Shown here piece after piece: positions 1 to 64,000 of a DNA stretch of 64,000 bases. The stretch is from the IMG/VR virus record IMGVR_UViG_3300029957_000008, positions 27,977-91,976 of that record; one strand, 5' to 3'. The stretch comes from a virus. The notes below the pieces were generated by a model. The model ran no database searches and was not told the origin of the DNA. It saw only the letters and a program-made list of their open reading frames with translations. Every line of letters begins with the position of its first letter. Position 1 is the stretch's first letter. A program made the translations under genes and the position numbers.

Positions 1-606
1 TAGTGCAGCGGTCTCAAGGAGTGCAAGCAAGCTGACAATGACCAGAGCCAGGTTCTTCTTGATTGCCGACTCAACCACCACAGCTTCTTCCTTCATGTCC
101 ACTTCAATAGCCTTGACCTCGGCAACAACATTTTCAGGAAGCTTGCGGACTACGGCAACCACCTTATTGATTTCCGTCGTGGTCTTATCCATCCAAGAAG
201 CAAGTTCTTCCTGAACCCGCTTACGTTCATTGTTGACTGACGTCTCAAGCTCGGTCAGAACACCTGCAGCCTTAGTCTTGGCGGAATCAAGATTCTTCTG
301 CGCCGTATTGACTTCCTCGACTACGGCGCTAGCTGCCTTGGTAAGGTCTTCAACCGAAGTCTTAACAACGGCCTTGGCCTCAGTAACCGTGGCGGTTTCA
401 ACTTTGGCTGATACGGCCTCTGCAGTCTTGACTTCGGTTACAACAGCTTGGGTTGCTCCCGTCGTGACACTCTCCACCGTAGTCACAACTGGTGCAACTG
501 CGGCTTCTGCACTTTTAACCTCGGTAACAACCACATTTCCCGCCGTTACGGCGGCGTTTTCAACCTGTACTGCAACATTTCCTACGCTTGTATCAACTTC
601 GCTCAT
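1..606 (-). CDS. Hypothetical Val/Ala/Thr-rich protein, C-terminus off the window
   Basis: About 202 codons are visible; the stop codon lies beyond the left edge. The N-terminal 100 residues are built from short Val/Thr/Glu/Ala stretches that look repetitive (VTEVK and VTTVE-like units). They are followed by a charged segment likely to form a coiled coil, and then a hydrophobic stretch (LALVIVSLLALLE, about residues 186-198) that could be a membrane segment. The ATG at 604-606 overlaps the TGA of the upstream gene (ATGA) and has GAGGAG about 12 bases before it. Tail-anchored repetitive proteins of this sort occur as phasin-like or membrane-associated proteins, but I do not recognise a family. 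The gene is certain; the function is unknown. Confidence 0.75.
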   Translation of the reverse strand, partial: MSEVDTSVGNVAVQVENAAVTAGNVVVTEVKSAEAAVAPVVTTVESVTTGATQAVVTEVKTAEAVSAKVETATVTEAKAVVKTSVEDLTKAASAVVEEVNTAQKNLDSAKTKAAGVLTELETSVNNERKRVQEELASWMDKTTTEINKVVAVVRKLPENVVAEVKAIEVDMKEEAVVVESAIKKNLALVIVSLLALLETAAL

Positions 607-941
607 GATTTCTTCTTCTCCTCAATGAATTGAATTCGGTAACTGTCACTTAATTCTGGGCACACCAACGGAAACAGGGTGTACGCAATCAAGCCTTTTA
701 TTTCTGCCATTTTACATATACAGAGATCTTTCCTGTTAAGAACCAACTTTCCTAAGATGTATTCTAATTTTCTAACCGCAGCAAGTAGCGTGCGTTCAAG
801 TTCCTTAACTTCTCCCTTCGCTACGTTTACAGAAACGGAATCTACTCGTTCTTTTGGACAAATAACCCAACCCGAGCCAAATCGATTCTGTCTAGGCTTT
901 CCATACCACAAATCCGTAATTTTAGTGTAATATTCTTTCAT
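603..941 (-). CDS. Hypothetical protein, 112 aa
   Basis: No family is recognised. The protein is mixed alpha/beta-like, starts MKEYYTKITDLWYG and has a central amphipathic helix around residues 45-70 (VKELERTLLAAVRKLEYIL). There is no signal peptide or membrane segment. AGGAG lies 10 bases before the ATG, and the stop overlaps the next start in an ATGA junction, so it is translationally coupled to the gene at 1-606. It sits in the minus-strand cluster downstream of the chaperonin. Confidence 0.7.
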   Translation of the reverse strand: MKEYYTKITDLWYGKPRQNRFGSGWVICPKERVDSVSVNVAKGEVKELERTLLAAVRKLEYILGKLVLNRKDLCICKMAEIKGLIAYTLFPLVCPELSDSYRIQFIEEKKKS

Positions 942-958
942 GACAATTTCTATTTCTC

Positions 959-1348
959 CTAAAAGGTGTGATCATATTTTTCTAGAAACTTGTAATAGTC
1001 TTTTAATGCCTTCTTGTGCTCTTTCAAGAACTTTATGGAATCCTTTCCCAATTCAATAACTTGTCTTACAATATCCTTAGCCGTCCTCTTAGCGTTTTCT
1101 AGTGCTTGAACTTTGGTAATGATTTCCATGTCTCGACAACTAGGCATCGGGACGACCCCCGGCTCCGCCAGTTTTTGGCGGTGATACAGAGTATAGTCGG
1201 TTGGCGTATTACAGGCTCTTTCTACTGCCCGCTTACGGGCCTTTGCTCCAGCTAGATTCATTTGGGCATTATTAATGGCTTCCTCAACAATTTTGGCCGT
1301 ATCGGCCATTTTTTCTATGGCCAGCTTGTTTTTACTCTTACCATCCAT
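959..1348 (-). CDS. Hypothetical helical protein, 129 aa
   Basis: No family is recognised. The sequence is rich in Lys, Ala and Glu with long predicted helices (residues 10-45 and 75-125), and looks like a small coiled-coil protein. An in-frame ATG lies 30 bases upstream, inside the chaperonin coding region. I chose the ATG at 1346-1348 because GAGAGGG sits just before it and the chaperonin stop (TAG, 1351-1353) ends two bases upstream. It is in an operon with the chaperonin. Confidence 0.65.
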   Translation of the reverse strand: MDGKSKNKLAIEKMADTAKIVEEAINNAQMNLAGAKARKRAVERACNTPTDYTLYHRQKLAEPGVVPMPSCRDMEIITKVQALENAKRTAKDIVRQVIELGKDSIKFLKEHKKALKDYYKFLEKYDHTF

Positions 1349-1350
1349 TT

Positions 1351-3198
1351 CTACGCCCTCTCGTTTGCTGGGTTCCAACCGGAATCCCTAATAAAGCTAT
1401 TATAGTCCGCCCCTTCGATTTTGTCCACTTCTTTATCACGAGGATAAACAACACACCCACCAAGAGTTCCCAGCAAGGTGGCAATACTAATGCTGTTTTT
1501 CAAAGCTTCCCGGACTGCAGGAAGAGAATCGAGAATGCCGTTTTCGATGGCATTAACTACCTCGTTCTTACTAATATCCCGGACCATTACGTTTTCGAGC
1601 TTGCCGTTCTTCCGGAACGTGAAGTCCTTCGTCAAGGATTCGTAGCTGGTATCCAACCCGGCATTTTCGTACAGGGTGATGATGGGCATCCAAAGGGCCA
1701 GCTTAATAATTTCCGCCTGAACAGGATCGTTGTCATCCAGAGTATTAATAAGCTTTGCAAGCATCCAGCCACCCCCAATCAAAGCGCCGTGTTTAAGGGC
1801 GCCTCGAACCGCGCAAACCGCGTCTTCCGCCCTATCTCTGCGCTCTTTAAGCTCTCCATTGGAACTACCAATAACCTTTAGCTTCGCAATGCCGCCAGTA
1901 AGCTTCGCCACCCGTTCATTGGTAAGGTCTGCCTCAAGCTTGCTTTCCGAGCTGGCTAGTTGCTGTTTAACTACTTCCAATCGCTGCAGGAGTAGTTCTT
2001 CGTCGGCGAAACCAACAACGCTGCTGCGGTACCGGCCACACTCGTAGGTGGTAACCCCTGCAGGAACCCAAATAGGAGTTCCGGCATCATTTTCCTCGAT
2101 TTTGATGTTACCAAAGTCCGTCTTGTAGCTCCCCTCGCCATCATCGGGAACCATCTCGATTGTCTCAAGCGGACGGGTGACTTGGTCTAGGACCGTAGCA
2201 CCTGTGACTGCGGCAAGGTCGTCCAGGAAGTTCTTCTGGCCATTCATCAACGGAGACTGAGGAACAACTAGAGGAAAAACATTGATCTGTTCAGGATTAC
2301 CAGTGATAAAGGCAAACTGAGCAAGGACCGACTCCGAGAAGCCCGTAGCTACGACAACTAGGTTGTGGCTAGTAATCCAGCCATCCTTCCAGCCGTCAGC
2401 TACTTTAACCAAAGCGGGCAGGATATTCTGGAAATCGGTAATTCGACCAAGGTACAACAAAAACAACGGCTTGTCAGCGACAATTCGCTGGGTGGTGTTG
2501 TCGTTAATAAACGTAGGGAAGAACTTCGCACAGCTCTCCTCGTATCCCATAGCAATCGGGAAGCCCTTGATGGACTCGACTTCGTAGGAAGTAGGGCCAG
2601 AGCTTTCGATAATGGTCACATTTCCATCATCGCCACAAATATCAAAGCACTTCATGACGGCATCACCTAGTTCGGTGTCACCGTTGCCTGAAAGAGCGGC
2701 AACTGAATGCAGCAGCTTACGGCCAGTCTCTGTTCCTAGGGAGCAGGTTATGGCCGATTTGTCAATCAAGGGCTCCAGGACGTTCTTGTAGACATTTTGG
2801 ATGGTCTTAATAACCTTGATGGGCGGTACGCCCGGATTCTTCTTGCAGTATTCTAGGGTGTACCTGACAAATGCCTCAGCCAGAATGGTAGCTGTTGTGG
2901 TTCCATCGCCGGCCTCTACAGCGGTCCTTACGGACGCATCTCGGGCCGCTTCTAGGATGTTCTGGTCTACTGCATCGGGGAACCCAAGGGAGCGGAAGAC
3001 TGTAACTCCGTCTTTGGTAACCATCGGAGCCAGATCCATCTCCTGACGTTCAATCAGGACGGGGTGGCCACCAGGGCCGAGTGTGCCTCCAACGATTTTA
3101 GCGATTTTCTCCATCGTGGAGAGAATGTGGTTCTCTAACTTTTCAGAACGTGGTAAAACGGTCTTAAAGGCTGCGTGTGGCTTAACGGTAGATGCCAA
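1351..3198 (-). CDS. GroEL-like (Hsp60) chaperonin
   Basis: ATP-dependent ring chaperonin of the GroEL family, expected to fold phage proteins in the cytoplasm. The ATP-site motifs are in order: GTLGPGG at residues 38-44, TKDGVTV at 61-67 and GDGTTT at 97-102. The C-terminal equatorial segment EDAVCAVRGALKHGALIGGG aligns with the GroEL region holding the catalytic Asp. At 615 residues it is longer than bacterial GroEL (about 548) and lacks the Gly-Gly-Met tail. The apical domain is divergent, so its co-chaperonin may be phage-specific (see 9456-9812). CAGGAGT precedes the ATG, and a strong sigma70-type promoter lies at 3224-3252. Family call is very secure; I give no symbol because phage homologues are distant from groL. 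Confidence 0.93.
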   Translation of the reverse strand: MASTVKPHAAFKTVLPRSEKLENHILSTMEKIAKIVGGTLGPGGHPVLIERQEMDLAPMVTKDGVTVFRSLGFPDAVDQNILEAARDASVRTAVEAGDGTTTATILAEAFVRYTLEYCKKNPGVPPIKVIKTIQNVYKNVLEPLIDKSAITCSLGTETGRKLLHSVAALSGNGDTELGDAVMKCFDICGDDGNVTIIESSGPTSYEVESIKGFPIAMGYEESCAKFFPTFINDNTTQRIVADKPLFLLYLGRITDFQNILPALVKVADGWKDGWITSHNLVVVATGFSESVLAQFAFITGNPEQINVFPLVVPQSPLMNGQKNFLDDLAAVTGATVLDQVTRPLETIEMVPDDGEGSYKTDFGNIKIEENDAGTPIWVPAGVTTYECGRYRSSVVGFADEELLLQRLEVVKQQLASSESKLEADLTNERVAKLTGGIAKLKVIGSSNGELKERRDRAEDAVCAVRGALKHGALIGGGWMLAKLINTLDDNDPVQAEIIKLALWMPIITLYENAGLDTSYESLTKDFTFRKNGKLENVMVRDISKNEVVNAIENGILDSLPAVREALKNSISIATLLGTLGGCVVYPRDKEVDKIEGADYNSFIRDSGWNPANERA

Positions 3199-3223
3199 AT
3201 TATACTCCTGAGTTGAAGAGGAT

Positions 3224-3252
3224 ATTGTATCACAACTTCACATCCGCGTCAA
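3224..3252 (-). promoter_or_regulatory. Sigma70-type promoter of the chaperonin cluster
   Basis: On the minus strand, TTGACG (3247-3252), a 17-base spacer, then TACAAT (3224-3229). The start site would fall near 3217, leaving a leader of about 18 bases that holds the CAGGAGT ribosome site of the chaperonin gene. Confidence 0.75.
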
Positions 3253-3267
3253 CAGGAAGTTATTACT

Positions 3268-3315
3268 TTTCACCATTTTGGTAGAAAGTTTGACCTTTCC
3301 ACCGTTTCGGTGGAA
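3268..3315. repeat. Pair of related inverted repeats upstream of the chaperonin promoter
   Basis: TTTCACCATTTTGGTAGAAA (3268-3287) and TTCCACCGTTTCGGTGGAA (3297-3315) share the pattern TTC-ACC-TTT-GGT-GAA. The second is a perfect palindrome with a 3-base centre. The two centres are about 28 bp apart, just upstream of the chaperonin promoter, so they are candidate operators for a dimeric regulator distinct from the one binding the array at 3438-3715. Confidence 0.5.
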
Positions 3316-3437
3316 TCCTACTTTCGGAGGTCGGCAGGTGTGATATTGTGAGCTGGTGTCGTCTAAAGTAAGTTACTAATAACTACCGAAATGTAGTTTG
3401 GTGTGGGAGGTATTCTTACCCGGAATTGCACAGGAAA

Positions 3438-3715
3438 GTGAACGGGTATTCACTTTTTGTGCATTTTGTGAACAGGTGTTCACTTTTTATTAGCAAGAAT
3501 TCAAATTCCTTTATGATTTCAAGGAGTTGCTGAAAAGTGAACGCTTGTTCGCACCCTAGTAGTTCTTACTCTTCTCTTTCTTAAGATCCGGATCTCAGAT
3601 CCTAGTTTGTGAATAGGCGTTCACTTTCGTGTGCCCACTTTCAAATTCCTCAATAAACTCACCTAGTTACAGGAAAGTGAATAAGTATTCACCTTAAAAG
3701 TGAATGCCTATTCAC
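3438..3715. repeat. Six 16-bp palindromic sites: operator or iteron array
   Basis: Sites at 3438-3453, 3468-3483, 3537-3552 (degenerate), 3609-3624, 3677-3692 and 3700-3715 fit GTGAAYRNNYRTTCAC. Centre spacings are about 30, 69, 72, 68 and 23 bp, so the middle four sites are phased at roughly 70 bp. An extra direct repeat TTCAAATTCCT occurs at 3500-3510 and 3640-3650, 140 bp apart, and CAGGAAAGTGAA occurs at 3431 and 3670. The array fills the gap between the divergent chaperonin and early operons. The last site abuts the promoter of the small DNA-binding-like gene at 3766. It could be a multi-site operator, a replication origin or a partition site. Confidence 0.75.
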
Positions 3716-3723
3716 TTTTTGAC

Positions 3724-3753
3724 TTGATTTACTACTCGCCTTCCTGTTATAAT
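3724..3753 (+). promoter_or_regulatory. Sigma70-type early promoter
   Basis: TTGATT (3724-3729), an 18-base spacer, then TATAAT (3748-3753). Transcription would begin near 3760, about six bases before the ATG at 3766, which has no Shine-Dalgarno site. The sixth palindrome (3700-3715) ends eight bases upstream of the -35 box, well placed for regulation. Confidence 0.65.
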
Positions 3754-3765
3754 TCCATTCCTCAA

Positions 3766-4080
3766 ATGAACGAGAAATTAAAATACTTGGATGGGGCCGA
3801 ACTGGCCCCCGTTAAGATAATACCCCTTTTGCTCAGTCTAGGGTTTAAACACACTGAGACACTAGCCATCCTACTCTGTCTATCAGAGTTGGATGAGGCA
3901 AACCACCTACGGGTGTTTATCTCCGAAATAGCCGATAGAATAAAAGTAACGACAAGGGTAGTTTACTATGCTCTCGATAAAGCAAAAGGATTTGGCCTCA
4001 TGAAGGAAGACGGTCGTTATTTTTTGGGGGATTTTATCACGGAGTTGGTTTCTATTCAAAAAACACAGGAGGAAAGATAA
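3766..4080 (+). CDS. Small winged-helix-like DNA-binding protein candidate
   Basis: 104 residues starting MNEKLKYLDG. A helical N-terminus leads into ISEIADRIKVTTRVVYYALD (about residues 50-69), which reads as a helix-turn-helix (IADRIKVTTRVVYYAL). KGFGLMKEDGRYFLGDF follows and resembles the wing of a winged-helix fold (as in MarR or DnaD-type domains). I start it at the ATG rather than the upstream GTG, because the GTG is part of a palindromic site. It is the first gene of the rightward early operon and the natural candidate to bind the six-site array and autoregulate or initiate replication. Family assignment is by pattern only. Confidence 0.65.
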   Translation: MNEKLKYLDGAELAPVKIIPLLLSLGFKHTETLAILLCLSELDEANHLRVFISEIADRIKVTTRVVYYALDKAKGFGLMKEDGRYFLGDFITELVSIQKTQEER

Positions 4081-4082
4081 AT

Positions 4083-5276
4083 ATGGATTTCGATAGGATG
4101 TACGATGAAATTGATGCGCTCTGGCCTAAGACACGACCCTATGTTCAGAGGGTGCAAGAGAGAAACGTAATCGAGAAGTTCGTGAAAGATGAGGACGCCT
4201 TCGCTCGCCTAAAGAGTGCAGTTGAGATCAAGGTCGAAGATTCCCCCAACAAGCTACCCCTACTTTTCTCTTTCATAGAAAAATTCTTTCGAGTTACCAA
4301 TAAACCCGGTGACACTACCCCGGAACCCCAGTCTGCGGTAGAACATAAGTCATCGGTCCAATTACCTATTCAGGACAATCAAGATGTCGAAAACATCTTC
4401 TCGACCATCTTCGAGTGTTGGCCAGACAACCTAGGTATCACAGAACAGCGCAGCAAAGCGCTGGCTGCGTTTTCAGTCGCTTGTAGGACCGAGACACCAG
4501 AGAACATCCAAAAGGCTTGCCAGGCTTATTCTGATGCGTTTAACGCAGGTGGTATGACCTACCCCCAATTCCTTAGGAACTTCCTCTCCGATCCGGACAC
4601 AGTTGAGGAATGGCTGGCCAAGTTTAATAACAAGACCGGGTTTAGCGACTTTGTTATGAAGCAGTTCGAGGCCGCCTATGCTTGGTATCCGGAATTCACA
4701 TCAAAGTCCACCGAAAAAACCAAGAAGGCCAGTTTGGTAATGTGGTACCGTTCTGTTCCCAAGGATGAGCGATTGGACTTCATGCTCTCGTGTAAGTTCT
4801 ATGCTGAGCATAGAAGGAGCATGGCGGCTGACTTTGATCAGCCCATGGACGAGGAAGTGACGTTTACTAAAAGCTTCAATACTTTCGTTGGAGAGTGGAA
4901 GTCTTTGGTGGACAAGCACCAGGCAGCATTTGTCAAGCGAGACTTTATTAGTAAAGACGTCAAGCTCCTGGCTCTGGAGAACGACATAGATCTTACTAAT
5001 CTGTATGGAGGCGGTATGTGGGAAGACTTCTTTTCTGAAAAAGCCTTTCCTTGCTTCCTCCTGCGATGTCCGACCATCAAAGACGCCATCAAGGCCATGC
5101 TGGAGAAGACCCGTGAGTACGTGGCGGATATGGTTGCCGGGGAGAACAAGAGTATCGTGAACAAGGAACTCGCCATCCGCCAGACAGGCGCCATGGACGT
5201 CGAAAAAGTGACTGAAGCAATTTTTAGTAAGATAGTCGAAACCAAGAGTATTGTACTGCCAAGGCCAAGGAGTTAG
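4083..5276 (+). CDS. Hypothetical protein, 397 aa
   Basis: I do not recognise a family. The protein is acidic and mostly helical, rich in aromatic residues, without signal peptide, membrane segment or clear nucleotide-binding loop. A low-complexity linker (about residues 75-100) separates a small N-terminal domain from a large helical C-terminal domain. GGAGG lies before the ATG, and the gene follows the DNA-binding candidate by two bases and precedes the helicase by two. The position between a putative origin-binding protein and a helicase suggests a replication role such as helicase loader, but this is inference from neighbours only. Confidence 0.75.
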   Translation: MDFDRMYDEIDALWPKTRPYVQRVQERNVIEKFVKDEDAFARLKSAVEIKVEDSPNKLPLLFSFIEKFFRVTNKPGDTTPEPQSAVEHKSSVQLPIQDNQDVENIFSTIFECWPDNLGITEQRSKALAAFSVACRTETPENIQKACQAYSDAFNAGGMTYPQFLRNFLSDPDTVEEWLAKFNNKTGFSDFVMKQFEAAYAWYPEFTSKSTEKTKKASLVMWYRSVPKDERLDFMLSCKFYAEHRRSMAADFDQPMDEEVTFTKSFNTFVGEWKSLVDKHQAAFVKRDFISKDVKLLALENDIDLTNLYGGGMWEDFFSEKAFPCFLLRCPTIKDAIKAMLEKTREYVADMVAGENKSIVNKELAIRQTGAMDVEKVTEAIFSKIVETKSIVLPRPRS

Positions 5277-5278
5277 TT

Positions 5279-6811
5279 TTGGAGCTTCGTCAGGTATCTC
5301 CTACAATTATTAGACTCCCTTCGGAAATAATTACAGAATCCCTAAAGGATTCGCTTACTTACGAGGATAAAAAAGTAACCTATGAATGGTTGAAGTGGCA
5401 CAAGATCCAGAAGCAAGACGACCAATGGCTCCTGAATCCTAAGGGGCGTTCCAGGAACTGGTACTTGGCCAAAAACAGCCGTTTTGATCTCGATGAGAAG
5501 ATACGGCTGCTTGATGGCCAAAGGTTTAAGTCCTTGCTGTTTCAGGACACCCACGGGTACTACACGTACTCTGGGCTAGCCACGATGTTAACAAAAGAAA
5601 CAGGCCTGCCAGTAGTCCGTACGTATGAGTTGCCAGCTTGGGGTAGTATTTGTTGGGCGTCTCCTCCAAAATATGAGGCTAGGTGGTACCAATCCAAGTC
5701 AGTAGACCTATTAGCACCGCTGGATGGCTCTAGGAGCCATGGGGCGATTGAAGTAGGTACTGGCCTAGGAAAAACTTTCATTATGGCTTCCATCATTAAG
5801 AGAATTGGGCTACCTACCGTAATCATGGTCCCAACCCTTTCGATCGCCCTTCAGGCACTAAAGGACTTCAAGGCGTGGTTTGGTAATGGCAAGGTCGGCC
5901 AGTTCTTTGGGGGAAAGAAGCAGTCCAATAAGTTCATCGTTGTCGCCGTGTCGAAGTCTTTGAGCAATGTGAAAAAGGGGGATGAACATTACGAGAATCT
6001 GACGACAAAAAAGATCGTGCTAACCGACGAGGCCCACCTAGCCCCCCCACAGTCTCTGTCCAGTGTTCTGTTTGGGTTGTTTTCTAATATTCCATATCGC
6101 TACTTTGTATCTGGTACGGTGCTTAGGAACGATGGTCTAGGGTTGCTCCTTGATGCTATTACTGGAGAGATCGTCTTCAAGATGTCAGTTGAGCAAGGGA
6201 TCAACGAGGGATTTCTATCTCCTCTGAAATTCTTTCAGGTGAGGGTTAAAAGCGACAGTAGTCTTGATACGGACGACGTTATCAAGATGAATCGTGCTCA
6301 CCTGCAGCAAAATAAAAATGTCTACCGCCATGCTGCGGAGCTTATTAACAAGGCGGTGCTGGAGAAGAAAAGACGGGTTTTGGTGCTGGTAGATACGGTT
6401 GACCAATACCAACGGTTGTTGGATGGTGGGCTCACCGCAACGTCGATGTTTGGTCACGGGCCACTTACTAAAGACAATAGAGATTTAGTTCCTGTAGCGC
6501 AGAGGAATTTTCATCCCATGGATTTGGTTGCCGACTTCGATCTTGGAAAATTCCCTGTATTGGTAGCAACAGGCGCCCTGTCCTGCGGGACGGATATTAG
6601 ATCCGCCGATCTTTTAGTGAACATTGTTGGTCTCACATCCGAGATAGAGACCCGACAGGGGGTTGGCCGGGGAACGAGGCTTTTTCCGGGTAAGACGGAC
6701 ACAATCTATATAGATTATGACGTGTACAACTGCGACATCATGCACCGTCATGCAGAAAAAAGGTTTAGGATTTATAATGAGATTTACGGTTCCTGCAAGG
6801 TCCTAGAATGA
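5279..6811 (+). CDS. Superfamily 2 DNA helicase (UvsW/RAD25-like)
   Basis: ATP-dependent DNA translocase of superfamily 2. Motif I is GTGLGKT (about residues 160-166), motif II is the DEAH box (250-253), the SGT of motif III follows (about 279-281), and motif VI reads QGVGRGTR (about 460-467). The N-terminal 140 residues form an extra domain, as in T4 UvsW. Such phage helicases unwind branched DNA and R-loops during recombination-dependent replication. The start is TTG, supported by AAGGAG about eight bases upstream and a two-base gap from the previous stop. UvsW-like is a family-level comparison, not proven orthology. Confidence 0.9.
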   Translation: MELRQVSPTIIRLPSEIITESLKDSLTYEDKKVTYEWLKWHKIQKQDDQWLLNPKGRSRNWYLAKNSRFDLDEKIRLLDGQRFKSLLFQDTHGYYTYSGLATMLTKETGLPVVRTYELPAWGSICWASPPKYEARWYQSKSVDLLAPLDGSRSHGAIEVGTGLGKTFIMASIIKRIGLPTVIMVPTLSIALQALKDFKAWFGNGKVGQFFGGKKQSNKFIVVAVSKSLSNVKKGDEHYENLTTKKIVLTDEAHLAPPQSLSSVLFGLFSNIPYRYFVSGTVLRNDGLGLLLDAITGEIVFKMSVEQGINEGFLSPLKFFQVRVKSDSSLDTDDVIKMNRAHLQQNKNVYRHAAELINKAVLEKKRRVLVLVDTVDQYQRLLDGGLTATSMFGHGPLTKDNRDLVPVAQRNFHPMDLVADFDLGKFPVLVATGALSCGTDIRSADLLVNIVGLTSEIETRQGVGRGTRLFPGKTDTIYIDYDVYNCDIMHRHAEKRFRIYNEIYGSCKVLE

Positions 6812-6846
6812 ATACTTAAAAAGATATGAATGGACCGAGGAATATT

Positions 6847-6875
6847 TTGACGTTTTTAGAAGACCGTGGTAAGAT
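6847..6875 (+). promoter_or_regulatory. Sigma70-type promoter of thyX
   Basis: TTGACG (6847-6852), 17 bases, TAAGAT (6870-6875). Predicted +1 near 6882 leaves only about seven bases before the ATG at 6889, with no Shine-Dalgarno sequence. Confidence 0.65.
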
Positions 6876-6888
6876 TCGTTAAATCCAA

Positions 6889-7836
6889 ATGCGAGCCCAA
6901 TCCAACGAAACCTACCTAGATAAGCAAATTCCTGTTCTAGATCACGGGTTTGTAATCCTTCAAGATTATATGGGCGACGACGCGGCCATTGCAGCGGCAG
7001 CCCGCTGTAGTATGGCCGGTGAAGGAACTAAACAAGTGTCGGATGACGAGCGACTGATCCGTCGTTTGATGCGGGACAAACACACTTCACCGTTCGAAAT
7101 GTGCGAGTTGAAGTTCCTGTGCCAGATGCCGATCTTTGTTGCTCGGCAGTGGATCAGGCATCGGACGGCCAACGTAAATGAAATGTCTGGCCGCTACGGT
7201 GAGCTTCCTGAGCTGGTGTATGTGCCAAGCTCCGACAGGGTTGCATATCAAAGCCCCGTCAACAAGCAGGGATCTGGAAGGTTTGCGTCGAACGATGTGG
7301 CAAACGAGTTCAGGGAGCAGCTTGGTGACCTTGCGTCGGAGTCTTTTAGTGCGTACCACGAATTTCTTGGGCATGATGTAGAAACGGAGGAAGGTACGTT
7401 TGCTGGATTTTGTTTTACTGAGGAGGCATTTGAAGAAATCAAGGCCAACGGAGGCATCTCCAGGGAGCTTGCTCGAATCAACCTTCCTGTAGCCACCTAT
7501 ACCAAGTGGGTATGGAAGATTGACCTACACAACCTTCTCCACTTCCTGAAGCTTCGTCTGGACTCTCACGCTCAGTATGAGATTCGGGTGTATGCTGAGG
7601 CTATTGCTGAGATTGTTAAGACAATGTTTCCAATTACTTGGCAAGCATTTCAAGACTTTCAACTGGATGCTTTAACGTTTAGTGGACCAGAGGTCGAATG
7701 TGTCCGTCACTGGCGAATGGATCCCGACAGCATTGCCCCAAAGTTTACCAAGGCCGAAGAGGCTGACTTCCGAAAGAAGCTGGAGCGGCTAGGGTTGGAT
7801 CACGAAGCAATCCTGGGATTGGAGTATAAGGGGTAA
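6889..7836 (+). CDS. thyX: Flavin-dependent thymidylate synthase ThyX
   Basis: Makes dTMP from dUMP using FAD, NADPH and methylenetetrahydrofolate. The ThyX signature RHRTANVNEMSGRY is at about residues 90-103, matching the RHRxxSxNExSxRY pattern with Ala for the first Ser. Further conserved ThyX blocks are seen, such as the ISRELARINLPVATYTKW-like region in the middle and FLKLRLDSHAQYEIR near residue 225. At 315 residues it is longer than typical ThyX (about 220-260). With the dUTPase (19039) and dCMP-deaminase-like enzyme (18620) it completes a dTMP supply route. It has its own promoter and nearly leaderless mRNA. Confidence 0.95.
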   Translation: MRAQSNETYLDKQIPVLDHGFVILQDYMGDDAAIAAAARCSMAGEGTKQVSDDERLIRRLMRDKHTSPFEMCELKFLCQMPIFVARQWIRHRTANVNEMSGRYGELPELVYVPSSDRVAYQSPVNKQGSGRFASNDVANEFREQLGDLASESFSAYHEFLGHDVETEEGTFAGFCFTEEAFEEIKANGGISRELARINLPVATYTKWVWKIDLHNLLHFLKLRLDSHAQYEIRVYAEAIAEIVKTMFPITWQAFQDFQLDALTFSGPEVECVRHWRMDPDSIAPKFTKAEEADFRKKLERLGLDHEAILGLEYKG

Positions 7837-7838
7837 CT

Positions 7839-8108
7839 ATGGCAGAACCAAAAGAGAATTGGGTTAACAAGATTCTGGATCAGAACAAGAGAGCTATACA
7901 AACCTGGCCCGATTACCTATTAAATCTTACAAACGGCAGTCACCAGCCGCACAGGACATTCCTGGAGCAGCATGTCGCACAGATTAATCGGATTCTTGGG
8001 CTTTTAACCTTCGACCAGAGGGTCGAAGTCATCAGCTCACTAGCCTATTGTATTAACTGCGGAGACGATAAACGCGGAAAGCCATGTAATTGCAGGAGAG
8101 ACGAATAA
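7839..8108 (+). CDS. Hypothetical protein with C-terminal Cys cluster, 89 aa
   Basis: No family is recognised. A helical body ends in YCINCGDDKRGKPCNCRRDE, where four cysteines (CxxC and CxC) could bind zinc. AAGGGG precedes the ATG, and the gene is two bases downstream of thyX, so they share a transcript. Confidence 0.65.
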   Translation: MAEPKENWVNKILDQNKRAIQTWPDYLLNLTNGSHQPHRTFLEQHVAQINRILGLLTFDQRVEVISSLAYCINCGDDKRGKPCNCRRDE

Positions 8109-8123
8109 TAATTATTTTTTAGC

Positions 8124-8152
8124 TTGCACTCCGCGTTATTACATGGTACAAT
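8124..8152 (+). promoter_or_regulatory. Sigma70-type promoter of the sigma-like gene
   Basis: TTGCAC (8124-8129), 17 bases, TACAAT (8147-8152). Predicted +1 is near 8159, followed by AGGTGA and the TTG start at 8170. The good match to the host-type consensus suggests early expression of the sigma-like factor. Confidence 0.7.
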
Positions 8153-8169
8153 ACAGTCATAGGTGAAAT

Positions 8170-9246
8170 TTGGTACTAGTTGAAGACGCCAAGCATTTTC
8201 AGTTCTTTGCAGCCCAGGTTAAAGATGCTATTGAGAAATATGGCACGCTTAACGACGAAACTCTTCTGCAACTGCAGAGGGAGAGGGTGGACGGTTTGTC
8301 TGCTCTGGAGGTGGACTTTAAGCAAGAGCTTCTAAAACACCCCCAGGTCAAGGAAGCCTTTGATGTCTTCTACGACTACATCCTGGTCGAGCGCAAGAAC
8401 CTCCTTTCAGCCAGGCCGTTTTTTCGTGAACGTCACGAGATCTTCGGCCTGGGAATAATGGAAAGTATTCGAACAAGAGACTATCTAAGTACCTGTAAGT
8501 ACAACCTAAATTACCACTTCATCTCGATCCTCGTCAAACGGTTTAAGTTCGAACAGAGCAGTAAGCTAACCAAAACCTTTAACAAGATCCTTGGGTTGCG
8601 CCAAGAGCTGGTTCTCATGAACCTCCCCTTGGTTATTAGTAGAGCCAGGATCTTCTTCTCTAAGACTCCTAAGTCCCACCTGTCCTTTATGGACCTTGTC
8701 CAGATAGGAGTTGGTGGCTTGCTGTCCGCAATTGACAAGTACTGCGGCCAGTACGCTAGAGTTTGGCGTGGTGTAGTTATTGGTAGAATTTCAGGTGACT
8801 ACATTGCCCGATACAATGAAACCTTCATCCACTTCTATCCTGACGAAAAACGGGCTCTGTACCGAGCCCACAAGTTCATGGCTAGGAATGTTGAAGGGGA
8901 GTACCAAGAAGAAACTCTCCTAGCCCAAATCAATGGAGACAACCGGAAGGACAAGTCCAAACCCCTACAGACCAAGGATGCTACAGGGGAAGAAGTCAGA
9001 AACCTGCTTCTAGCAGCCAGCATAGTATCATGTGATACTAGACCTCCACTTGATGATGAAGACGTCGGTGAAGAAAATGTCAACAGGCTCTCGGCACCAG
9101 CAGATACCCGGCCAGATGTCCGGCTCGAACGAGCCGAAAGCTTGGCCGTCATGTTCCACTTCGTTGGGACCTTAACCGTCCTCGAACAAAAAATCCTCAA
9201 ACTAAAGGGACTTGATTTTGATCTCAATCATCAGCACGTCTGCTAA
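8170..9246 (+). CDS. Sigma70-family-like transcription factor
   Basis: Likely a phage RNA polymerase specificity factor. Residues about 150-215 resemble sigma region 2: NLPLVISRARIFFS is followed by LSFMDLVQIGVGGLLSAIDK, matching the NLRLV...LDLIQEGNIGLMKAVDKF pattern, then a VIGRISGDYIARY segment in place of the RQAITRAI helix. The C-terminal LTVLEQKILKLKG (about 335-347) looks like the start of region 4, but the protein ends before a full helix-turn-helix. The TTG start has AGGTGA close upstream; an ATG is absent nearby. It is the candidate regulator for the CAATCTTTA motifs in front of virion genes. Similarity is by eye. Confidence 0.65.
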   Translation: MVLVEDAKHFQFFAAQVKDAIEKYGTLNDETLLQLQRERVDGLSALEVDFKQELLKHPQVKEAFDVFYDYILVERKNLLSARPFFRERHEIFGLGIMESIRTRDYLSTCKYNLNYHFISILVKRFKFEQSSKLTKTFNKILGLRQELVLMNLPLVISRARIFFSKTPKSHLSFMDLVQIGVGGLLSAIDKYCGQYARVWRGVVIGRISGDYIARYNETFIHFYPDEKRALYRAHKFMARNVEGEYQEETLLAQINGDNRKDKSKPLQTKDATGEEVRNLLLAASIVSCDTRPPLDDEDVGEENVNRLSAPADTRPDVRLERAESLAVMFHFVGTLTVLEQKILKLKGLDFDLNHQHVC

Positions 9247-9472
9247 GGGAACTACCGTTACTGGCGTTCAATCTACCTGTCTAGGAGAGAATCCGTCACT
9301 GAATGATTCAGTACTTTTTAGTGACAGGATTGGAAACAAGCTACAGATTGACGCTCACCTGATGTACCTTGGACTGGTCCAGATTGCCAAGCATAGAAAC
9401 GTTAAGATCGTTGATATTATTGAGAAAATCTCTAAAACACTAGAGGAGACTACCAGTGCGGACGCTGAATAG
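9218..9472 (+). CDS. Hypothetical protein, about 84 aa
   Basis: An open frame overlaps the end of the sigma-like gene in a different frame. The start is uncertain: TTG at 9212 or 9218, with AAAGGGA upstream fitting 9218 better. The C-terminal half (LQIDAHLMYLGLVQIAKHRN and onwards) is convincingly helical. The overlap leaves open that this frame is reached by frameshifting from the sigma-like gene, but it does not resemble sigma region 4, so I treat it as a separate small gene. Confidence 0.5.
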   Translation: MISIISTSAKGTTVTGVQSTCLGENPSLNDSVLFSDRIGNKLQIDAHLMYLGLVQIAKHRNVKIVDIIEKISKTLEETTSADAE

Positions 9473-9812
9473 ACAAATTGCATGTAAGCCCCTTGAGAAC
9501 ACCGCAGTAAAGTCAAAGACAGTTGGCTCGTTGAGAGTGGGTGACTTCGGACATGGTGGAGTTCTTCTTCCACTGACCACGGTTATTGATTTTGAAGGAG
9601 TCATTAATGATCTGTTCCTCTCTATCGATGCCGGAAGTACCGTTTATGTTAAGGCTGACTGTATTCAGCACCCTTGGACCAAGGCGATCTGTACTTGTGG
9701 TGGTGTAGTGGGTGAAGACGGTAAGACCCCAGTTCCATTTATCTTGGTTCCAGGGGAACAAGTTGTTGTGTTGTCCAGCGCTCGCGAAGTAACGCCGAAG
9801 TATCCAGCATGA
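9456..9812 (+). CDS. Candidate GroES-like co-chaperonin, 118 aa
   Basis: A small all-beta-looking protein of the size of GroES or T4 gp31. The start (RTLNRQIACKPLE) resembles the GroES opening IRPLHDRVIVKR. A mobile-loop-like Gly-rich segment follows (KTVGSLRVGDFGHGGVLLP), and later come IDAGSTVYVKAD (compare VKVGDIVIF) and a final FILVPGEQVVVLSS, comparable to the GroES closing strand. The GTG start has GAGGAG upstream and overlaps the previous gene. A phage GroEL-like gene lies 6 kb away, which makes a matching cap plausible. The resemblance is weak and by eye; otherwise it is a hypothetical protein. Confidence 0.4.
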   Translation: MRTLNRQIACKPLENTAVKSKTVGSLRVGDFGHGGVLLPLTTVIDFEGVINDLFLSIDAGSTVYVKADCIQHPWTKAICTCGGVVGEDGKTPVPFILVPGEQVVVLSSAREVTPKYPA

Positions 9813-10798
9813 AAGTCCTTATCGTAGGAGATCCCCACGCCACTCCTCAGGAGCTTGGGGACTGTGAAACCCTTAAGGGGCTGGTGTACAAGTCCATTGA
9901 GGAATACAAGGTAGACACTACTATCATCCTTGGGGACATCTACAACTCCCATTCGGTGGTGAACACTCCTTGCATCCACTTTTGGAAGGAGTTTCTTGCT
10001 GGGCTGCCCAAGTCGATTGTGCTCGTAGGCAATCACGACTGTTTCAGCCCTACGATACAGATGCCCCATGCCTTGATTTGCCACAAGGGCAATCCCGACT
10101 GTACGATTGTGGATAAACCCGTGAAGCTCTTTCCGGGCGTAGCGGCGATGCCATACTATCACGACCCTGTAGAGTTTTTGGCCCAAGCTACGGCCCTTAG
10201 GGCCGAAAGTGGGCCATGTGTGCTGATTTGCCATCAGACATTTGATGGTGCGAAGCTGCAGGAAGGTTTTTATGCTAAGGACGGCGTCAATCCTGTGGCA
10301 GTGCCGTTTGAGAGCATTATTTCTGGGCACATCCACACTCCGATGAAGTTTAGCAAGGTGTTTTACCCAGGAAGTCCAAGGTGGAGGACTCTTTCTGACG
10401 CCAATCAGGAACGATACATCTACGTGGTTGAATTTAGTGAAGCTGGCACTTACAAAGGCATCAAGGCTATTCCCACAACGGGGACATGTAAGAGGATCTA
10501 CCGCTACGTGGACTCCGAGGAAGCTCCGGCCAAGATAGAAGCACCGGCAGAACGGTCGGACGTCAGGGTGGATATCTACGGGCCTCAGGAGTACATCTCA
10601 GGGCGGATGTTGGAATTGAAGGCATCTCACAATGCTAAGTGTCGGTCATTCCCCCTAAGGGCCAAGAAGTCTCAAATTTCTGAGAGTGATGGAATTGCGG
10701 TGTCTTTCAATAAATTCGTTGGTAATTTCGTGCCACCAAATGGCACAGATGTTGCATTGCTTAATAAAGTCGTGGGGGATAGACTGAATGGAATCTGA
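9809..10798 (+). CDS. SbcD/Mre11-like metallophosphoesterase (nuclease subunit)
   Basis: Calcineurin-fold phosphoesterase with all metal-binding motifs: GDPHA (residues 7-11), LGDIYNSH (41-48), GNHD (74-77), an H in ICHQTFDG, and GHIH (about 173-176). The layout, with a C-terminal extension of about 120 residues, fits the nuclease subunit of SbcCD or T4 gp46/gp47. These enzymes process DNA ends for recombination. No SbcC-like ATPase partner is in this window. The ATG overlaps the previous stop (ATGA). Confidence 0.82.
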   Translation: MKVLIVGDPHATPQELGDCETLKGLVYKSIEEYKVDTTIILGDIYNSHSVVNTPCIHFWKEFLAGLPKSIVLVGNHDCFSPTIQMPHALICHKGNPDCTIVDKPVKLFPGVAAMPYYHDPVEFLAQATALRAESGPCVLICHQTFDGAKLQEGFYAKDGVNPVAVPFESIISGHIHTPMKFSKVFYPGSPRWRTLSDANQERYIYVVEFSEAGTYKGIKAIPTTGTCKRIYRYVDSEEAPAKIEAPAERSDVRVDIYGPQEYISGRMLELKASHNAKCRSFPLRAKKSQISESDGIAVSFNKFVGNFVPPNGTDVALLNKVVGDRLNGI

Positions 10799-11240
10799 GA
10801 AACCACACACACCAGAGTGGGTTAACGAACACCCTCTGGAAAGCAAGCTGCTGCAGCTTAGGGACCTTACTAGGCGCTTTGGCACCCTAGACCCGCTACA
10901 GGAGGCTCAATTGCGCCTGTGGCCGTTTGCGGTCGATCCTGAACTCGACAACAACGTGGCGGATATCGATTTTGACACCTACACGGTTTACTACAAGTGG
11001 GTCCGCCCCAAGAAGAAACTCGACAAGAACTACGGCAAGCGACTCCTGGAGCTGGAGGACCAGATTCGATTTCTCCTAGGGGCTAACTGGAAGCTACAAA
11101 TTTTGTGTAACGGCCAGACAATCTTTACTTCAGGTAAAGATGTTGGAAAACCAGAACCCAAGCCAGCAAAAACCGTTAGAAGCAGAAATAGTCAGCGACG
11201 GAAGCCGGCAAGAAATAACCGCGCTAGACGCAAGCGTTAG
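10788..11240 (+). CDS. Hypothetical basic-tailed protein, 150 aa
   Basis: No family is recognised. A folded acidic/aromatic N-terminal part (about 1-115) is followed by a very basic tail rich in Arg, Lys and Asn (residues 125-150). The last 101 bases overlap the start of the terminase small subunit gene in another frame, so the tail may be constrained by that gene. GGGGGAT precedes the ATG, which lies inside the end of the nuclease gene. Confidence 0.65.
   Translation: MESEKPHTPEWVNEHPLESKLLQLRDLTRRFGTLDPLQEAQLRLWPFAVDPELDNNVADIDFDTYTVYYKWVRPKKKLDKNYGKRLLELEDQIRFLLGANWKLQILCNGQTIFTSGKDVGKPEPKPAKTVRSRNSQRRKPARNNRARRKR
11119..11127 (+). promoter_or_regulatory. Candidate late promoter motif (TerS)
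   Basis: CAATCTTTA, 12 bases before the ATG of the terminase small subunit gene. One of ten such motifs placed just upstream of virion genes on the plus strand. Confidence 0.5.
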
Positions 11241-11847
11241 TTGGCTCACTGATTCTGAACGCGCAGCACTAGAAGTCTTCAAGAGGAACTTCCGCAAGGG
11301 CGGTCTAGAGAGCTTCCCCCTCGCCCCGCCCACAGCTATCCAGTTTTTTGCTCTGTATCTCCAAGGTAAGACTCTTACCGAAATTGCCGAACTCAATCCT
11401 CAGTACTCATTAGGCACAATCGTCAATTCTGCGGTCTTAGACCGCTGGGATGCAAAGTATCAGGACTACTTAGAGGAGTTGTATTTCAATGCCAAGAACC
11501 GGGTAGTCCAGACTGCAGCAGAGGGAGTAGGCTTTATCTCTGACCTTCTGGCCGTTACCCACATCAAGGACGGCACCAAACTCAAGAAGTACATTCAGAC
11601 CGAAGATCCTGAGTGCTTGAAGGGTAGCAACTTTGAAATAGCTTCCTTGCGCCAGTACAAAGAGGCCGTGGAAGTGCTTATGAAGCTAACCGGCCAAGAC
11701 AACATCAAGAAGATTCAGGTTTCTGATGTAACTGAGCCAAAACAGCAACTAGAGCCGGAAAAGAAGCCAGAACCTGCGAAGCTGCCTTCTTTGGGGGATC
11801 TGGTAGCTACTCGAAGGAACAAGATCCAGCAGGGTAAGGCGGAGTAA
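11140..11847 (+). CDS. Terminase small subunit (candidate)
   Basis: DNA-recognition subunit of the packaging motor, inferred mainly from its place directly before the large subunit (TAATG overlap) and its size (235 aa). Residues about 65-95 (AIQFFALYLQGKTLTEIAEL and onward) form a helix-turn-helix like those of small terminases. A helical middle and an acidic Pro/Glu/Lys-rich C-terminus follow; the C-terminus is probably where it contacts the large subunit. AGGTAA lies before the ATG, and a CAATCTTTA motif lies 12 bases upstream. The gene starts 101 bases inside the previous one. Confidence 0.65.
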   Translation: MLENQNPSQQKPLEAEIVSDGSRQEITALDASVSWLTDSERAALEVFKRNFRKGGLESFPLAPPTAIQFFALYLQGKTLTEIAELNPQYSLGTIVNSAVLDRWDAKYQDYLEELYFNAKNRVVQTAAEGVGFISDLLAVTHIKDGTKLKKYIQTEDPECLKGSNFEIASLRQYKEAVEVLMKLTGQDNIKKIQVSDVTEPKQQLEPEKKPEPAKLPSLGDLVATRRNKIQQGKAE

Positions 11848-13889
11848 TGCCAATTACCTTTTCCGCTCAGGAAGAGCATCTACGGCGACTACTCTTTAGT
11901 CCTTGTAAGACCAGAGAGGAATGCCACCAGTGGGTTGAGTTCTTTCTAGACCTAGACCTTCCGGGGTGCATTGTTGACGAAGCCTCCAACTGCACACCCC
12001 TAGACATGGTTTGGGAGTGCTATTCCCACCAGGTCCACGGGCCTGAGAATGAGGACGTTTCCAGGATTCTGTACTACTCCTGTCGAGAAGGAGGCAAGTC
12101 CCTTGATGAATCAGTCATTGAGGTAATGCTCCTATTTCACGCAAGAAACAACATCTTCCACCTTGCGGCTATTAGAGAGCAGTCGGCTACCGTCCAGGGG
12201 TATATCAAAAAGTTCCTCAGTCGGCCACTCCTGAGGCCGTTCGTGGGTGGTGACAGTAGGGCTCTTACCGGCTTATTTTTCTATGTTCCTGTGGATGGGG
12301 TAGGGGTTTACCTGTCAGATGCTGAATGGCGAACTTTACCGCCAGAAGAGCAGGAAAAGTATCTGGCGGTAAACAACAACGTCGAAGTCCTTGTGGCAAC
12401 TGTTCAGTCGTGTAACTCAAAGCACGGCATGTTGGTCTTGGACGAGATCGACGTTATGTTGGGGGACGAGTCTAGGGCCGCTTATAGGCAGTCAAAGTTC
12501 ATTCCCTCAGAGTCCTATGCCGCAAATGGCGAACGCAGACTTCCCTTAACGGTGTTGACATCGACCAGGAAGACCGCGTTCGGTTTGGTTCAGGATGAGA
12601 TCAATGAGTCGGCCAGAACCGGATTGGTAATCCGCCACTGGAACATCCTCGACGTCACCCAGGCATGTCCTACCACCAGACATCAACCTGAAAAAGAGAA
12701 GGTAACGATCTACTCTTCGGATGAACTCCTCGCCACCAAAACGACAGAAGAGTACTTGAAGCTTCCTGTAATTGAGCAGTCAAAGTATGAGAAGCACGAG
12801 AATTGTCACAACGGCTGCCTGAATCGCTGCAAACTCTTCTTCGCCTGCAAAGGTCGGCTTGTTGATAAACAGACCTGCACATCCCCGTTTTTGAAGTCGA
12901 TTACGCACGTTCAGAACCAGTTTCGGAACGCGACAGTTGAAATGTCGACGTCCGAGCTGCTTTGTAAACACCCCTCAACGACGGGTTTGGTCTACCCAAG
13001 GTTCGCCCCTGAGAAGCACGTCATCAGGCCGGCAGAAGCCTATAAGAAGATCATGGGTGAGTATCCGCCCAACCTCAACATGACCAAGGCTGAGCTAGTT
13101 TCCTTCGTCAAAACAAGAGACGTCCCTTGGTATGGTGGCATGGACTTCGGTTACTCCCACAACTTCGCCTATGTTCAAGGTTTCAAGGATGTCTCCAAGC
13201 TCTTCGTCACTCACGCCCTAGCAATGCCCGAACTGGAGACGGACCAGAAGCTAGAAGCCATGGCTCCCTACAAGGGCTACTTCCCCGCCATCTATCCCGA
13301 CCCCGAAGATCCAGGAACCATCCGAATCCTTAAAAATAAGGGTTACCGGATGATCAAGTGGACTAAGGGCAGGGGGTCGGTTGTAGGAGGTATTGCCACA
13401 GTGCAAATGAAGCTCACTCCTCCATTGGGCGCCGAACCTGAACTGTACTTCGTCCATGATATCCTAGACGACCCAGGAATGGACATCTTACTAAAGCACC
13501 TTCAGGAGCACCACTGGAAGCTAGATGCAGGCCACAAGCCCACCGATCTAATCTCTGACGACAACAAGGACTTACCAGACGCACTAAGGTACATGGTTAT
13601 GGGAGTCTTCCCCTACAAGGGTAGGACAACCGTCGTCCAGGGCCATGATGGCCCCCAAAGTAGACCAACAGATGTGGATGGCCAGGTCCAGTACAGCGTA
13701 GACAACTGGATGTCTCAAAAGATAGCCGAGATCACAGGCCAGGAGATGCCCCCAACCCCTCAGTCCAGGCAGATTAAAATCCAGTCCTTGGACGGGAAAA
13801 CATTGAGTTTTGACTATAAAGATACTGAGGAACCAGAGCAGGATGATGACCTTCAGACCAGCTCCGGAATCATCTTCGAACTTGGGTAA
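11847..13889 (+). CDS. Terminase large subunit (packaging ATPase-nuclease)
   Basis: Two-domain DNA packaging motor. ATPase domain: Walker A-like SCREGGKS (residues 78-85) and Walker B VLDEID with D199 and E200, followed by a TSTRK coupling motif (about 237-241). RNase H-like nuclease domain: GGMDFGYSHN with the metal Asp near 433, YPDPEDPG near 478, and the final acidic DLPDALRYMV (575-584). Between the domains is an unusual Cys cluster, CHNGCLNRCKLFFAC (about 320-334) plus a later Cys, probably zinc-binding. Length 680 is on the long side. The final 80 residues are a charged tail. Confidence 0.92.
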   Translation: MPITFSAQEEHLRRLLFSPCKTREECHQWVEFFLDLDLPGCIVDEASNCTPLDMVWECYSHQVHGPENEDVSRILYYSCREGGKSLDESVIEVMLLFHARNNIFHLAAIREQSATVQGYIKKFLSRPLLRPFVGGDSRALTGLFFYVPVDGVGVYLSDAEWRTLPPEEQEKYLAVNNNVEVLVATVQSCNSKHGMLVLDEIDVMLGDESRAAYRQSKFIPSESYAANGERRLPLTVLTSTRKTAFGLVQDEINESARTGLVIRHWNILDVTQACPTTRHQPEKEKVTIYSSDELLATKTTEEYLKLPVIEQSKYEKHENCHNGCLNRCKLFFACKGRLVDKQTCTSPFLKSITHVQNQFRNATVEMSTSELLCKHPSTTGLVYPRFAPEKHVIRPAEAYKKIMGEYPPNLNMTKAELVSFVKTRDVPWYGGMDFGYSHNFAYVQGFKDVSKLFVTHALAMPELETDQKLEAMAPYKGYFPAIYPDPEDPGTIRILKNKGYRMIKWTKGRGSVVGGIATVQMKLTPPLGAEPELYFVHDILDDPGMDILLKHLQEHHWKLDAGHKPTDLISDDNKDLPDALRYMVMGVFPYKGRTTVVQGHDGPQSRPTDVDGQVQYSVDNWMSQKIAEITGQEMPPTPQSRQIKIQSLDGKTLSFDYKDTEEPEQDDDLQTSSGIIFELG

Positions 13890-13893
13890 CGAG

Positions 13894-13902
13894 CAATCTT
13901 TT
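13894..13902 (+). promoter_or_regulatory. Candidate late promoter motif
   Basis: CAATCTTTT, seven bases before the ATG at 13910; AGGAG lies between motif and start. Confidence 0.45.
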
Positions 13903-13909
13903 AGGAGAA

Positions 13910-14884
13910 ATGCCTACTCTTAGTGTCTTCAAAAAGATCATTGCCTTTGACGATCAAAACCAGACAGCCGCACCCAAACTGGTAGCTGTTAACTGGACTC
14001 GGGATACCATTGTGGGGATTCCGGTAGAGGCTCCTTCAAACGATAGGTTCGTTTTGCCGTCGTTTGCGTCGAAGAACGTTTTCGACGGCACTGTGGCCCT
14101 TGCCTATGACAACACCACTCAGTTTTCTGTTTCTCTGTCAAACCTGTCCCCCAGCCGCTATAGGCTAGCTTGGGTAGGAGGAGCTGACCCACAGTTCCGC
14201 ACAAGTAGGGCCCTGTCGTTGTCGGGTGGAAGCTTGACGGTGGTTATTCAAGGCAATCAGACTGCTACAGTTACCCACAGTGCTGGATCGGTCTTTGGTA
14301 ACATCCAGGTTGGCGACGATGTTTTCATTCCAGGAGCCACAACGGGTGATACCAGCCTCTTTTCTCCAATGAATGAAGGTCACTGGGTCGTTTTGGCCGC
14401 ATCGGCCACTCAACTGACCCTGGTAAGAGAAACTGGCTCGGTTTTCTCCGGTGTCTCTGAAACAGAGGCCGTAACGGCCAATACCCAGTTCCTGGCGTAC
14501 TCGTCTGATGGTGTTCAGATTGACAATGTGGTTGGCTTTGTCTCTGGGTTTGCAATGAGTCTGCTCCACAACTATGAAATTGTAGAGGTGACGTCAAGCT
14601 TTATTGAGTTCCAATCCTCAGCACCCCTTCCTACGACAGTTTCAGTCGTTCCTGGTGCAGGCAGCTTGGTTGTATATGCTTCCGCGAAACAATACGTTTA
14701 CATTGAGTCAGACCAAGAAGTTTCAATCTCCCTGAACGGCCTTAGTTCGGGCGTAATCGTCCCGTTCCAGGCCGGCAACAGGGACTACCCAGGGCTCTAT
14801 GAGATTACAAGTGTTGTCTACTCATTGACCGTTACTAACAACTCGACCCAACAGGCCTCAGTTCGGGTTATTTCGGCAGAGTAA
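13910..14884 (+). CDS. Probable virion structural protein, 324 aa
   Basis: All-beta, Ser/Thr/Val-rich protein between the terminase and portal genes, without a recognised family. A middle region (about residues 120-180: THSAGSVFGN..VGDDVFIPG..NEGHWVVLAAS) resembles a segment of the sheath protein at 53932 (THDTG...IGDTVLLPTG..NEGTYVVTAA), so a common beta domain is shared. The C-terminal 80 residues (YVYIESDQEVSISLNG and on) look like another small beta domain. The role could be head decoration or head fibre. Confidence 0.65.
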   Translation: MPTLSVFKKIIAFDDQNQTAAPKLVAVNWTRDTIVGIPVEAPSNDRFVLPSFASKNVFDGTVALAYDNTTQFSVSLSNLSPSRYRLAWVGGADPQFRTSRALSLSGGSLTVVIQGNQTATVTHSAGSVFGNIQVGDDVFIPGATTGDTSLFSPMNEGHWVVLAASATQLTLVRETGSVFSGVSETEAVTANTQFLAYSSDGVQIDNVVGFVSGFAMSLLHNYEIVEVTSSFIEFQSSAPLPTTVSVVPGAGSLVVYASAKQYVYIESDQEVSISLNGLSSGVIVPFQAGNRDYPGLYEITSVVYSLTVTNNSTQQASVRVISAE

Positions 14885-14887
14885 CTT

Positions 14888-16885
14888 ATGATCAAAAAGA
14901 AAGCTAAGAGCGACGGGGTTGTTTGGGGAGAGACGCCAGAAGAGGCGGCACTTCTAAAGTCCTCCGTTAATGTCAGGACCACAAACAGTCTTACCAAGTC
15001 AATCCTGAACGTTCTAGATGGACCTAATCAGGAAGTTGAGCGGTTAGCTTTCGAAGTAGATCCTACGCGGGTCAATTCGTACGCCAACGTCTACAAGCCT
15101 AAGGCGAGACTACTCCCCGATTCAATCCTGAAGCGAATTGCAATTCAGGACTCCCTTGTTTCGAACATTGTAAGGGCCAGGCAAAATCACGTCTCCATCT
15201 TCGGCCATCCACGGCCGGATCGGTTTAGCTGTGGGTTCGTCATTAGACCAGACACAGGCGTACTTGACTCCCTGAAGGAGCAAGAGAAGCAAGAACTGAA
15301 TGGTAGGATTCAGGTTGCAGTAAAACTTCTGAATACCTGTGGTCATACTGAAGAGGCCAAAGACTATTGTCAAGCTAGCTTTTCGGAATACCTGTCGGTT
15401 TCGGCCAGAGACGCAGTCACTGTTGGCCGTATTGCGACAGAAATTGTGTACAAGACGGACTTAAAGACTGATGAGAAGAAGTTCGTCTACTTTGTGGCTA
15501 CTGATGCCGGTACGATCTACCAGGCAGTTCCTGAGGACAACGCTGCGAAACAGAGCATTCGTGAGCAGGCCTATGACCTGATTGTAAAGGTCACTGGCAA
15601 GAAACAAGTAAGAGAACCTAGAGGGATTCCCCAGCGTTACGACTGGGTGCAGGTTATTGAGGGGACACCCAAGCAGGTCTTCACTTCTGAGGAAATGAAG
15701 TGTCGGAACTTCTACCCGACAAACAACTACGAGTTAGATGGATATCCCGTCACGCCAATTGATACGGTGATGTCAGCCATCACTACGCACATCAACATCA
15801 CGACCCACAACAAGATGTACTTCCAGTCTGGCCGCGCAGCCAGAGGTATGCTTGTCATCAAGTCGGATGATACGAATCCTACTGTAATCCATAACATTAA
15901 GCAGCAGTTCGCCGCGAACATCAATGGAAGTCAGGCAGCTTTCCGAATGCCTATTTTCGGTATCTCCACTGATGCTGATATCAATTGGCAGCCGATGGAT
16001 ACGTCCGGCAGCCGGGACATGGAGTTCCAGTACCTGACTGACTTGAACGCCCGTGAAATTCTCACCGCGTTCATGATGTCTCCCGATGAACTTCCCGGCT
16101 GGTCGTTCTTGAGCCGTGGTACGTCTTCGCAGGCACTCTCGGAGTCCAACAAGGAGTTCCAACTAACAGCCGCTCGCGACGTGGGCATACGCCCCTTATT
16201 GAGCGGGTTTGAAGACTTCATCAACAAGGAAATCTTCCCTCTAATTGATCCTTATCTAGCTAAAATTTGTCGTGTTCAGTTCTTAGGACTAGACGCTGAC
16301 ACACCTGAGAAGGAAATTGTAAACATCCAGCAGAACTCTCAAGTCTGGATGACCTACAACAACATCCTTGAGCGAGTTGAGCAGCCTCTTCTAGACAAAC
16401 GTTGGTGTTCAGAGATTCCGCTCAACCCTGTCTACAAGGGCTACCTAGATAGCTACTTAATGGTCGGTGAGATCATGGAGAAGTTCATGGGTATTGAGGG
16501 AGCGGCCAAGGATCCTCGGTTCCAGTACTTCAGGGATCCTCTCTATTTTCAGTTCCTTCACTTTCAGCAACAACAGCAGCAAATGGCCATGCAACAGCAA
16601 CAGATGCAGCAGCAAGCCCAGCAGCCGCAGCAACAGCCCCAAGATCCAAATGTCCAACAACCTGCTGACCAAAGCAATCAGGGGCCTGAGGACCTAGCTA
16701 GGGGGGTGGACCAAGCCTACGAGCTAATGACCAAGTCTGAGGATAACCTCTCACCTGAGAAGCGTCGGATCCTACATACGCAGAATAAAGCAATGAAATT
16801 TATGATGCAGGGCTTTGAGGACGATGTCAAGGACGCCATCAAGGAAGTCCTGGAAGTTACTAAAAACATAAAACCGAGGAAGTAA
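14888..16885 (+). CDS. Portal protein
   Basis: Dodecameric ring at the capsid vertex through which DNA is packaged. Evidence is position (after terminase, before the MuF-like gene), length (665 aa) and portal-like features. The N-terminal region has VDPTRVNSYANVYKPKARLL, a central region with RYDWVQVIEGTPKQVFTSEE then FYPTNNYELDGYPVTPID, and DLNAREILTAFMMSPDELPG, the typical portal helix segment. A Gln-rich tract (about residues 558-600) is encoded by CAR repeats before a charged helical C-terminus. Confidence 0.85.
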   Translation: MIKKKAKSDGVVWGETPEEAALLKSSVNVRTTNSLTKSILNVLDGPNQEVERLAFEVDPTRVNSYANVYKPKARLLPDSILKRIAIQDSLVSNIVRARQNHVSIFGHPRPDRFSCGFVIRPDTGVLDSLKEQEKQELNGRIQVAVKLLNTCGHTEEAKDYCQASFSEYLSVSARDAVTVGRIATEIVYKTDLKTDEKKFVYFVATDAGTIYQAVPEDNAAKQSIREQAYDLIVKVTGKKQVREPRGIPQRYDWVQVIEGTPKQVFTSEEMKCRNFYPTNNYELDGYPVTPIDTVMSAITTHINITTHNKMYFQSGRAARGMLVIKSDDTNPTVIHNIKQQFAANINGSQAAFRMPIFGISTDADINWQPMDTSGSRDMEFQYLTDLNAREILTAFMMSPDELPGWSFLSRGTSSQALSESNKEFQLTAARDVGIRPLLSGFEDFINKEIFPLIDPYLAKICRVQFLGLDADTPEKEIVNIQQNSQVWMTYNNILERVEQPLLDKRWCSEIPLNPVYKGYLDSYLMVGEIMEKFMGIEGAAKDPRFQYFRDPLYFQFLHFQQQQQQMAMQQQQMQQQAQQPQQQPQDPNVQQPADQSNQGPEDLARGVDQAYELMTKSEDNLSPEKRRILHTQNKAMKFMMQGFEDDVKDAIKEVLEVTKNIKPRK

Positions 16886-17668
16886 TTGAGATACTTCATA
16901 CCAAAAAGCGGCGTGAAAGCCATTGATGCGGCCATTGAGGCTTTGTTCAACCGAATGAAGCTTAGGTTCCTTGGAAAGAACTTCGAACCTAAGCAGATTC
17001 GTTTCAGCGTGAAACCCGATAAGGCGGTGGACTACAGGGAAGACCTGGCACTGCCTAGCATCTTCGACAAGGCTGCCAGAAGCGAGGGGATGAAGCCTAA
17101 CGAGCCCCTTAAGCAGTCGGTCACAGAAATCATAGAGCAATACCTAGATGCTCATCAAGAGTCCGCTAAGGCCAAGATTCGCTCTACCGTGCAAACATTT
17201 TTGAGCGAGGCGGAGGCCGGTACGGAAGGTGGGGTCGAGAAGGTTCTTAAAGAAGAACTTTCGAACGTCATGGAGAAAGTAACGTCTGGCGTACAAAACG
17301 TGGTGGATAACGAAATGGGAAGAGCAAAGAACTTAAGCACCCTAGATGCAATTACGAAAATCAACGCATTCTCCAACATTTCCGATCCAACGGTGGTGTT
17401 CATTGGCCCGAACGATCAACACACCTGTAAGGACTGCCAGAGATTGTTCTACCTAGAAGACGGGATCACGCCAAGAGCGTGGAAAGTCTCAGAACTCAAG
17501 ATGGGGCTTGGAAAACACGGTGACACTTCTCCTTGTGCGGGCGGTCAGCATCCTCACTGTCGTCATTCATATGGCACAATGATGCCAGGTTTTGGTTTTA
17601 CATCGGGCGGCAAGATAACCTATATCGAGCCGGGGTTTGATATTTGGAAATTCCAGCATGGTGGTTGA
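16886..17668 (+). CDS. MuF-like minor head protein
   Basis: Minor capsid or head-morphogenesis protein of the SPP1 gp7/Mu gpF type. The C-terminal region holds the typical Cys/His pattern: HTCKDCQRLFYLEDGITPR (about 178-196), then a Cys near 213 and HPHCRHSYG (about 222-230). The N-terminal half is helical. The TTG start has GAGGAAG upstream and begins directly after the portal stop. MuF proteins often carry C-terminal toxin domains, but this one ends soon after the core motif. Confidence 0.8.
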   Translation: MRYFIPKSGVKAIDAAIEALFNRMKLRFLGKNFEPKQIRFSVKPDKAVDYREDLALPSIFDKAARSEGMKPNEPLKQSVTEIIEQYLDAHQESAKAKIRSTVQTFLSEAEAGTEGGVEKVLKEELSNVMEKVTSGVQNVVDNEMGRAKNLSTLDAITKINAFSNISDPTVVFIGPNDQHTCKDCQRLFYLEDGITPRAWKVSELKMGLGKHGDTSPCAGGQHPHCRHSYGTMMPGFGFTSGGKITYIEPGFDIWKFQHGG

Positions 17669-18383
17669 CAATTTGAGTGACACGATAGATAAGACAACAG
17701 GGAAAACATGCGGAGGCTGTAACAGGGTTCTTCCTTTAGACTCATTTGGTAAACATTCGGCCGTCAAAAGCGGAAAAAGATCGCGATGTAAAGAATGTCG
17801 CCACGAAGAGGGTGTTAGATATAGAAAACAGAATCCGAATAATGGCCGAAACTACTACAAGAACAACAGAGAGAAACAAAGGGAATACGGTAGGAGATAT
17901 TATCAAGAAAACCGCGACTACCTTAAGAGTAAAACCAAGGCGTATAGACGAGACAATAAGGAAAAGCGAAACGCCAAAGAAAACGAGCGTTTTGCAACGG
18001 ACTTGCAGTACAGGCTGACTAAGAATATCCGAACCCGCCTGCGTAAATGCGTTAAACGTGGTTTTAAGGCTGGATCCTCAAGTGAGATGGGATGTACCGG
18101 CTTGGAATTTAAAGAATACATAGAGTCTCTGTTTTGGCCGAATATGACTTGGGATAATTACGGCAAGGAGTGGGAGCTTGACCACGTAAGTCCTTTATCA
18201 AAATCCGATCTTTGTAGCAGGGACAGCTTCCTTGCAGCAAATCACTTTACGAATGTCCAACCTTTGTGGAAGGACGATAACGAAAACAAGCTAGATCGTT
18301 TGGATTGGAGTCCTACTGAATCGGTCCACGAATTTCCTGAAAGACTGCGATATCTAATTATTCCCCAAGCAGCTAATGGTTGA
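17658..18383 (+). CDS. HNH homing-type endonuclease with zinc ribbon
   Basis: Probable free-standing homing endonuclease. The N-terminus holds a two-part zinc ribbon (CGGCNRVLP then CKECRHEE), followed by a long basic helical linker. The C-terminal HNH motif has WELDHVSPLSKSD (about 176-188), NHFTNVQPLW and DDNENK. It is inserted at the end of the packaging module and overlaps the MuF-like gene by 11 bases. I used the ATG at 17658; the upstream in-frame TTG has no better ribosome site. It converges with the minus-strand gene at 18354 and overlaps it by 30 bases. It is related to the larger HNH protein at 57004. Confidence 0.85.
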   Translation: MVVDNLSDTIDKTTGKTCGGCNRVLPLDSFGKHSAVKSGKRSRCKECRHEEGVRYRKQNPNNGRNYYKNNREKQREYGRRYYQENRDYLKSKTKAYRRDNKEKRNAKENERFATDLQYRLTKNIRTRLRKCVKRGFKAGSSSEMGCTGLEFKEYIESLFWPNMTWDNYGKEWELDHVSPLSKSDLCSRDSFLAANHFTNVQPLWKDDNENKLDRLDWSPTESVHEFPERLRYLIIPQAANG

Positions 18384-18623
18384 GATCCAGGTTACGGGAC
18401 TGCTAAAGAAAGTTTCATACATGTATTCGTCGTCTCTCCAGCGAAGAGTTTCTTTTAGGCTTGACATATCCACGATAGTCCCTGGAGTGAGATCTTCCGC
18501 ACACTCATCAAGTGCCTGCCACAAGCTTTCTGAGTATCCGAGCGGGATCACCCGGTCTTCAATTTGCTTCGTGACTTTGACACCCTCTATGCTGTTTTCG
18601 AACGTGTACTTTTTCATTGTCAT
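18354..18623 (-). CDS. Hypothetical protein, 89 aa
   Basis: No family is recognised; an acidic small protein. Three in-frame ATGs exist. The one at 18621-18623 overlaps the previous stop in an ATGA junction, and AGGATG just before a third ATG at 18617 could serve that start. It converges with and overlaps the HNH gene. Confidence 0.6.
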   Translation of the reverse strand: MTMKKYTFENSIEGVKVTKQIEDRVIPLGYSESLWQALDECAEDLTPGTIVDMSSLKETLRWRDDEYMYETFFSSPVTWISTISCLGNN

Positions 18624-18994
18624 CCTATTTGGATCGAATCCCACCCGGTGTTGGTCGAGTAAAACACTGTGTTAATAATCCCACTGGCCATAATGGCCGC
18701 CAAGCATTTTTCGCAAGGCTTGGAGAGTACAACCTCTCCTCTTGGAGAAACTCTAGCTACGTATAGGTTAACTGGTTTCTTGGTAGAAAGCAAGCGGGAC
18801 TTTGATTGAAGTTGTTTGATCGTTGCAATTTCGGCATGGGTGTTCATGCTGGCGTCAGGAGTGCAACTCTTACTAATGTTGGGTTTCTTAGTAAGAATCC
18901 TACCCCCACATTCCGTAACCGCACCGTGCCTAAAATGGGGGTACTTACTTCCCTTGGCGGTTTTAATGGCATATTGCGCTACCCAAGATTTCAT
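18620..18994 (-). CDS. Cytidine/dCMP deaminase-family enzyme
   Basis: Zinc-dependent deaminase of the CDA/dCMP family, probably feeding dUMP to ThyX. The active-site signature is present: HAE at residues 53-55 (zinc His and catalytic Glu) and PCEKC at 93-97 (two zinc Cys). At 124 residues it is shorter than T4 dCMP deaminase (about 190), so cytidine deaminase or another small deaminase is possible. It has its own promoter at 19002-19030 with the start codon at about +1, so the transcript is probably leaderless. It lies downstream of the dUTPase. Confidence 0.82.
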   Translation of the reverse strand: MKSWVAQYAIKTAKGSKYPHFRHGAVTECGGRILTKKPNISKSCTPDASMNTHAEIATIKQLQSKSRLLSTKKPVNLYVARVSPRGEVVLSKPCEKCLAAIMASGIINTVFYSTNTGWDSIQIG

Positions 18995-19001
18995 TAGTTA
19001 C

Positions 19002-19030
19002 TTTGTATCGTATATTATATGGTCTGTCAA
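19002..19030 (-). promoter_or_regulatory. Sigma70-type promoter of the deaminase gene
   Basis: Minus strand TTGACA (19025-19030), 17 bases, TACAAA (19002-19007). The ATG ends the 7-base discriminator at 18994, so the mRNA should begin at or within a base or two of the start codon. Confidence 0.65.
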
Positions 19031-19038
19031 CAAAAACG

Positions 19039-19506
19039 TTACTTACCAGTACTTCCAAAACCACCAGCACCCCGTTCGGTACTAGAAAGCTCCTCAACTT
19101 CCAAGATTACCGCCTGAACGACTGGAGTAATAACTAGCTGGGCGATTCGTTCACCCGGCTTCAAGTCGATACAATTATTAATCGTGCTGGCCAGGATTAC
19201 CTTGACTTCACCTCGGTAGTCACAGTCAATCGTACCAGGGCTGTTTAGGACCATTACGCCCATACATGCGAAGCTGCTTCTTGGGCGGATTTGGCCCTCG
19301 TAGCCATCAGGGATTTCAATAGCAAGCCCTGTGGACACCAGGTACGGCTCGTCCTTAATAAGATGTAGGGGGGCGTCGCCACAATAAGCCAAGTCCATGC
19401 CGGCCGCACCGGCCGTTTTGTATTGGGGAATAGTAGCGTTAGGGTTTAGCTTCTTAAAACGGATAGCGGGTTGCTGGGGGGATTTGAATTTGAAGGTAGG
19501 TTTCAT
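19039..19506 (-). CDS. dut: dUTPase (trimeric dUTP diphosphatase)
   Basis: Hydrolyses dUTP to dUMP and pyrophosphate, keeping uracil out of DNA and supplying ThyX. All five motifs are visible: AGMDL (35-39), RPRSS (74-78), GTIDCDYRGE (91-100), GERIAQLV (about 118-125) and the C-terminal P-loop-like GAGGFGSTG (146-154). Length 155 is typical. AGGAAA precedes the ATG, and it follows the hidden frameshifted gene by 12 bases in the same operon. Confidence 0.95.
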   Translation of the reverse strand: MKPTFKFKSPQQPAIRFKKLNPNATIPQYKTAGAAGMDLAYCGDAPLHLIKDEPYLVSTGLAIEIPDGYEGQIRPRSSFACMGVMVLNSPGTIDCDYRGEVKVILASTINNCIDLKPGERIAQLVITPVVQAVILEVEELSSTERGAGGFGSTGK

Positions 19507-19518
19507 TTGTTTCCTGTA

Positions 19519-19819
19519 TTAAACGATAATAAACATCTTGACGATTAAATCTCGTTCTCCTCCTAGGGAGACATTTATTGTGTGTGGGGGAAGGTTTCCA
19601 TCCAATAGAGCCCATACACGGAGATTTCTGATATTCCTGAGTGCCGTAAACTCATTGTAGTCTTGACTTCCTTTGGATGAGAGATATTTGGTCCGTGGAG
19701 GGTCTTTTCTTAGGAGATCTCGGAGCTTTGATCTGATCAGATGCTCTGCTGCACGGAAAACTTCTTGGGTGGCCCAGTTTCCGGGAAGCGTCTAGATCGA
19801 GCCACTCTTTTTCTGTCAT
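19519..19819 (-). CDS. Hypothetical protein of about 100 aa requiring a +1 frameshift
   Basis: An open frame of 90 codons (19519-19791) has strongly protein-like sequence (LPGNWATQEVFRAAEHLIRS, then VWALLDGNLPPHTINVSLGG and onward) but no usable start codon after its upstream stop at 19792-19794. The ATG at 19817-19819 in the neighbouring frame, with AGGCGAG upstream, encodes MTEKEWLDLDA and reaches the same point. A +1 shift near 19785-19791 (GACGCTTCCC) would join both into one protein. Without the shift, the ATG frame ends at 19652. The stop falls 12 bases before the dUTPase start, which fits an operon. Either programmed frameshifting or a sequence error explains it. Confidence 0.6.
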
Positions 19820-20192
19820 TTTGTCTCGCCTGAAGGGGTTTATCGTAGCATTTGGAGTTTGGACAGGTTGTTGGTGCACCACCGGAGGGGCCACACCATT
19901 GATATCCACACATAGGGCAGTATAAAGCGCTAGTGACGTTTCTTTTGCCTAGCAGTATCTGGTCGCATGTTAGTTCTGGGCCGCTTCGGTCTTCTCGGTA
20001 CGGAAGGGCGCCTTTCCAATTTTGTGGCAAAGCTTCTATACAGGGAACGATTTCTGCAGTTTTGAGCTTTGCCCGACAAAGTTCCTCTTCTCCTAGCCAT
20101 TTTGCTGCAAACTCAATGTCTTTGAGATCTTTGTTGGTCATGTCGATATCAAGCATGACTTCCATGTCAAGATGGCACAGTACGAGGGTCAC
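19737..20192 (-). CDS. Hypothetical zinc-ribbon protein, 151 aa
   Basis: No family is recognised. A C-terminal zinc ribbon is visible: CPMCGYQWC (about 93-101) and CPNSKC (about 110-115). The last 30 residues are basic and may reflect overlap with the next gene. The GTG start at 20190-20192 is supported by GGAGG and abuts the previous stop. A frameshift into the next frame near its end cannot be excluded. Confidence 0.65.
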   Translation of the reverse strand: MTLVLCHLDMEVMLDIDMTNKDLKDIEFAAKWLGEEELCRAKLKTAEIVPCIEALPQNWKGALPYREDRSGPELTCDQILLGKRNVTSALYCPMCGYQWCGPSGGAPTTCPNSKCYDKPLQARQNDRKRVARSRRFPETGPPKKFSVQQSI

Positions 20193-20402
20193 TTATTCCT
20201 CCGGACAAGCCAAGGCTGTGACGGTCTTGATTATGGTTACTCTCCAGAGTTTTTCTCCCGGATATACACAACCTGGGCGCTGGCGATCCCCGATAGCGTC
20301 CTCTTTTGTATCCCACGGATCATATTCTCCAGAGTGAGTAGCGTTGATTAGGGCTTCCTCTTCGTTTTTAGCATACACCCAAACTTTTACGGTTTTGGTC
20401 AC
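20193..20402 (-). CDS. Hypothetical protein, 69 aa
   Basis: Small protein with a beta-rich start (VTKTVKVWVYAKNEEEALIN) and a WRVTIIKTV end. I start it at the GTG that overlaps the previous stop (GTGA), with GGAG upstream. A longer TTG-started form from 20450 would overlap the previous gene by 51 bases. No family is recognised. Confidence 0.6.
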   Translation of the reverse strand: MTKTVKVWVYAKNEEEALINATHSGEYDPWDTKEDAIGDRQRPGCVYPGEKLWRVTIIKTVTALACPEE

Positions 20403-20569
20403 TTCTTCGTCTCCGTCTTGTATTGGACTTGCCACTTTTGTATGCAGCAATAATCGTCATTTATTTCAATTCGTCGTGCTTCTGCAGCATCTTCAGTGGC
20501 CCAGATACTGTCTAGCATATCGCCTTCGTGCATCTCCTCAAAGACGACTACATACACATACCTGTTCAT
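20399..20569 (-). CDS. Hypothetical protein, 56 aa
   Basis: Starts MNRYVYVVVFEEMHEGD and contains a helix ATEDAAEARRIEI; its pattern is similar to the next gene (VWVYAKNEEEALIN), so the two may be distant copies. ATGA overlap with the upstream gene and GTGA overlap with the downstream gene. It is shorter than 60 residues but well supported by coupling. Confidence 0.65.
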   Translation of the reverse strand: MNRYVYVVVFEEMHEGDMLDSIWATEDAAEARRIEINDDYCCIQKWQVQYKTETKK

Positions 20570-20742
20570 TCCACACTCGCCAAATCCAAAGCTTCCTGAA
20601 TTGCAGCCGCTTCTGATGGGTCTAGTTCACAGTTGTCTAAAAGGTATTCTAGGTATTCCGGCTCTTCCTCAAGTACATCCTCAAGATTTTCAAATTTAAA
20701 TCGGCCCTTAGTAAATTGGTTATGTTGGTTCAAAAAACTCAT
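20566..20742 (-). CDS. Hypothetical acidic protein, 58 aa
   Basis: Starts MSFLNQHNQFTKGRFKFEN and is strongly acidic with a helical C-terminus. AAAGGAG lies eight bases before the ATG. ATGA overlaps couple it to the HAD gene upstream and the 56-residue gene downstream. No family is recognised. Confidence 0.68.
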   Translation of the reverse strand: MSFLNQHNQFTKGRFKFENLEDVLEEEPEYLEYLLDNCELDPSEAAAIQEALDLASVE

Positions 20743-21191
20743 ACTTCTACTCCTTTGTTAATAACTTCAATAGCTCGTTCTACGTGTTCGTCTAAAAGTC
20801 CAAGATCCCAAGTAGTTTCAACTAGATGCGGCCACAAATGGACCATGTCTTCGCAATCGTCCAGGATTACAAACCTGTCGTGGCCGGGGTTCTCGTCCAA
20901 CCACTTCTGGATTTCATAACCTCTAGGACCGCCAAGGCGTGGAGTCTTGTCAATAATAGTAACTTTGCCGCCAGCATCGTTAATAACGTTTTCAATGAAG
21001 TCCAAGTGGAGCATGATTCGCCAGGTAGACGAAATAACAACATCAGCCCCGGTGGCTTCTACGATCTTATTCAGTCGCTCCACCGCTTTGCGATCCACTT
21101 CGTTCATTGTCCACTGGTCGCCAAGAAGATCTACAAACTCTTGGCTGTTCAGAACGCCATCAATGTCTAGGAAGATAATTGGCTTGGTCAT
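20739..21191 (-). CDS. HAD-superfamily phosphatase-like protein
   Basis: Haloacid dehalogenase-fold hydrolase. Motif I FLDIDGVLNS has the nucleophile Asp9 and Asp11; motif II is VISSTWR (about 52-58); motif III/IV region has the Lys of DKTPRLGG (about 101-108) and the acidic VILDDCEDM (about 128-136). The compact 150-residue form with STWR resembles HAD domains linked to nucleic-acid end repair. The substrate is unknown; a nucleotide or polynucleotide 3'-phosphate would fit the neighbours. It overlaps the previous stop by one base (TAATG). Confidence 0.82.
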   Translation of the reverse strand: MTKPIIFLDIDGVLNSQEFVDLLGDQWTMNEVDRKAVERLNKIVEATGADVVISSTWRIMLHLDFIENVINDAGGKVTIIDKTPRLGGPRGYEIQKWLDENPGHDRFVILDDCEDMVHLWPHLVETTWDLGLLDEHVERAIEVINKGVEV

Positions 21192-21382
21192 TAAAAAACT
21201 CTATTGAGGGAGTCGAGAAACACTTGCCGGGGCCAAGGGACACTCAGTCTGTGGTGCCACTGGTGCTGTTCACAGGCGTCTTTGATGCCGGCAACGGTTT
21301 TATCTATTTGGTCGTAATCAATAACTGTGGTAGCTACTAGTTCGTTTTTTGCGTCATAAACGGTAAGAATGGTTGGTGTCAA
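21191..21382 (-). CDS. Hypothetical protein, 63 aa
   Basis: A small beta/alpha protein. The TTG start is decided by AGGAGG eight bases upstream; no ATG is available nearby. The stop overlaps the HAD start. No family is recognised. Confidence 0.6.
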   Translation of the reverse strand: MTPTILTVYDAKNELVATTVIDYDQIDKTVAGIKDACEQHQWHHRLSVPWPRQVFLDSLNRVF

Positions 21383-21437
21383 TGAGCGGTACCTCCTGAA
21401 TGTTTGTAATTATCTGTGTTTGTTCTAAGAAAGTCAA

Positions 21438-22010
21438 TTATTTTCTGCAACCAAATTCAGAATCCTGAGTTACTAATGTTTTTAGGTATCGGAATCGTTT
21501 GGTGACAGTGTAGGTGTATCTAGAGATCGTGGGATCGTTAATCCAGTTTCCATACCCCTTGTTGTAAATGGTCAAAGCCTTCAGTAGGTTGCGCTGTTCT
21601 CCTATTAGTTCGGCCAGGTAGGCTATTCCTAGGTAGATGTTGTTCCTAATGTCGTAAAACGGATCCCCCACGATCTTGAACTTCTCCACCAAGTACTTGC
21701 TGGTCCGTTTGGATAGCTGAATCAGTCCCCGACAGCCTTTCTTAGACTTTGCTCTCTTATCGTACCGGCTTTCGACTTCTATAAGGGCTACAACAAATAC
21801 CGGGCTAAGCCCGAACTCCCTACCTACTTCAGTTGCAGCTATTGCCATCTCCTTGGCGTCTGAGGAGTCTAGCTTGGTCTGCAGGACGTAGGAGCGTTTA
21901 GCTATTAGCTCCTGAAGAGGCACCACATCGGCGGATTCCGGTGCTAAGCACCTATTACCGCCGTTCATGCCATTTAGAAACATTAGAAGAGTTAGTATCT
22001 GTAGGTTCAT
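21438..22010 (-). CDS. Lytic transglycosylase (SLT-type lysozyme-like)
   Basis: Cleaves peptidoglycan. The SLT fold is indicated by ALIEVESRY (catalytic Glu about residue 80), GCRGLIQLS (about 92-100, equivalent to GAMGLMQL), NNIYLGIAYL, and ALTIYNKGYGN. The N-terminus (MNLQILTLLMFLNGMNG) is a short signal-peptide-like hydrophobic stretch, so it may be exported. It is in a minus-strand cluster with nucleotide enzymes, not with the tail genes, so it could act in lysis or in host wall remodelling rather than in the virion. Confidence 0.85.
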   Translation of the reverse strand: MNLQILTLLMFLNGMNGGNRCLAPESADVVPLQELIAKRSYVLQTKLDSSDAKEMAIAATEVGREFGLSPVFVVALIEVESRYDKRAKSKKGCRGLIQLSKRTSKYLVEKFKIVGDPFYDIRNNIYLGIAYLAELIGEQRNLLKALTIYNKGYGNWINDPTISRYTYTVTKRFRYLKTLVTQDSEFGCRK

Positions 22011-22152
22011 TGCACACCTTGTGGGATAAATAGGTTACTTTAGCGCAAGTGACAAAGTTTTCAAATGACGCGGCCTTTTTGGCGCATAGCGCCATGTTGA
22101 AGGCCGTAGGAAAGGCGAAGAAGGCAAGCAAAAACATTCCAATAGTTTTCAT
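21955..22152 (-). CDS. Small exported protein, 65 aa
   Basis: MKTIGMFLLAFFAFPTAF is a clear signal peptide or membrane helix, followed by a polar segment with Cys residues. It overlaps the start of the transglycosylase gene by 56 bases in another frame, an arrangement common in phage lysis cassettes (spanin-like pairs), but I see no proper lipobox. A longer TTG form from 22188 is possible. AAAGGAG lies further upstream (about 30 bases), so the start is uncertain. Confidence 0.5.
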   Translation of the reverse strand: MKTIGMFLLAFFAFPTAFNMALCAKKAASFENFVTCAKVTYLSHKVCNEPTDTNSSNVSKWHERR

Positions 22153-22190
22153 GTGAAGAACGCTACTTTCTATTCTCCTTTGTGTCAAGT

Positions 22191-22199
22191 CAATCTTTA
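22191..22199 (+). promoter_or_regulatory. Candidate late promoter motif (protease-GGDEF gene)
   Basis: CAATCTTTA, six bases before the ATG at 22206; no Shine-Dalgarno site is present, so the mRNA would be nearly leaderless. Confidence 0.5.
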
Positions 22200-22205
22200 T
22201 TGTAA

Positions 22206-24389
22206 ATGCTGTGCCCCAACATTAAAGATTCCAAGGGAATGCTCATCGATGGAGTTTTTTCATCGGAGGCCATCGACTCTTCAGGAGAAGTTGTAAAACT
22301 TGAAGGTATTGATATCTCCTCTATGGAAGAGGGGCACGGGGTTGCCAATTACGAGCACAAGGGAATAGACGCTGGAGGCTTTGGCCGGGAGATCGTAGGA
22401 AGGATCATCTACGTCCACAAGGTTTTTAAGGCTTCGGACTGCGAAGATGACCGCCAAAGGATGTTTTGGAAGAAAGTCAAGGAGCAGCCCTTTCTCTACG
22501 GTATGGTCCGGCTTTACGATGCTGCGGGCCACACCGGAGCAGAGGCCCTAGCGGCCCAAATCCGGGATGCTGTCTACCACGATGATGAAATTACGGTTAG
22601 GTACTCCGTAGAGGGTACAACCCTTGAGCGGGATGGAAACATCATTAAGACCTCCATCGCTAGGAAGGTTGCTCTAATCATTGGCCCCTGCAATAAGACC
22701 TGTCTATCCGGTGTGGTTAAAGACACCAACGCCCCTAAGGGATACCAAAAAGAGGACATCGAGAAGTCTGAATTATTGTCCGATCCTTCAAGCCGAAGCA
22801 TCGGTGACGCCCCAGAGTACCAGTACAACCCAATCGTGTCGGATTTTACCAAGAACCCGCTTATTGATCTGGTCCAGAGCTTAGAGCTACTAAAGAGCAT
22901 GACGGCGGGTGGTGGAGACGCAGCCCCTTCTACTCTTACTGGCGGCCAAGCTCTACAAAGGGAAGAGCTAGGTGGCGTCTACAAGAACCACATCGTTGAC
23001 GCCATCAAGGACTACAAAGACCCTTGGGACCACGGTAAGTTTCGAAAGTTTCTAAAAGCTCGGTTGGACAAAGCTGACCTTCCTGAGGTTTCTGACTCGT
23101 TCTTGGACTACTTCATGGGGATCGCCAAGGACTACCAGATTAAGAAGCATCAGGACATTAACCAGGAGTACATTACTAATACTTCGCTGGTTGGCCAAGT
23201 CCATCAGTTAGAAGGATATCTGGTTGAGCTGAGGAAGTCCATCAGAGACGAGCTAGAGGGGTACCAAGTTAGCCTTCCTGAGGTTTACGCCGTCAAGATG
23301 AAGGTGGGTAATGATTACCTACCCGCTGGTCGGTTCATGGTGGTTCAAAACGCAGTCCACCACCTAGAAGACTACCATGGGATCCTAGCAGCTATGATTC
23401 CCGAAGGGCCTTTGGGTGTAGACGGCCAGACTGGAATAGAAGCCCTCAAGATGGTCCCCGAGTTCTCGGTTACCGAGCATCAGATTCCTGAGCCGGTAGC
23501 CAATACAGTACCTGGTATTGTTGGGGTGGTTTCCAACAAGCTTCAAGCCCCACAAAGGGCCGCTGTTTTTGAATATATTCGGCCCGGTATGGGGCAGTCC
23601 CATATTGTTGAGTTTAGTGAGCATGGCGCAGCCCTGGATGGTGAAAAGCTGACAGATGATGAGCTGAATCTCATTGTCTCCAATGTTGAAAGCGGTTTGG
23701 CTACTCTCAAGTGGAAGCAGAATAGCAACCAGGACTTGAGTAAGTCTGACATGGGCGTGCATGAGGCTATGGCTGGTTTAAGAGCGGCCGTATCGGCCGG
23801 ACATGTGCATCCTGATGTCGAAAGGGCGTTTACCAAGCACGTCTTTGAGGACCACATGGTTCCTGGGGTGGGTAATAAGTTCGCTTGGAATGAATTTCAA
23901 CGACAGAACAAGCCAGGAGTACTTGGGTCTATTGATCTTAACTCTTTTAAGCACATTAACGATACTCGCGGCCATATTGCCGGCGATAGCGCGATCAAGG
24001 CCGTTGGTGGGGCACTGAAGAGTGCTGCTGAGAAGGTTGGGACAGTAAAGCTGTTTAGGACTGGTGGAGACGAGTTTGCCATTCACAGCCCTACTCAAGA
24101 AGATGCTCATAGGTTTATGAGAGAAGCAAGGTCTCACATGGCTCAAATACCGCCAGTTGGCGGGGTACATAAGCCATCGTTCAGTATCGGCTTGGGCCAG
24201 GACTTTGGGACGGCAGACAAGGCTTTGTATCTAGCCAAGAAGCAAAAGGTCGATCCTGTGACGGGTAAGAACGCCTATCACCCTGCCAGAACTCCTCACT
24301 TGGGGCACTCTTTGCTGCCAGGATCGGAAGGGCCGATCAATATGTCTGAAGCACCTACGGCTTCGACTGGGTCAAAGGTAGCGGCGTAG
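22206..24389 (+). CDS. Head-maturation protease-like protein fused to a GGDEF domain
   Basis: 727 residues in at least three parts. The N-terminal 170 residues (SSEAIDSSGEVV, NYEHKG, FLYGMVRLYD, ITVRYSVEG) resemble XkdF/S78-type phage prohead proteases, with candidate catalytic His and Ser. Residues about 217-255 (NPLIDLVQSLELL..DAAPSTLTGGQALQREEL) match the start of the major capsid protein. The C-terminal 130 residues form a GGDEF nucleotidyl-cyclase domain: SIDLNSFKHINDTRGHIAGD near 573, FRTGGDEF near 617 and FSIGLGQDF near 660. The metal Asp and intact GGDEF suggest activity; no RxxD inhibitory site is seen. It sits just before the scaffold and capsid genes. The protease call is moderate, the GGDEF call strong. 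Confidence 0.8.
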   Translation: MLCPNIKDSKGMLIDGVFSSEAIDSSGEVVKLEGIDISSMEEGHGVANYEHKGIDAGGFGREIVGRIIYVHKVFKASDCEDDRQRMFWKKVKEQPFLYGMVRLYDAAGHTGAEALAAQIRDAVYHDDEITVRYSVEGTTLERDGNIIKTSIARKVALIIGPCNKTCLSGVVKDTNAPKGYQKEDIEKSELLSDPSSRSIGDAPEYQYNPIVSDFTKNPLIDLVQSLELLKSMTAGGGDAAPSTLTGGQALQREELGGVYKNHIVDAIKDYKDPWDHGKFRKFLKARLDKADLPEVSDSFLDYFMGIAKDYQIKKHQDINQEYITNTSLVGQVHQLEGYLVELRKSIRDELEGYQVSLPEVYAVKMKVGNDYLPAGRFMVVQNAVHHLEDYHGILAAMIPEGPLGVDGQTGIEALKMVPEFSVTEHQIPEPVANTVPGIVGVVSNKLQAPQRAAVFEYIRPGMGQSHIVEFSEHGAALDGEKLTDDELNLIVSNVESGLATLKWKQNSNQDLSKSDMGVHEAMAGLRAAVSAGHVHPDVERAFTKHVFEDHMVPGVGNKFAWNEFQRQNKPGVLGSIDLNSFKHINDTRGHIAGDSAIKAVGGALKSAAEKVGTVKLFRTGGDEFAIHSPTQEDAHRFMREARSHMAQIPPVGGVHKPSFSIGLGQDFGTADKALYLAKKQKVDPVTGKNAYHPARTPHLGHSLLPGSEGPINMSEAPTASTGSKVAA

Positions 24390-24765
24390 TCTTTCGGCAG
24401 CTTTTGCAGGTTCGTTCGCGTTGAGTGAACGATAAGAACATTGGCAGGACCTTGTTGCAGGCGTAGCACTCTCTGAGGCCGCTGTCCGCATTGCATTTGC
24501 TGCATAGGCCGTTGCTGTTCAGTTTTCGGTGTTTGAGGCAGCAGGCGCAGACTGTATCTGGCCACTTTTTGACCATTATGTCCTCTTTCCTGCAGGATTT
24601 ACACTTTGAAGTGACGGGTCTAGCTGTGCCCTCCCGGATGAACTCATGGAAGGCCCTCCTGGGAAGGGCTTTCTTGCATCCAGAGCATCTGTAGGTCTCG
24701 TCAGCGGTCACTATTGGTAAGATTAGTGTTTTATACATTTTTTGTAGCTCACTAATGTCAATCAT
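24355..24765 (-). CDS. Multi-CxxC zinc-ribbon protein
   Basis: 136 residues with five Cys pairs: CSGC, CKSC, CACC, CSKC (then CYAC) and a final CKSC. The knuckles YRCSGCKKALPRRAF and RECYACNKVLPMFL resemble the ribbons at the front of the HNH proteins at 17658 and 57004, but no HNH motif follows. It may be a DNA-binding remnant or regulator derived from such an endonuclease. It is on the opposite strand to the capsid operon and overlaps the GGDEF gene end by 35 bases. No ribosome site is clear at the ATG, and a second ATG lies nine codons downstream. Confidence 0.65.
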   Translation of the reverse strand: MIDISELQKMYKTLILPIVTADETYRCSGCKKALPRRAFHEFIREGTARPVTSKCKSCRKEDIMVKKWPDTVCACCLKHRKLNSNGLCSKCNADSGLRECYACNKVLPMFLSFTQRERTCKSCRKTTPLPLTQSKP

Positions 24766-24803
24766 TAATAAGAGCAGTTTGCTCGTAACTTTAAGGAGAC
24801 TCC

Positions 24804-25283
24804 ATGGCTACATCGCGAAAAGCACAAGATATTGCACGAGACCTACTCGATACTTTCGGTAAGCAGGTCGCGGCTACTCTGCCCGTTCAAGTTCAGACGG
24901 CAGACAGTTCGGGCAACCCCATTCTAACCCTTTCGGCAGACTCCACCCCGGCGACTGGTGAAAAGGTCGTTGTCATTGTTGTCTCGCCTTATGCGAGCGG
25001 CACGGCGTACGACATCTTTGGTAATGCGGCTCTCAATTACTCGCCCACCAAGATTCAGTTCTGCACTGAAGCGAACTACGCGGCTACCACGGACAACGTT
25101 GCTGACATCCTTACTCCTACCGAGCTTCTCCCCATTATCTCGGAGATTTCGAAGAGGGGTACTCTTGTTGAGTGGCACGTGACCGCGAACGGCACCGTTC
25201 CTTCGGCCGCCGCCATCGCAGCGGGTACTGTTCTCAGCGCAACGTTTGCTCCGCTATACAACGGCGTTCAATCTGCGATCTAA
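24804..25283 (+). CDS. Probable capsid-associated structural protein, 159 aa
   Basis: Ala/Thr/Val-rich beta protein starting MATSRKAQDIARDLLDTFGK, located between the protease and scaffold genes. Size and location fit a head decoration protein, but no family is recognised. AAGGAG lies seven bases before the ATG. Confidence 0.7.
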   Translation: MATSRKAQDIARDLLDTFGKQVAATLPVQVQTADSSGNPILTLSADSTPATGEKVVVIVVSPYASGTAYDIFGNAALNYSPTKIQFCTEANYAATTDNVADILTPTELLPIISEISKRGTLVEWHVTANGTVPSAAAIAAGTVLSATFAPLYNGVQSAI

Positions 25284-25310
25284 TTGGGCACTTGATTTAA
25301 GGAGCCCACA

Positions 25311-26243
25311 ATGGACATGAAAAATCTAACAAAGAAAGGTCTGGAGAAACTCATTGATGATGTTTCTTTGGGTCTTACGGCCGTCTTGGCAAAAGCCGAG
25401 GCGGAAGGCGCTGTTGAAGGACAGACGCTAGCGAAAGCAGACCCAGGGCAGGAAGCTCCTGCGGAAAAGGTCCCTGCTGGTTCGTCTAGCGAAAGTTCCG
25501 ATTCCAGCCCCGCCAAAGAGGAATCTAGTCCTGCAGCCCCGGCCGCAGATGCTAGTCCTGCTGAGGAAACTCCTGGTGAAGTACCTGTTGCAGAAGGGGC
25601 GCCTGCTCCTAGTGCCGAAGGTTCGGAACCAGCAGAAGACACGGGTGGTACGGTTGAGCAGCTTCAGGCTGAATACGCCGCACTTCCTGTCGAGGAACAG
25701 AAGATGCACTTGCTAGCTCTCAAAGCTGCTTTGATGTCGACGTTGGCATCTCAGGGTGGCGAAGGCGATGCCGGTGTTGCTCCTGAAGGTATGCCTGCTC
25801 CAGACGCTTCTGCGGCTCCCGCCGCTCCCGAAGCTGCTGCCCCAGCGCCTGCCCCAGAGCAAACAGAAATGCCTCCGATGGCTAAGTCCGAAGACCGAGC
25901 ACTTGCTCTAGAACTTGAGACCCTTAAGAAGGCCTTGAGTGACAAGGAAGAGATTATTGCAAGCACCAATCAAATGGCGGCTGCTTTCAAGAACTTCCTT
26001 GAGCGAAACAACGGTCGTCGGCTTTCAGTCGCTGCGGCTTCGGTTATGCCGAAGACTCAGACCGACCTAGCCAAGTCAGAAGGTATTGACGTCACCTCTC
26101 TTTCCCCAGTGGAAATCAACCGGAAGCTCACAGAGGTAGCGGCTTCGGGAACCCTCAAGAAATCAGATAAAGACCTCGTCCTTAAGTATGTAGCTGGCAG
26201 GGACAAAAAAGATGTCGGCTCAATCGCACATCTTTTAAAGTAA
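25311..26243 (+). CDS. Candidate scaffold protein
   Basis: 310 residues. The N-terminus is helical; residues 40-200 are low-complexity Ala/Pro/Glu/Ser; the C-terminal 110 residues are helical and basic (LETLKKALSDKEEIIASTNQ and onward). Such composition directly before the major capsid gene is typical of scaffold or core proteins that are degraded by the prohead protease. AAGGAG precedes the ATG. The function is inferred from position and composition. Confidence 0.65.
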   Translation: MDMKNLTKKGLEKLIDDVSLGLTAVLAKAEAEGAVEGQTLAKADPGQEAPAEKVPAGSSSESSDSSPAKEESSPAAPAADASPAEETPGEVPVAEGAPAPSAEGSEPAEDTGGTVEQLQAEYAALPVEEQKMHLLALKAALMSTLASQGGEGDAGVAPEGMPAPDASAAPAAPEAAAPAPAPEQTEMPPMAKSEDRALALELETLKKALSDKEEIIASTNQMAAAFKNFLERNNGRRLSVAAASVMPKTQTDLAKSEGIDVTSLSPVEINRKLTEVAASGTLKKSDKDLVLKYVAGRDKKDVGSIAHLLK

Positions 26244-26259
26244 TAAGGAGACCCTTCAC

Positions 26260-27675
26260 ATGAATCCATTGTCGCAAATTCAAGACCTCGTAAAGGCACT
26301 AGAGGCCGGCAACTATGATGCCGCCCCCAGCACACTAGAGCAAGGCTCTGCCCTGCAGATTGAAGACCTCAATCCTGTCATGGTCATGGTCACAGCAGAA
26401 GAAAAACACATTAAGCTCCAGAAGCTGATTCCTGTTGAGTCGTCTAAGTCGACGACTTTTCAGTTCAACCGTCAGCTCTCGGTTGGTATCATGGGTGGCA
26501 GCGCTCAGATGGAAGGTAACGTTGGTCAAGAGGAAACTTCTGACTACGTACGTATCACCATCCCAATGACGTACTACTCGCACATTCGTCGGGTGACTGT
26601 TGCTTCGACCTTGGTTGCCAGCTCTGATGGTAAGAAGTCAGATGAACGGGCGGCTCAGGATGCGGCTAAGAAAGTCTCCTTTGACGTTGAGTTCGACCTC
26701 TTCCGTGGTCTTGAGTGTTTCAGCAACGCCGGTACTTTCGACGGCAACCCGCTGACCACCTCGAACCTTCTCCCCAACATGCATGGCCTTTCGCTCCAGG
26801 TTCGTCAGTCGGACTTCCAGGTGAACAGCCGTGATGCAATGTTCGCCGAGTTCGGTTCGGATCAGACGGTTGTTCTTTCAGCCGGTGGTTCGACTCTAAC
26901 CCAGGGTATCATTGAAGACGGCGCTCTCCGTAGCTCTTTGGGCTTCGGCGAAGCGGACAAGCTCATTGTGGATCCCGTGGTTCTCGCTAACTACAACAAG
27001 ATCACGTTCGGCAAAGAGCGTATCATCCTCGCGGGTAGCCCGCAAGATGCGACTGCCGGTGACCTTCGTCGTCAGTGGGTCTCGGGCGGCACTGTGAACA
27101 TTGAAGCTTCGCAGTTCCTCCGTGGCAAGTTCAAGCCCGCTCCTGTGCGTGCGAACAGCCCCGTGGCTCCTGCTAGCATCACTGTGACCCCGGCTTCGGC
27201 CACCAACCCGACCGGCCTCGCCGCTGGTGTTTATTACTACTTCGCTACCGCTGGTAACGAAGTTGGTGAGTCGGTTGCTTGTACGGCAGTGTCTTCGGGC
27301 AGCGTGACGAAGGACTACAAGGTTACGGTTGTGGTTACCCAGCCCGCGTCTGGCGTCTACCGCTTCTACAACATCTACCGTTCGCCTGTCGGCGGTACGG
27401 CAGCTCAGGCCAAGTTCATTGGTCGCGTTGTTCCGACCCAGGGCTCGTCCACGACTAACTTCGTTGACCTCAACGGCATGAATCCTGCAGCGGTTACTGG
27501 TTACTTCCTTCAGAAGGACGGAGCCAGCATTCGTGAACTGGCTTCTTACAGCCGCCTCAAGCTGGCCGTCTCGGACCTCAGCATGCCGGAAGCTCACTTC
27601 CGCTTCCTGGGCCTAGCGGTTGAGACTCCTCGCAAGTTCGTCCTCATCGACAACTTGAATGGTACCATCAGCTAA
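26260..27675 (+). CDS. Major capsid protein with inserted beta domain
   Basis: 471 residues. Evidence is position after the scaffold, typical MCP-like segments (TTFQFNRQLSVG, RVTVASTLVAS, VEFDLFRGLECFS, DKLIVDPVVLANYNK), strong AAGGAG and more biased codon use than its neighbours. Residues about 300-410 form an inserted Ig/FN3-like domain (ASITVTPASATNPTGLAAG, YRFYNIYRSPVGG). The first 38 residues (NPLSQIQDLVKAL..DAAPSTLEQGSALQIEDL) match an internal segment of the protease-GGDEF protein and may be a cleaved propeptide. A terminator follows. Confidence 0.82.
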   Translation: MNPLSQIQDLVKALEAGNYDAAPSTLEQGSALQIEDLNPVMVMVTAEEKHIKLQKLIPVESSKSTTFQFNRQLSVGIMGGSAQMEGNVGQEETSDYVRITIPMTYYSHIRRVTVASTLVASSDGKKSDERAAQDAAKKVSFDVEFDLFRGLECFSNAGTFDGNPLTTSNLLPNMHGLSLQVRQSDFQVNSRDAMFAEFGSDQTVVLSAGGSTLTQGIIEDGALRSSLGFGEADKLIVDPVVLANYNKITFGKERIILAGSPQDATAGDLRRQWVSGGTVNIEASQFLRGKFKPAPVRANSPVAPASITVTPASATNPTGLAAGVYYYFATAGNEVGESVACTAVSSGSVTKDYKVTVVVTQPASGVYRFYNIYRSPVGGTAAQAKFIGRVVPTQGSSTTNFVDLNGMNPAAVTGYFLQKDGASIRELASYSRLKLAVSDLSMPEAHFRFLGLAVETPRKFVLIDNLNGTIS

Positions 27676-27703
27676 TAACTAAAGCTTACATAGCTTAAGA
27701 AAC

Positions 27704-27726
27704 AAGGCCCGCAAGGGCCTTTTTCT
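27704..27726 (+). terminator. Rho-independent terminator after the major capsid gene
   Basis: AGGCCC-GCAA-GGGCCT stem-loop (27705-27720) followed by a T run. It ends the capsid operon. Confidence 0.85.
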
Positions 27727-27742
27727 TTTGTTAAACAAGTAC

Positions 27743-27771
27743 TTGACAAGGTCTCTCCTTTTTGTTAAACA
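27743..27771 (+). promoter_or_regulatory. Possible sigma70-type promoter
   Basis: TTGACA (27743-27748), 17 bases, TAAACA (27766-27771), just after the capsid terminator. The -10 box is weak. A gene with GGAAAGGG and ATG follows at 27794. Confidence 0.4.
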
Positions 27772-27793
27772 TTGTTCCTTGGAAAGGGTTTTC

Positions 27794-28036
27794 ATGCAAA
27801 CATTGGGAAAGACAGAAAAAGAGAGGGATTTTCTTGCTGGATATCAGGCTGGTGGCATTAATTACCTGAAGGTGGTCGTTGGGATTTTAGAATCCGCCGC
27901 CTCCGAAGTATACGAAGAGGCCTACCCCAAAGAAGAAGACAGGCAAACATACGGTGTGTTGTGTGGGCTGATTAATGATGTGAAAAAAGAAATAAACTAT
28001 ATTATTGCCGAAAGGATTGTAAGTAGTTCTAAATAG
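27794..28036 (+). CDS. Hypothetical protein, 80 aa
   Basis: Starts MQTLGKTEKERDFLAGYQAG, helical. GGAAAGGG five bases before the ATG decides the start over an upstream ATT/TTG-type extension. No family is recognised. It lies between a terminator and a new promoter, so it is probably an early or middle gene inserted in the virion region. Confidence 0.65.
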   Translation: MQTLGKTEKERDFLAGYQAGGINYLKVVVGILESAASEVYEEAYPKEEDRQTYGVLCGLINDVKKEINYIIAERIVSSSK

Positions 28037-28050
28037 AGGGCTTTATCTAC

Positions 28051-28078
28051 TTGACGCCATGGGTGGTTGTGATACAAT
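28051..28078 (+). promoter_or_regulatory. Sigma70-type promoter giving a leaderless mRNA
   Basis: TTGACG (28051-28056), 16 bases, TACAAT (28073-28078). The ATG at 28085 sits at the predicted +1 and has no ribosome site. Confidence 0.65.
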
Positions 28079-28084
28079 AATCCC

Positions 28085-28648
28085 ATGATTCGCGTTCTAA
28101 TTTGTTCAGCTTACGGCAACCAGCCTTCAAATCTGGTTAAGGCCCTTAAATATTCACGATACGCCTTATATAAGGGTTATGCCACCTTTGCTCCACACAT
28201 CGAGTACTCTTCTTGTCTTTCCGATTCCGATGAGGACGAACGGGAGATGGGTATTAATGCCGGACTGGCATTTTTATTAGTGTGTGGGGAGATGTGGGTC
28301 TTTGTGGTTGATGGCGTTCTCTCAACTGGCATGAAGAAAGAGATCAAAACAGCGATTAAGAACAACGTCCTAATCCGTTGGTTTGATGCCTCGAACGACG
28401 AGGATATTAAAGAGCTAATGCACATTCCTTCAGACAGAGTACCCCTCAAGAGAGACTTCGTTACCGACCTAGGAAAGGCTACGGTCAGCAAGTTTTCCGA
28501 GATCGAAGCCTTGCTTAAGAGTGGGGCTAAGTATGGAGACTTGGTAGACAGCATTGACGATCTCCTTGGAACCGCCATGCCAGACAGGGATCTTGAGGCC
28601 GAGCAAATCTACGAAAACACAGTTAAGGATCGAGATGAAGAAATATAA
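28085..28648 (+). CDS. Nucleoside deoxyribosyltransferase-like protein (DUF4406/DUF7768 type)
   Basis: The opening VLICSAYGNQPSNLVKALKY and the following ALYKGYATFAPHIEYSSCL, then GINAGLAFLLVCGEMWVFV and LSTGMKKEI, match the pattern of small phage proteins related to nucleoside 2-deoxyribosyltransferases (S/P-x-Y...N, a P-H loop, and a D-G-S/T-G-M-x-x-E motif). Such proteins may exchange or hydrolyse nucleobases. The catalytic Glu could be in TGMKKEI. The last 60 residues are an acidic helical extension. The substrate is unknown. Confidence 0.65.
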   Translation: MIRVLICSAYGNQPSNLVKALKYSRYALYKGYATFAPHIEYSSCLSDSDEDEREMGINAGLAFLLVCGEMWVFVVDGVLSTGMKKEIKTAIKNNVLIRWFDASNDEDIKELMHIPSDRVPLKRDFVTDLGKATVSKFSEIEALLKSGAKYGDLVDSIDDLLGTAMPDRDLEAEQIYENTVKDRDEEI

Positions 28649-28907
28649 GTGGAAAGAATCATCCGTAGTCTTGCAGCTTCTGCGGGATGACGCACAGTCA
28701 AAGATCCTGGTGGATGCTCTCCGTCAGAGACAGCTCAAATCGGATGTGACGGTAAAGCTGGACGGGAAAACCTACCGACTCGTTGAAGCGTTCCCGTGTA
28801 GGGCATCCTCCGACAAGATCTGGAAGGAACAGGTTAAATACTGTCTACGGAAATTACGAGATTTCTTGAATCGATTTCTAGGTCGTCCGATTCCCTCACA
28901 TAGCTAA
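28635..28907 (+). CDS. Hypothetical basic protein, 90 aa
   Basis: Starts MKKYKWKESSVVLQLLRDDA; Lys/Arg-rich and mostly helical. AAGGA is just before the ATG, and it overlaps the previous gene by 14 bases. No family is recognised. Confidence 0.65.
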   Translation: MKKYKWKESSVVLQLLRDDAQSKILVDALRQRQLKSDVTVKLDGKTYRLVEAFPCRASSDKIWKEQVKYCLRKLRDFLNRFLGRPIPSHS

Positions 28908-28913
28908 TCCCAA

Positions 28914-28922
28914 CAATCTTTA
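28914..28922 (+). promoter_or_regulatory. Candidate late promoter motif
   Basis: CAATCTTTA, four bases before the ATG at 28927, with no Shine-Dalgarno site. Confidence 0.5.
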
Positions 28923-28926
28923 TTGC

Positions 28927-29352
28927 ATGAAGCTTTCGGCACGTCCTCTCATTGATGTTTCGTCTGTTAACGACTACGGTACGTCCGAACAGTTAGAGAT
29001 GACGGCCGGTGACAGCCCCACTCTTTACCTGCAACTCATTGATTTAGAAAAGAATCTAGCCAAATACGGCTACGAGCCGGCAGGGCTAAGGTATATGCCC
29101 CTGGCGACCACAACGCCTACCTTGGCTGTTACCTTTACCCATATTGACGACGCCAAGCAGTTCACCAGATTTGCCACACAGCCCTTTACTCAGGATCCTT
29201 CGATTTGGGCCTGTCCAATCCTAGCAAGCGATCCAATTGCCGGCACCGTTACAATCAAGTGTGTTTTGACTGAAAACAAAGGCACCTCCCTAGCCCCTAT
29301 TCCGGTTCAGAAGACCTTTACGATGCACGCTGCAGTGCTGGTTGGCGTATAA
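28927..29352 (+). CDS. Probable head-tail/neck structural protein, 141 aa
   Basis: Beta-rich, starts MKLSARPLIDVSSVNDYG. Position after the capsid module and before another structural protein suggests a head completion or neck role. It has a candidate late promoter and no ribosome site. No family is recognised. Confidence 0.6.
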   Translation: MKLSARPLIDVSSVNDYGTSEQLEMTAGDSPTLYLQLIDLEKNLAKYGYEPAGLRYMPLATTTPTLAVTFTHIDDAKQFTRFATQPFTQDPSIWACPILASDPIAGTVTIKCVLTENKGTSLAPIPVQKTFTMHAAVLVGV

Positions 29353-29353
29353 T

Positions 29354-30199
29354 ATGGCTGATTTCTCAAATTCCAAGGACGGCTTAGGTCGGGTTCTATC
29401 AGAGAACGCGGTTGCCGTCCAGTGGGAGGACTTAGAACCCCTCCTTTCTCCCCAACAGCTGATCAGGCTCCATCTCTTTGGTCTACCCCTCGTTTCTGGT
29501 GTAAGGAATCCTATCACCAGAAAATTTGACGTAATGACGAGCGATATTCTCAAGGAGCATATTCTCAATGCGATTGCCCTTGCGGAAGAGGAAGCCAGGA
29601 TTGACATCTTCCCTCGTCAGTACAAGGAGAAGCAGGCGTTCGACAGAGTAGCCTATCAGAACTTTGGCTACTTTCAACTGCGCCACCTTCCTGTAGACAG
29701 CATCCAAGACCTCGTAGTTGCTACCTCGTCTGAAGACCAAGTCTATAGAGTCCCCTTGGACTGGATCGACGTGGGATATCTCAGGCAAGGGCAGATGAAC
29801 ATTCTACCCCTAACCCTCAAGATTCAAAACGGTGTTATGTCCCCTCTTTTGGCCGGTCCAGGCGGCAGCGCCTTCCTGGCCATCTTTGGGAACTATCCAT
29901 GGCTGGCTTCTTTCTGGGAGGTTTTCTACACTACCGGCTTCAAGGATGGAACGCTCCCTAAGATCGTCAATCAGTACATCGGCACCATTGCGGCCATGGA
30001 GGTCATCTCGGCCCTGGCCGCAACCTATTCAAGGACAACTTCCAATAGCTTGAATATTGATGGTTTAGGACAGTCGATTTCTGGTCCTGGTCCTGAGCTG
30101 TATAAGACCCGACTGAACGATCTTGAAGTGAAGCGCAAGATGCTCTGTGGCCGCCTCAAGAACCGCCTTGGAGTCGGAATTTTAGTGAATAACGTTTAA
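29354..30199 (+). CDS. Probable virion connector protein, 281 aa
   Basis: Starts MADFSNSKDGLG one base after the previous stop. Contains a helical segment with DIFPRQYKEKQAFDR, then LRHLPVDSIQDLVV, typical of phage head-tail connector proteins, and a hydrophobic region (LLAGPGGSAFLAIFGNYPWL, about 165-185). Function is inferred from position and resemblance to connector proteins; confidence in the exact role is low. Confidence 0.65.
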   Translation: MADFSNSKDGLGRVLSENAVAVQWEDLEPLLSPQQLIRLHLFGLPLVSGVRNPITRKFDVMTSDILKEHILNAIALAEEEARIDIFPRQYKEKQAFDRVAYQNFGYFQLRHLPVDSIQDLVVATSSEDQVYRVPLDWIDVGYLRQGQMNILPLTLKIQNGVMSPLLAGPGGSAFLAIFGNYPWLASFWEVFYTTGFKDGTLPKIVNQYIGTIAAMEVISALAATYSRTTSNSLNIDGLGQSISGPGPELYKTRLNDLEVKRKMLCGRLKNRLGVGILVNNV

Positions 30200-33100
30200 A
30201 TGGATCAAGACACCAAACCCAAGGAGTTTTCTGTCGTCATCATTTCTGATGGCCAAGGGAAAGTTCTGTTTGGCAAGCGAAACGACAATAAGAAGTGGAC
30301 GTTGGCTGCAGGCGGCCTTAATCCGGGCGAAACGCCCGAAGAAGGAGCCTTAAGAGAAATGTTCGAGGAGACAGGGTTAAGACCGAAGAAGCTGTCCTTT
30401 GTAACGACAAAAAAGACTCCCAACAATACAGTCCACTTCTTCTCATGTCAATGCCCCGGTGAGCCTACTACCGAAAACGATCCCGACAAGGAATGCTCCA
30501 AGCTTCAATGGGTTGATGTTCGTGGTGGAGTCCCTTCCAACATATGGAACAACCTCCATGGTCCAAAGGGCGATGAAAACATCGTAAGACAAGTCTACGA
30601 CCTCAAGAAGTCGGAGCAAGTTTGGCTAGAGGATTGTGGATTCCTAGACCTATCTAAGTCAGAAAACGAGTCAGAGGTTTCGACACTTCTAAGGCACCCA
30701 AATCCCTCTGAACGATCTCTAGCCCTTAAGCTCAACACCGTCACACCTCACGATCTAGCCGTGGCTATCCTAGATCCAGATCCTAAGGTCTGGGGAACGG
30801 CGTTTGACCACAAAGATGCTACCCACGCTCACACAATTCTCTCTTCTAATACTAGGGATGCTGCGGGAAACCCTCTTTGGGAACGACACAACCTGCTACT
30901 AAAAGACCCCAGGTTCAATAAAGAGCATCTTACGCTCATGGCTCATGCCGTCCGCAAAGACTCCTCGTTATCCCCTAAAGACCAAGCTGACAGACTTAAG
31001 GTCTTGGCCCTCAATGGGTACTCGGATCTCAAGAAGTCTTCTGCGTGGGCACATCATCTGTTATACGCAGGTTCCACCCAAGGACAAGATCTTGCCGACT
31101 CAAGTGCCGAACCTGTTCACGAGACCCTAAAGCCTCTCAAACACGAGTATGAATCGGCTCTATCGTCTGAGGACGCTATTGAGCCGCACAACGCTGGTTT
31201 GCATGACATTGGCCAGGTGTCTCATAAGGTGGTCTACAAGGTTGGATCTAACAAGCTCATGGTGAAGCCCTATGCCGAAGAAGAACAGCCTTTGTCTGGT
31301 TGGTCTGAAGGGGCTTCTCAAGCTATCTACCATGCCGCCGGTTTGGGACACCTACATCAAAGGTCCTTTGTGTCCCATCACGGCGGTGGGAAGTACAACA
31401 TTCCGGCTACTGTGATTCATTTGGATGCTGAGGCAACGCCTATCCATAAGGCTCCCTTAGGGACAGTCAGGGAGCAGAATCCGGCTTTGGATGACGAAGC
31501 CAGGAAGATGTCTGTGATGGACTTCCTTACGGCGAACCACGACCGGCACACCAACAACCTCATGGTCCAAAAGAACGGCCATTTGTTGGCCGTGGATAAC
31601 GCCAGTGCGTTTGGAAGCCACCCGTACACATTTCCTTACTACACCAATAAGGGTGTAAGCGTAGTTCTTGGAAAAAATCATGACATGCTGCCTGAAGGGA
31701 AGCAGGCCTATACACGGCTATTAGCCGATTGGTGGCCTGGGATTAGTACGGATGTGAAGTCTGAGCTGAATAAGCGGGTCGCCCAGATTAAGCACCCGGC
31801 TCACAGTCGGAGAATCAAGGAGGCCTTTGACCAAAGGGCTGCTTGGCTAGACCGAAAGTCTCAGGAAGCCAAAGCTGGAAATGTTAGTGGGTTTGATGAC
31901 TTTGCTCCTGCTCCGTTAGAGAAAAGGATGGAGGAAGCCGAGTTTCTTGGCGATCACCCTAAGATGAAAATCGAAGGGTTGCACGAGAATCTTTTGGACA
32001 AGCACCCGGCGTCAATGAACGCCGACGTAGAGCACTTTGAGAAGAACGTCAATACCTCTAAGCACAATGTACGCCCTTTGAAGGAGAAGCTCAAGGGGGC
32101 CGACATGAAGGCTGTTTACGGCCATGCGGATAAGAAGTACTTGGTTAAGCCGTCTGTTTTCAATAATGAAGAGCTGACCCACCTCAATACGCCACTTTCT
32201 GCCTGGTCAGAGCTTACACACCAGGCGATGTACCACGCTGGTGGTATCGGACACCTACACCAGAAGGTTCATGCCACTGTTGCCAAGAATGTGTTTCCTG
32301 ATGCTCATGGGCTCGTAGTCCACATGGAGCCAGGAGCCAAGGAAGTCCGGGAGCTTAATGATAAGGAGAAGACTGCGCTAACCAACCATCCTGACTTCAA
32401 GAAGATCCCCTTTATGGACTTTGTGACTTTTAACAAGGACCGTCACGAAGGAAATCTGATGGTTAAGCCTGACGGTACTCCGCTTGCGATTGACCACAGT
32501 CTTGTTTTTGGGAAAGACGCCGACTCCAAGTTCTCCTTAGAGAACCAAGATCTGCATTATGAAGAGCCGGGGTATGGATTCAGAACGCCTATGCAGACTG
32601 CGTCCAAACCGGATGCTAGCACTTGGGCTTGGTGGGACGCAAACAAAGACAAGATCAAAGAGTCTTTCCACAAGCACGCGGACCTTATTCCTCACAAAGA
32701 GACCCGGAACAGACTAAAAGACTCGTTCAACTACAGAATGGACATGCTGGAAGATGGCGCTACGCCCATGGGCCAGCCAATTAGGGAAGGCCTACATAAG
32801 ACACTTGAAGGTGCTGACTTCCTTCATAAACAGCACGATCAGCCGTCTTTAATCAAGCCCATCAACGTTGCTGGCGTCCATGACAAGCTCAAGGTCTCTA
32901 CTCCTGACGCCATAAAGATTCACAGGCAGAAGTTTGAGCTTGGGTTAAATCAGCACCCAACTGTGGCTAAGCCTGTAATGAGCTACGATCCTTCGGTCAA
33001 GCGAACACTTGCAGGTGAAGAACCTAAGGCTATCTACAAGATGGGCAATGACCACGTAATGGTTAAACCCCAGGCCGCTCCAACATCAAGGCTTTCGGCC

Positions 33101-33979
33101 TGGAACGAAATGACTTCCCAGGCGATGTACCACGCTGGAGGTATTGGGCATCTACACCAGAAGGTTCACGCAACAACTTTGGCCAATCAGGGGGGTAAGA
33201 CTGTTCTTGGCAAGGACCCCCACGCAATCGTGGTGCACATGGCGCCTAACGTCCGACCCGTTTCGGAGGCATTGAAGGACGATCAAGATACCAGCTTAGA
33301 CAGCATGGCCAGCAATCCAGAACACCTACAGTCTCTCAAGAAAATCGGGGTTATGGACTGGTTGACATCGAATCCTGATAGGCATGAGGGGAATATTATG
33401 ATTGCTCCCGATGGGTCTCCCTTGGCTATCGATCACGGTCGAGCTTTTTCAAGCGATAGAGTTCACGCTTTTGGTGGTGAGTATGATCGTGATTTGGAGG
33501 CTCAAGGTCGAATTGCTTTGGCCGGACACCTCAATCACCCCGACATGCCTAAGGCGACCAGTCAAATTATGGAAAGTGTTGGGAAGCAAAAGGCTTGGGA
33601 CGAAGCTGTGAACAAAGACCCTCACAAGCAGTTGGATGGGTTTGACAATTTTAGTGGGTATGGTGGTGGAGACTTTTTCTCCGACGCCACCAAAATGGGC
33701 GGATCCCCAGATGAGGAAACCTGGAACTGGTTTGACGCAAACAAAGATAAAATGCATGAGGCTTTTAGGAAGCACGCTAACATGCTCCCCGACCAAGACG
33801 CCCGAAACAAAATGATGGGGTCGTTTAATGTCAGGATGGAACACCTAAAGCAAGTTCGAGAGAATAGCCGAGGTAAGGATCCTAACAAGTTAGATGTTCA
33901 AAACCACTCACCCGTAGCTTATCGGCCTACGGCCCCAAGCATGGTTGAATCTCATCCAACGGAAAGAAGGGTAGCCTAA
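30200..33979 (+). CDS. Nudix hydrolase domain fused to three PI3/4-kinase-like domains
   Basis: 1259 residues. Residues 1-140 are a Nudix domain with a complete GX5EX7REUXEEXGU box at about 38-60. After a helical linker come three tandem kinase-fold repeats. Each has a Lys-containing strand (LMVKPY near 344, YLVKPS near 646, VMVKPQ near 951), a conserved AIYHAAGLGHLHQ or AMYHAGGIGHLHQ helix, a catalytic DRHxxN motif (NHDRHTNN near 446, NKDRHEGN near 745, NPDRHEGN near 1056) and a metal-binding AVDN or AIDH motif. This is the pattern of phosphatidylinositol 3/4-kinase and HipA-like kinases. It starts directly after the previous stop among virion genes, so it may be carried in the particle and act on the host. 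Confidence 0.8.
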   Translation: MDQDTKPKEFSVVIISDGQGKVLFGKRNDNKKWTLAAGGLNPGETPEEGALREMFEETGLRPKKLSFVTTKKTPNNTVHFFSCQCPGEPTTENDPDKECSKLQWVDVRGGVPSNIWNNLHGPKGDENIVRQVYDLKKSEQVWLEDCGFLDLSKSENESEVSTLLRHPNPSERSLALKLNTVTPHDLAVAILDPDPKVWGTAFDHKDATHAHTILSSNTRDAAGNPLWERHNLLLKDPRFNKEHLTLMAHAVRKDSSLSPKDQADRLKVLALNGYSDLKKSSAWAHHLLYAGSTQGQDLADSSAEPVHETLKPLKHEYESALSSEDAIEPHNAGLHDIGQVSHKVVYKVGSNKLMVKPYAEEEQPLSGWSEGASQAIYHAAGLGHLHQRSFVSHHGGGKYNIPATVIHLDAEATPIHKAPLGTVREQNPALDDEARKMSVMDFLTANHDRHTNNLMVQKNGHLLAVDNASAFGSHPYTFPYYTNKGVSVVLGKNHDMLPEGKQAYTRLLADWWPGISTDVKSELNKRVAQIKHPAHSRRIKEAFDQRAAWLDRKSQEAKAGNVSGFDDFAPAPLEKRMEEAEFLGDHPKMKIEGLHENLLDKHPASMNADVEHFEKNVNTSKHNVRPLKEKLKGADMKAVYGHADKKYLVKPSVFNNEELTHLNTPLSAWSELTHQAMYHAGGIGHLHQKVHATVAKNVFPDAHGLVVHMEPGAKEVRELNDKEKTALTNHPDFKKIPFMDFVTFNKDRHEGNLMVKPDGTPLAIDHSLVFGKDADSKFSLENQDLHYEEPGYGFRTPMQTASKPDASTWAWWDANKDKIKESFHKHADLIPHKETRNRLKDSFNYRMDMLEDGATPMGQPIREGLHKTLEGADFLHKQHDQPSLIKPINVAGVHDKLKVSTPDAIKIHRQKFELGLNQHPTVAKPVMSYDPSVKRTLAGEEPKAIYKMGNDHVMVKPQAAPTSRLSAWNEMTSQAMYHAGGIGHLHQKVHATTLANQGGKTVLGKDPHAIVVHMAPNVRPVSEALKDDQDTSLDSMASNPEHLQSLKKIGVMDWLTSNPDRHEGNIMIAPDGSPLAIDHGRAFSSDRVHAFGGEYDRDLEAQGRIALAGHLNHPDMPKATSQIMESVGKQKAWDEAVNKDPHKQLDGFDNFSGYGGGDFFSDATKMGGSPDEETWNWFDANKDKMHEAFRKHANMLPDQDARNKMMGSFNVRMEHLKQVRENSRGKDPNKLDVQNHSPVAYRPTAPSMVESHPTERRVA

Positions 33980-33982
33980 GTG

Positions 33983-34011
33983 TTGACTTTTTGTAACGGT
34001 ATTGATATAGT
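33983..34011 (+). promoter_or_regulatory. Sigma70-type promoter
   Basis: TTGACT (33983-33988), 17 bases, TATAGT (34006-34011), followed by AGGACAAA and the ATG at 34020. The leader is at most two or three bases. Confidence 0.6.
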
Positions 34012-34019
34012 AGGACAAA

Positions 34020-34205
34020 ATGACTATTAAGGTCTATCACGCATCGAATAACTCAACCAAAAGCTACTCCGGGAGCCCTGAACAGGTTCTTGAGCAGTTG
34101 ATGGCTACCTATACGTTCCTCAAGCGCTATCCAACCCATTCCTTGGCTTGCGCGTTGAAGAACCTAGGTCGGCAGCAGAATTACTTCGTTGAGATCGAGG
34201 AATAG
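34020..34205 (+). CDS. Small paralogue of the next protein's N-terminus, 61 aa
   Basis: MTIKVYHASNNSTKSYSG followed by a helix with LKRYPTHSLACALKNLGRQQ. It aligns over its full length with the first 61 residues of the gene at 34205 (MQVTVHNHFNDQKQVYEG...DLDRSQN), so it is a duplicated small domain. It overlaps the next start by one base. Function unknown; it could be an antagonist or partner of the kinase-fold protein. Confidence 0.7.
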   Translation: MTIKVYHASNNSTKSYSGSPEQVLEQLMATYTFLKRYPTHSLACALKNLGRQQNYFVEIEE

Positions 34206-35527
34206 TGCAAGTCACAGTCCACAACCACTTCAACGACCAGAAGCAGGTCTACGAAGGCACCGAACAGGATGTTCGATTTGAAATCTTTAATGATTTCCCG
34301 TATTTACTATCTAAATACGGTTCGGACGCCAATGTAGATCTTCTAGTTAAGGACCTTGATCGTTCCCAGAACCTTTCTGCCGTGATTTCTTCAATCACCC
34401 TAGCAAAAACCGAGGTAGAGCTACCTCAAACTCCTGAAGCTCAGTTCTTCCCCAAGGACCAGTATCTAGAACTGGTAAGGGAAGCCGCAGAGTTCCTGTC
34501 TGGCATTCCATGTGACAAAGAAATGCTACGCAGGACTCTCCAGGAGAACGATGGCGACGAGAAGGTTGCTTGTCTGGTATCTGTAGGTCTGGAGCCCTCT
34601 GAAGCCAACCTAGCGGCCCTAAGGGCCGTAATGAACGTTAGGTTAGCCAAGTCTGAAGAAGAGCCAATTGTCTTTAGTAAAGTTGAGGCTTTTAGTGATT
34701 CTGGCACAGATTTTGCCGAGATGATTAAAAGGGCCGTTACGGCCCAAACTATTAAGGAAATTCAATTCAAGGCCGGCAAGCATTCCAAGGGAACACTCCT
34801 AGCCAAGGACCCAGAGACCTTCACGCAGTTACTATTAAAGCCAGGAGCTGGCAAGCAAAATCCTGCACTTGGAGAAAGCCAAGTTCAAGCGTCCCAGAGC
34901 GTCCGGGAAGCGGCGTTTTACGCCGTAGCGGACGCATGGGGACTGGCCAAAGACCTGCCAGAGTGCAAGCTGCTGTATATTGACGATCAAGAGTATGCGG
35001 CTATGCAGTTTCTACCCCAGAAGTGGGTTAACGGCAACGATCTAAGGCGACAGGATCCCAATGCAGCCAGAAGATACCTGAGCCCCTACTTGATTCAGGG
35101 AGATGTCCATCGTTGGGCTGTATTAGACTATATTTTGGCCAATCCGGACAGGAACGCTGGAAATATCATGTTCCGGGATGGCCATATCAAGCTGATTGAC
35201 CATGGGTCGGCTTTGGCCGGGATCGACTTCAGTCCAGCTATTGACAACCACGCCTTTGTTCCTTACTACCTAAGAGTTTTTGCTTCTGGCGGTTTTGGCA
35301 AGATGGAGCCAGAGCAACGTCTGAAGGCGCTACCTCGACTGAATTCTGAGGGCGAAAAGAAGCTGGCCGAGTGGATTGGTAGGCTCAACAAGGAAGTCGT
35401 ACAAAAGATTCTAATTCCCTACGGGATCGATCCCACTCCTGAATTGGCTAGGTTGGAACTGTTGAAATTTGCGTGCAGTGTCCAGTCGGCCGATTTGGCT
35501 GTGTTAAGTGTGTGGACGATAGGATAG
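34205..35527 (+). CDS. PI3/4-kinase-like fold protein, 440 aa
   Basis: A 61-residue N-terminal domain shared with the preceding small gene, a helical middle, then a kinase-fold domain: TQLLLKPGAGK near 205 (ATP Lys), SQSVREAAFYAVADAWGL (C-helix like), DYILANPDRNAGNIMF near 306 (catalytic loop, Asn for the usual His after DR) and HIKLIDHGSALAG near 326 (metal-binding Asp). Most catalytic residues are present. GTG start with GAGGAAT. It is the fourth kinase domain in this region. Confidence 0.75.
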   Translation: MQVTVHNHFNDQKQVYEGTEQDVRFEIFNDFPYLLSKYGSDANVDLLVKDLDRSQNLSAVISSITLAKTEVELPQTPEAQFFPKDQYLELVREAAEFLSGIPCDKEMLRRTLQENDGDEKVACLVSVGLEPSEANLAALRAVMNVRLAKSEEEPIVFSKVEAFSDSGTDFAEMIKRAVTAQTIKEIQFKAGKHSKGTLLAKDPETFTQLLLKPGAGKQNPALGESQVQASQSVREAAFYAVADAWGLAKDLPECKLLYIDDQEYAAMQFLPQKWVNGNDLRRQDPNAARRYLSPYLIQGDVHRWAVLDYILANPDRNAGNIMFRDGHIKLIDHGSALAGIDFSPAIDNHAFVPYYLRVFASGGFGKMEPEQRLKALPRLNSEGEKKLAEWIGRLNKEVVQKILIPYGIDPTPELARLELLKFACSVQSADLAVLSVWTIG

Positions 35528-35574
35528 CTGCTACAAGTTTTGAATAGTAATCTTAGGTTAGAGGTACAACATCT

Positions 35575-35973
35575 ATGGCACTAGCGAGTTCGGTTCAGTT
35601 TGAACTTAATATGAAGGGTTCTGTCACAGGTCGTGAGTATGTGGGCCTTTTCGAGGCTAAGACCAAGACCTCGGTGATGGACACTCTTGAGGAGAATCGC
35701 GTTTACCGTAGGGTTCTAGGTGAAAACCCCCAGGATGCAGCGGAAGACATTAAGCGGATTGCTGAGGCGTATGCCTATTTACAGATCCGGCTGATTAAGT
35801 TCCCGGACTGGTGGAAGGAAGCTGGTCACGGTTTGGGCCTTGAGGACCTTGAAGTTCTGGCTAAGGTGAACAATACTGCCCGAGAGAAGATCGGCGCAGA
35901 GTACGAAAAGCTCGCTGCAGAGGCCGATGCGGCCAAGAAGGGGCTTAAGGAAGAGGCGGCTAAGTTAGGGTAA
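35575..35973 (+). CDS. Possible tail assembly chaperone, 132 aa
   Basis: Starts MALASSVQFELNMKGSVTGREY, then has a helical body and a Lys/Ala/Glu-rich tail. It is first of a pair directly upstream of the tape-measure gene, the usual place of tail chaperones, though no slippery overlap with the second gene is seen. GAGGT precedes the ATG; a weaker late-motif variant TAATCTTAG lies at 35548-35556. Confidence 0.55.
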   Translation: MALASSVQFELNMKGSVTGREYVGLFEAKTKTSVMDTLEENRVYRRVLGENPQDAAEDIKRIAEAYAYLQIRLIKFPDWWKEAGHGLGLEDLEVLAKVNNTAREKIGAEYEKLAAEADAAKKGLKEEAAKLG

Positions 35974-35977
35974 TCGT

Positions 35978-36589
35978 GTGGCTACAGAGTGGCCCCAAGC
36001 TCTTAGAATCATAGCATTCAAAGAGGCATTATCTAAAAATCCGTCTGCCGATTTTAGCTTGAGAAAGCTATTTCGGTGGTATTCAGTTAAGTACTGTACT
36101 CCTCTACATGTAGTAGAGACGTTGCCACTGTTTGATATCTTGCGCCATCACTATGAGGATACGGCGGTCGCTATGGTCGACTCGGACGATCAAGAGATGC
36201 AGATGAAACTGCAGGAAGAGCTGCTAAACCTCTGTAAGAGCGAATCGGAGTTAGCCCAAGAGAAGATTGAGAAAGACAGGGAAGAAGTGTCTGAAAGAAA
36301 GATGCTTTCGGATATGGAAAAACACAACAAATCCGGCTCGGAAATGGCGAAGGCCAAAAAGCGCCGGGAGTTAGATGCAAAGATCCAAAGGGACCGCAAG
36401 GTAGCCGAACAAGTAGAAAAGCTCCTTGGAAAGGACGCTTTGGGCTCTAAGGTGGATATCGGCGCTACGCCCACGTATCTTCCACCTGAAGACTTTCAGC
36501 CAGAGCCAGAAGACATCAACATGTCGTTTACCGGCCTAGACGAGATTGGAGATATTGATGGGTTGAGCAGTCTCACGGGATTGAAGTAG
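35978..36589 (+). CDS. Possible second tail assembly chaperone, 203 aa
   Basis: GTG start four bases after the previous stop. The N-terminal 90 residues are a folded helical domain (FRWYSVKYCTPLHVVETLPL); residues 100-165 are a highly charged coiled coil; the C-terminus is acidic. Upstream of the tape measure and in the right size range for a tail chaperone, but by position only. Confidence 0.55.
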   Translation: MATEWPQALRIIAFKEALSKNPSADFSLRKLFRWYSVKYCTPLHVVETLPLFDILRHHYEDTAVAMVDSDDQEMQMKLQEELLNLCKSESELAQEKIEKDREEVSERKMLSDMEKHNKSGSEMAKAKKRRELDAKIQRDRKVAEQVEKLLGKDALGSKVDIGATPTYLPPEDFQPEPEDINMSFTGLDEIGDIDGLSSLTGLK

Positions 36590-36590
36590 T

Positions 36591-36665
36591 TGGTTCTCCG
36601 GGTGTGGATCGAACACACTTGAGCCGCTTATAAAGCGGCCATTTTAACCATTAAATTACCGGAGA
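36591..36665 (-). tRNA. tRNA-Ile (anticodon UAU), CCA encoded
   Basis: Minus-strand cloverleaf with a perfect 7-bp acceptor stem (TCTCCGG/CCGGAGA), discriminator A and encoded CCA. The D-stem is ATTT/AAAT with GG in the loop, the anticodon stem is GCCGC/GCGGC with loop TTTATAA (U33 present, anticodon UAU reading AUA), and the T-stem is GTGTG/CACAC with TTCGATC. It is antisense to the surrounding virion genes. Confidence 0.88.
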
Positions 36666-36670
36666 GTATT

Positions 36671-36765
36671 TGGTCGGGATGGAGGATTCGATACCTCAGT
36701 GATGACCATTGCTGAGTCCATCGCCAGCCCCCATGGCTGGTGCATTTAACTTCTGCCACATCCCA
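36671..36765 (-). ncRNA. tRNA-like RNA with long variable arm, degenerate anticodon loop
   Basis: Adjacent to tRNA-Ile on the same strand. The acceptor TGGGATG/CATCCCG (first pair U-G), discriminator A and encoded CCA are good. The D-arm GCA/TGC, anticodon stem CCAGC/GCTGG and a long variable arm (CTCAG/CTGAG) give a tRNA-Ser-like outline. The anticodon loop CATGGGG lacks U33, and the T-arm is GAGG/CCTC with an 8-base loop (TATCGAAT). It may be a decaying tRNA-Ser or a tRNA mimic. Confidence 0.5.
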
Positions 36766-36830
36766 AGACCGAATAGTACCGCATCCTCGTTTTCCTGTCA
36801 ACCAAATTTATTAGTAAGTTCTCCCTCCGA

Positions 36831-36839
36831 CAATCTTTC
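36831..36839 (+). promoter_or_regulatory. Candidate late promoter motif (tape measure)
   Basis: CAATCTTTC, 11 bases before the ATG at 36851. Confidence 0.5.
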
Positions 36840-36850
36840 TAGGGTAGATT

Positions 36851-39598
36851 ATGGCTTCCGAAGACAAAGTAGTCAAGATTAAGATCTCCACCGATGACTC
36901 CTCGGTGTACAAGTTTAAATCCATGATCGAGTCCATGACTGCCAGTGTCCAGAAGCTGGCGTCAACACTGGACAAAGTTACAAGGAGCCTTGAGGGGTTT
37001 AATAAGGCCCAGGGTAAGGGCGGAAAGCCCAATGTAGGGCCTACGACTACACCTGGAGGTAAATCTGGAGGTATTGCCGAGACGATTCTAGGTGGTGGCG
37101 ATGGGTCTGGCGTAAACAACGCTGCAAGGGCTACTGAGAAGGCCCTGCAGTCTACTGGCGAGAACATCAAGCGGTTTGTTGATAAGGCCATCCAAGACAT
37201 CACACGTCTTAACCAAGCCACTAAGGGCGCTGGACAAGGTCCCAGCTATTCTGGCTGGACGTCTTCTACAGGTGCTTATGGTGGTGGAGGTGGGGGTGCA
37301 GGACCAGGGTATTCAGGTTTTGAACGGGAAATTGTTGGGGTTGAGCCGCCTGGAGGCGGATCTAAAAGACATAGGGGTGGTTTTTGGACCGGCAGAAGGT
37401 CTATCTTCAATCCCGGCGAGGTGATGGACGATGAAGCGTCCGCCAGTAAGCTTTGGGGGCCAAGAGGGTTTGCTGGGTATGCTGAGGGTCGTGGTCAGGC
37501 ATTGGGCAGAATGCTTGGTTTGCCTACGGGTGGCCAAAACATGCTTGGCAATGCCGGCAAGGCCATTGGTGGAAGTGTGGGGTTGGTTGGGGGTGTTGCG
37601 TTGGGAGGAGCAGCCCTGTGGAATTACGGAGCTGGAGCCTTTGAGGATGTGCGCCCCGCCCAGATAGCATTTACTCAAAACTCACCGTTCATTAAAAGGC
37701 AGGCCGCTTCTGCTGGTCTAGGACTGTTTCGGGAGCAGTTTGATGCTGCACAGTCCGGAAGTGTTTCAAGAGTGATGGCCTTCAGGAAGGCAATGAGCGA
37801 TCCTGAAGTCATGAAGTCTATCAATAGCACTCAATTAGACAAAGAGCTGTTGATGAATAAATTCAGTCAATCACCTCTAAGTTTAGGATCGGCCTATAAG
37901 AAGGGGAAGGATTGGCTTCAGAATGTTGCTTCTGAAGGCTTCCAGTCGGCGGCCCAAGGACTTTCATTTATGGGTCTGTTTGCACGGGTTCAGAATGCCA
38001 GCCTGACCGAACTTCCTGCAGAGGCAAGGAAGAGCATCCTAGATTTGGGAATGGCTCAGGCTTATGGCGGCTTGACCGAGGATAAGGTCAATAAGCTGAG
38101 ACAAGCTGCTCGATTCGAGGAATTACGCCAAGATCCAAGAACCGCCATGATGGCGGATAGGATTTACGGTGGCGCAGAAGGTCGCCTCAATACGGCCAGG
38201 ATGGCCGGTAGAGGCGTAGGCTTTAATAAAGACGGTGGGTTGAAGTATGAACTTTGGGAGTCTCGACTAAAGAGAGGTGGCTGGTCTCCCGAAAATGAAG
38301 CCGCTGGACACCAGCAATTGTTGCAGATCGGTGCTGGATACAGCAAGGCCGTCGATCCAGTAACGTTGGGCGCTTTAGGTATGGCAGGCTTAACAAGTGC
38401 CGGAAGTATCGCTCAGATGGGCGGTATTCTTGGTGGGTCTGTTGGAGCTGGGAGCCTGAAGTCTGGTCTTTTGGGACAACTTCAAAAAAGTATTGGCTCT
38501 GGCGGGCTAGACGTGGCTGTTGGTAGAGATTTGTTCTCCACTCTGGGAAGCCAAATGATTCAGTCCGGTAGTTGGGGGGCTGGGAACACAGGCGCCTCAG
38601 CTTTGAATATGGCCGCCAGTATGGTCGGTATGGTTGATGCGAATGGTCATTCCACAATAGATGTTGCTCAGCAGCAGCGTATGATGGGTCTGTATTCTCA
38701 AAGCAACGCCACCCTCGGTAGTTTTACGAAGGGTACGGGTGCTCCAATCTACAATGCGATGAGCACCCTGAATGCAATTGCGGCTACGGGTGGCAAATAC
38801 GGCATTGATACAGAAAATCTAAGAGCTATGGATCCCACGCTCCTTTTGGCCATCGCCAATGGAGCCGCCGTTCCCTCTTTTTACGGTGAAGGGATTAATC
38901 AAGAGTCCGCGAAAAAATTCTTAAGGCTTAGCGCCCCGATGGGGTTGTCGACATTCGCTGATAAGAACTTGGTGACGTCTGGTCCAAACAGAGACTTGAT
39001 GAACCGAATTCGGGCGGAAGAGGGTAGAGGCGGAAGCATCGCCTCCATGATTAAGGGTGAGACATCCGGGTGGTCTACCGCCGCTACTAACGTATATACT
39101 ATGAACGTAGCTTCGCGCTACGCCGGAATGATTGCAAGAGGGAATAATATGAGTCCTGAGCAAGCGCTCAGCTCCCTGCTTCCCGTACTGCAGTCAGAGG
39201 GACTTTATACAACACGCCTAAATGGTGGAGGCGTCGGGGTCGCTGGACCGGCCGGGCTGGAGAAGCTCTCTCTTGAAGAGAAAGCAAAGATCCTAAATAA
39301 AGAAGGAAATCACTTTGAGAAGACCGATAGAAAGGGAATTGAAGATGCATTCTCTCAGATGTTGGAATCTCAAGATGCTGACAGGTTGGCCATTAAGGCG
39401 GTGGGGGGATCTGCCGCTGGAGACATTGAGGCTGTATCAAACGGCTTGATTACAGCCATTCAAGCCTACGGTAATTGGTTCAAGGCCCATGGTGGTTCGG
39501 GCTCGGGGGCTCCCATTAAGGCAAGTCCAAAAGGGGGGCAAAAGGGAGGGCGCGAAACCTCTAATGGAATGAAGCGGGTTAACGGTCACTGGGAGTAA
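36851..39598 (+). CDS. Tail tape-measure protein
   Basis: 915 residues. N-terminal coiled-coil segment (MIESMTASVQKLASTLDKVT), a Gly-rich low-complexity region (about 55-160), then a hydrophobic Gly/Ala stretch (about 235-265, IGGSVGLVGGVALGGAALW) typical of tape measures, followed by long helices rich in Gly, Ala, Met and Gln. It is the longest tail gene, before the baseplate genes. At 915 residues it would set a tail of roughly medium length. A TAATG overlap links it to the next gene. Confidence 0.75.
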   Translation: MASEDKVVKIKISTDDSSVYKFKSMIESMTASVQKLASTLDKVTRSLEGFNKAQGKGGKPNVGPTTTPGGKSGGIAETILGGGDGSGVNNAARATEKALQSTGENIKRFVDKAIQDITRLNQATKGAGQGPSYSGWTSSTGAYGGGGGGAGPGYSGFEREIVGVEPPGGGSKRHRGGFWTGRRSIFNPGEVMDDEASASKLWGPRGFAGYAEGRGQALGRMLGLPTGGQNMLGNAGKAIGGSVGLVGGVALGGAALWNYGAGAFEDVRPAQIAFTQNSPFIKRQAASAGLGLFREQFDAAQSGSVSRVMAFRKAMSDPEVMKSINSTQLDKELLMNKFSQSPLSLGSAYKKGKDWLQNVASEGFQSAAQGLSFMGLFARVQNASLTELPAEARKSILDLGMAQAYGGLTEDKVNKLRQAARFEELRQDPRTAMMADRIYGGAEGRLNTARMAGRGVGFNKDGGLKYELWESRLKRGGWSPENEAAGHQQLLQIGAGYSKAVDPVTLGALGMAGLTSAGSIAQMGGILGGSVGAGSLKSGLLGQLQKSIGSGGLDVAVGRDLFSTLGSQMIQSGSWGAGNTGASALNMAASMVGMVDANGHSTIDVAQQQRMMGLYSQSNATLGSFTKGTGAPIYNAMSTLNAIAATGGKYGIDTENLRAMDPTLLLAIANGAAVPSFYGEGINQESAKKFLRLSAPMGLSTFADKNLVTSGPNRDLMNRIRAEEGRGGSIASMIKGETSGWSTAATNVYTMNVASRYAGMIARGNNMSPEQALSSLLPVLQSEGLYTTRLNGGGVGVAGPAGLEKLSLEEKAKILNKEGNHFEKTDRKGIEDAFSQMLESQDADRLAIKAVGGSAAGDIEAVSNGLITAIQAYGNWFKAHGGSGSGAPIKASPKGGQKGGRETSNGMKRVNGHWE

Positions 39599-41655
39599 TG
39601 GGCGTGTTTGATTTACCCAAAGGGTCATTGACAGCCTTACTACAACAGGAGTCCTTTGGTGGGCCTGAGGCAACAGCAGACCCAGGTGCAGCCAACGATC
39701 CGTCGTCTGTCAAGAAGCCTAATTTTCGCTCCACTAATGCTCCTAGATATGAAGTGGTCCAGGAGTATGAAATAACGGACGAGTGCATCAGCACTTCTCC
39801 GGGCTGGGTAATGGCGGTGATCCGCCTAGCAAAGCCTCTTACCTATTCTAGGAGATTGAATAAGTCCGTAGGAGATCCTTCATCTGGTGCTTTCTTAAGA
39901 CAGAGCCAGCCACTAATCATATTTGATGATTGTACGCAGCTTTCAATTTCAAGACCCACAGGGCAGCCTCTCAAGAACCTCAACGCCACCATCAAAAGCG
40001 CTTCGGTCAACTACCTGTCCGCCAACGCTATTCTTCCGGGTGACTGGATCTTTGCGTGGTGTCATAATGACATAGAGTATACAAAGAAGTTGATTCCAAG
40101 AATCCTCAAAGGAGAGGCCTGCAATAAGTTTGATGACGGTCTGAAGTTCTTTGGTCGGGTTCACAATATCCGTAAACGAGTCTCTGTAAACGAGAAAGTC
40201 AAGACGGCCAGCTATTCCCTTCAGGCAATTGGCTTTAGTGAGCTTGAGACATCGTTCTTTTACGACATCCACTTGGCTACTGCAGCCGCCATGGGCGGGG
40301 CAGAGAACATCGGTTTGTTTATGAGCCAAATCGGTCTTGACTACATTGACTTCATTGGAAAGACCTTGAACTCTGGTGGAACCATAGAAGACAACATGTC
40401 GGAACTTATCCCGGCATTGCTCGATTCGGTTATTGGTAAGGGGAATTCCAGTCAAGGGGACATCGCCCTCTCGCATGCTTATGAGCAAGCTAAATTGGAC
40501 ATCCCGCAAGTCCATCTTACCAATCCCACCCGTGCGGAAGCTCCCTATTCGTATTTGGTTCCTTCTTTTGTAGCGCAGCTTCTAGGTAAAACTCCAGTAG
40601 ACAAGAGCCGCCAGGAGCAAGTGTTCTGTTGTGCAGACCTATTCCATCTCTTGATTGGAGTACAACAATACAACCACCTCGACAAGGATTCTCCCCATAA
40701 GGGTTTTTGGCCCGTTGTAGGTCCAAGGAGTACAGCCAACAGGTCCATCCTTGTAGACCCTATCAAGGGAACGTTTCTGCCTCAGGCTATTGAGGTTATC
40801 AATATCCCCGTTTGGAAGATGATTGCCGAACAATTTCTCAACCAAGCGATCAATCAGGCATACACAGCCTTGAAAGTAGGTCCGGACGGGACCATTACTC
40901 CAACAATAGTTGTGCGTCAGATTCCACTATCCAGTAACCAAGTCAATATCAAGGTTGGGAAGAATGGGAAAATCATAACCGACGCCAAGGTTGCCGGCAT
41001 GGATGTAGCCTTGACGAAGTTTCTTCACTTACCAAGGTGGGTTATCGATCCCGTGATGGTGAGGGAGTTTGATGTTGGTCGCTCTGATGCCACCAAGTTC
41101 AACATGATTAAGATCCTTGGAGATCCCAAGTATTTTCCCCATGGAGCATCCTCGCAACCAGCAGATGAGATGGTTAGAAACCCTCCTGTGTTTGATACGG
41201 TAGACATTGCGAGGTGTGGCATAAAGCCGTACACTCAGACAGTAAACTGCACCCCTGGAGACATTACACGTCCTGACGGTCTGGAAGTTTGGACTCGAAT
41301 GGTGGCTGACTGGTGGATTGGGTCTCAACATACGCTCAATGGAACTGTTCAGTGTGTAGGTATTCAATCGCCAATTGCTGAGGGTGACAATATTGAGTTT
41401 GAAGGGATTGTCTATCACATTGACTCAATTTCCGACTCCTGTGTAATTTCTCCTGATGGGATCAAGCGATTTATGACATCTCTATCTTTAACCCATGGGA
41501 TGCCTGTAATGCAGGACAATGATGCTGAATTCCCAACCTATCCAGGTTTTGCTTCCTTGGAAATGATTACTTCAAACAACTCCAGTGCTCCCGTTGGCGG
41601 AGACGATACTGCCTTGACATCACAAGACCCCGGAATGTCAGAGGATCGAACATAA
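39598..41655 (+). CDS. Baseplate hub-like tail protein, 685 aa
   Basis: Located right after the tape measure, with beta-rich segments such as DGLKFFGRVHNIRKRVSVNE and TASYSLQAIGF (about 181-212), which recall the hub or gpD/gp27-type barrel that handles a scalar parameter and rotated frame. The C-terminal segment (VQCVGIQSPIAEGDNIEFEG, then YHIDSI) is another beta barrel strand set. No catalytic motif seen. Role is inferred from position and beta-barrel style. Confidence 0.65.
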   Translation: MGVFDLPKGSLTALLQQESFGGPEATADPGAANDPSSVKKPNFRSTNAPRYEVVQEYEITDECISTSPGWVMAVIRLAKPLTYSRRLNKSVGDPSSGAFLRQSQPLIIFDDCTQLSISRPTGQPLKNLNATIKSASVNYLSANAILPGDWIFAWCHNDIEYTKKLIPRILKGEACNKFDDGLKFFGRVHNIRKRVSVNEKVKTASYSLQAIGFSELETSFFYDIHLATAAAMGGAENIGLFMSQIGLDYIDFIGKTLNSGGTIEDNMSELIPALLDSVIGKGNSSQGDIALSHAYEQAKLDIPQVHLTNPTRAEAPYSYLVPSFVAQLLGKTPVDKSRQEQVFCCADLFHLLIGVQQYNHLDKDSPHKGFWPVVGPRSTANRSILVDPIKGTFLPQAIEVINIPVWKMIAEQFLNQAINQAYTALKVGPDGTITPTIVVRQIPLSSNQVNIKVGKNGKIITDAKVAGMDVALTKFLHLPRWVIDPVMVREFDVGRSDATKFNMIKILGDPKYFPHGASSQPADEMVRNPPVFDTVDIARCGIKPYTQTVNCTPGDITRPDGLEVWTRMVADWWIGSQHTLNGTVQCVGIQSPIAEGDNIEFEGIVYHIDSISDSCVISPDGIKRFMTSLSLTHGMPVMQDNDAEFPTYPGFASLEMITSNNSSAPVGGDDTALTSQDPGMSEDRT

Positions 41656-42554
41656 TGCCCGATGTTATTTCATCAATCCTAGATCAGGGTGGTTTTGGAA
41701 GCCCATTTTTCTCAGGGGCATTCAGCAACTACATCCTCAGGCAGGGTGAGGTTATCAAGATAGTCTACCCTACTTCCCAGGAGTCGGTGTCGAAGACTTT
41801 TACTGAGTACAACGTTCTTGTGGCCCACTATGAAAGTGGAATGATAGGCCACAAGATCTACAAGAACTGCAGGCTCATCAATCCCCTTGGTGGTGGCGCG
41901 GATCAGTGCAGTTGGACCCTTAGAGCGTCCACCAAGCCAATCAAGGACTATAAGTCCAGTGATGGCTCCAGAGTTCTCATCCTGTGTGTCGAAGGCTCTT
42001 ACAATAGAGCTGTGATCCTTGGTGGGGCGAGAGATGAACGTTGTGGTGGAGATAGTGAGAAAGACGGCCACCACCTAAACTGGAATTTCAACGGAGTCAA
42101 CTTCAAAGTCAATGACGATGGCTCTTGGGAGATCGTCAACAATGGGAAGAACACAAACCTAGGCTCCCTAGATGGCAGCGTGGACAAGGACGGCATTGGA
42201 ACGACAGTCAAGGTAGAAGCCAATGGTAACTTCAATGTTACGTCGGCTAAGAAGAGCCAGAGTATTACTATTGACAACGCCAACGACACAATCACCATTC
42301 AGGGTGACAGCGATGTCATAGTGGATGGAAAGACAATTCACTTAGGCACCAACGCCGGCCAACAGGCCGTATTGGGGAACCAGTTAGTGGAGATCCTTCA
42401 GGAGCTTATTACCGCGATTACGGCAATGACAAGTTTCACCTTTGGTGTGCCAGGAACCATTACTAGCCCCCCAATAAACGCCCCGCAATTCTTAGCTATC
42501 GCTGCGAAATTACAGATGATTTTGTCCAACCAAACTTTCGTTAAGCAAGGCTAG
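41655..42554 (+). CDS. Baseplate spike protein (gpV/gp5-like)
   Basis: OB-fold-like N-terminal domain (CSWTLRASTKPIKDYKSSDG, ending in VEGSYNRAVILGG) followed by a repeat-rich beta-helix region (TTVKVEANGNFNVTSAKKSQ, ITIQGDSDVIVDGKTIHLG), the layout of gpV or gp5 C-terminal spikes. It overlaps the hub-like gene by one base. No lysozyme domain is seen. Confidence 0.7.
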   Translation: MPDVISSILDQGGFGSPFFSGAFSNYILRQGEVIKIVYPTSQESVSKTFTEYNVLVAHYESGMIGHKIYKNCRLINPLGGGADQCSWTLRASTKPIKDYKSSDGSRVLILCVEGSYNRAVILGGARDERCGGDSEKDGHHLNWNFNGVNFKVNDDGSWEIVNNGKNTNLGSLDGSVDKDGIGTTVKVEANGNFNVTSAKKSQSITIDNANDTITIQGDSDVIVDGKTIHLGTNAGQQAVLGNQLVEILQELITAITAMTSFTFGVPGTITSPPINAPQFLAIAAKLQMILSNQTFVKQG

Positions 42555-42555
42555 C

Positions 42556-42564
42556 CAATCTTTT
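42556..42564 (+). promoter_or_regulatory. Candidate late promoter motif
   Basis: CAATCTTTT, four bases before the ATG at 42569; no Shine-Dalgarno sequence. Confidence 0.5.
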
Positions 42565-42568
42565 TAAT

Positions 42569-45064
42569 ATGGCCACACCGCTGTCCGCATTCCAAACTCC
42601 GACCACTTCGGGCCGGGCTGCGCTTGCCGATTTGCCAGTTGATTCTCAAGGCCTCCTAACCCTTGCTGCAGACAATGCCGCTTTAGAGACCCCAGACGAC
42701 AAGTTCTGGCCATCCCCCACTTTTGACATCGTCAAGTGGAACAAGCTCTACCCCTACCAGCTCATAGTAGTTGACGCCACAAAAGACTCTTCAGGCAACG
42801 TTAAGTATGCTCAGCACGGCAAGGCAGCCTTTACTCTTCCATTTCCTCCAGAGTCCCTAAGACGAACCAAGCCCATCGCCATGAACTTGACGGTGACTCT
42901 TGGTGGTGTGGTCGAAGAGTCCAACGGCGCTCCAATCGAGTACTTGTCCTTGAGCGGCACCACAGGTCACCTCCCCTCAAGATCTACCTCTCCAGACAAT
43001 CAACCTCTCAAGAATCTTGACAACCTTACAGGCGGCTTCATCCAGGGCACAATCAACCAGCTTGCTGGCACCCTAACAGACCTAGCCTCTTTCACCAAGA
43101 CGTTCTTCGCCAACGCCAACAACGTCCACCTAGAGTCCGACTTTACTCCAGACTCAAGACTATCTAAGACTTCAGGCTACTACCAGATTAACCTCCTAAG
43201 GAAGTTCCTAGAGAAGTACATCGCAGCCAAGAAAACGGCCACGGGCCGATCTTTACGGCTGGCATTTGCAATGTGGAAGGATTCTGAAGTACTTTTAGTA
43301 ACCCCTTCAGTTTTCGTCACAACCAAAGACGTCTCCTCGCCAGTAGAGGCAAGGTACTCCATGGAGTTAAAAGCCTGGAAGAGAATTACCCTAGGAGTCA
43401 GTGATTCTTCCTTTCAAGCACCTACACCTATCAGGAACAGCCCGTCAACCCTGGCCCGTGCCATCAACACTCTTTCCAACGCCAGGAAGATAGTCCAGGA
43501 CATTGGCAACATCCCCCAAGCCGTTCTTGGCGATGTGACTCATATCAATGAGGTCTTTCGCCAAAGTATCGGCTTTTGCAAGGACATTGCTGGAACCATC
43601 CAGACCTTTGCGGACTTCCCGTCCAACGTCAAGGAGTCTATTGTCAACAAGGTATATGAGGACGGAAGAGACTTCAAGCAGGCAGGTAGGCAGATATCTA
43701 GCAGCTCCAGCAACCTGAAGAAGAACTGGCTAGATCAGTCCTCGCCTTCTACACCTACCAATAAGAGTGTAATAAAGAGATCCAACAATCCAGTAATCAA
43801 AGGCATCCAGCAAAAGGGCTTTGACGACAAGACTCTAGACACCCTTTTGCCCTACATGAATGCTTCTGACAAGTCCAATATCACGGCCGATACGGCCCGA
43901 TTGAGGGGGTTGGTAAGGGCTGACTTTGAACGACTTAGGGATGACCTAAAGGCCTTCTCTGCACGACTAGCGTTTATCCTGGGTGCTGGCAATGAAACGT
44001 ATCGAGACACCTATGGGCTTGGGGCGATAGCTCCCATCAAAAAAGAGCCCACAGATAGTGACTGGGATCTCCTATACGCCCTGAACGACTCCTTGAGTGT
44101 CCTGGACTCCTTGGCGGCAACTGGTAATGGTGAGCCTTCTGAGCCAGCTCGACTGATGGACAATATGGCCACGTTGGCCAGGGGTTCGGGAATTGCCTTC
44201 AAGGTGCCAGTCAGCAAGTTTGCGGTGCCGTTCCCTTACGGTATTACACTTGAGGCTTTGGCATCTAAATACCTTGGCGACCCGAATAGGGCGCTCGAAA
44301 TCATCACCCTTAATGGGCTCAGAGAGCCCTATGTGGATGAGCTAGGGTTTGACCTGCCATTCCTAGTAAACGGTAGTGAGAACACAGCTATTGTCCAGTA
44401 CACAACGAACCTATATGTAGGTCAGCGTGTGCACGTTGGATCCAACGGGGTTACCCGAACCAACAGGAAGATCTCGGGGCTTACCAAGACTTTGGATGGC
44501 AAGCTGGAAGTAACCCTGGACGGAGACAGGGATCTGAACAGGTACCGGGTTAATGACGGCGCGGTCTTGCACGCCTATCTGCCTGACACCATCAACTCCC
44601 AGCAGCTGGTCTACATTCCGTCTGACCAAGACGCCCTGGACAACGAGTATCTAACCAAGGACATTCCAACGGTCGATACGACCGATCCTATGGTAGTGGC
44701 TGGTGGGGTGGACCTTCTACTTGATTCTCAAAAGAATCTAGTGATCACACCTGAGGGAGATAGTCCATACGCGACTGGACTAACTAACATCATTCAGGGT
44801 GTACAAATAGCTTTTGCCGTCAACCAAGGCAAACTACCTTTACACAAAGGATTTGGTTTGCCTGTAAAGGTCGGGGACAGCGTAGCGGATATCAACGCCA
44901 CTTCCATTGTGAAGGCCGTCCGAGACATGCTCCAGAACGACTCATCGTTTTCTAGCGTGGACATGGTGAAGGTAAGGATCAACGGTAACAGTGCCCGTAT
45001 TGATACTTCGGCCACAGTGGCCGGCACCAGTGCGCCGTTACCTTTGAGTTTTGGGATTGGGTGA
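42569..45064 (+). CDS. Multidomain baseplate protein with LysM-like and gp25-like parts
   Basis: 831 residues. N-terminal tail-tube-adaptor-like part (about 30-280, with FTLPFPPESLRRTKPI), a helical middle, a LysM-like motif near 565-600 (YGITLEALASKYLGDPNRAL, IITLNGL) and a C-terminal domain (about 715-830; LVITPEGDSPYATGLTNIIQ, GFGLPVKVGDSV) resembling gpW/gp25 baseplate wedge proteins. Fusion of the XkdP-like and gp25-like functions in one chain is plausible. The stop region converges with the gene at 45038 and overlaps it by 27 bases. Confidence 0.68.
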   Translation: MATPLSAFQTPTTSGRAALADLPVDSQGLLTLAADNAALETPDDKFWPSPTFDIVKWNKLYPYQLIVVDATKDSSGNVKYAQHGKAAFTLPFPPESLRRTKPIAMNLTVTLGGVVEESNGAPIEYLSLSGTTGHLPSRSTSPDNQPLKNLDNLTGGFIQGTINQLAGTLTDLASFTKTFFANANNVHLESDFTPDSRLSKTSGYYQINLLRKFLEKYIAAKKTATGRSLRLAFAMWKDSEVLLVTPSVFVTTKDVSSPVEARYSMELKAWKRITLGVSDSSFQAPTPIRNSPSTLARAINTLSNARKIVQDIGNIPQAVLGDVTHINEVFRQSIGFCKDIAGTIQTFADFPSNVKESIVNKVYEDGRDFKQAGRQISSSSSNLKKNWLDQSSPSTPTNKSVIKRSNNPVIKGIQQKGFDDKTLDTLLPYMNASDKSNITADTARLRGLVRADFERLRDDLKAFSARLAFILGAGNETYRDTYGLGAIAPIKKEPTDSDWDLLYALNDSLSVLDSLAATGNGEPSEPARLMDNMATLARGSGIAFKVPVSKFAVPFPYGITLEALASKYLGDPNRALEIITLNGLREPYVDELGFDLPFLVNGSENTAIVQYTTNLYVGQRVHVGSNGVTRTNRKISGLTKTLDGKLEVTLDGDRDLNRYRVNDGAVLHAYLPDTINSQQLVYIPSDQDALDNEYLTKDIPTVDTTDPMVVAGGVDLLLDSQKNLVITPEGDSPYATGLTNIIQGVQIAFAVNQGKLPLHKGFGLPVKVGDSVADINATSIVKAVRDMLQNDSSFSSVDMVKVRINGNSARIDTSATVAGTSAPLPLSFGIG

Positions 45065-45466
45065 TTCGCTGTAGGCTAGTGATTCGCTGTAGGCTAGTGA
45101 ATCCCTGGCATCTACTCTGTCTAGAAGATTTTGCAGTCTATCCAAGACGTCATTGATTGGGATGTCATAATCCGGAAGGTCCGTGATTTTCTCCATAAAC
45201 TTCTCAATTCCCGTTCGAAGTTCCTCAGCTTCGGCTCCGTGGATAAAGTCGTGCTTCTTGCAAAGCTTTCCGTTGATTGAGCACGCACTACGTATTTTTG
45301 CCGCATGCTCTCCAAGCTTGCGGACCTTAAACCGCAACTGGTCGATCTCTTCCGCAACCATGTTTAGGAAGAATGCGGGAGTTGTTTCTGCAAGAAGTGT
45401 CCCAAATTCGAATTTTGAGGCAAGGTTTAGTATAGCCTTTTGAAGGGCGCCGTTTTTCTTTGACAT
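45038..45466 (-). CDS. Hypothetical helical protein, 142 aa
   Basis: Starts MSKKNGALQKAILNLASKFE; helical, no recognised family. The C-terminal end carries a duplicated hexapeptide LAYSES LAYSES from an 18-bp tandem repeat. It is last in the minus-strand island and converges with the baseplate gene. Confidence 0.65.
   Translation of the reverse strand: MSKKNGALQKAILNLASKFEFGTLLAETTPAFFLNMVAEEIDQLRFKVRKLGEHAAKIRSACSINGKLCKKHDFIHGAEAEELRTGIEKFMEKITDLPDYDIPINDVLDRLQNLLDRVDARDSLAYSESLAYSESPNPKTQR
45061..45096. repeat. 18-bp tandem duplication inside a gene
   Basis: GTGATTCGCTGTAGGCTA occurs twice in direct succession (45061-45078 and 45079-45096), in frame in the minus-strand gene. Identical copies suggest a recent slip. 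Confidence 0.85.
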
Positions 45467-45469
45467 AGT

Positions 45470-45643
45470 TTACCCCTTAATCCATTCGCGTCCGCAGTCT
45501 TTGCAGCGGTAACAGGTCTCTTCCCATACCCAGTCGTGCCACAGGCATTCAATATTGGTTGATTCGCACTTTTCGTTTCGGCATTCCTGTTTTGGTAAGG
45601 AAACGAAAAGCTTGCTTGCGGGTGTCTCAAATGAGCCAAGCAT
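45470..45643 (-). CDS. Zinc-ribbon protein, 57 aa
   Basis: Starts MLGSFETPASKLFVSLPK. Two Cys pairs, ECRNEKCES and CYRCKDCGREW, form a zinc ribbon with a Trp-rich linker. AGGAAG precedes the ATG. Similar small zinc ribbons are common in phage genomes, of unknown function. Confidence 0.7.
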   Translation of the reverse strand: MLGSFETPASKLFVSLPKQECRNEKCESTNIECLWHDWVWEETCYRCKDCGREWIKG

Positions 45644-45646
45644 TGG

Positions 45647-45745
45647 TTACTTCCTACTAAGCCAGTTTTCGATTCCGTTAAAAAGCATTAGAGCACATAT
45701 TGCCTCAAGTAACCAGTGATTATCTGCCCAAGTCCAAAAGTTCAT
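45647..45745 (-). CDS. Tiny membrane protein, 32 aa
   Basis: MNFWTWADNHWLLEAICALM followed by LFNGIENWLSRK: one hydrophobic helix with aromatic N-terminus. The ATG overlaps the stop of the gene upstream (ATGA), and GGAAAA precedes it. Its size makes it less certain, but coupling and composition support it. Confidence 0.5.
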   Translation of the reverse strand: MNFWTWADNHWLLEAICALMLFNGIENWLSRK

Positions 45746-45846
45746 AGTTTTTTCCAAATAGGTTCAATGAAGATGCACAGGAATGCACATCCGGTAAGGA
45801 CACCCCAGGTAAAAGCACAGAAATGAGTTGCGAAACTGTGGAACAC
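45742..45846 (-). CDS. Tiny membrane protein, 34 aa
   Basis: GTG start with GGAG seven bases upstream, four bases after the phosphatase stop. It encodes VFHSFATHFCAFTWGVLTGC then AFLCIFIEPIWKKL: one transmembrane helix with a Lys end. A longer TTG-started form from 45924 is possible but would overlap the phosphatase gene. Confidence 0.5.
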   Translation of the reverse strand: MFHSFATHFCAFTWGVLTGCAFLCIFIEPIWKKL

Positions 45847-45850
45847 TCTT

Positions 45851-46648
45851 TTACTCCATCGGCTCAATATAGGTTTCGCGAGCCAGAACCGTCTCAAAGG
45901 TAATTTCTTTCGTTTCTCCGTCAATGATCATTGCCGTCAACTTATTCCCATAGACCACACCTGTGTCAAGACCATATGTTCTGTTGACGACATGGATATC
46001 CGAGCGGTTTTCATGTCCATAGACGATCTTAATGTCGTCAGTGTAGACTGCAGACCAGTGAACCGACGTCTCAGGGTGGTGCCACTTGCCATCTTTGTAC
46101 CATGAGGCTGCACAGACCCACTTGTCACCTTTCCGTTCCACGAAGCGGTTGCAGACCAAACCCTTAAGCTCCTGCCTCAGGCCCACACCTGGAATCATTC
46201 CAGCGTGCATAAACTGGAAGCCATTCCACTGAATTACAGCGGGAAAGGTCGCAATGTACTCAAGGTCCAGTGAGTCTAGCTGTGCGTAGCTTCTAAGGAA
46301 GTTGTCGCTAACCCGCACTGGGTTCTTGCAGCCAGGATTCTCAAGCCGCTTCTCTTCGTGTTGGCGATACCGAAGCATTTTAAGATCATGGTTGCCCATA
46401 ATAATGTGCGTAGGAGTATCTAAAGAGCACGCGATCATGGCCGATACGGCCATATGCGAATCGGGTCCTCGATCTACAAGGTCTCCAAGCTGGATTACAA
46501 TGTCGTTAGGTGTAGGCTTTACTTTTTCAAGAAGTTCAATAAGCTCCTTGTAACACCCGTGAACGTCACCGATAGCAATAACTCGGTCGGGTGTATCGTT
46601 AAGGGTTTTGAGTAAGGGGTATTTGGAAAATGGTAGGATCGTCGTCAT
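45851..46648 (-). CDS. Lambda-type serine/threonine phosphatase (PPP family)
   Basis: Metallophosphatase with the PPP signature: GDVHG (27-31), GDLVDRG (55-61), GNHD (85-88), and later His residues including MHAGM and GHEN. Closest in style to lambda protein phosphatase (about 220 residues) and bacterial PrpA/PrpB. It removes phosphate from proteins or symmetrical diadenosine tetraphosphate. The ATG at 46648 lies just before the domain; the much longer upstream reading would overlap the previous gene heavily. It is neighboured by a P-loop kinase, so the pair may control a phosphorylation state. Confidence 0.87.
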   Translation of the reverse strand: MTTILPFSKYPLLKTLNDTPDRVIAIGDVHGCYKELIELLEKVKPTPNDIVIQLGDLVDRGPDSHMAVSAMIACSLDTPTHIIMGNHDLKMLRYRQHEEKRLENPGCKNPVRVSDNFLRSYAQLDSLDLEYIATFPAVIQWNGFQFMHAGMIPGVGLRQELKGLVCNRFVERKGDKWVCAASWYKDGKWHHPETSVHWSAVYTDDIKIVYGHENRSDIHVVNRTYGLDTGVVYGNKLTAMIIDGETKEITFETVLARETYIEPME

Positions 46649-47003
46649 GGAAGTTAGGATATTCCTCACTAAAGAAGCCGTCAAGATCGAAGAACGCCTT
46701 GTTATAGACTTGGTTGCACTTTGAATTTCCGTAGTACCGTTCATAACTGCGGATTCGTTCAACAATGGCCTTAACAACCTTCAGGTCTCCTACCCAGTAG
46801 AGGCCACATTGTCCGGGAGGGATGGACCGACCGTATCGCAAAGCTAAGATCTTGGAAATAGCTAGCTCACGCCCCTTCTTTCGAGAGCCGTTGTCGCTCT
46901 TTTGAGCAAGAGCCATTCCTAGGATGTAGTCTCCTTCTTCGGTTTTGGATGACGCAATAGTTAGGCCGATACGGCCGTTGGAATGGAAGTGCAGGATCTT
47001 CGT
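46599..47003 (-). CDS. Hypothetical protein with non-standard start, about 134 aa
   Basis: The frame is clearly coding upstream of its first ATG (46916): ILHFHSNGRIGLTIASSKTE then EGDYILGMALAQKS. No ATG, GTG or TTG exists between the upstream stop and that point. AAGGAG at about 47011-47016 sits seven bases before an ACG codon (47001-47003), and a CTG at 46992-46994 is the other option. The KKGRELA segment resembles a pattern seen in small phage proteins of unknown function. It overlaps the phosphatase start. Confidence 0.6.
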   Translation of the reverse strand, partial: TKILHFHSNGRIGLTIASSKTEEGDYILGMALAQKSDNGSRKKGRELAISKILALRYGRSIPPGQCGLYWVGDLKVVKAIVERIRSYERYYGNSKCNQVYNKAFFDLDGFFSEEYPNFHDDDPTIFQIPLTQNP

Positions 47004-47014
47004 GTAATTTCTCC

Positions 47015-47227
47015 TTATGGTGTTGCGCAGTATGTAATTGCCGTTCCGTCATCTAGGACGTCGATTTGCCATCGTCCGTCGTCGCAGTAATAAGTGTTGT
47101 TGTCCCCACACCTGTCAAATCCAGATACCACACCTAGGGTCTCAGAGTCTATTAATTTGCTTTGTTCGGCCGGGTCCACAACCATTGGGTTCTTTCCGGC
47201 CAGGAAGGTCTTTAATGAGCTTTTCAC
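47015..47227 (-). CDS. MKSSLKTF-family small protein, copy 4 (70 aa)
   Basis: Begins with GTG: (V)KSSLKTFLAGKNP, and ends RWQIDVLDDGTAITYCATP. The start follows the previous copy's stop by one base. The middle (about residues 15-55) is unlike the other copies and carries two Cys (DRCGDNNTYYC). One of four paralogues in this island; the family is unknown to me. Confidence 0.72.
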   Translation of the reverse strand: MKSSLKTFLAGKNPMVVDPAEQSKLIDSETLGVVSGFDRCGDNNTYYCDDGRWQIDVLDDGTAITYCATP

Positions 47228-47228
47228 G

Positions 47229-47420
47229 TTAATCAGCACAGTAAGTAATTGCTGTGCCGTCATCAAGGACGTCGACATACCAATCGTCCTCTCCGAGTTC
47301 TTGAGTGCTGTCAGTGTATGGGCTGCCGTTAACAGCCGTTGCTAGGGTAATGGAGTTTCTTAATTTTAAAATATTAAGAGGGTTTTTCCCAGCCAGGAAC
47401 GTCTTCAATGAGCTTTTCAT
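47229..47420 (-). CDS. MKSSLKTF-family small protein, copy 3 (63 aa)
   Basis: MKSSLKTFLAGKNP at the start and WYVDVLDDGTAITYCAD at the end, with a variable centre. The ATG overlaps the kinase stop by one base (TAATG), and no clear ribosome site is present, so translation is coupled. Confidence 0.75.
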   Translation of the reverse strand: MKSSLKTFLAGKNPLNILKLRNSITLATAVNGSPYTDSTQELGEDDWYVDVLDDGTAITYCAD

Positions 47421-47938
47421 TATTTCACCACGTAATGTGTAATGTTTTCGGGTAGTTCGGTTTTGATCAGTCTGTTGTACATTTCGATTACCCTGTCTTG
47501 GGGTACTCCATGGATGTTTCTTGCAGCAGCAACAAATGGATTAGTAAGGAGAGTGACAGCAATTACGTCCAAATCCATTTCCTTGGCCCGGTTGATGTAC
47601 TGCTCCATTTCCTTCATTGTAGTGTTCGTGTTGTCTACGATTATATATAGCGGACGTTTGTCTCCGTGTAAAGAGGTAAAATACTCAAAGTTCTCATAGC
47701 AGGCCGCGTGGGCCTGGCCCAATAGGTGCTTGTTAAAAACGTAGTCTCCCGTTTCCTTTTCTACGAAGTAGTGGTCTGCAGACACAACCTCAAAAGGCGC
47801 ATGAGGAGACCCTAGATACTTCTCTAACAGGTCTACAAAATAACTCTTTCCCGCGCCGGGACAACCCCGAAGGAGAATTACGGCGCGGTGTGGGAGCTTG
47901 AACAGGACTTCTTCGGTTGTGGCTAAAATTGTACTCAT
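47420..47938 (-). CDS. P-loop kinase, polynucleotide-kinase-like
   Basis: 172 residues. Walker A GCPGAGKS (25-32), then SADHYF near 54, which fits the substrate Asp of polynucleotide kinases and NEDD4BP2-like P-loop domains, and YIIVDNTNTTMKEM near 98-111. An Arg in the lid (AAARNIHGVP) is present. It probably phosphorylates nucleic acid ends or a nucleoside. It lies inside the four-copy small-protein cluster and near a phosphatase. Confidence 0.82.
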   Translation of the reverse strand: MSTILATTEEVLFKLPHRAVILLRGCPGAGKSYFVDLLEKYLGSPHAPFEVVSADHYFVEKETGDYVFNKHLLGQAHAACYENFEYFTSLHGDKRPLYIIVDNTNTTMKEMEQYINRAKEMDLDVIAVTLLTNPFVAAARNIHGVPQDRVIEMYNRLIKTELPENITHYVVK

Positions 47939-47955
47939 CTAAATTTGAAACTCCT

Positions 47956-48165
47956 CTAGAAAATTAGAGAAACGCTGTAGGTGATAGCGACTCCGTCATC
48001 CAAAACGTCGGTAAACCAAAGACTTCCCGTTTCTCCTACTCCCGCAGCATTTCCCGTACCCCAAAAATCTACCGCTTCGTCTAGGCTCATTGCGTTCTTC
48101 AGTCTGGCCGTCTTTGGGTTGTAGCGGTTCTTGCCCTTGAGAAACGTCTTTAGTGAACTCTTCAT
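47956..48165 (-). CDS. MKSSLKTF-family small protein, copy 2 (69 aa)
   Basis: MKSSLKTFLKGKNR start, FTDVLDDGVAITYS then a short VSLIF tail. AAAGGA precedes the ATG. The most divergent C-terminus of the four; no final Cys. Confidence 0.75.
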   Translation of the reverse strand: MKSSLKTFLKGKNRYNPKTARLKNAMSLDEAVDFWGTGNAAGVGETGSLWFTDVLDDGVAITYSVSLIF

Positions 48166-48180
48166 GTTAGTCCTTTATTG

Positions 48181-48387
48181 TTATTTATCAGGGCAGTAGG
48201 TAATAGCTGTTCCATCGTCTAGAACATCAAGACATTGGACGATTCCATTAGAAAACCACTGATCCTCAGGTTTGCTCCCTTTGAGCTTAAAATATGGCTG
48301 CTCATTGTTTGGAAGCCAGCCTTTTTTGTAGATAGTACGGAGAAATGGATTCTCCCCCGCCAGAAACGTCTTTAGTGAACTTTTCAT
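48181..48387 (-). CDS. MKSSLKTF-family small protein, copy 1 (68 aa)
   Basis: MKSSLKTFLAGENP start and CLDVLDDGTAITYCPDK end. AGGAG lies six bases before the ATG. It is the first gene of the minus-strand island, directly after the promoter at 48408-48436. Confidence 0.78.
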   Translation of the reverse strand: MKSSLKTFLAGENPFLRTIYKKGWLPNNEQPYFKLKGSKPEDQWFSNGIVQCLDVLDDGTAITYCPDK

Positions 48388-48407
48388 GAACAACTCCTAT
48401 TCCTTGA

Positions 48408-48436
48408 ATATTAACGTAATTCCTACCCGTTGTCAA
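48408..48436 (-). promoter_or_regulatory. Strong sigma70-type promoter of the minus-strand island
   Basis: TTGACA (48431-48436), 17 bases, TAATAT (48408-48413) on the minus strand. Divergent from the late-motif-bearing gene at 48459; only nine bases separate the -35 box from the CAATCTTTA motif. Confidence 0.78.
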
Positions 48437-48445
48437 CTATCAAGT

Positions 48446-48454
48446 CAATCTTTA
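48446..48454 (+). promoter_or_regulatory. Candidate late promoter motif
   Basis: CAATCTTTA, four bases before the ATG at 48459. No Shine-Dalgarno site. Confidence 0.5.
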
Positions 48455-48458
48455 TGGT

Positions 48459-50549
48459 ATGCTTCTGTTCCTGATAGCTAATGGTGACGGTTTAACTAAA
48501 AAACTGAACCAAGCCAAAGTTTTTAATAACGTCGAAGAGATCCGTAGAGTATCAGCAAGTATCTCAAAAGGCAACTCCCTTTTCGCTTCTTGGGCTCTAA
48601 GAGCCCTCGGTTCGACCATTGAAGAACAAGGTGACGAGATTTTAGTAGAATTGGATGCAGCACAGCTCTTAGAGCTGGAGAGCATCCGGAAGCAATACGT
48701 TACAGCCACAGAGTGCACGGTTAGTGTAGGTATTGGTAAGAAAGTATCAGAAGCCACTAGGGCACTCCTAGCAGCCAAGCTAAAGGGTGGAAATTGTTCA
48801 GTTTTTTACGATAAGGACGTTGAGAAAGAAATTCAAGAAGCCGAAGCTTCCGCCAAAGAAGACCGTTCAGAAATCGTACACCAGTACCTAGCCAAAGCCC
48901 AGAAAAACAATGCGGGCGGAGAAGGGGCGCACGTTACTAATATGGACGCTACGTCCCTAAATACGGTTATCTCCCCAGCCGCCCCGTTAACTCAGGCAGA
49001 TACCGACGAAGCTCTTAATAACAACGCCATCCCCGCTACTGGAGACGCCCAGGGTGGCCCAGAAGCTCTACAGCCCCAAGTCACCCCTACCCCTCAGATG
49101 GATCTTCCCCAGTTTGAGCAGAAGTTTAGAGAGCACGCAGACCAACATGAAGCCTCGGAAAAGGCAAAAAACCTAAGCGAATCAGAGGGTTACAACCAAA
49201 TTAAGCAGCAAGTAGCCGAAGCTCTATTAAACATTAAGTCTCAAATGGGAGTTATTTCTTCCCTGAGGACCCAAGCTCCAGACACCTACGAAGCCATCAT
49301 GGGCGTTGTTAGGGGCCTGATTATGCTCGGAAGAGAAATCACCAATACGGACGACAGGATCGAGAAGGCTGAGCTGTCAAAAGGCATCGCTTCGCCGATG
49401 GGTAATTTGAGGGGTGTAGGAACCGAAGCCGACATGGCATCTACCATCGGAATCGTTGGCTCAGATGCCCTAGACAAGACTTCCCTAGACCCTACAGACT
49501 TTGACCAAGAGCAGCTAGCCATTGGAATCCAGGTCGAGATCCAGGAACACGGTCTAGACGTAGAGGAAGCCAAGAAGCTGGTCATGGATCACCTGAAAGA
49601 GGATCCCGACTACTACAAGAAGGAAACCTTAGCTAAGACGGAATTTTTTTTTGACAGCGGCAACGAGATAAAGAAGCTGCAGTACGATGGTCCGGCCAAT
49701 ATGGCCGGAAATAATCAAAAGCACCTGTTTGTCAACCCAGTAGATAAGACAAGCTATGTCTATAGGGAGCTTGAATCCCCCCAGCAGGCTTTAGCGGCCG
49801 AATCGGCCAGTAGACTAGCCGAAGCTATCCTGCCCGTCCACTCCAACTATCCCGTCAGAGCACATAACCTAGTGGGCCATGTGGGTATTATGCAGCCAGT
49901 GGTCCAAGGCGCCCATGACTTACAGAACGTAAGCCCTCAAGAGCTAACCGTTACGGAACTAAACGACCTTCTGGGAGAGTTCGTTGTTGACTTTCTCATT
50001 GGTAACGCCTCCACGACCGGAAGAGACCTTTTAAGGACGGTTTCCGGCGATGTGGTTGGAATTGATAAGAAGGACTCCTACAAAGACTTTGATACTGTTG
50101 GGCCATACTACCAGGCGCTTCTAGAGTCCGTAAAGGGCGGAAGTCTGAAAGTGGATGTTGCCGCCCTAAACGGGGTGCTTCAAGTCGTCCAAGGAATCTC
50201 AGAAGACGAGTATCTAGACAATGTAGGTGAGTTTGCCCAGTCAGCCATGCCTCCAGATGGACACATTGAGTTCTGCAAGCAACTGCTAGCGCGCAAGAGG
50301 AACATCTCTTCTCTCTTCATGGACATGTTTAAGAACTCCTTGCAGAAGGGCGAGCGTCCAGAGTTTGGTAAGATGAGAGCCCACATTGACCTACCCGTTG
50401 GCAGCACTGTCTTTGGTAAGGTTAAAGTGAGGCACTGGGACGGTTTAGAAAGTTGGAAGTCAGTCAAGGCCGGCGCAATCCAAGGAATGGATCCTGGTAT
50501 GGCCGGTGAAGGACATCCCGTTTCGGCCAAGAACCCATCGGCTAAATAA
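48459..50549 (+). CDS. Degenerate GGDEF-like domain fused to a kinase-fold region
   Basis: 696 residues. The first 125 resemble a reduced GGDEF/palm domain: LFLIANGDGLTKKLNQA (compare IDIDGFKxIND), SKGNSLFASWALRALG, EEQGDEILVELDA near 55-67 (compare GGDEFxxL) and CTVSVGIGKKVSEATRALLA then KLKGGNCSVFY (compare VSIGIA...ALYxAKxxGRN). A low-complexity linker follows. Residues about 415-560 look kinase-like: YVYRELESP near 431, FVVDFLIGNASTTGRDLL near 508 and DVVGIDKKDSYKDF near 531; the DRH motif is lost but a metal-type Asp is kept. Both calls are by eye. It starts a tail operon with no ribosome site. Confidence 0.6.
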   Translation: MLLFLIANGDGLTKKLNQAKVFNNVEEIRRVSASISKGNSLFASWALRALGSTIEEQGDEILVELDAAQLLELESIRKQYVTATECTVSVGIGKKVSEATRALLAAKLKGGNCSVFYDKDVEKEIQEAEASAKEDRSEIVHQYLAKAQKNNAGGEGAHVTNMDATSLNTVISPAAPLTQADTDEALNNNAIPATGDAQGGPEALQPQVTPTPQMDLPQFEQKFREHADQHEASEKAKNLSESEGYNQIKQQVAEALLNIKSQMGVISSLRTQAPDTYEAIMGVVRGLIMLGREITNTDDRIEKAELSKGIASPMGNLRGVGTEADMASTIGIVGSDALDKTSLDPTDFDQEQLAIGIQVEIQEHGLDVEEAKKLVMDHLKEDPDYYKKETLAKTEFFFDSGNEIKKLQYDGPANMAGNNQKHLFVNPVDKTSYVYRELESPQQALAAESASRLAEAILPVHSNYPVRAHNLVGHVGIMQPVVQGAHDLQNVSPQELTVTELNDLLGEFVVDFLIGNASTTGRDLLRTVSGDVVGIDKKDSYKDFDTVGPYYQALLESVKGGSLKVDVAALNGVLQVVQGISEDEYLDNVGEFAQSAMPPDGHIEFCKQLLARKRNISSLFMDMFKNSLQKGERPEFGKMRAHIDLPVGSTVFGKVKVRHWDGLESWKSVKAGAIQGMDPGMAGEGHPVSAKNPSAK

Positions 50550-50752
50550 TGGACATTACAAGCTTAAGAAACGAGAGGTGTTGGCTTTTAACAAAGCGCC
50601 GGTTAGAGTTCCTAAATGAAAAGGAGCAAAGCAGGCTTTTAGATATAGAAAAAGATATGGAAGTCCTGCAGTCTGCGGAAGTTGAAGCTGAGGCTAGTAG
50701 GTACCGAGAGTTGATTGATAGGTGTGAGAAAGTTTTAGCCAAGGCTAAGTAA
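50549..50752 (+). CDS. Hypothetical coiled-coil protein, 67 aa
   Basis: TAATG overlap with the previous gene. Highly charged and helical (LEFLNEKEQSRLLDIEKDME, EVEAEASRYRELI). No family is recognised. Confidence 0.65.
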   Translation: MDITSLRNERCWLLTKRRLEFLNEKEQSRLLDIEKDMEVLQSAEVEAEASRYRELIDRCEKVLAKAK

Positions 50753-50754
50753 AA

Positions 50755-51567
50755 ATGGGGATGTTCAAGTGTGAAGTCGATCTAAGCGACCTAGCTAACC
50801 TAGGCACTGACGTTCAAGCCAAGGTCAAAGTCCTGGCAGAACAGGCTCAGCACGATCTTGGAGCAGCCACCTTTGTTAGGATTAAGCAAATAGCCCACGA
50901 GAAGCTCCACACCCGATATACCATGTTTACGGATAAATTCTCGATTGATGAGAAAGACGGCGAAGTAATTCTCACTCTAGAAGCTTCTGCAGTCTGGATT
51001 GATGAAGGTCTTAAGCCCAACTACCTGCTGGACGCCTTACTAAAGTCCCCCAAGGCGAAAACAGCAGCTGACGGGTCTACCTATGTAGTTGTGCCGTTCA
51101 TTAACAAGCCTGGCATGGGTCCTACAAATACTACCCCATACAACATGGATCTCCTTGAGGCTGTCAAGGGAGAGATGAAGAAAAACAAGCTCCCTTGGGC
51201 CAAAGCACAGCGCGACGCTCAAGGAAGGCCCTTGTGGGGGAAGGTAGCTGAGCTAAGCAACATTAAGACTCCTTTAAAGACCCATGAAGGCCCTGGAATG
51301 GGCCAAGGTGGGATCGGTGATGAACGACAGAGCAGGAACAAGATTCCCTACCTAAAAGGAGCCGCTGTTTATCAGCATGAAGGGCCTGGAGGAAAGATTC
51401 AGCGGTCGGTAATTACCTACAGGACAGCATCTTCCAACCATCCAGAGAACTTCCAACATCCAGGTCTACCGGCCACCAATATCATTGAGGACGGGTATGA
51501 CTGGGCAATGAATGAGCTGGAAACGAGCATTCTGCCTAAGCTGATACAAAAAGTGCTCAATACCTAA
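50755..51567 (+). CDS. Probable tail/neck completion protein (HK97 gp10-like), 270 aa
   Basis: Starts MGMFKCEVDLSDLANLG then a helix and IKQIAHEKLHTRYTMFTDKF, a pattern like gp10-type head-tail proteins. A KTAADGSTYVVVPFINKPGM loop and a basic segment follow. Two bases after the previous stop, before another tail protein. The family call is tentative. Confidence 0.55.
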   Translation: MGMFKCEVDLSDLANLGTDVQAKVKVLAEQAQHDLGAATFVRIKQIAHEKLHTRYTMFTDKFSIDEKDGEVILTLEASAVWIDEGLKPNYLLDALLKSPKAKTAADGSTYVVVPFINKPGMGPTNTTPYNMDLLEAVKGEMKKNKLPWAKAQRDAQGRPLWGKVAELSNIKTPLKTHEGPGMGQGGIGDERQSRNKIPYLKGAAVYQHEGPGGKIQRSVITYRTASSNHPENFQHPGLPATNIIEDGYDWAMNELETSILPKLIQKVLNT

Positions 51568-51573
51568 TCTTTT
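51565..51573 (+). promoter_or_regulatory. Candidate late promoter motif (variant)
   Basis: TAATCTTTT, nine bases before the ATG at 51583. Confidence 0.4.
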
Positions 51574-51582
51574 AGTGGCCAC

Positions 51583-52599
51583 ATGTCGATTGTGAATCCG
51601 GACCTATTAGTCAAACCCTCAGCTACTGGTTGGTCCATCGTCGAGGGCATCTTTCCCGACGACCTTATCATTAAGTCCACCCTGGAGCAAGGCCTGAAGG
51701 AACTCAGGGCTAACCAGTGGGAACTAAAGCTTGTATTCGCTGCCCTGACTATAGACCCTGTCACCCAAAGCCTATATGGCGAAAAAGAATGCCAAAGGGC
51801 CATTGACTGGTTTAACAACACCCAAATCCCAGTCCTGTGGGACCTTAGGGTGGCTGCGGACAAAATCCCCGCTATTTCATACTCGATACAGTCCTGTGAG
51901 CAAACAGAGGAAACCCTTGCGGATGCTCATTATGATATGCAAGAAGACCGTACGGCTGAATGGGAGGCCGTTACGGCCAAGATGCAGCCGGATTATGTTC
52001 CGGTTACTGGATTAGTGACAATTCCTTCGGAGTCAATTCTAGGACCTATTACCGAAGGAATGCACCTGGTTACCAAGACGGGTCAGAAATACCCGATCCT
52101 GGATGTTTCTTCTCTTACTCAGTTCACCATTGCCAAGAACCAGTTGGTTGACCTGAATGATAGCTATGTAATGACCGGAACACCAAGTCTAGTGTCCGGT
52201 ATTGAAGGCGACAGATTTAAGGAGACACTGAAAATCGGATGTCACGTTGTTGGAGATCCAATTACTTTAACCTACTTGCATTCTATTGTCTTCTATATCT
52301 TGCTAAAGTACAGAAAAACGCTGCTAGAAGCCCGTGGATTTGAAAGGTCTACCATTAGCGCTGGGCCTTACATGAGAGACCCCAGCTTTGGTGATGGTGC
52401 AGGCAACTTTTTTACCCGCTACATCAACCTGATCGGGACAGTGACAATGACCTGGGCGGCAACCCAGACCAAGAGAATTCAGACAGTTGCTACTACGGAG
52501 AACGTTTCTCCTGTGAATGGTAGCTCAACCAATTTTATCAGTGAACCGGGGAACGAAGACCCCGCGTGGTTATCTGCAGACATGAACGGCGCTCTGTAG
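51583..52599 (+). CDS. Probable tail structural protein, 338 aa
   Basis: Mixed alpha/beta protein between the neck protein and the sheath, with YILLKYRKTLLEARGFERST near 248, typical of tail terminator or neck proteins in myophages. No family is recognised with certainty. Starts MSIVNPDLLVKPSATGW. Confidence 0.6.
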   Translation: MSIVNPDLLVKPSATGWSIVEGIFPDDLIIKSTLEQGLKELRANQWELKLVFAALTIDPVTQSLYGEKECQRAIDWFNNTQIPVLWDLRVAADKIPAISYSIQSCEQTEETLADAHYDMQEDRTAEWEAVTAKMQPDYVPVTGLVTIPSESILGPITEGMHLVTKTGQKYPILDVSSLTQFTIAKNQLVDLNDSYVMTGTPSLVSGIEGDRFKETLKIGCHVVGDPITLTYLHSIVFYILLKYRKTLLEARGFERSTISAGPYMRDPSFGDGAGNFFTRYINLIGTVTMTWAATQTKRIQTVATTENVSPVNGSSTNFISEPGNEDPAWLSADMNGAL

Positions 52600-52629
52600 G
52601 CGTATACAGTTTTTGTAGCATTGACCACC

Positions 52630-52638
52630 AAATCTTTA
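52630..52638 (+). promoter_or_regulatory. Candidate late promoter motif (variant)
   Basis: AAATCTTTA, 18 bases before the ATG at 52657; AAAGGA lies between. Confidence 0.4.
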
Positions 52639-52656
52639 ATAAAGGACGCTAGACAC

Positions 52657-53919
52657 ATGGACAAAATTTCCAAGGAAGATCTCCGTAAGGGCATCTTACA
52701 GCTTCTCAAGAAAACCGAAGCTAATATTATTTCTATGCAGGCCCGTGAGGCCAAGGGCATGGCTAAACTAGAGAAGCGTCTGAAGAAAGACGAAGCTCTT
52801 CCCGATCTCAACAAAGACGATATGGCCCTGGCTCCCCAAGGCCAGCCTGAAGCTCCTGTTCCTCCAATGGACAAGGCTCAAGGCGGGATTTGTCTTAGTT
52901 GCACTGGGGCCAATCTAGAGCCAATTGGCTCGCTTGGTGGCCAGGATCATCACATCTGCAAAGACTGTGGTGAAGTAGGCCAGACCATTCGTGAGCAGAA
53001 CGAAGCTGCAGAAGTTGAAGCGGCTCAGGAAGGCCTTGTTAGGTCTGACGATTTTGCCGCAGGTGGCGCTGGTGCCGTTGGTGGTGGCCCGGATTTGAAT
53101 AAAGCCGCCCTCCCCGAGAAAAAGCTGCCCACAGTCAACACCGTAAAGCAAGCTGTCGGTCTTTCAAACAAGCCAAAGATCCCCTCAGTCAAGAAGCCCT
53201 CTATTCCTATGACTGGCGCTACCGCCCCTAAGAAGGACGCTTTCAACACTGGTGGCAAGAACCCTGTTTCGGACTCTTTCGCCAAGAAGGACGTTCCTAT
53301 GTCGGATGTCGATCTGAATGACGGCAAGGCTCGTCCAGGGACCAAGATGCCTGTTGCAGGTAAGAAAATTGATGCTCCCGGCTCTGGTGGAATGGCCAAA
53401 ACAGAACTCCGCAAGGACTTCAAAGCCATGGACCAAAAGGCTGCTTCAGTAAAAGCCTCCGCTCCAGCTCCCGTTGCCGCAGCTCCGGCTCAGAAACCAG
53501 CTCCCCAATCGCCTTACGGCAAGGGACTCAATATGGCCGCTCCCCCACCGAAGCGCGAATACGACCCCGTTGACCCACAGAACCCCTCAGTCCGTTCAGT
53601 CGCCAACAAGAAGCTAGCTACCATTCAAGGTCCAGCAAAGGCTACTTCAGTTGCTACGATTCGTCAGAAGTTCAACTCCGCTGTCAATGACAAGGTCCAG
53701 CAGACCAAGCGTAACTCCTACCACGACATCAAACGGCACTCACAAGGACTTCCCGCCACTCAACCAGCTCCAGTAGCTAAGTCGGAAGGCCTTATCAAAG
53801 CTGGCATCCCAAAAGCTCCTACAGCCCCTAAGGCTCCTGAATCCAAAATGCCCGCTGCGCCAGCGGCTTTGCCTTCAGTGAAAAACCCTAATGTTACTCC
53901 AACCGGCACCAAGCTCTAA
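52657..53919 (+). CDS. Low-complexity Pro/Ala/Lys-rich protein with zinc ribbon, 420 aa
   Basis: An N-terminal coiled coil (ISKEDLRKGILQLLKKTEAN) is followed by a zinc ribbon CLSC...CKDCGEVG (about 76-108) like those of the transcription factor TFIIB type, then 250 residues of low-complexity Lys/Pro/Ala. The ATG is 36 bases inside the longer TTG frame; the late motif and AAAGGA lie just upstream of it, which fixes the start. Position before the sheath suggests a virion protein, perhaps DNA-associated. Confidence 0.6.
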   Translation: MDKISKEDLRKGILQLLKKTEANIISMQAREAKGMAKLEKRLKKDEALPDLNKDDMALAPQGQPEAPVPPMDKAQGGICLSCTGANLEPIGSLGGQDHHICKDCGEVGQTIREQNEAAEVEAAQEGLVRSDDFAAGGAGAVGGGPDLNKAALPEKKLPTVNTVKQAVGLSNKPKIPSVKKPSIPMTGATAPKKDAFNTGGKNPVSDSFAKKDVPMSDVDLNDGKARPGTKMPVAGKKIDAPGSGGMAKTELRKDFKAMDQKAASVKASAPAPVAAAPAQKPAPQSPYGKGLNMAAPPPKREYDPVDPQNPSVRSVANKKLATIQGPAKATSVATIRQKFNSAVNDKVQQTKRNSYHDIKRHSQGLPATQPAPVAKSEGLIKAGIPKAPTAPKAPESKMPAAPAALPSVKNPNVTPTGTKL

Positions 53920-53931
53920 GAGGAAAAAATA

Positions 53932-56445
53932 ATGGCACTTCAATATGTTACTCCAGATGGAACTTTAATTGTACCCGGCGCATACGCCTCGTACAAGGTT
54001 GCCCCTAACAATGCCGGTTTGGCAACTACTGGCGTCCTCATGCTCGTAGGCGAAGCCGATGCAGGTCCTTCCTACGCCGATGAAGGCAATACCCTCTACC
54101 AGAACGCCTTTGGCCCCGATCAGGAAGCTGACATTGTAGCCAAGTACTCGTCCGGCGCCCTGGTTGATGCCTACAATATGGCGGTGGCCGCCCTCAATGA
54201 CTCTAATATCCCCGGCGCATTCAGCCGAGCTATTATGGTCAAGACCAACACTGGCGTCAAGTCAAGTTCCCCCCTCACTTCTCTCTCCGCTGGCGCCTAC
54301 GGCACTCTACAGGCCAAGCTCTCTGGCAAGAACGGCAACCTGATCTCTCAGTCGGTTACCGCTGCTACCACAGAAGTTCTTCCTACTACCGGCCCAATGG
54401 TGCTGGCTTCGCCTTCGGCTTCTACTACTGTTAACTTTCGAGTCAACGGTGGTTCGGCTGTAACAGCTTCGTTTACTACCGGCATGACTCCTGCCGCAAT
54501 GGTTTCCGCGATTGACGCCCTTTCAGGCGTAGCCGCTACGGGCGGTGTCTCAAGAGGCACGGTTATCTCCACTGGTAGCGTGACACTTACTCACGACACC
54601 GGAATGGCCGCCCACATCACAGGAACCTTCCTGCTTGCCCCAACGATTGGCGACACGGTCCTTCTTCCTACGGGCTCGGCTTTCGCTGTAGCCAACGAAG
54701 GTACCTATGTTGTTACTGCGGCTACTACTAGCCGAATCGACATCTACAAGCTCATTGACGCTGCAGCCACCACGACCACAGCGCCGACTACGGAAACTGT
54801 CACCATCGGTGCTTCTACTGATATTAGCGCTTTCTCTCCCTCGGTTATCTCTCTTGAAGCCGGTAACCCCTCCGCAGGTCTTGGCAAGTCTCTAGAAATT
54901 GCTGAAACCTCCACAGGAACAGTTAGCAGCCTCTGCTACGTTGCTCTTGCGGCCAGCCTGATGAACTCTGGGGCTACACCGGCCTCTAAGGCCACTTTCG
55001 TCTCTACGACTGCCAGCCCTCAGCTGATTGTCTCTAGCTCGGAATACAAAGCCTCAATCAACCTGATTCGCCAAGTCGACAACACCAACCAGCCCATTAC
55101 GGTCGGTGGCGATGTCATCCTGTCGATGGGCTACGCAGGTACGACTGCCAGCGCGGTTGTTCTTGGCACCACAATGACAATCACCCTTACTGGCGGATCA
55201 AGTTCGTCCTTATCGCCCATCACTGTCAACCTGAGCAACTACAATACTGTTGCTGACCTTTGTCAATACCTCGGCACCTTGGGTGGCTTTACGGCCGCAC
55301 CGGCCGTGGCGTCTAAGGGCTGGGTTCCTTCCATCAACTTGGATGACGGTACCTACACCTTCGCAACTGACAAGGGCGTGAACACTGGTCGCATCAAGGC
55401 TGACGGTTACTTCGTGGCTTCTGCGGTCATCAACGGTTCTACACTAACGAACATCGTTCCTCCTGGTGTGGCTACCAAGCTTGACGGGCTTCCTGCTGTT
55501 TCGGCTGCCCAGTTCTTCACTGGCGGATCCAGGGGGGCTACCACCCAGGCCGCCATTCAAGGTGCGTTCGACGCTCTTGTGGACGTGCGAGGGAACTTCC
55601 TCGTGCCCCTGTTTAGCAACGATGCCGCCCTGGACATCAGCAACGGTGTAACGGACCCTAGCAGCTCCTACTCGATTGCTTCAACCATTAGCGCGGCTCG
55701 TGCCCACGTTCTACAGTGTTCTACACTGAAGCGGGGCAAACCGCGCCAAGCGTTCCTTTCAGTTTGGGATACGTTCTTGAATGATAAGAACACTGCCAGC
55801 AACGTCAATAGCGCTCGCTGCGTAGTCTTTTTCCAGGGGGTTAAGGACACTGACGCCAACGGCAATTTGAGGTCCTTTAGCCCCTGGGGAATGGCGGTGA
55901 AGGCCGCTGCAGGACAGGCTGCTGGTGGATACCGAGACATGACTGGCAAATTTATTAGCATCAGCGGAGTCATCGATCCCGTTGGTTACAACAACCAGTC
56001 CTTAAGCAATCGTGAAGATGCTCTATTGGCGGGGCTGTGCCCCGTGATCCATGAGGAAGACGGCGGGTACACGTTCGTAAGTGACCAGACGACATATACT
56101 CAAGATTCAAACTTCCTTCTTAATTCCTTCCAAGGGATCTATGGGGCCGATGTCGTTGCGATGACGGCTCAGAAGAGAATGAATTCCGCCTTCAAGGGCG
56201 CTTCTCTTGCTGACGTTTCTGCATCTACGGGTGTTTGGACTCTAGGAAACATTCTAGACGATTTGAAGGCTGCGAAGTATTTGGCTCCCGATGATACTAC
56301 ACCGAAGGGTTACAAGAATCTTGTGGTGAAGATAGTCCAGGGGAATACGATGGTGTGTTCGGCTGAAATCAAGGTGGCTACGGGCATTAAATTTATCGCG
56401 GTCTCCTTTTTGGTAACCGCGATCCAACAATCGGCCCAAGGGTAA
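53932..56445 (+). CDS. Tail sheath protein
   Basis: 837 residues. The opening (YVTPDGTLIVPGAYASYKV, then TGVLMLVGEADAGPSYADEG) and the C-terminal domain (NREDALLAGLCPVIHEEDGG, then VVKIVQGNTMVCSAEIKVAT) are sheath-like; contractile sheath is confirmed by the tube-like gene that follows. A middle region (about 205-275, THDTG..IGDTVLLPTG..NEGTYVVTAA) matches a segment of the 13910 protein. This implies a myovirus with a contractile tail. GAGGAAAA precedes the ATG. Confidence 0.88.
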   Translation: MALQYVTPDGTLIVPGAYASYKVAPNNAGLATTGVLMLVGEADAGPSYADEGNTLYQNAFGPDQEADIVAKYSSGALVDAYNMAVAALNDSNIPGAFSRAIMVKTNTGVKSSSPLTSLSAGAYGTLQAKLSGKNGNLISQSVTAATTEVLPTTGPMVLASPSASTTVNFRVNGGSAVTASFTTGMTPAAMVSAIDALSGVAATGGVSRGTVISTGSVTLTHDTGMAAHITGTFLLAPTIGDTVLLPTGSAFAVANEGTYVVTAATTSRIDIYKLIDAAATTTTAPTTETVTIGASTDISAFSPSVISLEAGNPSAGLGKSLEIAETSTGTVSSLCYVALAASLMNSGATPASKATFVSTTASPQLIVSSSEYKASINLIRQVDNTNQPITVGGDVILSMGYAGTTASAVVLGTTMTITLTGGSSSSLSPITVNLSNYNTVADLCQYLGTLGGFTAAPAVASKGWVPSINLDDGTYTFATDKGVNTGRIKADGYFVASAVINGSTLTNIVPPGVATKLDGLPAVSAAQFFTGGSRGATTQAAIQGAFDALVDVRGNFLVPLFSNDAALDISNGVTDPSSSYSIASTISAARAHVLQCSTLKRGKPRQAFLSVWDTFLNDKNTASNVNSARCVVFFQGVKDTDANGNLRSFSPWGMAVKAAAGQAAGGYRDMTGKFISISGVIDPVGYNNQSLSNREDALLAGLCPVIHEEDGGYTFVSDQTTYTQDSNFLLNSFQGIYGADVVAMTAQKRMNSAFKGASLADVSASTGVWTLGNILDDLKAAKYLAPDDTTPKGYKNLVVKIVQGNTMVCSAEIKVATGIKFIAVSFLVTAIQQSAQG

Positions 56446-56457
56446 TAGGAGAATACG

Positions 56458-56937
56458 ATGGCAACTGGAATTATGAATGGTGCCCGAGCCAAAGTTGGTT
56501 TCTGGGACAGTACGACTTCAAGCATTCGTTTTATTGGCATATATTCGTCAATTAGCTATAACTACAGTTTAGACCAGCAGGGAGCGTTCATACTCGGCCG
56601 CTATTCGGCCGCAAGTATTGATACTGTTGCGGCCGACTTGGTCCACATTTCAGCGTCCGGGTTCCGTGTCGTTAACCACGGCCCGATGGTTGAAGGGCAC
56701 TTTCCAAGACTTGATCAATTAGCGAAAGCTGGCTATCTAAGCCTAGCGGTCATGGATCGTCAAAGCGATACCATCGTTGCCAATATTACCAATGTCCGCC
56801 CGATGAGTTACTCCTCAGGGTTCACCATGAGAACCTTGTCGACCGTGGATATGACCTATGTAGGTATTTTGGTAAGTGACGAGTCAGCTCCTGATAATGA
56901 CGAAGACGCAACCGCAATGCGGCTACCCCAAGACTAA
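56458..56937 (+). CDS. Tail tube protein
   Basis: 159 residues, directly after the sheath with AGGAG before the ATG. The all-beta sequence (FIGIYSSISYNYSLDQQGAF, VAADLVHISASGFRVVNHGP) and size fit tube proteins of contractile tails. Assigned mainly by position and size. Confidence 0.75.
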   Translation: MATGIMNGARAKVGFWDSTTSSIRFIGIYSSISYNYSLDQQGAFILGRYSAASIDTVAADLVHISASGFRVVNHGPMVEGHFPRLDQLAKAGYLSLAVMDRQSDTIVANITNVRPMSYSSGFTMRTLSTVDMTYVGILVSDESAPDNDEDATAMRLPQD

Positions 56938-56957
56938 TACGGGCTGAACACAATCTT

Positions 56958-56991
56958 AAAAGCGAGACTCTTGATTGGGTCTCGCTTTTTT
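56958..56991 (+). terminator. Rho-independent terminator after the tube gene
   Basis: Stem AAAAGCGAGAC (56958-56968) pairs with GTCTCGCTTTT (56979-56989) around a 10-base loop, ending in a T run. It closes the sheath-tube operon. Confidence 0.85.
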
Positions 56992-57003
56992 ATTGGAGTA
57001 ATT

Positions 57004-58137
57004 GTGGAACGGTGCAAAGTCTGCTTTCGGTGTAAGAAAACAAAAAATCTAAGTGCGTTTCCCAAGCGTTTAGAAGGAAGTAGCGATGGCCATCGTGGAA
57101 TTTGTTTTGAGTGTGAGGGCGAACGAAAGACACTAATTTCGGAAGTGTTGGTTAAGCAGGAGACGTCTTCTGAAACAAAGGTTTGTGATAGATGTAATAC
57201 CGAGAAGCTTCTTAGAGATTTCTGTAAGGGCTCTAGATCGAAAGATGGCCGAAGAGGATATTGTAATGAGTGTCGGAATAAGAAGACACCGACTGTTAAA
57301 AGGCCAAGTAAAATAGTCGATCTTGAAGACGGAACCAGAATTTGCAACAAATGCCACATTGCTAAGCCTCTTCTTACTGCATTCAGAAGTTCTCCTTCGT
57401 CAAAGCTTGGAAAAGAGGGACAGTGCCGAGACTGTGTTCAAAAGGCAATGAAAATACATATTGCCAACAAAATGGTCCTTAAAACCGAAGGAACAAAGGT
57501 CTGTTTTAGTTGCAAGAAAGAAAAAGACGTCAACGATTTTGGTAAGTGCAAGACATTTCTTGATGGAAGACAGGTGTATTGCTTAGAGTGCACAAGAAAG
57601 AAGGAGAATGAGTGGAGGACTTCACATCCTGAAGAAATAAAGGCTATTTCTAAAAGGAAGCATCAAAGAAACAAAACGAATGTTCAGGCTAAAATCAAGA
57701 ATTGTCTTAGGCAGGCCGTAAGAAGAAGGATACGGCAGATTCGAGGAGATGATGATAAGGCCGGTTCTGGAGTAGAAGATAAGGCCGGTTCTGGAGTAGA
57801 AGATCTTGGGTGTTCACTAGAATTTTTTCAAACCTATATCGAAAGTCTTTGGCAGCCGGGTATGACCTGGGCTAATTGGTCCCGCTGGGGGTGGCACGTT
57901 GACCACATTCAGCCTGTATCTTCTTTTGATCTTACTATTCGGGAGGACCTTTTGATGGCTTGCCACTACACCAATTTGCGTCCTCTGTGGTGGAATGACA
58001 ACGTCTCAAAGGGATGTAAGCCTCCTGAGGAGTTCACAACCCCCCTCTCTTCTGGCCCAGCACTTCGTCCGGCCGAGCGTCAGCTAGACATTATCCCCGA
58101 CGATCCTCTCCCCGAGCCCCTTCCCGACAATCTTTAA
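57004..58137 (+). CDS. HNH endonuclease with several zinc ribbons, 377 aa
   Basis: GTG start with GGAG five bases upstream, right after the terminator. Four to five Cys-pair modules (CKVCFRCKKTKNLSAF, CDRCNTEKLLRDF, CNKCHIAKPLLTAF, CFSCKKEKDVNDFG) each with a second CxxC about 22 residues later. A basic linker leads to the HNH core: WHVDHIQPVSSFD (about 300-312), CHYTNLRPLW and DNVSKG. It resembles the HNH gene at 17658 but with duplicated ribbons. Likely a homing endonuclease. A 24-bp tandem repeat lies within it. Confidence 0.85.
   Translation: MERCKVCFRCKKTKNLSAFPKRLEGSSDGHRGICFECEGERKTLISEVLVKQETSSETKVCDRCNTEKLLRDFCKGSRSKDGRRGYCNECRNKKTPTVKRPSKIVDLEDGTRICNKCHIAKPLLTAFRSSPSSKLGKEGQCRDCVQKAMKIHIANKMVLKTEGTKVCFSCKKEKDVNDFGKCKTFLDGRQVYCLECTRKKENEWRTSHPEEIKAISKRKHQRNKTNVQAKIKNCLRQAVRRRIRQIRGDDDKAGSGVEDKAGSGVEDLGCSLEFFQTYIESLWQPGMTWANWSRWGWHVDHIQPVSSFDLTIREDLLMACHYTNLRPLWWNDNVSKGCKPPEEFTTPLSSGPALRPAERQLDIIPDDPLPEPLPDNL
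57754..57801. repeat. 24-bp tandem duplication in the HNH gene
   Basis: GATAAGGCCGGTTCTGGAGT plus AGAA occurs twice in a row in frame (57754-57777, 57778-57801), doubling the peptide DKAGSGVE. Exact copies suggest a recent event. Confidence 0.88.
58128..58136 (+). promoter_or_regulatory. Candidate late promoter motif (tail fibre)
   Basis: CAATCTTTA, eight bases before the ATG at 58145 and inside the end of the HNH gene. Confidence 0.5.
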
Positions 58138-58144
58138 GCTGAGC

Positions 58145-61100
58145 ATGTCCCCCAACACCGGCAATCTAGGTCTAGATCTAAGGGGCGCGCTACCGAGGGC
58201 TTCGGTAATAGCCCTTACAGACCGTCCCGGCAATCGCAAGCCCATCAGGGAACTAATTGAAAATCTTTACCTTAAGGTAGAGGACGGCGAGATTGTATGT
58301 AGGCCCGTAGGTCCTGGCGGCCCCGGCTCCGGCCTGACCCCAAGCTTCCTAGTGCCCCCTCCTGACAGTCTTCTGGGATCTATAGGCACTGACGAAACGA
58401 AGTACGCTCAAGAAGGCCACTCCCACCTCCTAAACATCTCCCCCACAGCTCTTCCTCTCCCCAACGGCGTAGCCTCTATTGGCAACGGGTATACATATGC
58501 CGACATATACCACACGCACCCTATTGAACCTGTCACTGTCACAGGTTCCTATTTGTACCCCGCTTTAGTAATCGATCCCAAGGTCCGCCAGTCCTGCAAG
58601 GGGATGGTGCCCAACGGTTCTGGCGTTGGTTTTGGGATGAGTTGGGGGCCTATTGGCGGGGGGATGTGGCAACATTCGGCTGCTGGCCAGCTTCCCATTC
58701 AAACTGCTGGGACTGATGTTACCGAGTTCAAAGCCCAAGATGGCGACAGGCTGTTTGCTTATAGTCCTGCCTATTCCGATTCTGAGCGTCAGTACTACGG
58801 CATCTACGAAGTCCTTGACTGTGGCTTTCACATGGTGCCGACTCCAGGGCATCCCGAAACCCTTATGGGGGTTTCGACTCAAGCAGTAATCCGTCGTGCT
58901 TTAGATTGTAACACTCCTGAGACTTTATGTCATGGAATGGTCGTCCAAATTGAAGGCCCGGTAGGGGTCCAACACAATGGCGACTACTTCACCCTAAGCA
59001 CAGCCGACCCTATAGCGGTCGATACGACCGATCTTACTTTTTCTATTATAACCAGCTATACAGCTGCACGAGATTACCCGCTACTTACTCAAGCTCAGCT
59101 TACCACTACTGACAACCTGTCTCCAACGACTCAGATTGAGACAGCAAGTGCTACCAATACGACAGCTTACCTGCAGTCTTTTGAGACTACCGTAGGAATC
59201 CCTGGAGTCACCCTATTCCCTGCTGGAACTGTTACCTTTACCTTTGAAGGGGCTTGGGTTGATGTTAACTTAGACGGCCTTACGTTCCTGGGGTGTGAGC
59301 TGTGGGTTGATTCGGGTACAACCCTATCCTCTCTCGGCCAACCAACGCTCCAATGGCGTGCTCTGGCCGCAGCACCTAATGGCGACATGTATGCCGCCGT
59401 CAACGGCGGAGACCTATACAAGCAAACAGGTGGAGTAGGCAATTTCGTAGCTTTAGGCCAAACGCCCCGAAACTGGACGGGATTGGCCGTATCGGCCACA
59501 GGCGTCCTATACGGGGCGGTAGCTGGTGGGGATATCTACAAGACTGAAAGCACGACTGCCTTAAATCAGTCGATGTTCCAGTGGTCCGCTTTAGCTGCAG
59601 CACCTAATGGAGATATGTATGCCGCCGTTAACGGCGGTGATGTATATAAGCAAACAGCTGGAGTTGGCAATTTCGTAGCTTTGGGCCAAACGCCTCGACC
59701 CTGGACGGGATTGGCGGTTTCCGCCACAGGCGTCCTATACGGGGCGGTAGCTGGTGGAGATATCTACTATATGGTTGCTGGGACGCTTGTTGCCCTCAGT
59801 CAGCCATCTTTACAGTGGTCGGCTTTAGCTGCAGCTCCTAATGGCGACATGTATGCCGCCGTTGACGGCGGTGATGTTTATCTTCAGGCAGGTGGTAGTG
59901 GAAGTTTCGTAGCCCAGGGGCAGACATCTCGAAGTTGGACGGGATTGGCCGTATCGGCCACAGGCGTCCTTTACTCTGGTGTTGCGGGTGGGACGGTCTA
60001 CCATGGTGGTGGCTCTCTTATTTGTACTGGGGAATCTCAGCCACTAAACGCTATAGAGAAACAAGTTGTCTTTCAGTCTATTGTAGGGACTCCTATAGCT
60101 ATTCCGGTTACGGCAAGGTTAATAGCTAAGCCATATATTCGGACGACGTCCACATTCAACGTAACTTTGAGTGTACGGTATGGGACTCCTTACATTACGA
60201 AGATCGAAGTTCCTTTCTCGATTTCTTCTGGAACAACTATTGACCACAGGAAGCTTACCTTTAGGGATGCTCCCAATCAGCACCCGGCTACTTCGGTATC
60301 TACGGATGTCACGAATTTTAACCACAATTTAAGTGCTGCGGATTCGACTGTCCAGAAGGCTTTAGATACTCTTGACAACCTAATAATACCGCCACCGGCT
60401 ACGGTTCCTACGGCCAGCACGGCCATTCCTTTGGCGGATGCACTTGTTGGCTCTGCAGGATCTAATCCTTACAAGTTCACACAAGAGGGACATATTCACC
60501 CTCTTAATCCGGCACCACCACCACCGTCCTTGGCGTCTTCGACTCTTTACACGGCCAAAGTGGGAGGTACGCTGTTCAAGGGTGACGTATACTGTCCATT
60601 TAAGGGTTCGGAACTTCTTTACCCCTGCTATATTCCCGACCCGACGGTAGCGCTGGTTCAGGCGGACTTCGTGTACCAAGGGGGTTCCGGGTGTCTTTCG
60701 TATTTCTTTCCAGGCTGGAACGAACTGTCTCCGGGTGTGTGGCAAGACAGCGGCGACGCGTACCATTCTTACGGTATATTCGCGAGTCAGTGCGATGGGC
60801 ACGCCCCGGTCGACGGTGAGTTCTTCATTGCGTACACTTTCGATCCGGCACCTGGCGAGATTCCAAAGCAGCAGATTTACCAGGTGGTAGACTGTGGATA
60901 CCACATAGTCGGCGGCTCGACTATTGAGACGAAGGTCACGGTTCAGCGCGCGACCGACTATCAGACGGGAGCCGCGTACGTCGCTAATCTGCATCTCTAC
61001 GTCCGCAACGGCCTTCTGTACGCAGGGAAATGGTTCCACCTGCTGACGTCGCAGCCGATCACGCTGGACACCACGGACATGTACTGGGAGGTTCTATCGA

Positions 61101-62980
61101 GCTACACCCAGATTCCCGCGAAGGAAGAGATCCTGTCGTCCGCGCAGATGGTCGCCGAGGGAGCTTCCAACCGCCTGACTATTGCTCAGCAAGTAGCAAA
61201 CTCAAGTGCCGAGCCAGGCGGGATCCAGATGGGGCCAACGTTCACGAGCCAGCCGCTGGGTGTGACGTCGATTCCTGCGGGTCAATTCACCGCGTGGCTT
61301 CTTCTGCGAAACAATATAGCGGCGACGTCATTCGTCGAGGTCCGATGGTGGATCAAGCACAGCGGCGGTTCGACCGATGCACCGTTTTTGTCGATGACTT
61401 CTGCGGCCATCATCGAGACTTACGATGACATCTACGAAATTCACGGTACACTTGCAACGCCTGTGACAACGGTCTCAACGGACGTTGTCCAAATGGCTGT
61501 CTTCACGCACTCGCCGGTCGATATTAGAGCGGGGCTCCAGGTTACCTGGACATTCCAGGAGCCTTCGCGCTTCTCCCGCTTTCGGGGCACCTGGCAGCCT
61601 GACGGCGTTATTGCTCTCTTCGCTGGCTGGACGGAAATTTCTCCTGGGATCATGCAGAGAAATACCACAGGTCCGCTGTCTTTGGTCCAGTTAGATGGCG
61701 TTCCCGTAAATGAGGACAACCCGACGGGTGTCTCTCGGATGATTGGGCAGACAGTCTTTGCTTACGATGTGTTTATCGACGACGCTAGCAAAAAGCTGAC
61801 AGGACCATGGATCATTGACGACGTTGGCGGCCACATTGAGAACTATGGCACGCCCGATCAAATCTTCGTTCAGACGCACGCCCGCATGCACCGAGTGCCG
61901 GACTATTCGTACTCGGCAGCCTTCGTCCACGGGATGATGTTTCAGTGCGACAACGGCGACACGTACGGAGGTGGATATTTCACTCTTAACAGTTCGTCCG
62001 TGGTTCTAGGAACGACGGCAATGGATTGGTCGTGGACCGCAGGCGCAGCTCCCACAACTGACGATAAATACGAAGCACTCACTGGCCCGCAGCTCACGAG
62101 TGAAGGTGCGCTGACGACAGTTCTTGAGCAGTCTGTAACCACAGCCAGCAGTGGCGGTGGGGCATTTGCTGAGGCCCCGTTTCCTCACGCCTTCGTTACG
62201 CTTGCGGGAACGCCTGGAGTTGCATCGCTTGCGGCCGGGCCTTATACATTCGACGTTGAAGCTGTGCGCGTATTTGGCTCGCCAGATCTTGGGTCGCTGA
62301 CGTTTCTCCGCGTGCGAATCCAAGACGTCGACAACGGTAGCGCTGAAATCCTAGTAGCTGACTCCGATCCTCCGCCCGCCGGGGGGGGCTACGCTCCACT
62401 CCACTTCGTCAAAGAGTTAGCTACCGCGTATGGCTTCGCTCCAGATCGGAGATTTCTGGTCCAATATTATCTGCGCACCAACAGCACCGGGCCGGTCACT
62501 ATGACCATGCGCTACAACAGCGCCACTAGAGGCACAAAGCTAACCGTTCCTTTTGTAATTCCCGTCTCTGGAGCATCTGACGGCGTTCACGATCACTTAT
62601 CTGGAAGAAACACTGTCAACAATCACTACGGTGTAGGAACTTGTACTACAGTCAGTGGTGTTATTCCTACTCCTACTCAAAAGAATATGGTCGTTACCGT
62701 TTCCGGAACAACAACCTTGACTGAGATGGGTACTACAGGGCTTGAGGATGGGGTTGATGTGGATCTAGTGTTCCTTCAAGCTTGCAAAATTCTTAATCAC
62801 GCTACGCCCGCAACGGGGAACGCCTGCTTTATCTTTGATACTATGGTTGATGGAACGCCTAATGACATTGATTGGACGCTGCCGACTCCACGTTCTAATG
62901 GTCGTTTTGGGGTCAAGTTCTACAAGACGGCACTGCCACAATCTCCTTGTTTTCTGCTTATGAAAGGACCGATTATCTAA
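58145..62980 (+). CDS. Giant tail fibre/receptor-binding protein with beta-propeller repeats
   Basis: 1611 residues. Around residues 395-620 are three tandem units of about 77 residues (LAAAPNGDMYAAVNGGD..LAVSATGVLYGAVAGG), which read as six tectonin-like beta-propeller blades. Two further modules repeat: a KYAQEGHSHLLN/KFTQEGHIHPLN element, and a large domain of about 220 residues in three diverged copies (starting near 150, 840 and 1140; note YEVLDCGFHM / YQVVDCGYHI). The middle copies (60.6-62.5 kb) are richer in GC than the flanks. A candidate late motif lies eight bases before the ATG. TAATG overlap with the next gene. Confidence 0.75.
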   Translation: MSPNTGNLGLDLRGALPRASVIALTDRPGNRKPIRELIENLYLKVEDGEIVCRPVGPGGPGSGLTPSFLVPPPDSLLGSIGTDETKYAQEGHSHLLNISPTALPLPNGVASIGNGYTYADIYHTHPIEPVTVTGSYLYPALVIDPKVRQSCKGMVPNGSGVGFGMSWGPIGGGMWQHSAAGQLPIQTAGTDVTEFKAQDGDRLFAYSPAYSDSERQYYGIYEVLDCGFHMVPTPGHPETLMGVSTQAVIRRALDCNTPETLCHGMVVQIEGPVGVQHNGDYFTLSTADPIAVDTTDLTFSIITSYTAARDYPLLTQAQLTTTDNLSPTTQIETASATNTTAYLQSFETTVGIPGVTLFPAGTVTFTFEGAWVDVNLDGLTFLGCELWVDSGTTLSSLGQPTLQWRALAAAPNGDMYAAVNGGDLYKQTGGVGNFVALGQTPRNWTGLAVSATGVLYGAVAGGDIYKTESTTALNQSMFQWSALAAAPNGDMYAAVNGGDVYKQTAGVGNFVALGQTPRPWTGLAVSATGVLYGAVAGGDIYYMVAGTLVALSQPSLQWSALAAAPNGDMYAAVDGGDVYLQAGGSGSFVAQGQTSRSWTGLAVSATGVLYSGVAGGTVYHGGGSLICTGESQPLNAIEKQVVFQSIVGTPIAIPVTARLIAKPYIRTTSTFNVTLSVRYGTPYITKIEVPFSISSGTTIDHRKLTFRDAPNQHPATSVSTDVTNFNHNLSAADSTVQKALDTLDNLIIPPPATVPTASTAIPLADALVGSAGSNPYKFTQEGHIHPLNPAPPPPSLASSTLYTAKVGGTLFKGDVYCPFKGSELLYPCYIPDPTVALVQADFVYQGGSGCLSYFFPGWNELSPGVWQDSGDAYHSYGIFASQCDGHAPVDGEFFIAYTFDPAPGEIPKQQIYQVVDCGYHIVGGSTIETKVTVQRATDYQTGAAYVANLHLYVRNGLLYAGKWFHLLTSQPITLDTTDMYWEVLSSYTQIPAKEEILSSAQMVAEGASNRLTIAQQVANSSAEPGGIQMGPTFTSQPLGVTSIPAGQFTAWLLLRNNIAATSFVEVRWWIKHSGGSTDAPFLSMTSAAIIETYDDIYEIHGTLATPVTTVSTDVVQMAVFTHSPVDIRAGLQVTWTFQEPSRFSRFRGTWQPDGVIALFAGWTEISPGIMQRNTTGPLSLVQLDGVPVNEDNPTGVSRMIGQTVFAYDVFIDDASKKLTGPWIIDDVGGHIENYGTPDQIFVQTHARMHRVPDYSYSAAFVHGMMFQCDNGDTYGGGYFTLNSSSVVLGTTAMDWSWTAGAAPTTDDKYEALTGPQLTSEGALTTVLEQSVTTASSGGGAFAEAPFPHAFVTLAGTPGVASLAAGPYTFDVEAVRVFGSPDLGSLTFLRVRIQDVDNGSAEILVADSDPPPAGGGYAPLHFVKELATAYGFAPDRRFLVQYYLRTNSTGPVTMTMRYNSATRGTKLTVPFVIPVSGASDGVHDHLSGRNTVNNHYGVGTCTTVSGVIPTPTQKNMVVTVSGTTTLTEMGTTGLEDGVDVDLVFLQACKILNHATPATGNACFIFDTMVDGTPNDIDWTLPTPRSNGRFGVKFYKTALPQSPCFLLMKGPII
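59334..60026 (+). repeat. Three DNA repeats of about 231-234 bp (propeller blades)
   Basis: Starts of the shared segments GCACCTAATGG-like at about 59372, 59603 and 59837 show a period of about 231-234 bp. Copies are close but not identical at the DNA level, so exchange between them is likely. Each carries the sequence GGATTGGC...GCCACAGGCGTC with a short hairpin. Confidence 0.75.
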
Positions 62981-64000
62981 TGAAACGCATTTTAGCATTC
63001 TTTTTTGGGCTTGTGTTGACCCTTTCTATAGCAAGGGTGGGTAATACGGACAGCTTTGTTAGCTCCGCCCACATTTGCTCTAGTACGGGGAAAGTGTGCT
63101 TGAATGAGCTTCCTCCGTTGCTTTCGCCGGGGACTGAGTCGCCGAGGACGAATTTCTACGCGCACTGGGTTGGGACTAGCTACTTCTACGGTCTCAACCC
63201 CGCTGGAGGGGCCACGACGTCTTCAACTGCCATCTCCGTGACGTCGACCCCTGCTGTGGTGATGTCGGCTAGCGCAAACGTATCCAATAATCCCAATCTG
63301 AAAGTGTGGCCGGCGGGTACGTACCGGCTGCATCTTTACGCCAATATGGCCAGTACGCCAGGCAGCGTTTACTTTGTGTTGTACGCTGGGTCCACGGTCC
63401 TCGCAACGAGTTCGACCGTGACTGTGGCGACGGGAAGCCTTGCCACCTATGACATCACTGTGACGGTGGCAACTGACTACGCGCCATCCGTGTCAACGGA
63501 CGCCCTGGGCATCTTTGTCTACGCCAGCTCGGCCAGTACAAACAATCTGACCATCGGGTACGACGGGGCAAATTCCACGTTCCTGAGCGCGCCTTGGGCG
63601 GCATTCAGTGCGAATAACCCACTCGTAGCTGGGACGGCATCGCCGGGGACGTCGCGAGTCCCTGCCATGTCCGACCACAGCCATCCCAAGGAAGGGACAG
63701 CTACGCCAACTGCCAACGGGACCGTGGCCGCCGACAGCGATGGGAAGATCGATCCGGGGTGGCTGCCGCCTGCGACGCCCTACACTCTCCCCGTCGCCAC
63801 GGGCAGCACTCTCGGTGGCGTGAAGTGCGGCTCAGGGATAACGTGCGCGGGTGACGGGACAGCATCGGTGTCGACGACCACCATCGGGGCAGTCCCAAGC
63901 GCCTGTGCCACTACGGATGCTTTGATCAAGCGCGATGGGGCGTGTGCCAACATCGCTTCCGACGGCTTGGGACGCGTTGCAATCGGCGCGACATCTGCAG
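62980..64000 (+). CDS. Tail fibre-like protein with signal-peptide-like start, cut by the window
   Basis: 340 codons visible; continues past the right edge. It starts MKRILAFFFGLVLTLSIARV, which looks like a signal peptide, unusual for a virion protein. The rest is Ser/Thr/Ala/Gly-rich beta sequence, and near residues 278-298 ATGSTLGGVKCGSG followed by GDGTASVS is a collagen-like/tail-fibre repeat motif. Base composition changes within the gene: the first 100 bases are AT-rich and the rest is GC-rich. The ATG overlaps the previous stop. Confidence 0.65.
   Translation, partial: MKRILAFFFGLVLTLSIARVGNTDSFVSSAHICSSTGKVCLNELPPLLSPGTESPRTNFYAHWVGTSYFYGLNPAGGATTSSTAISVTSTPAVVMSASANVSNNPNLKVWPAGTYRLHLYANMASTPGSVYFVLYAGSTVLATSSTVTVATGSLATYDITVTVATDYAPSVSTDALGIFVYASSASTNNLTIGYDGANSTFLSAPWAAFSANNPLVAGTASPGTSRVPAMSDHSHPKEGTATPTANGTVAADSDGKIDPGWLPPATPYTLPVATGSTLGGVKCGSGITCAGDGTASVSTTTIGAVPSACATTDALIKRDGACANIASDGLGRVAIGATSA

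Follow-up and report, generated by a model that had tools for sequence, protein, structure and literature searches.

A GGDEF domain fused to a head-maturation protease in Mx1-like phages, a candidate cargo of the virion

The window, a stretch of 64,000 nucleotides of viral DNA, carries on its plus strand an unbroken reading frame of 727 amino acids (22206-24389) that joins a head-maturation protease, a segment resembling the N-terminus of the major capsid protein (MCP), a middle domain and a GGDEF domain. The protease domain (residues 1-180; 22206-22745) was assigned with PHROG 1028 and shares 37% identity with the prohead protease of Myxococcus phage Mx1. The MCP-like segment (residues 222-258; 22869-22979) is 54% identical to MCP residues 4-40, encoded at 26269-26379 (+), and is followed by a helical region (residues 259-330; 22980-23195), seen in the alignment with the distant head proteases L092 and L093 and as helices in the structural model. 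Between the segment and the GGDEF domain lies a conserved middle domain of about 145 residues (361-503; 23286-23714), which has its own gene of 150 codons in Mx1 and matches no known family in the libraries searched. The GGDEF domain, with a conserved N-terminal extension and a C-terminal HSLxPGxEG tail (residues 519-704; 23760-24317), contains the codon of the metal-binding Asp577 (23934-23936) and those of the GGDEF loop, residues 620-624 (24063-24077). A protease-like N-terminus and a capsid-protein-like segment had both been named in the original prediction and are recovered here, the former through a weak profile match; the middle domain was absent from that description.

The same prediction had placed the gene ahead of scaffold and capsid genes, which agrees with the gene order as far as the MCP. 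Downstream lie a small head gene (24804-25283, +), which takes the position of Mx1 WNM70325 and has no family match, an acidic, low-complexity ORF (25311-26243, +), scaffold-like by position and composition only, and the MCP gene (26260-27675, +), which matches the phrog_752 major head protein at 5e-39. Within this run, a minus-strand ORF rich in CxxC motifs (24355-24765), zinc-ribbon-like and with no family match, overlaps the end of the fusion gene. On the other side, an Endonuclease VII/HNH-like gene (17637-18383), probably a mobile endonuclease, overlaps the end of the head gene that follows the portal, and a minus-strand block between portal and protease (18620-22010), where Mx1 has minus-strand genes too, encodes a deoxycytidylate deaminase, a dUTPase, a HAD_SAK_2 phosphatase and an SLT transglycosylase. 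Beyond the MCP, a protein of 1259 amino acids (30200-33979) combines a NUDIX domain with three PI3/4-kinase/Fam20C-like domains; in Mx1 and many relatives, similar kinase-like domains are attached C-terminally to the protease. A scan for promoters and terminators gave nothing above chance.

The evidence for the protease comes from its profile, its conserved residues and its place between the portal and the scaffold and MCP genes. The PHROG 1028 family 'head maturation protease' is matched weakly by the window protein (2.2e-5) and by 16 of 24 relatives, the best at 4e-8. His51 and Ser134 are invariant across 24 sequences and, by analogy, are the putative catalytic pair. The peptidase S78 family, for which a profile search had been proposed, gave no Pfam match to the protease N-terminus. 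A profile search of the PDB with the protease yielded nothing useful, and Foldseek placed the Kaposi herpesvirus protease at rank 2 for its model, but with E=0.58.

The C-terminal domain is a canonical GGDEF domain in sequence, with a high-confidence predicted fold. Residues 560-679 match Pfam PF00990 with E=1.3e-15 and 57.9 bits (cut-off 23.8), so that the profile search suggested beforehand does find the family, and NCBIfam TIGR00254 is likewise exceeded, with 47.2 against a cut-off of 37.4. In an AlphaFold model of residues 351-727, computed from alignments from which the Mx1 rows had been left out, pLDDT is about 95-98 across the GGDEF domain, and Foldseek relates the model to solved diguanylate cyclases, down to E=1.6e-8 and with TM values of 0.57-0.67 for many targets. 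A structure prediction lacking the GGDEF fold had been named as evidence against the original prediction; the fold is present, at a pLDDT of ~97. All signature residues are found in the window copy, namely D577 (in SIDLNSFK), N585, D594, R618, the loop residues 620-624 and K678, the loop reading R618-T-G-G-D-E-F624. The predicted intact GGDEF domain, with its FRTGGDEF motif and its metal Asp, is thus corroborated by both profile libraries, by the model and by the residues themselves. Upstream of the loop, the window copy has no RxxD inhibition site.

Of 31 distinct GGDEF copies, 30 keep the metal Asp, 30 the Arg, 30 the Lys and 27 the catalytic Glu; RxGGDE is intact in each of the nine one-ORF fusions. 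Judged by these residues, the window domain would be an active cyclase making c-di-GMP or a related cyclic dinucleotide. Four copies have a catalytically dead look (L060 and L067 with GDK, L021 with GDC, L033 with FKGNDF and a deletion), and eight have Asn at residue 594, the position which we take to be that of the Asp contacting guanine in PleD; product specificity may therefore vary. Between close relatives the GGDEF domain has a dN/dS of 0.04-0.08, synonymous sites being saturated for most distant pairs, and it is evolving under purifying selection. The pair L015/L029 shows a higher value, 0.55, which the simple method used leaves unexplained.

The closest isolated counterpart is Mx1, a lytic myovirus of 169.6 kb (PMC10720576, PMC6070905). 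In its genome (OR576727.2) the prohead protease WNM70322, the 150-residue WNM70323 and the 'nucleotide cyclase' WNM70324 are consecutive, and small head genes and the MCP follow. Residues 1-330 of the window protein are 37% identical to the first of these, residues 374-501 30% to the second and residues 509-703 38% to the third, while the MCPs share 53%. Module order and MCP type are thus the same, and the Mx1 GGDEF domain is intact as well (RNGGDEF); in contrast to the window, the modules are three separate genes in Mx1, and its protease has a kinase-like C-terminal region that the window protease lacks.

How widespread is this arrangement? Alignments of MCP, protease and GGDEF, used to search IMG/VR, gave about 88 loci, whose module layout was read with profiles built from these same loci. 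A scan of the viral contigs with the single protein P0001 found no match; alignments that included the Mx1 proteins did. About 30 relatives encode the modules on one to three ORFs, which run protease, middle, GGDEF and then MCP. Three genes are found in Mx1, L020, L027, L033, L054, L060, L067 and L076; a protease followed by a middle-GGDEF ORF in L006, L011, L012, L014, L016-L018, L024, L051, L055 and L066, with L021 as a variant; and a single ORF in the window, L007, L008, L009, L015, L029, L031, L040 and L057. One such protein from an uncultured phage is in BFVD, under the bare name 'GGDEF domain'. The profile of the middle and GGDEF domains found no relative in cellular genomes, and that of the MCP found one contig, in a Saccharibacteria MAG; as this looks like binned phage, it was rejected as a lead to the host, and we name none.

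On the MCP tree the one-ORF state corresponds to three changes, of which well-supported branches force at least two; one supported pair joins L057, which is fused, with L051, which is not. The GGDEF tree repeats the main clades, which implies that the domain was mostly inherited together with the head. When the wider family is included, one clade has GGDEF in 28 of its 30 readable members, L078 and L036 having lost it, and the sister clade, where the protease gene lies on the opposite strand, has it in none. When whole records were searched with PF00990, each of the 11 near-complete records of the GGDEF clade proved to carry a single GGDEF domain, located at the head locus; ten of these domains exceed the Pfam cut-off and one (G017, locus L061) falls just short of it. 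No GGDEF domain was found in nine further records, comprising seven of the sister clade, L078 as a loss and the unplaced L035.

The MCP-like segment has a wider distribution than the cyclase. Its consensus, LxKAxEAGxxxAAPSTLxxGxALQxED, is matched by 73 of 74 MCPs and 62 of 73 proteases (redundant loci counted) and by no other ORF of at least 80 amino acids in those loci. It occurs also in the proteases of phages without GGDEF and is missing from the stand-alone cyclases, so we rejected it as a marker of cyclase cargo. Almost every protease and MCP in the family has it, which makes it part of the head machinery rather than of the cyclase. The capsid-like segment of the original prediction is real; these proteases have it generally, with or without a GGDEF domain. 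Even the far relatives L092 and L093 carry it, though their MCPs are only about 25% identical, and its spacing from the protease domain differs greatly across these two and the other relatives. The copies in MCP and protease of the same phage are more similar than random pairs (0.523 versus 0.475, reached by 0 of 10,000 permutations), a comparison that still includes phylogeny. Where the protease form usually reads GG, the MCP form reads QG; both share a near-invariant Glu close to the segment's end. Some changes are seen jointly in the two copies, such as L/Y and A/L switches.

The segment may serve as a docking peptide, taking the protease to the partner of the MCP N-arm, or as a cleavage site common to both proteins, with the Glu at P1. 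In L107, an Mx1-like phage contig binned as Saccharibacteria, an ORF of 122 amino acids (about 14243-14608, +) opens with a further copy of the MCP N-terminus, after which the sequence is unrelated; the ALQxE part is missing from this copy, which favours docking a little. A copy of the capsid N-terminus inside a protease gives an entry point for studying the recruitment or processing of such proteases.

What could a cyclase be doing behind a head protease? Its fixed, single occurrence between protease and capsid gene, with the fusion to the protease in this virus, suggests that the enzyme may be packaged and carried into the host. Tailed phages normally enclose their head protease in the procapsid, and we infer that an enzyme fused behind the protease and the MCP-like segment should be enclosed as well; that the same partners have been fused and separated repeatedly argues for a shared destination. 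In the mechanism we propose, the protease with its MCP-like segment would enter the procapsid and bring the middle-GGDEF part along, and processing by the protease would free this cargo inside the head. As useful GTP is not expected there, the cyclase would most likely matter after ejection, like T4 Alt: it would enter the host with the DNA and, at an early stage of infection, could convert host GTP into c-di-GMP or a related cyclic dinucleotide, and so shift the physiology of the host or disturb a nucleotide-based defence. In phages with separate genes, the middle and GGDEF proteins would be packaged as partners of the protease. We assign a probability of roughly 0.47 to the window protein being a head-assembly polyprotein, a maturation protease whose cargo terminates in a catalytically competent GGDEF-type enzyme, taken jointly with packaging and delivery. 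Somewhat more tentatively, the Mx1-like clade as a whole may hitch a cyclase to the protease in the capsid and thereby cause a second-messenger burst in the new host before viral genes are expressed.

Several observations weigh against the cargo. In most relatives the GGDEF domain is not covalently joined to the protease and has no MCP-like segment; other phages usually lose their head protease by exit or self-degradation, so that a fused cargo need not remain; and the four dead-looking copies, together with Asn594 in eight, indicate that activity or product may differ within the family. Degenerate copies retained in place would suit a role of the GGDEF and middle domains in head assembly itself, for example as a GTP- or c-di-GMP-binding regulator or a structural partner of the protease, with catalysis secondary or lost in part of the family, and so would the strict linkage to protease and MCP and the repeated fusion to the former. 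We consider such a role unlikely, as heads of the sister clade form with a related protease and MCP although no GGDEF is present anywhere in the genome, which means that assembly as such can do without the domain; the losses in L078 and L036 and the retention of the catalytic Glu in 27 of 31 copies also speak against it.

Alternatively, the enzyme might be a diguanylate cyclase expressed late and active in the cytoplasm of the cell that produces the phage, where it could affect, for example, lysis, motility or superinfection; operon structure alone would then link it to the head genes. Free GGDEF genes away from the head genes, as in YuA-like Pseudomonas and Bordetella phages and in Bacillus phage SP-15, are a precedent for this. 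However, the clade genomes have GGDEF nowhere else, and covalent fusion to the protease, seen in nine phages, brings no obvious gain to a cytoplasmic enzyme, which makes this reading rather improbable. That the fusion is a functionless accident or an assembly artefact is most improbable; its sole basis is the origin of the window in a metagenomic contig of 91,976 bases, and it is already refuted by the relatives: the fusion occurs in nine distinct contigs, close fused pairs share 57-69% identity in the GGDEF domain, their synonymous sites being mostly saturated, the conservation is phylogenetically coherent, and the isolated reference phage Mx1 has the same modules.

The idea of a cyclase as cargo, put forward as new in the original prediction, is not entirely so, as GGDEF domains were described in 2017 in the injected 'polyvalent proteins' of phages, with a proposed role in signalling against host responses (Iyer et al., PMC5512222). 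Like these, the window protein is a late multidomain phage protein with unrelated enzyme activities, here protease and GGDEF, and the injection predicted for them is what we propose for it. In polyvalent proteins, however, the assemblin-like peptidase is reported always to be C-terminal, whereas here the peptidase is N-terminal and is the head-maturation protease itself, adjoining the MCP. Packaged enzymes injected by phages are known, for example T4 Alt (PMC5512222); this is an ADP-ribosyltransferase, of another enzyme class, and its packaging and injection are established, while for the window protein packaging is a proposal. With the cellular PF00990 enzymes PleD, WspR and DosC, the domain shares the fold, the metal Asp, the GG[D/E]EF loop, the guanine-binding residues and the Lys; unlike them it lacks an RxxD I-site and a sensory domain, and has an N-terminal extension and HSLxPGxEG tail of its own. 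The small GGDEF proteins of YuA-like phages and SP-15 are also phage-encoded, but stand alone. Searching the literature turned up no virion reported to contain GGDEF, and neither virion proteomics nor an enzyme assay. Three features appear to be new: a cyclase conserved by vertical descent within the head module of a phage clade, its direct joining to the head-maturation protease, and the accompanying middle domain.

It is known that phages break down cyclic nucleotides of the host; a synthase carried into the cell would make second-messenger signalling a virion-borne weapon. As Mx1 is an isolated laboratory phage of Myxococcus xanthus, a direct test is possible. The repeated fusion of cargo to the maturation protease suggests a general route for loading enzymes into heads. 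Further domains are found in or next to these modules in single relatives: the protease ORF of L021 (8004-12290) has an intein-splicing match (Pfam PF14890, residues 672-1080), that of L051 (999-5708) contains ParB_N and DUF6321, and in L020 (12558-13784) a DUF3293/SAM-lyase-like region lies behind the GGDEF domain.
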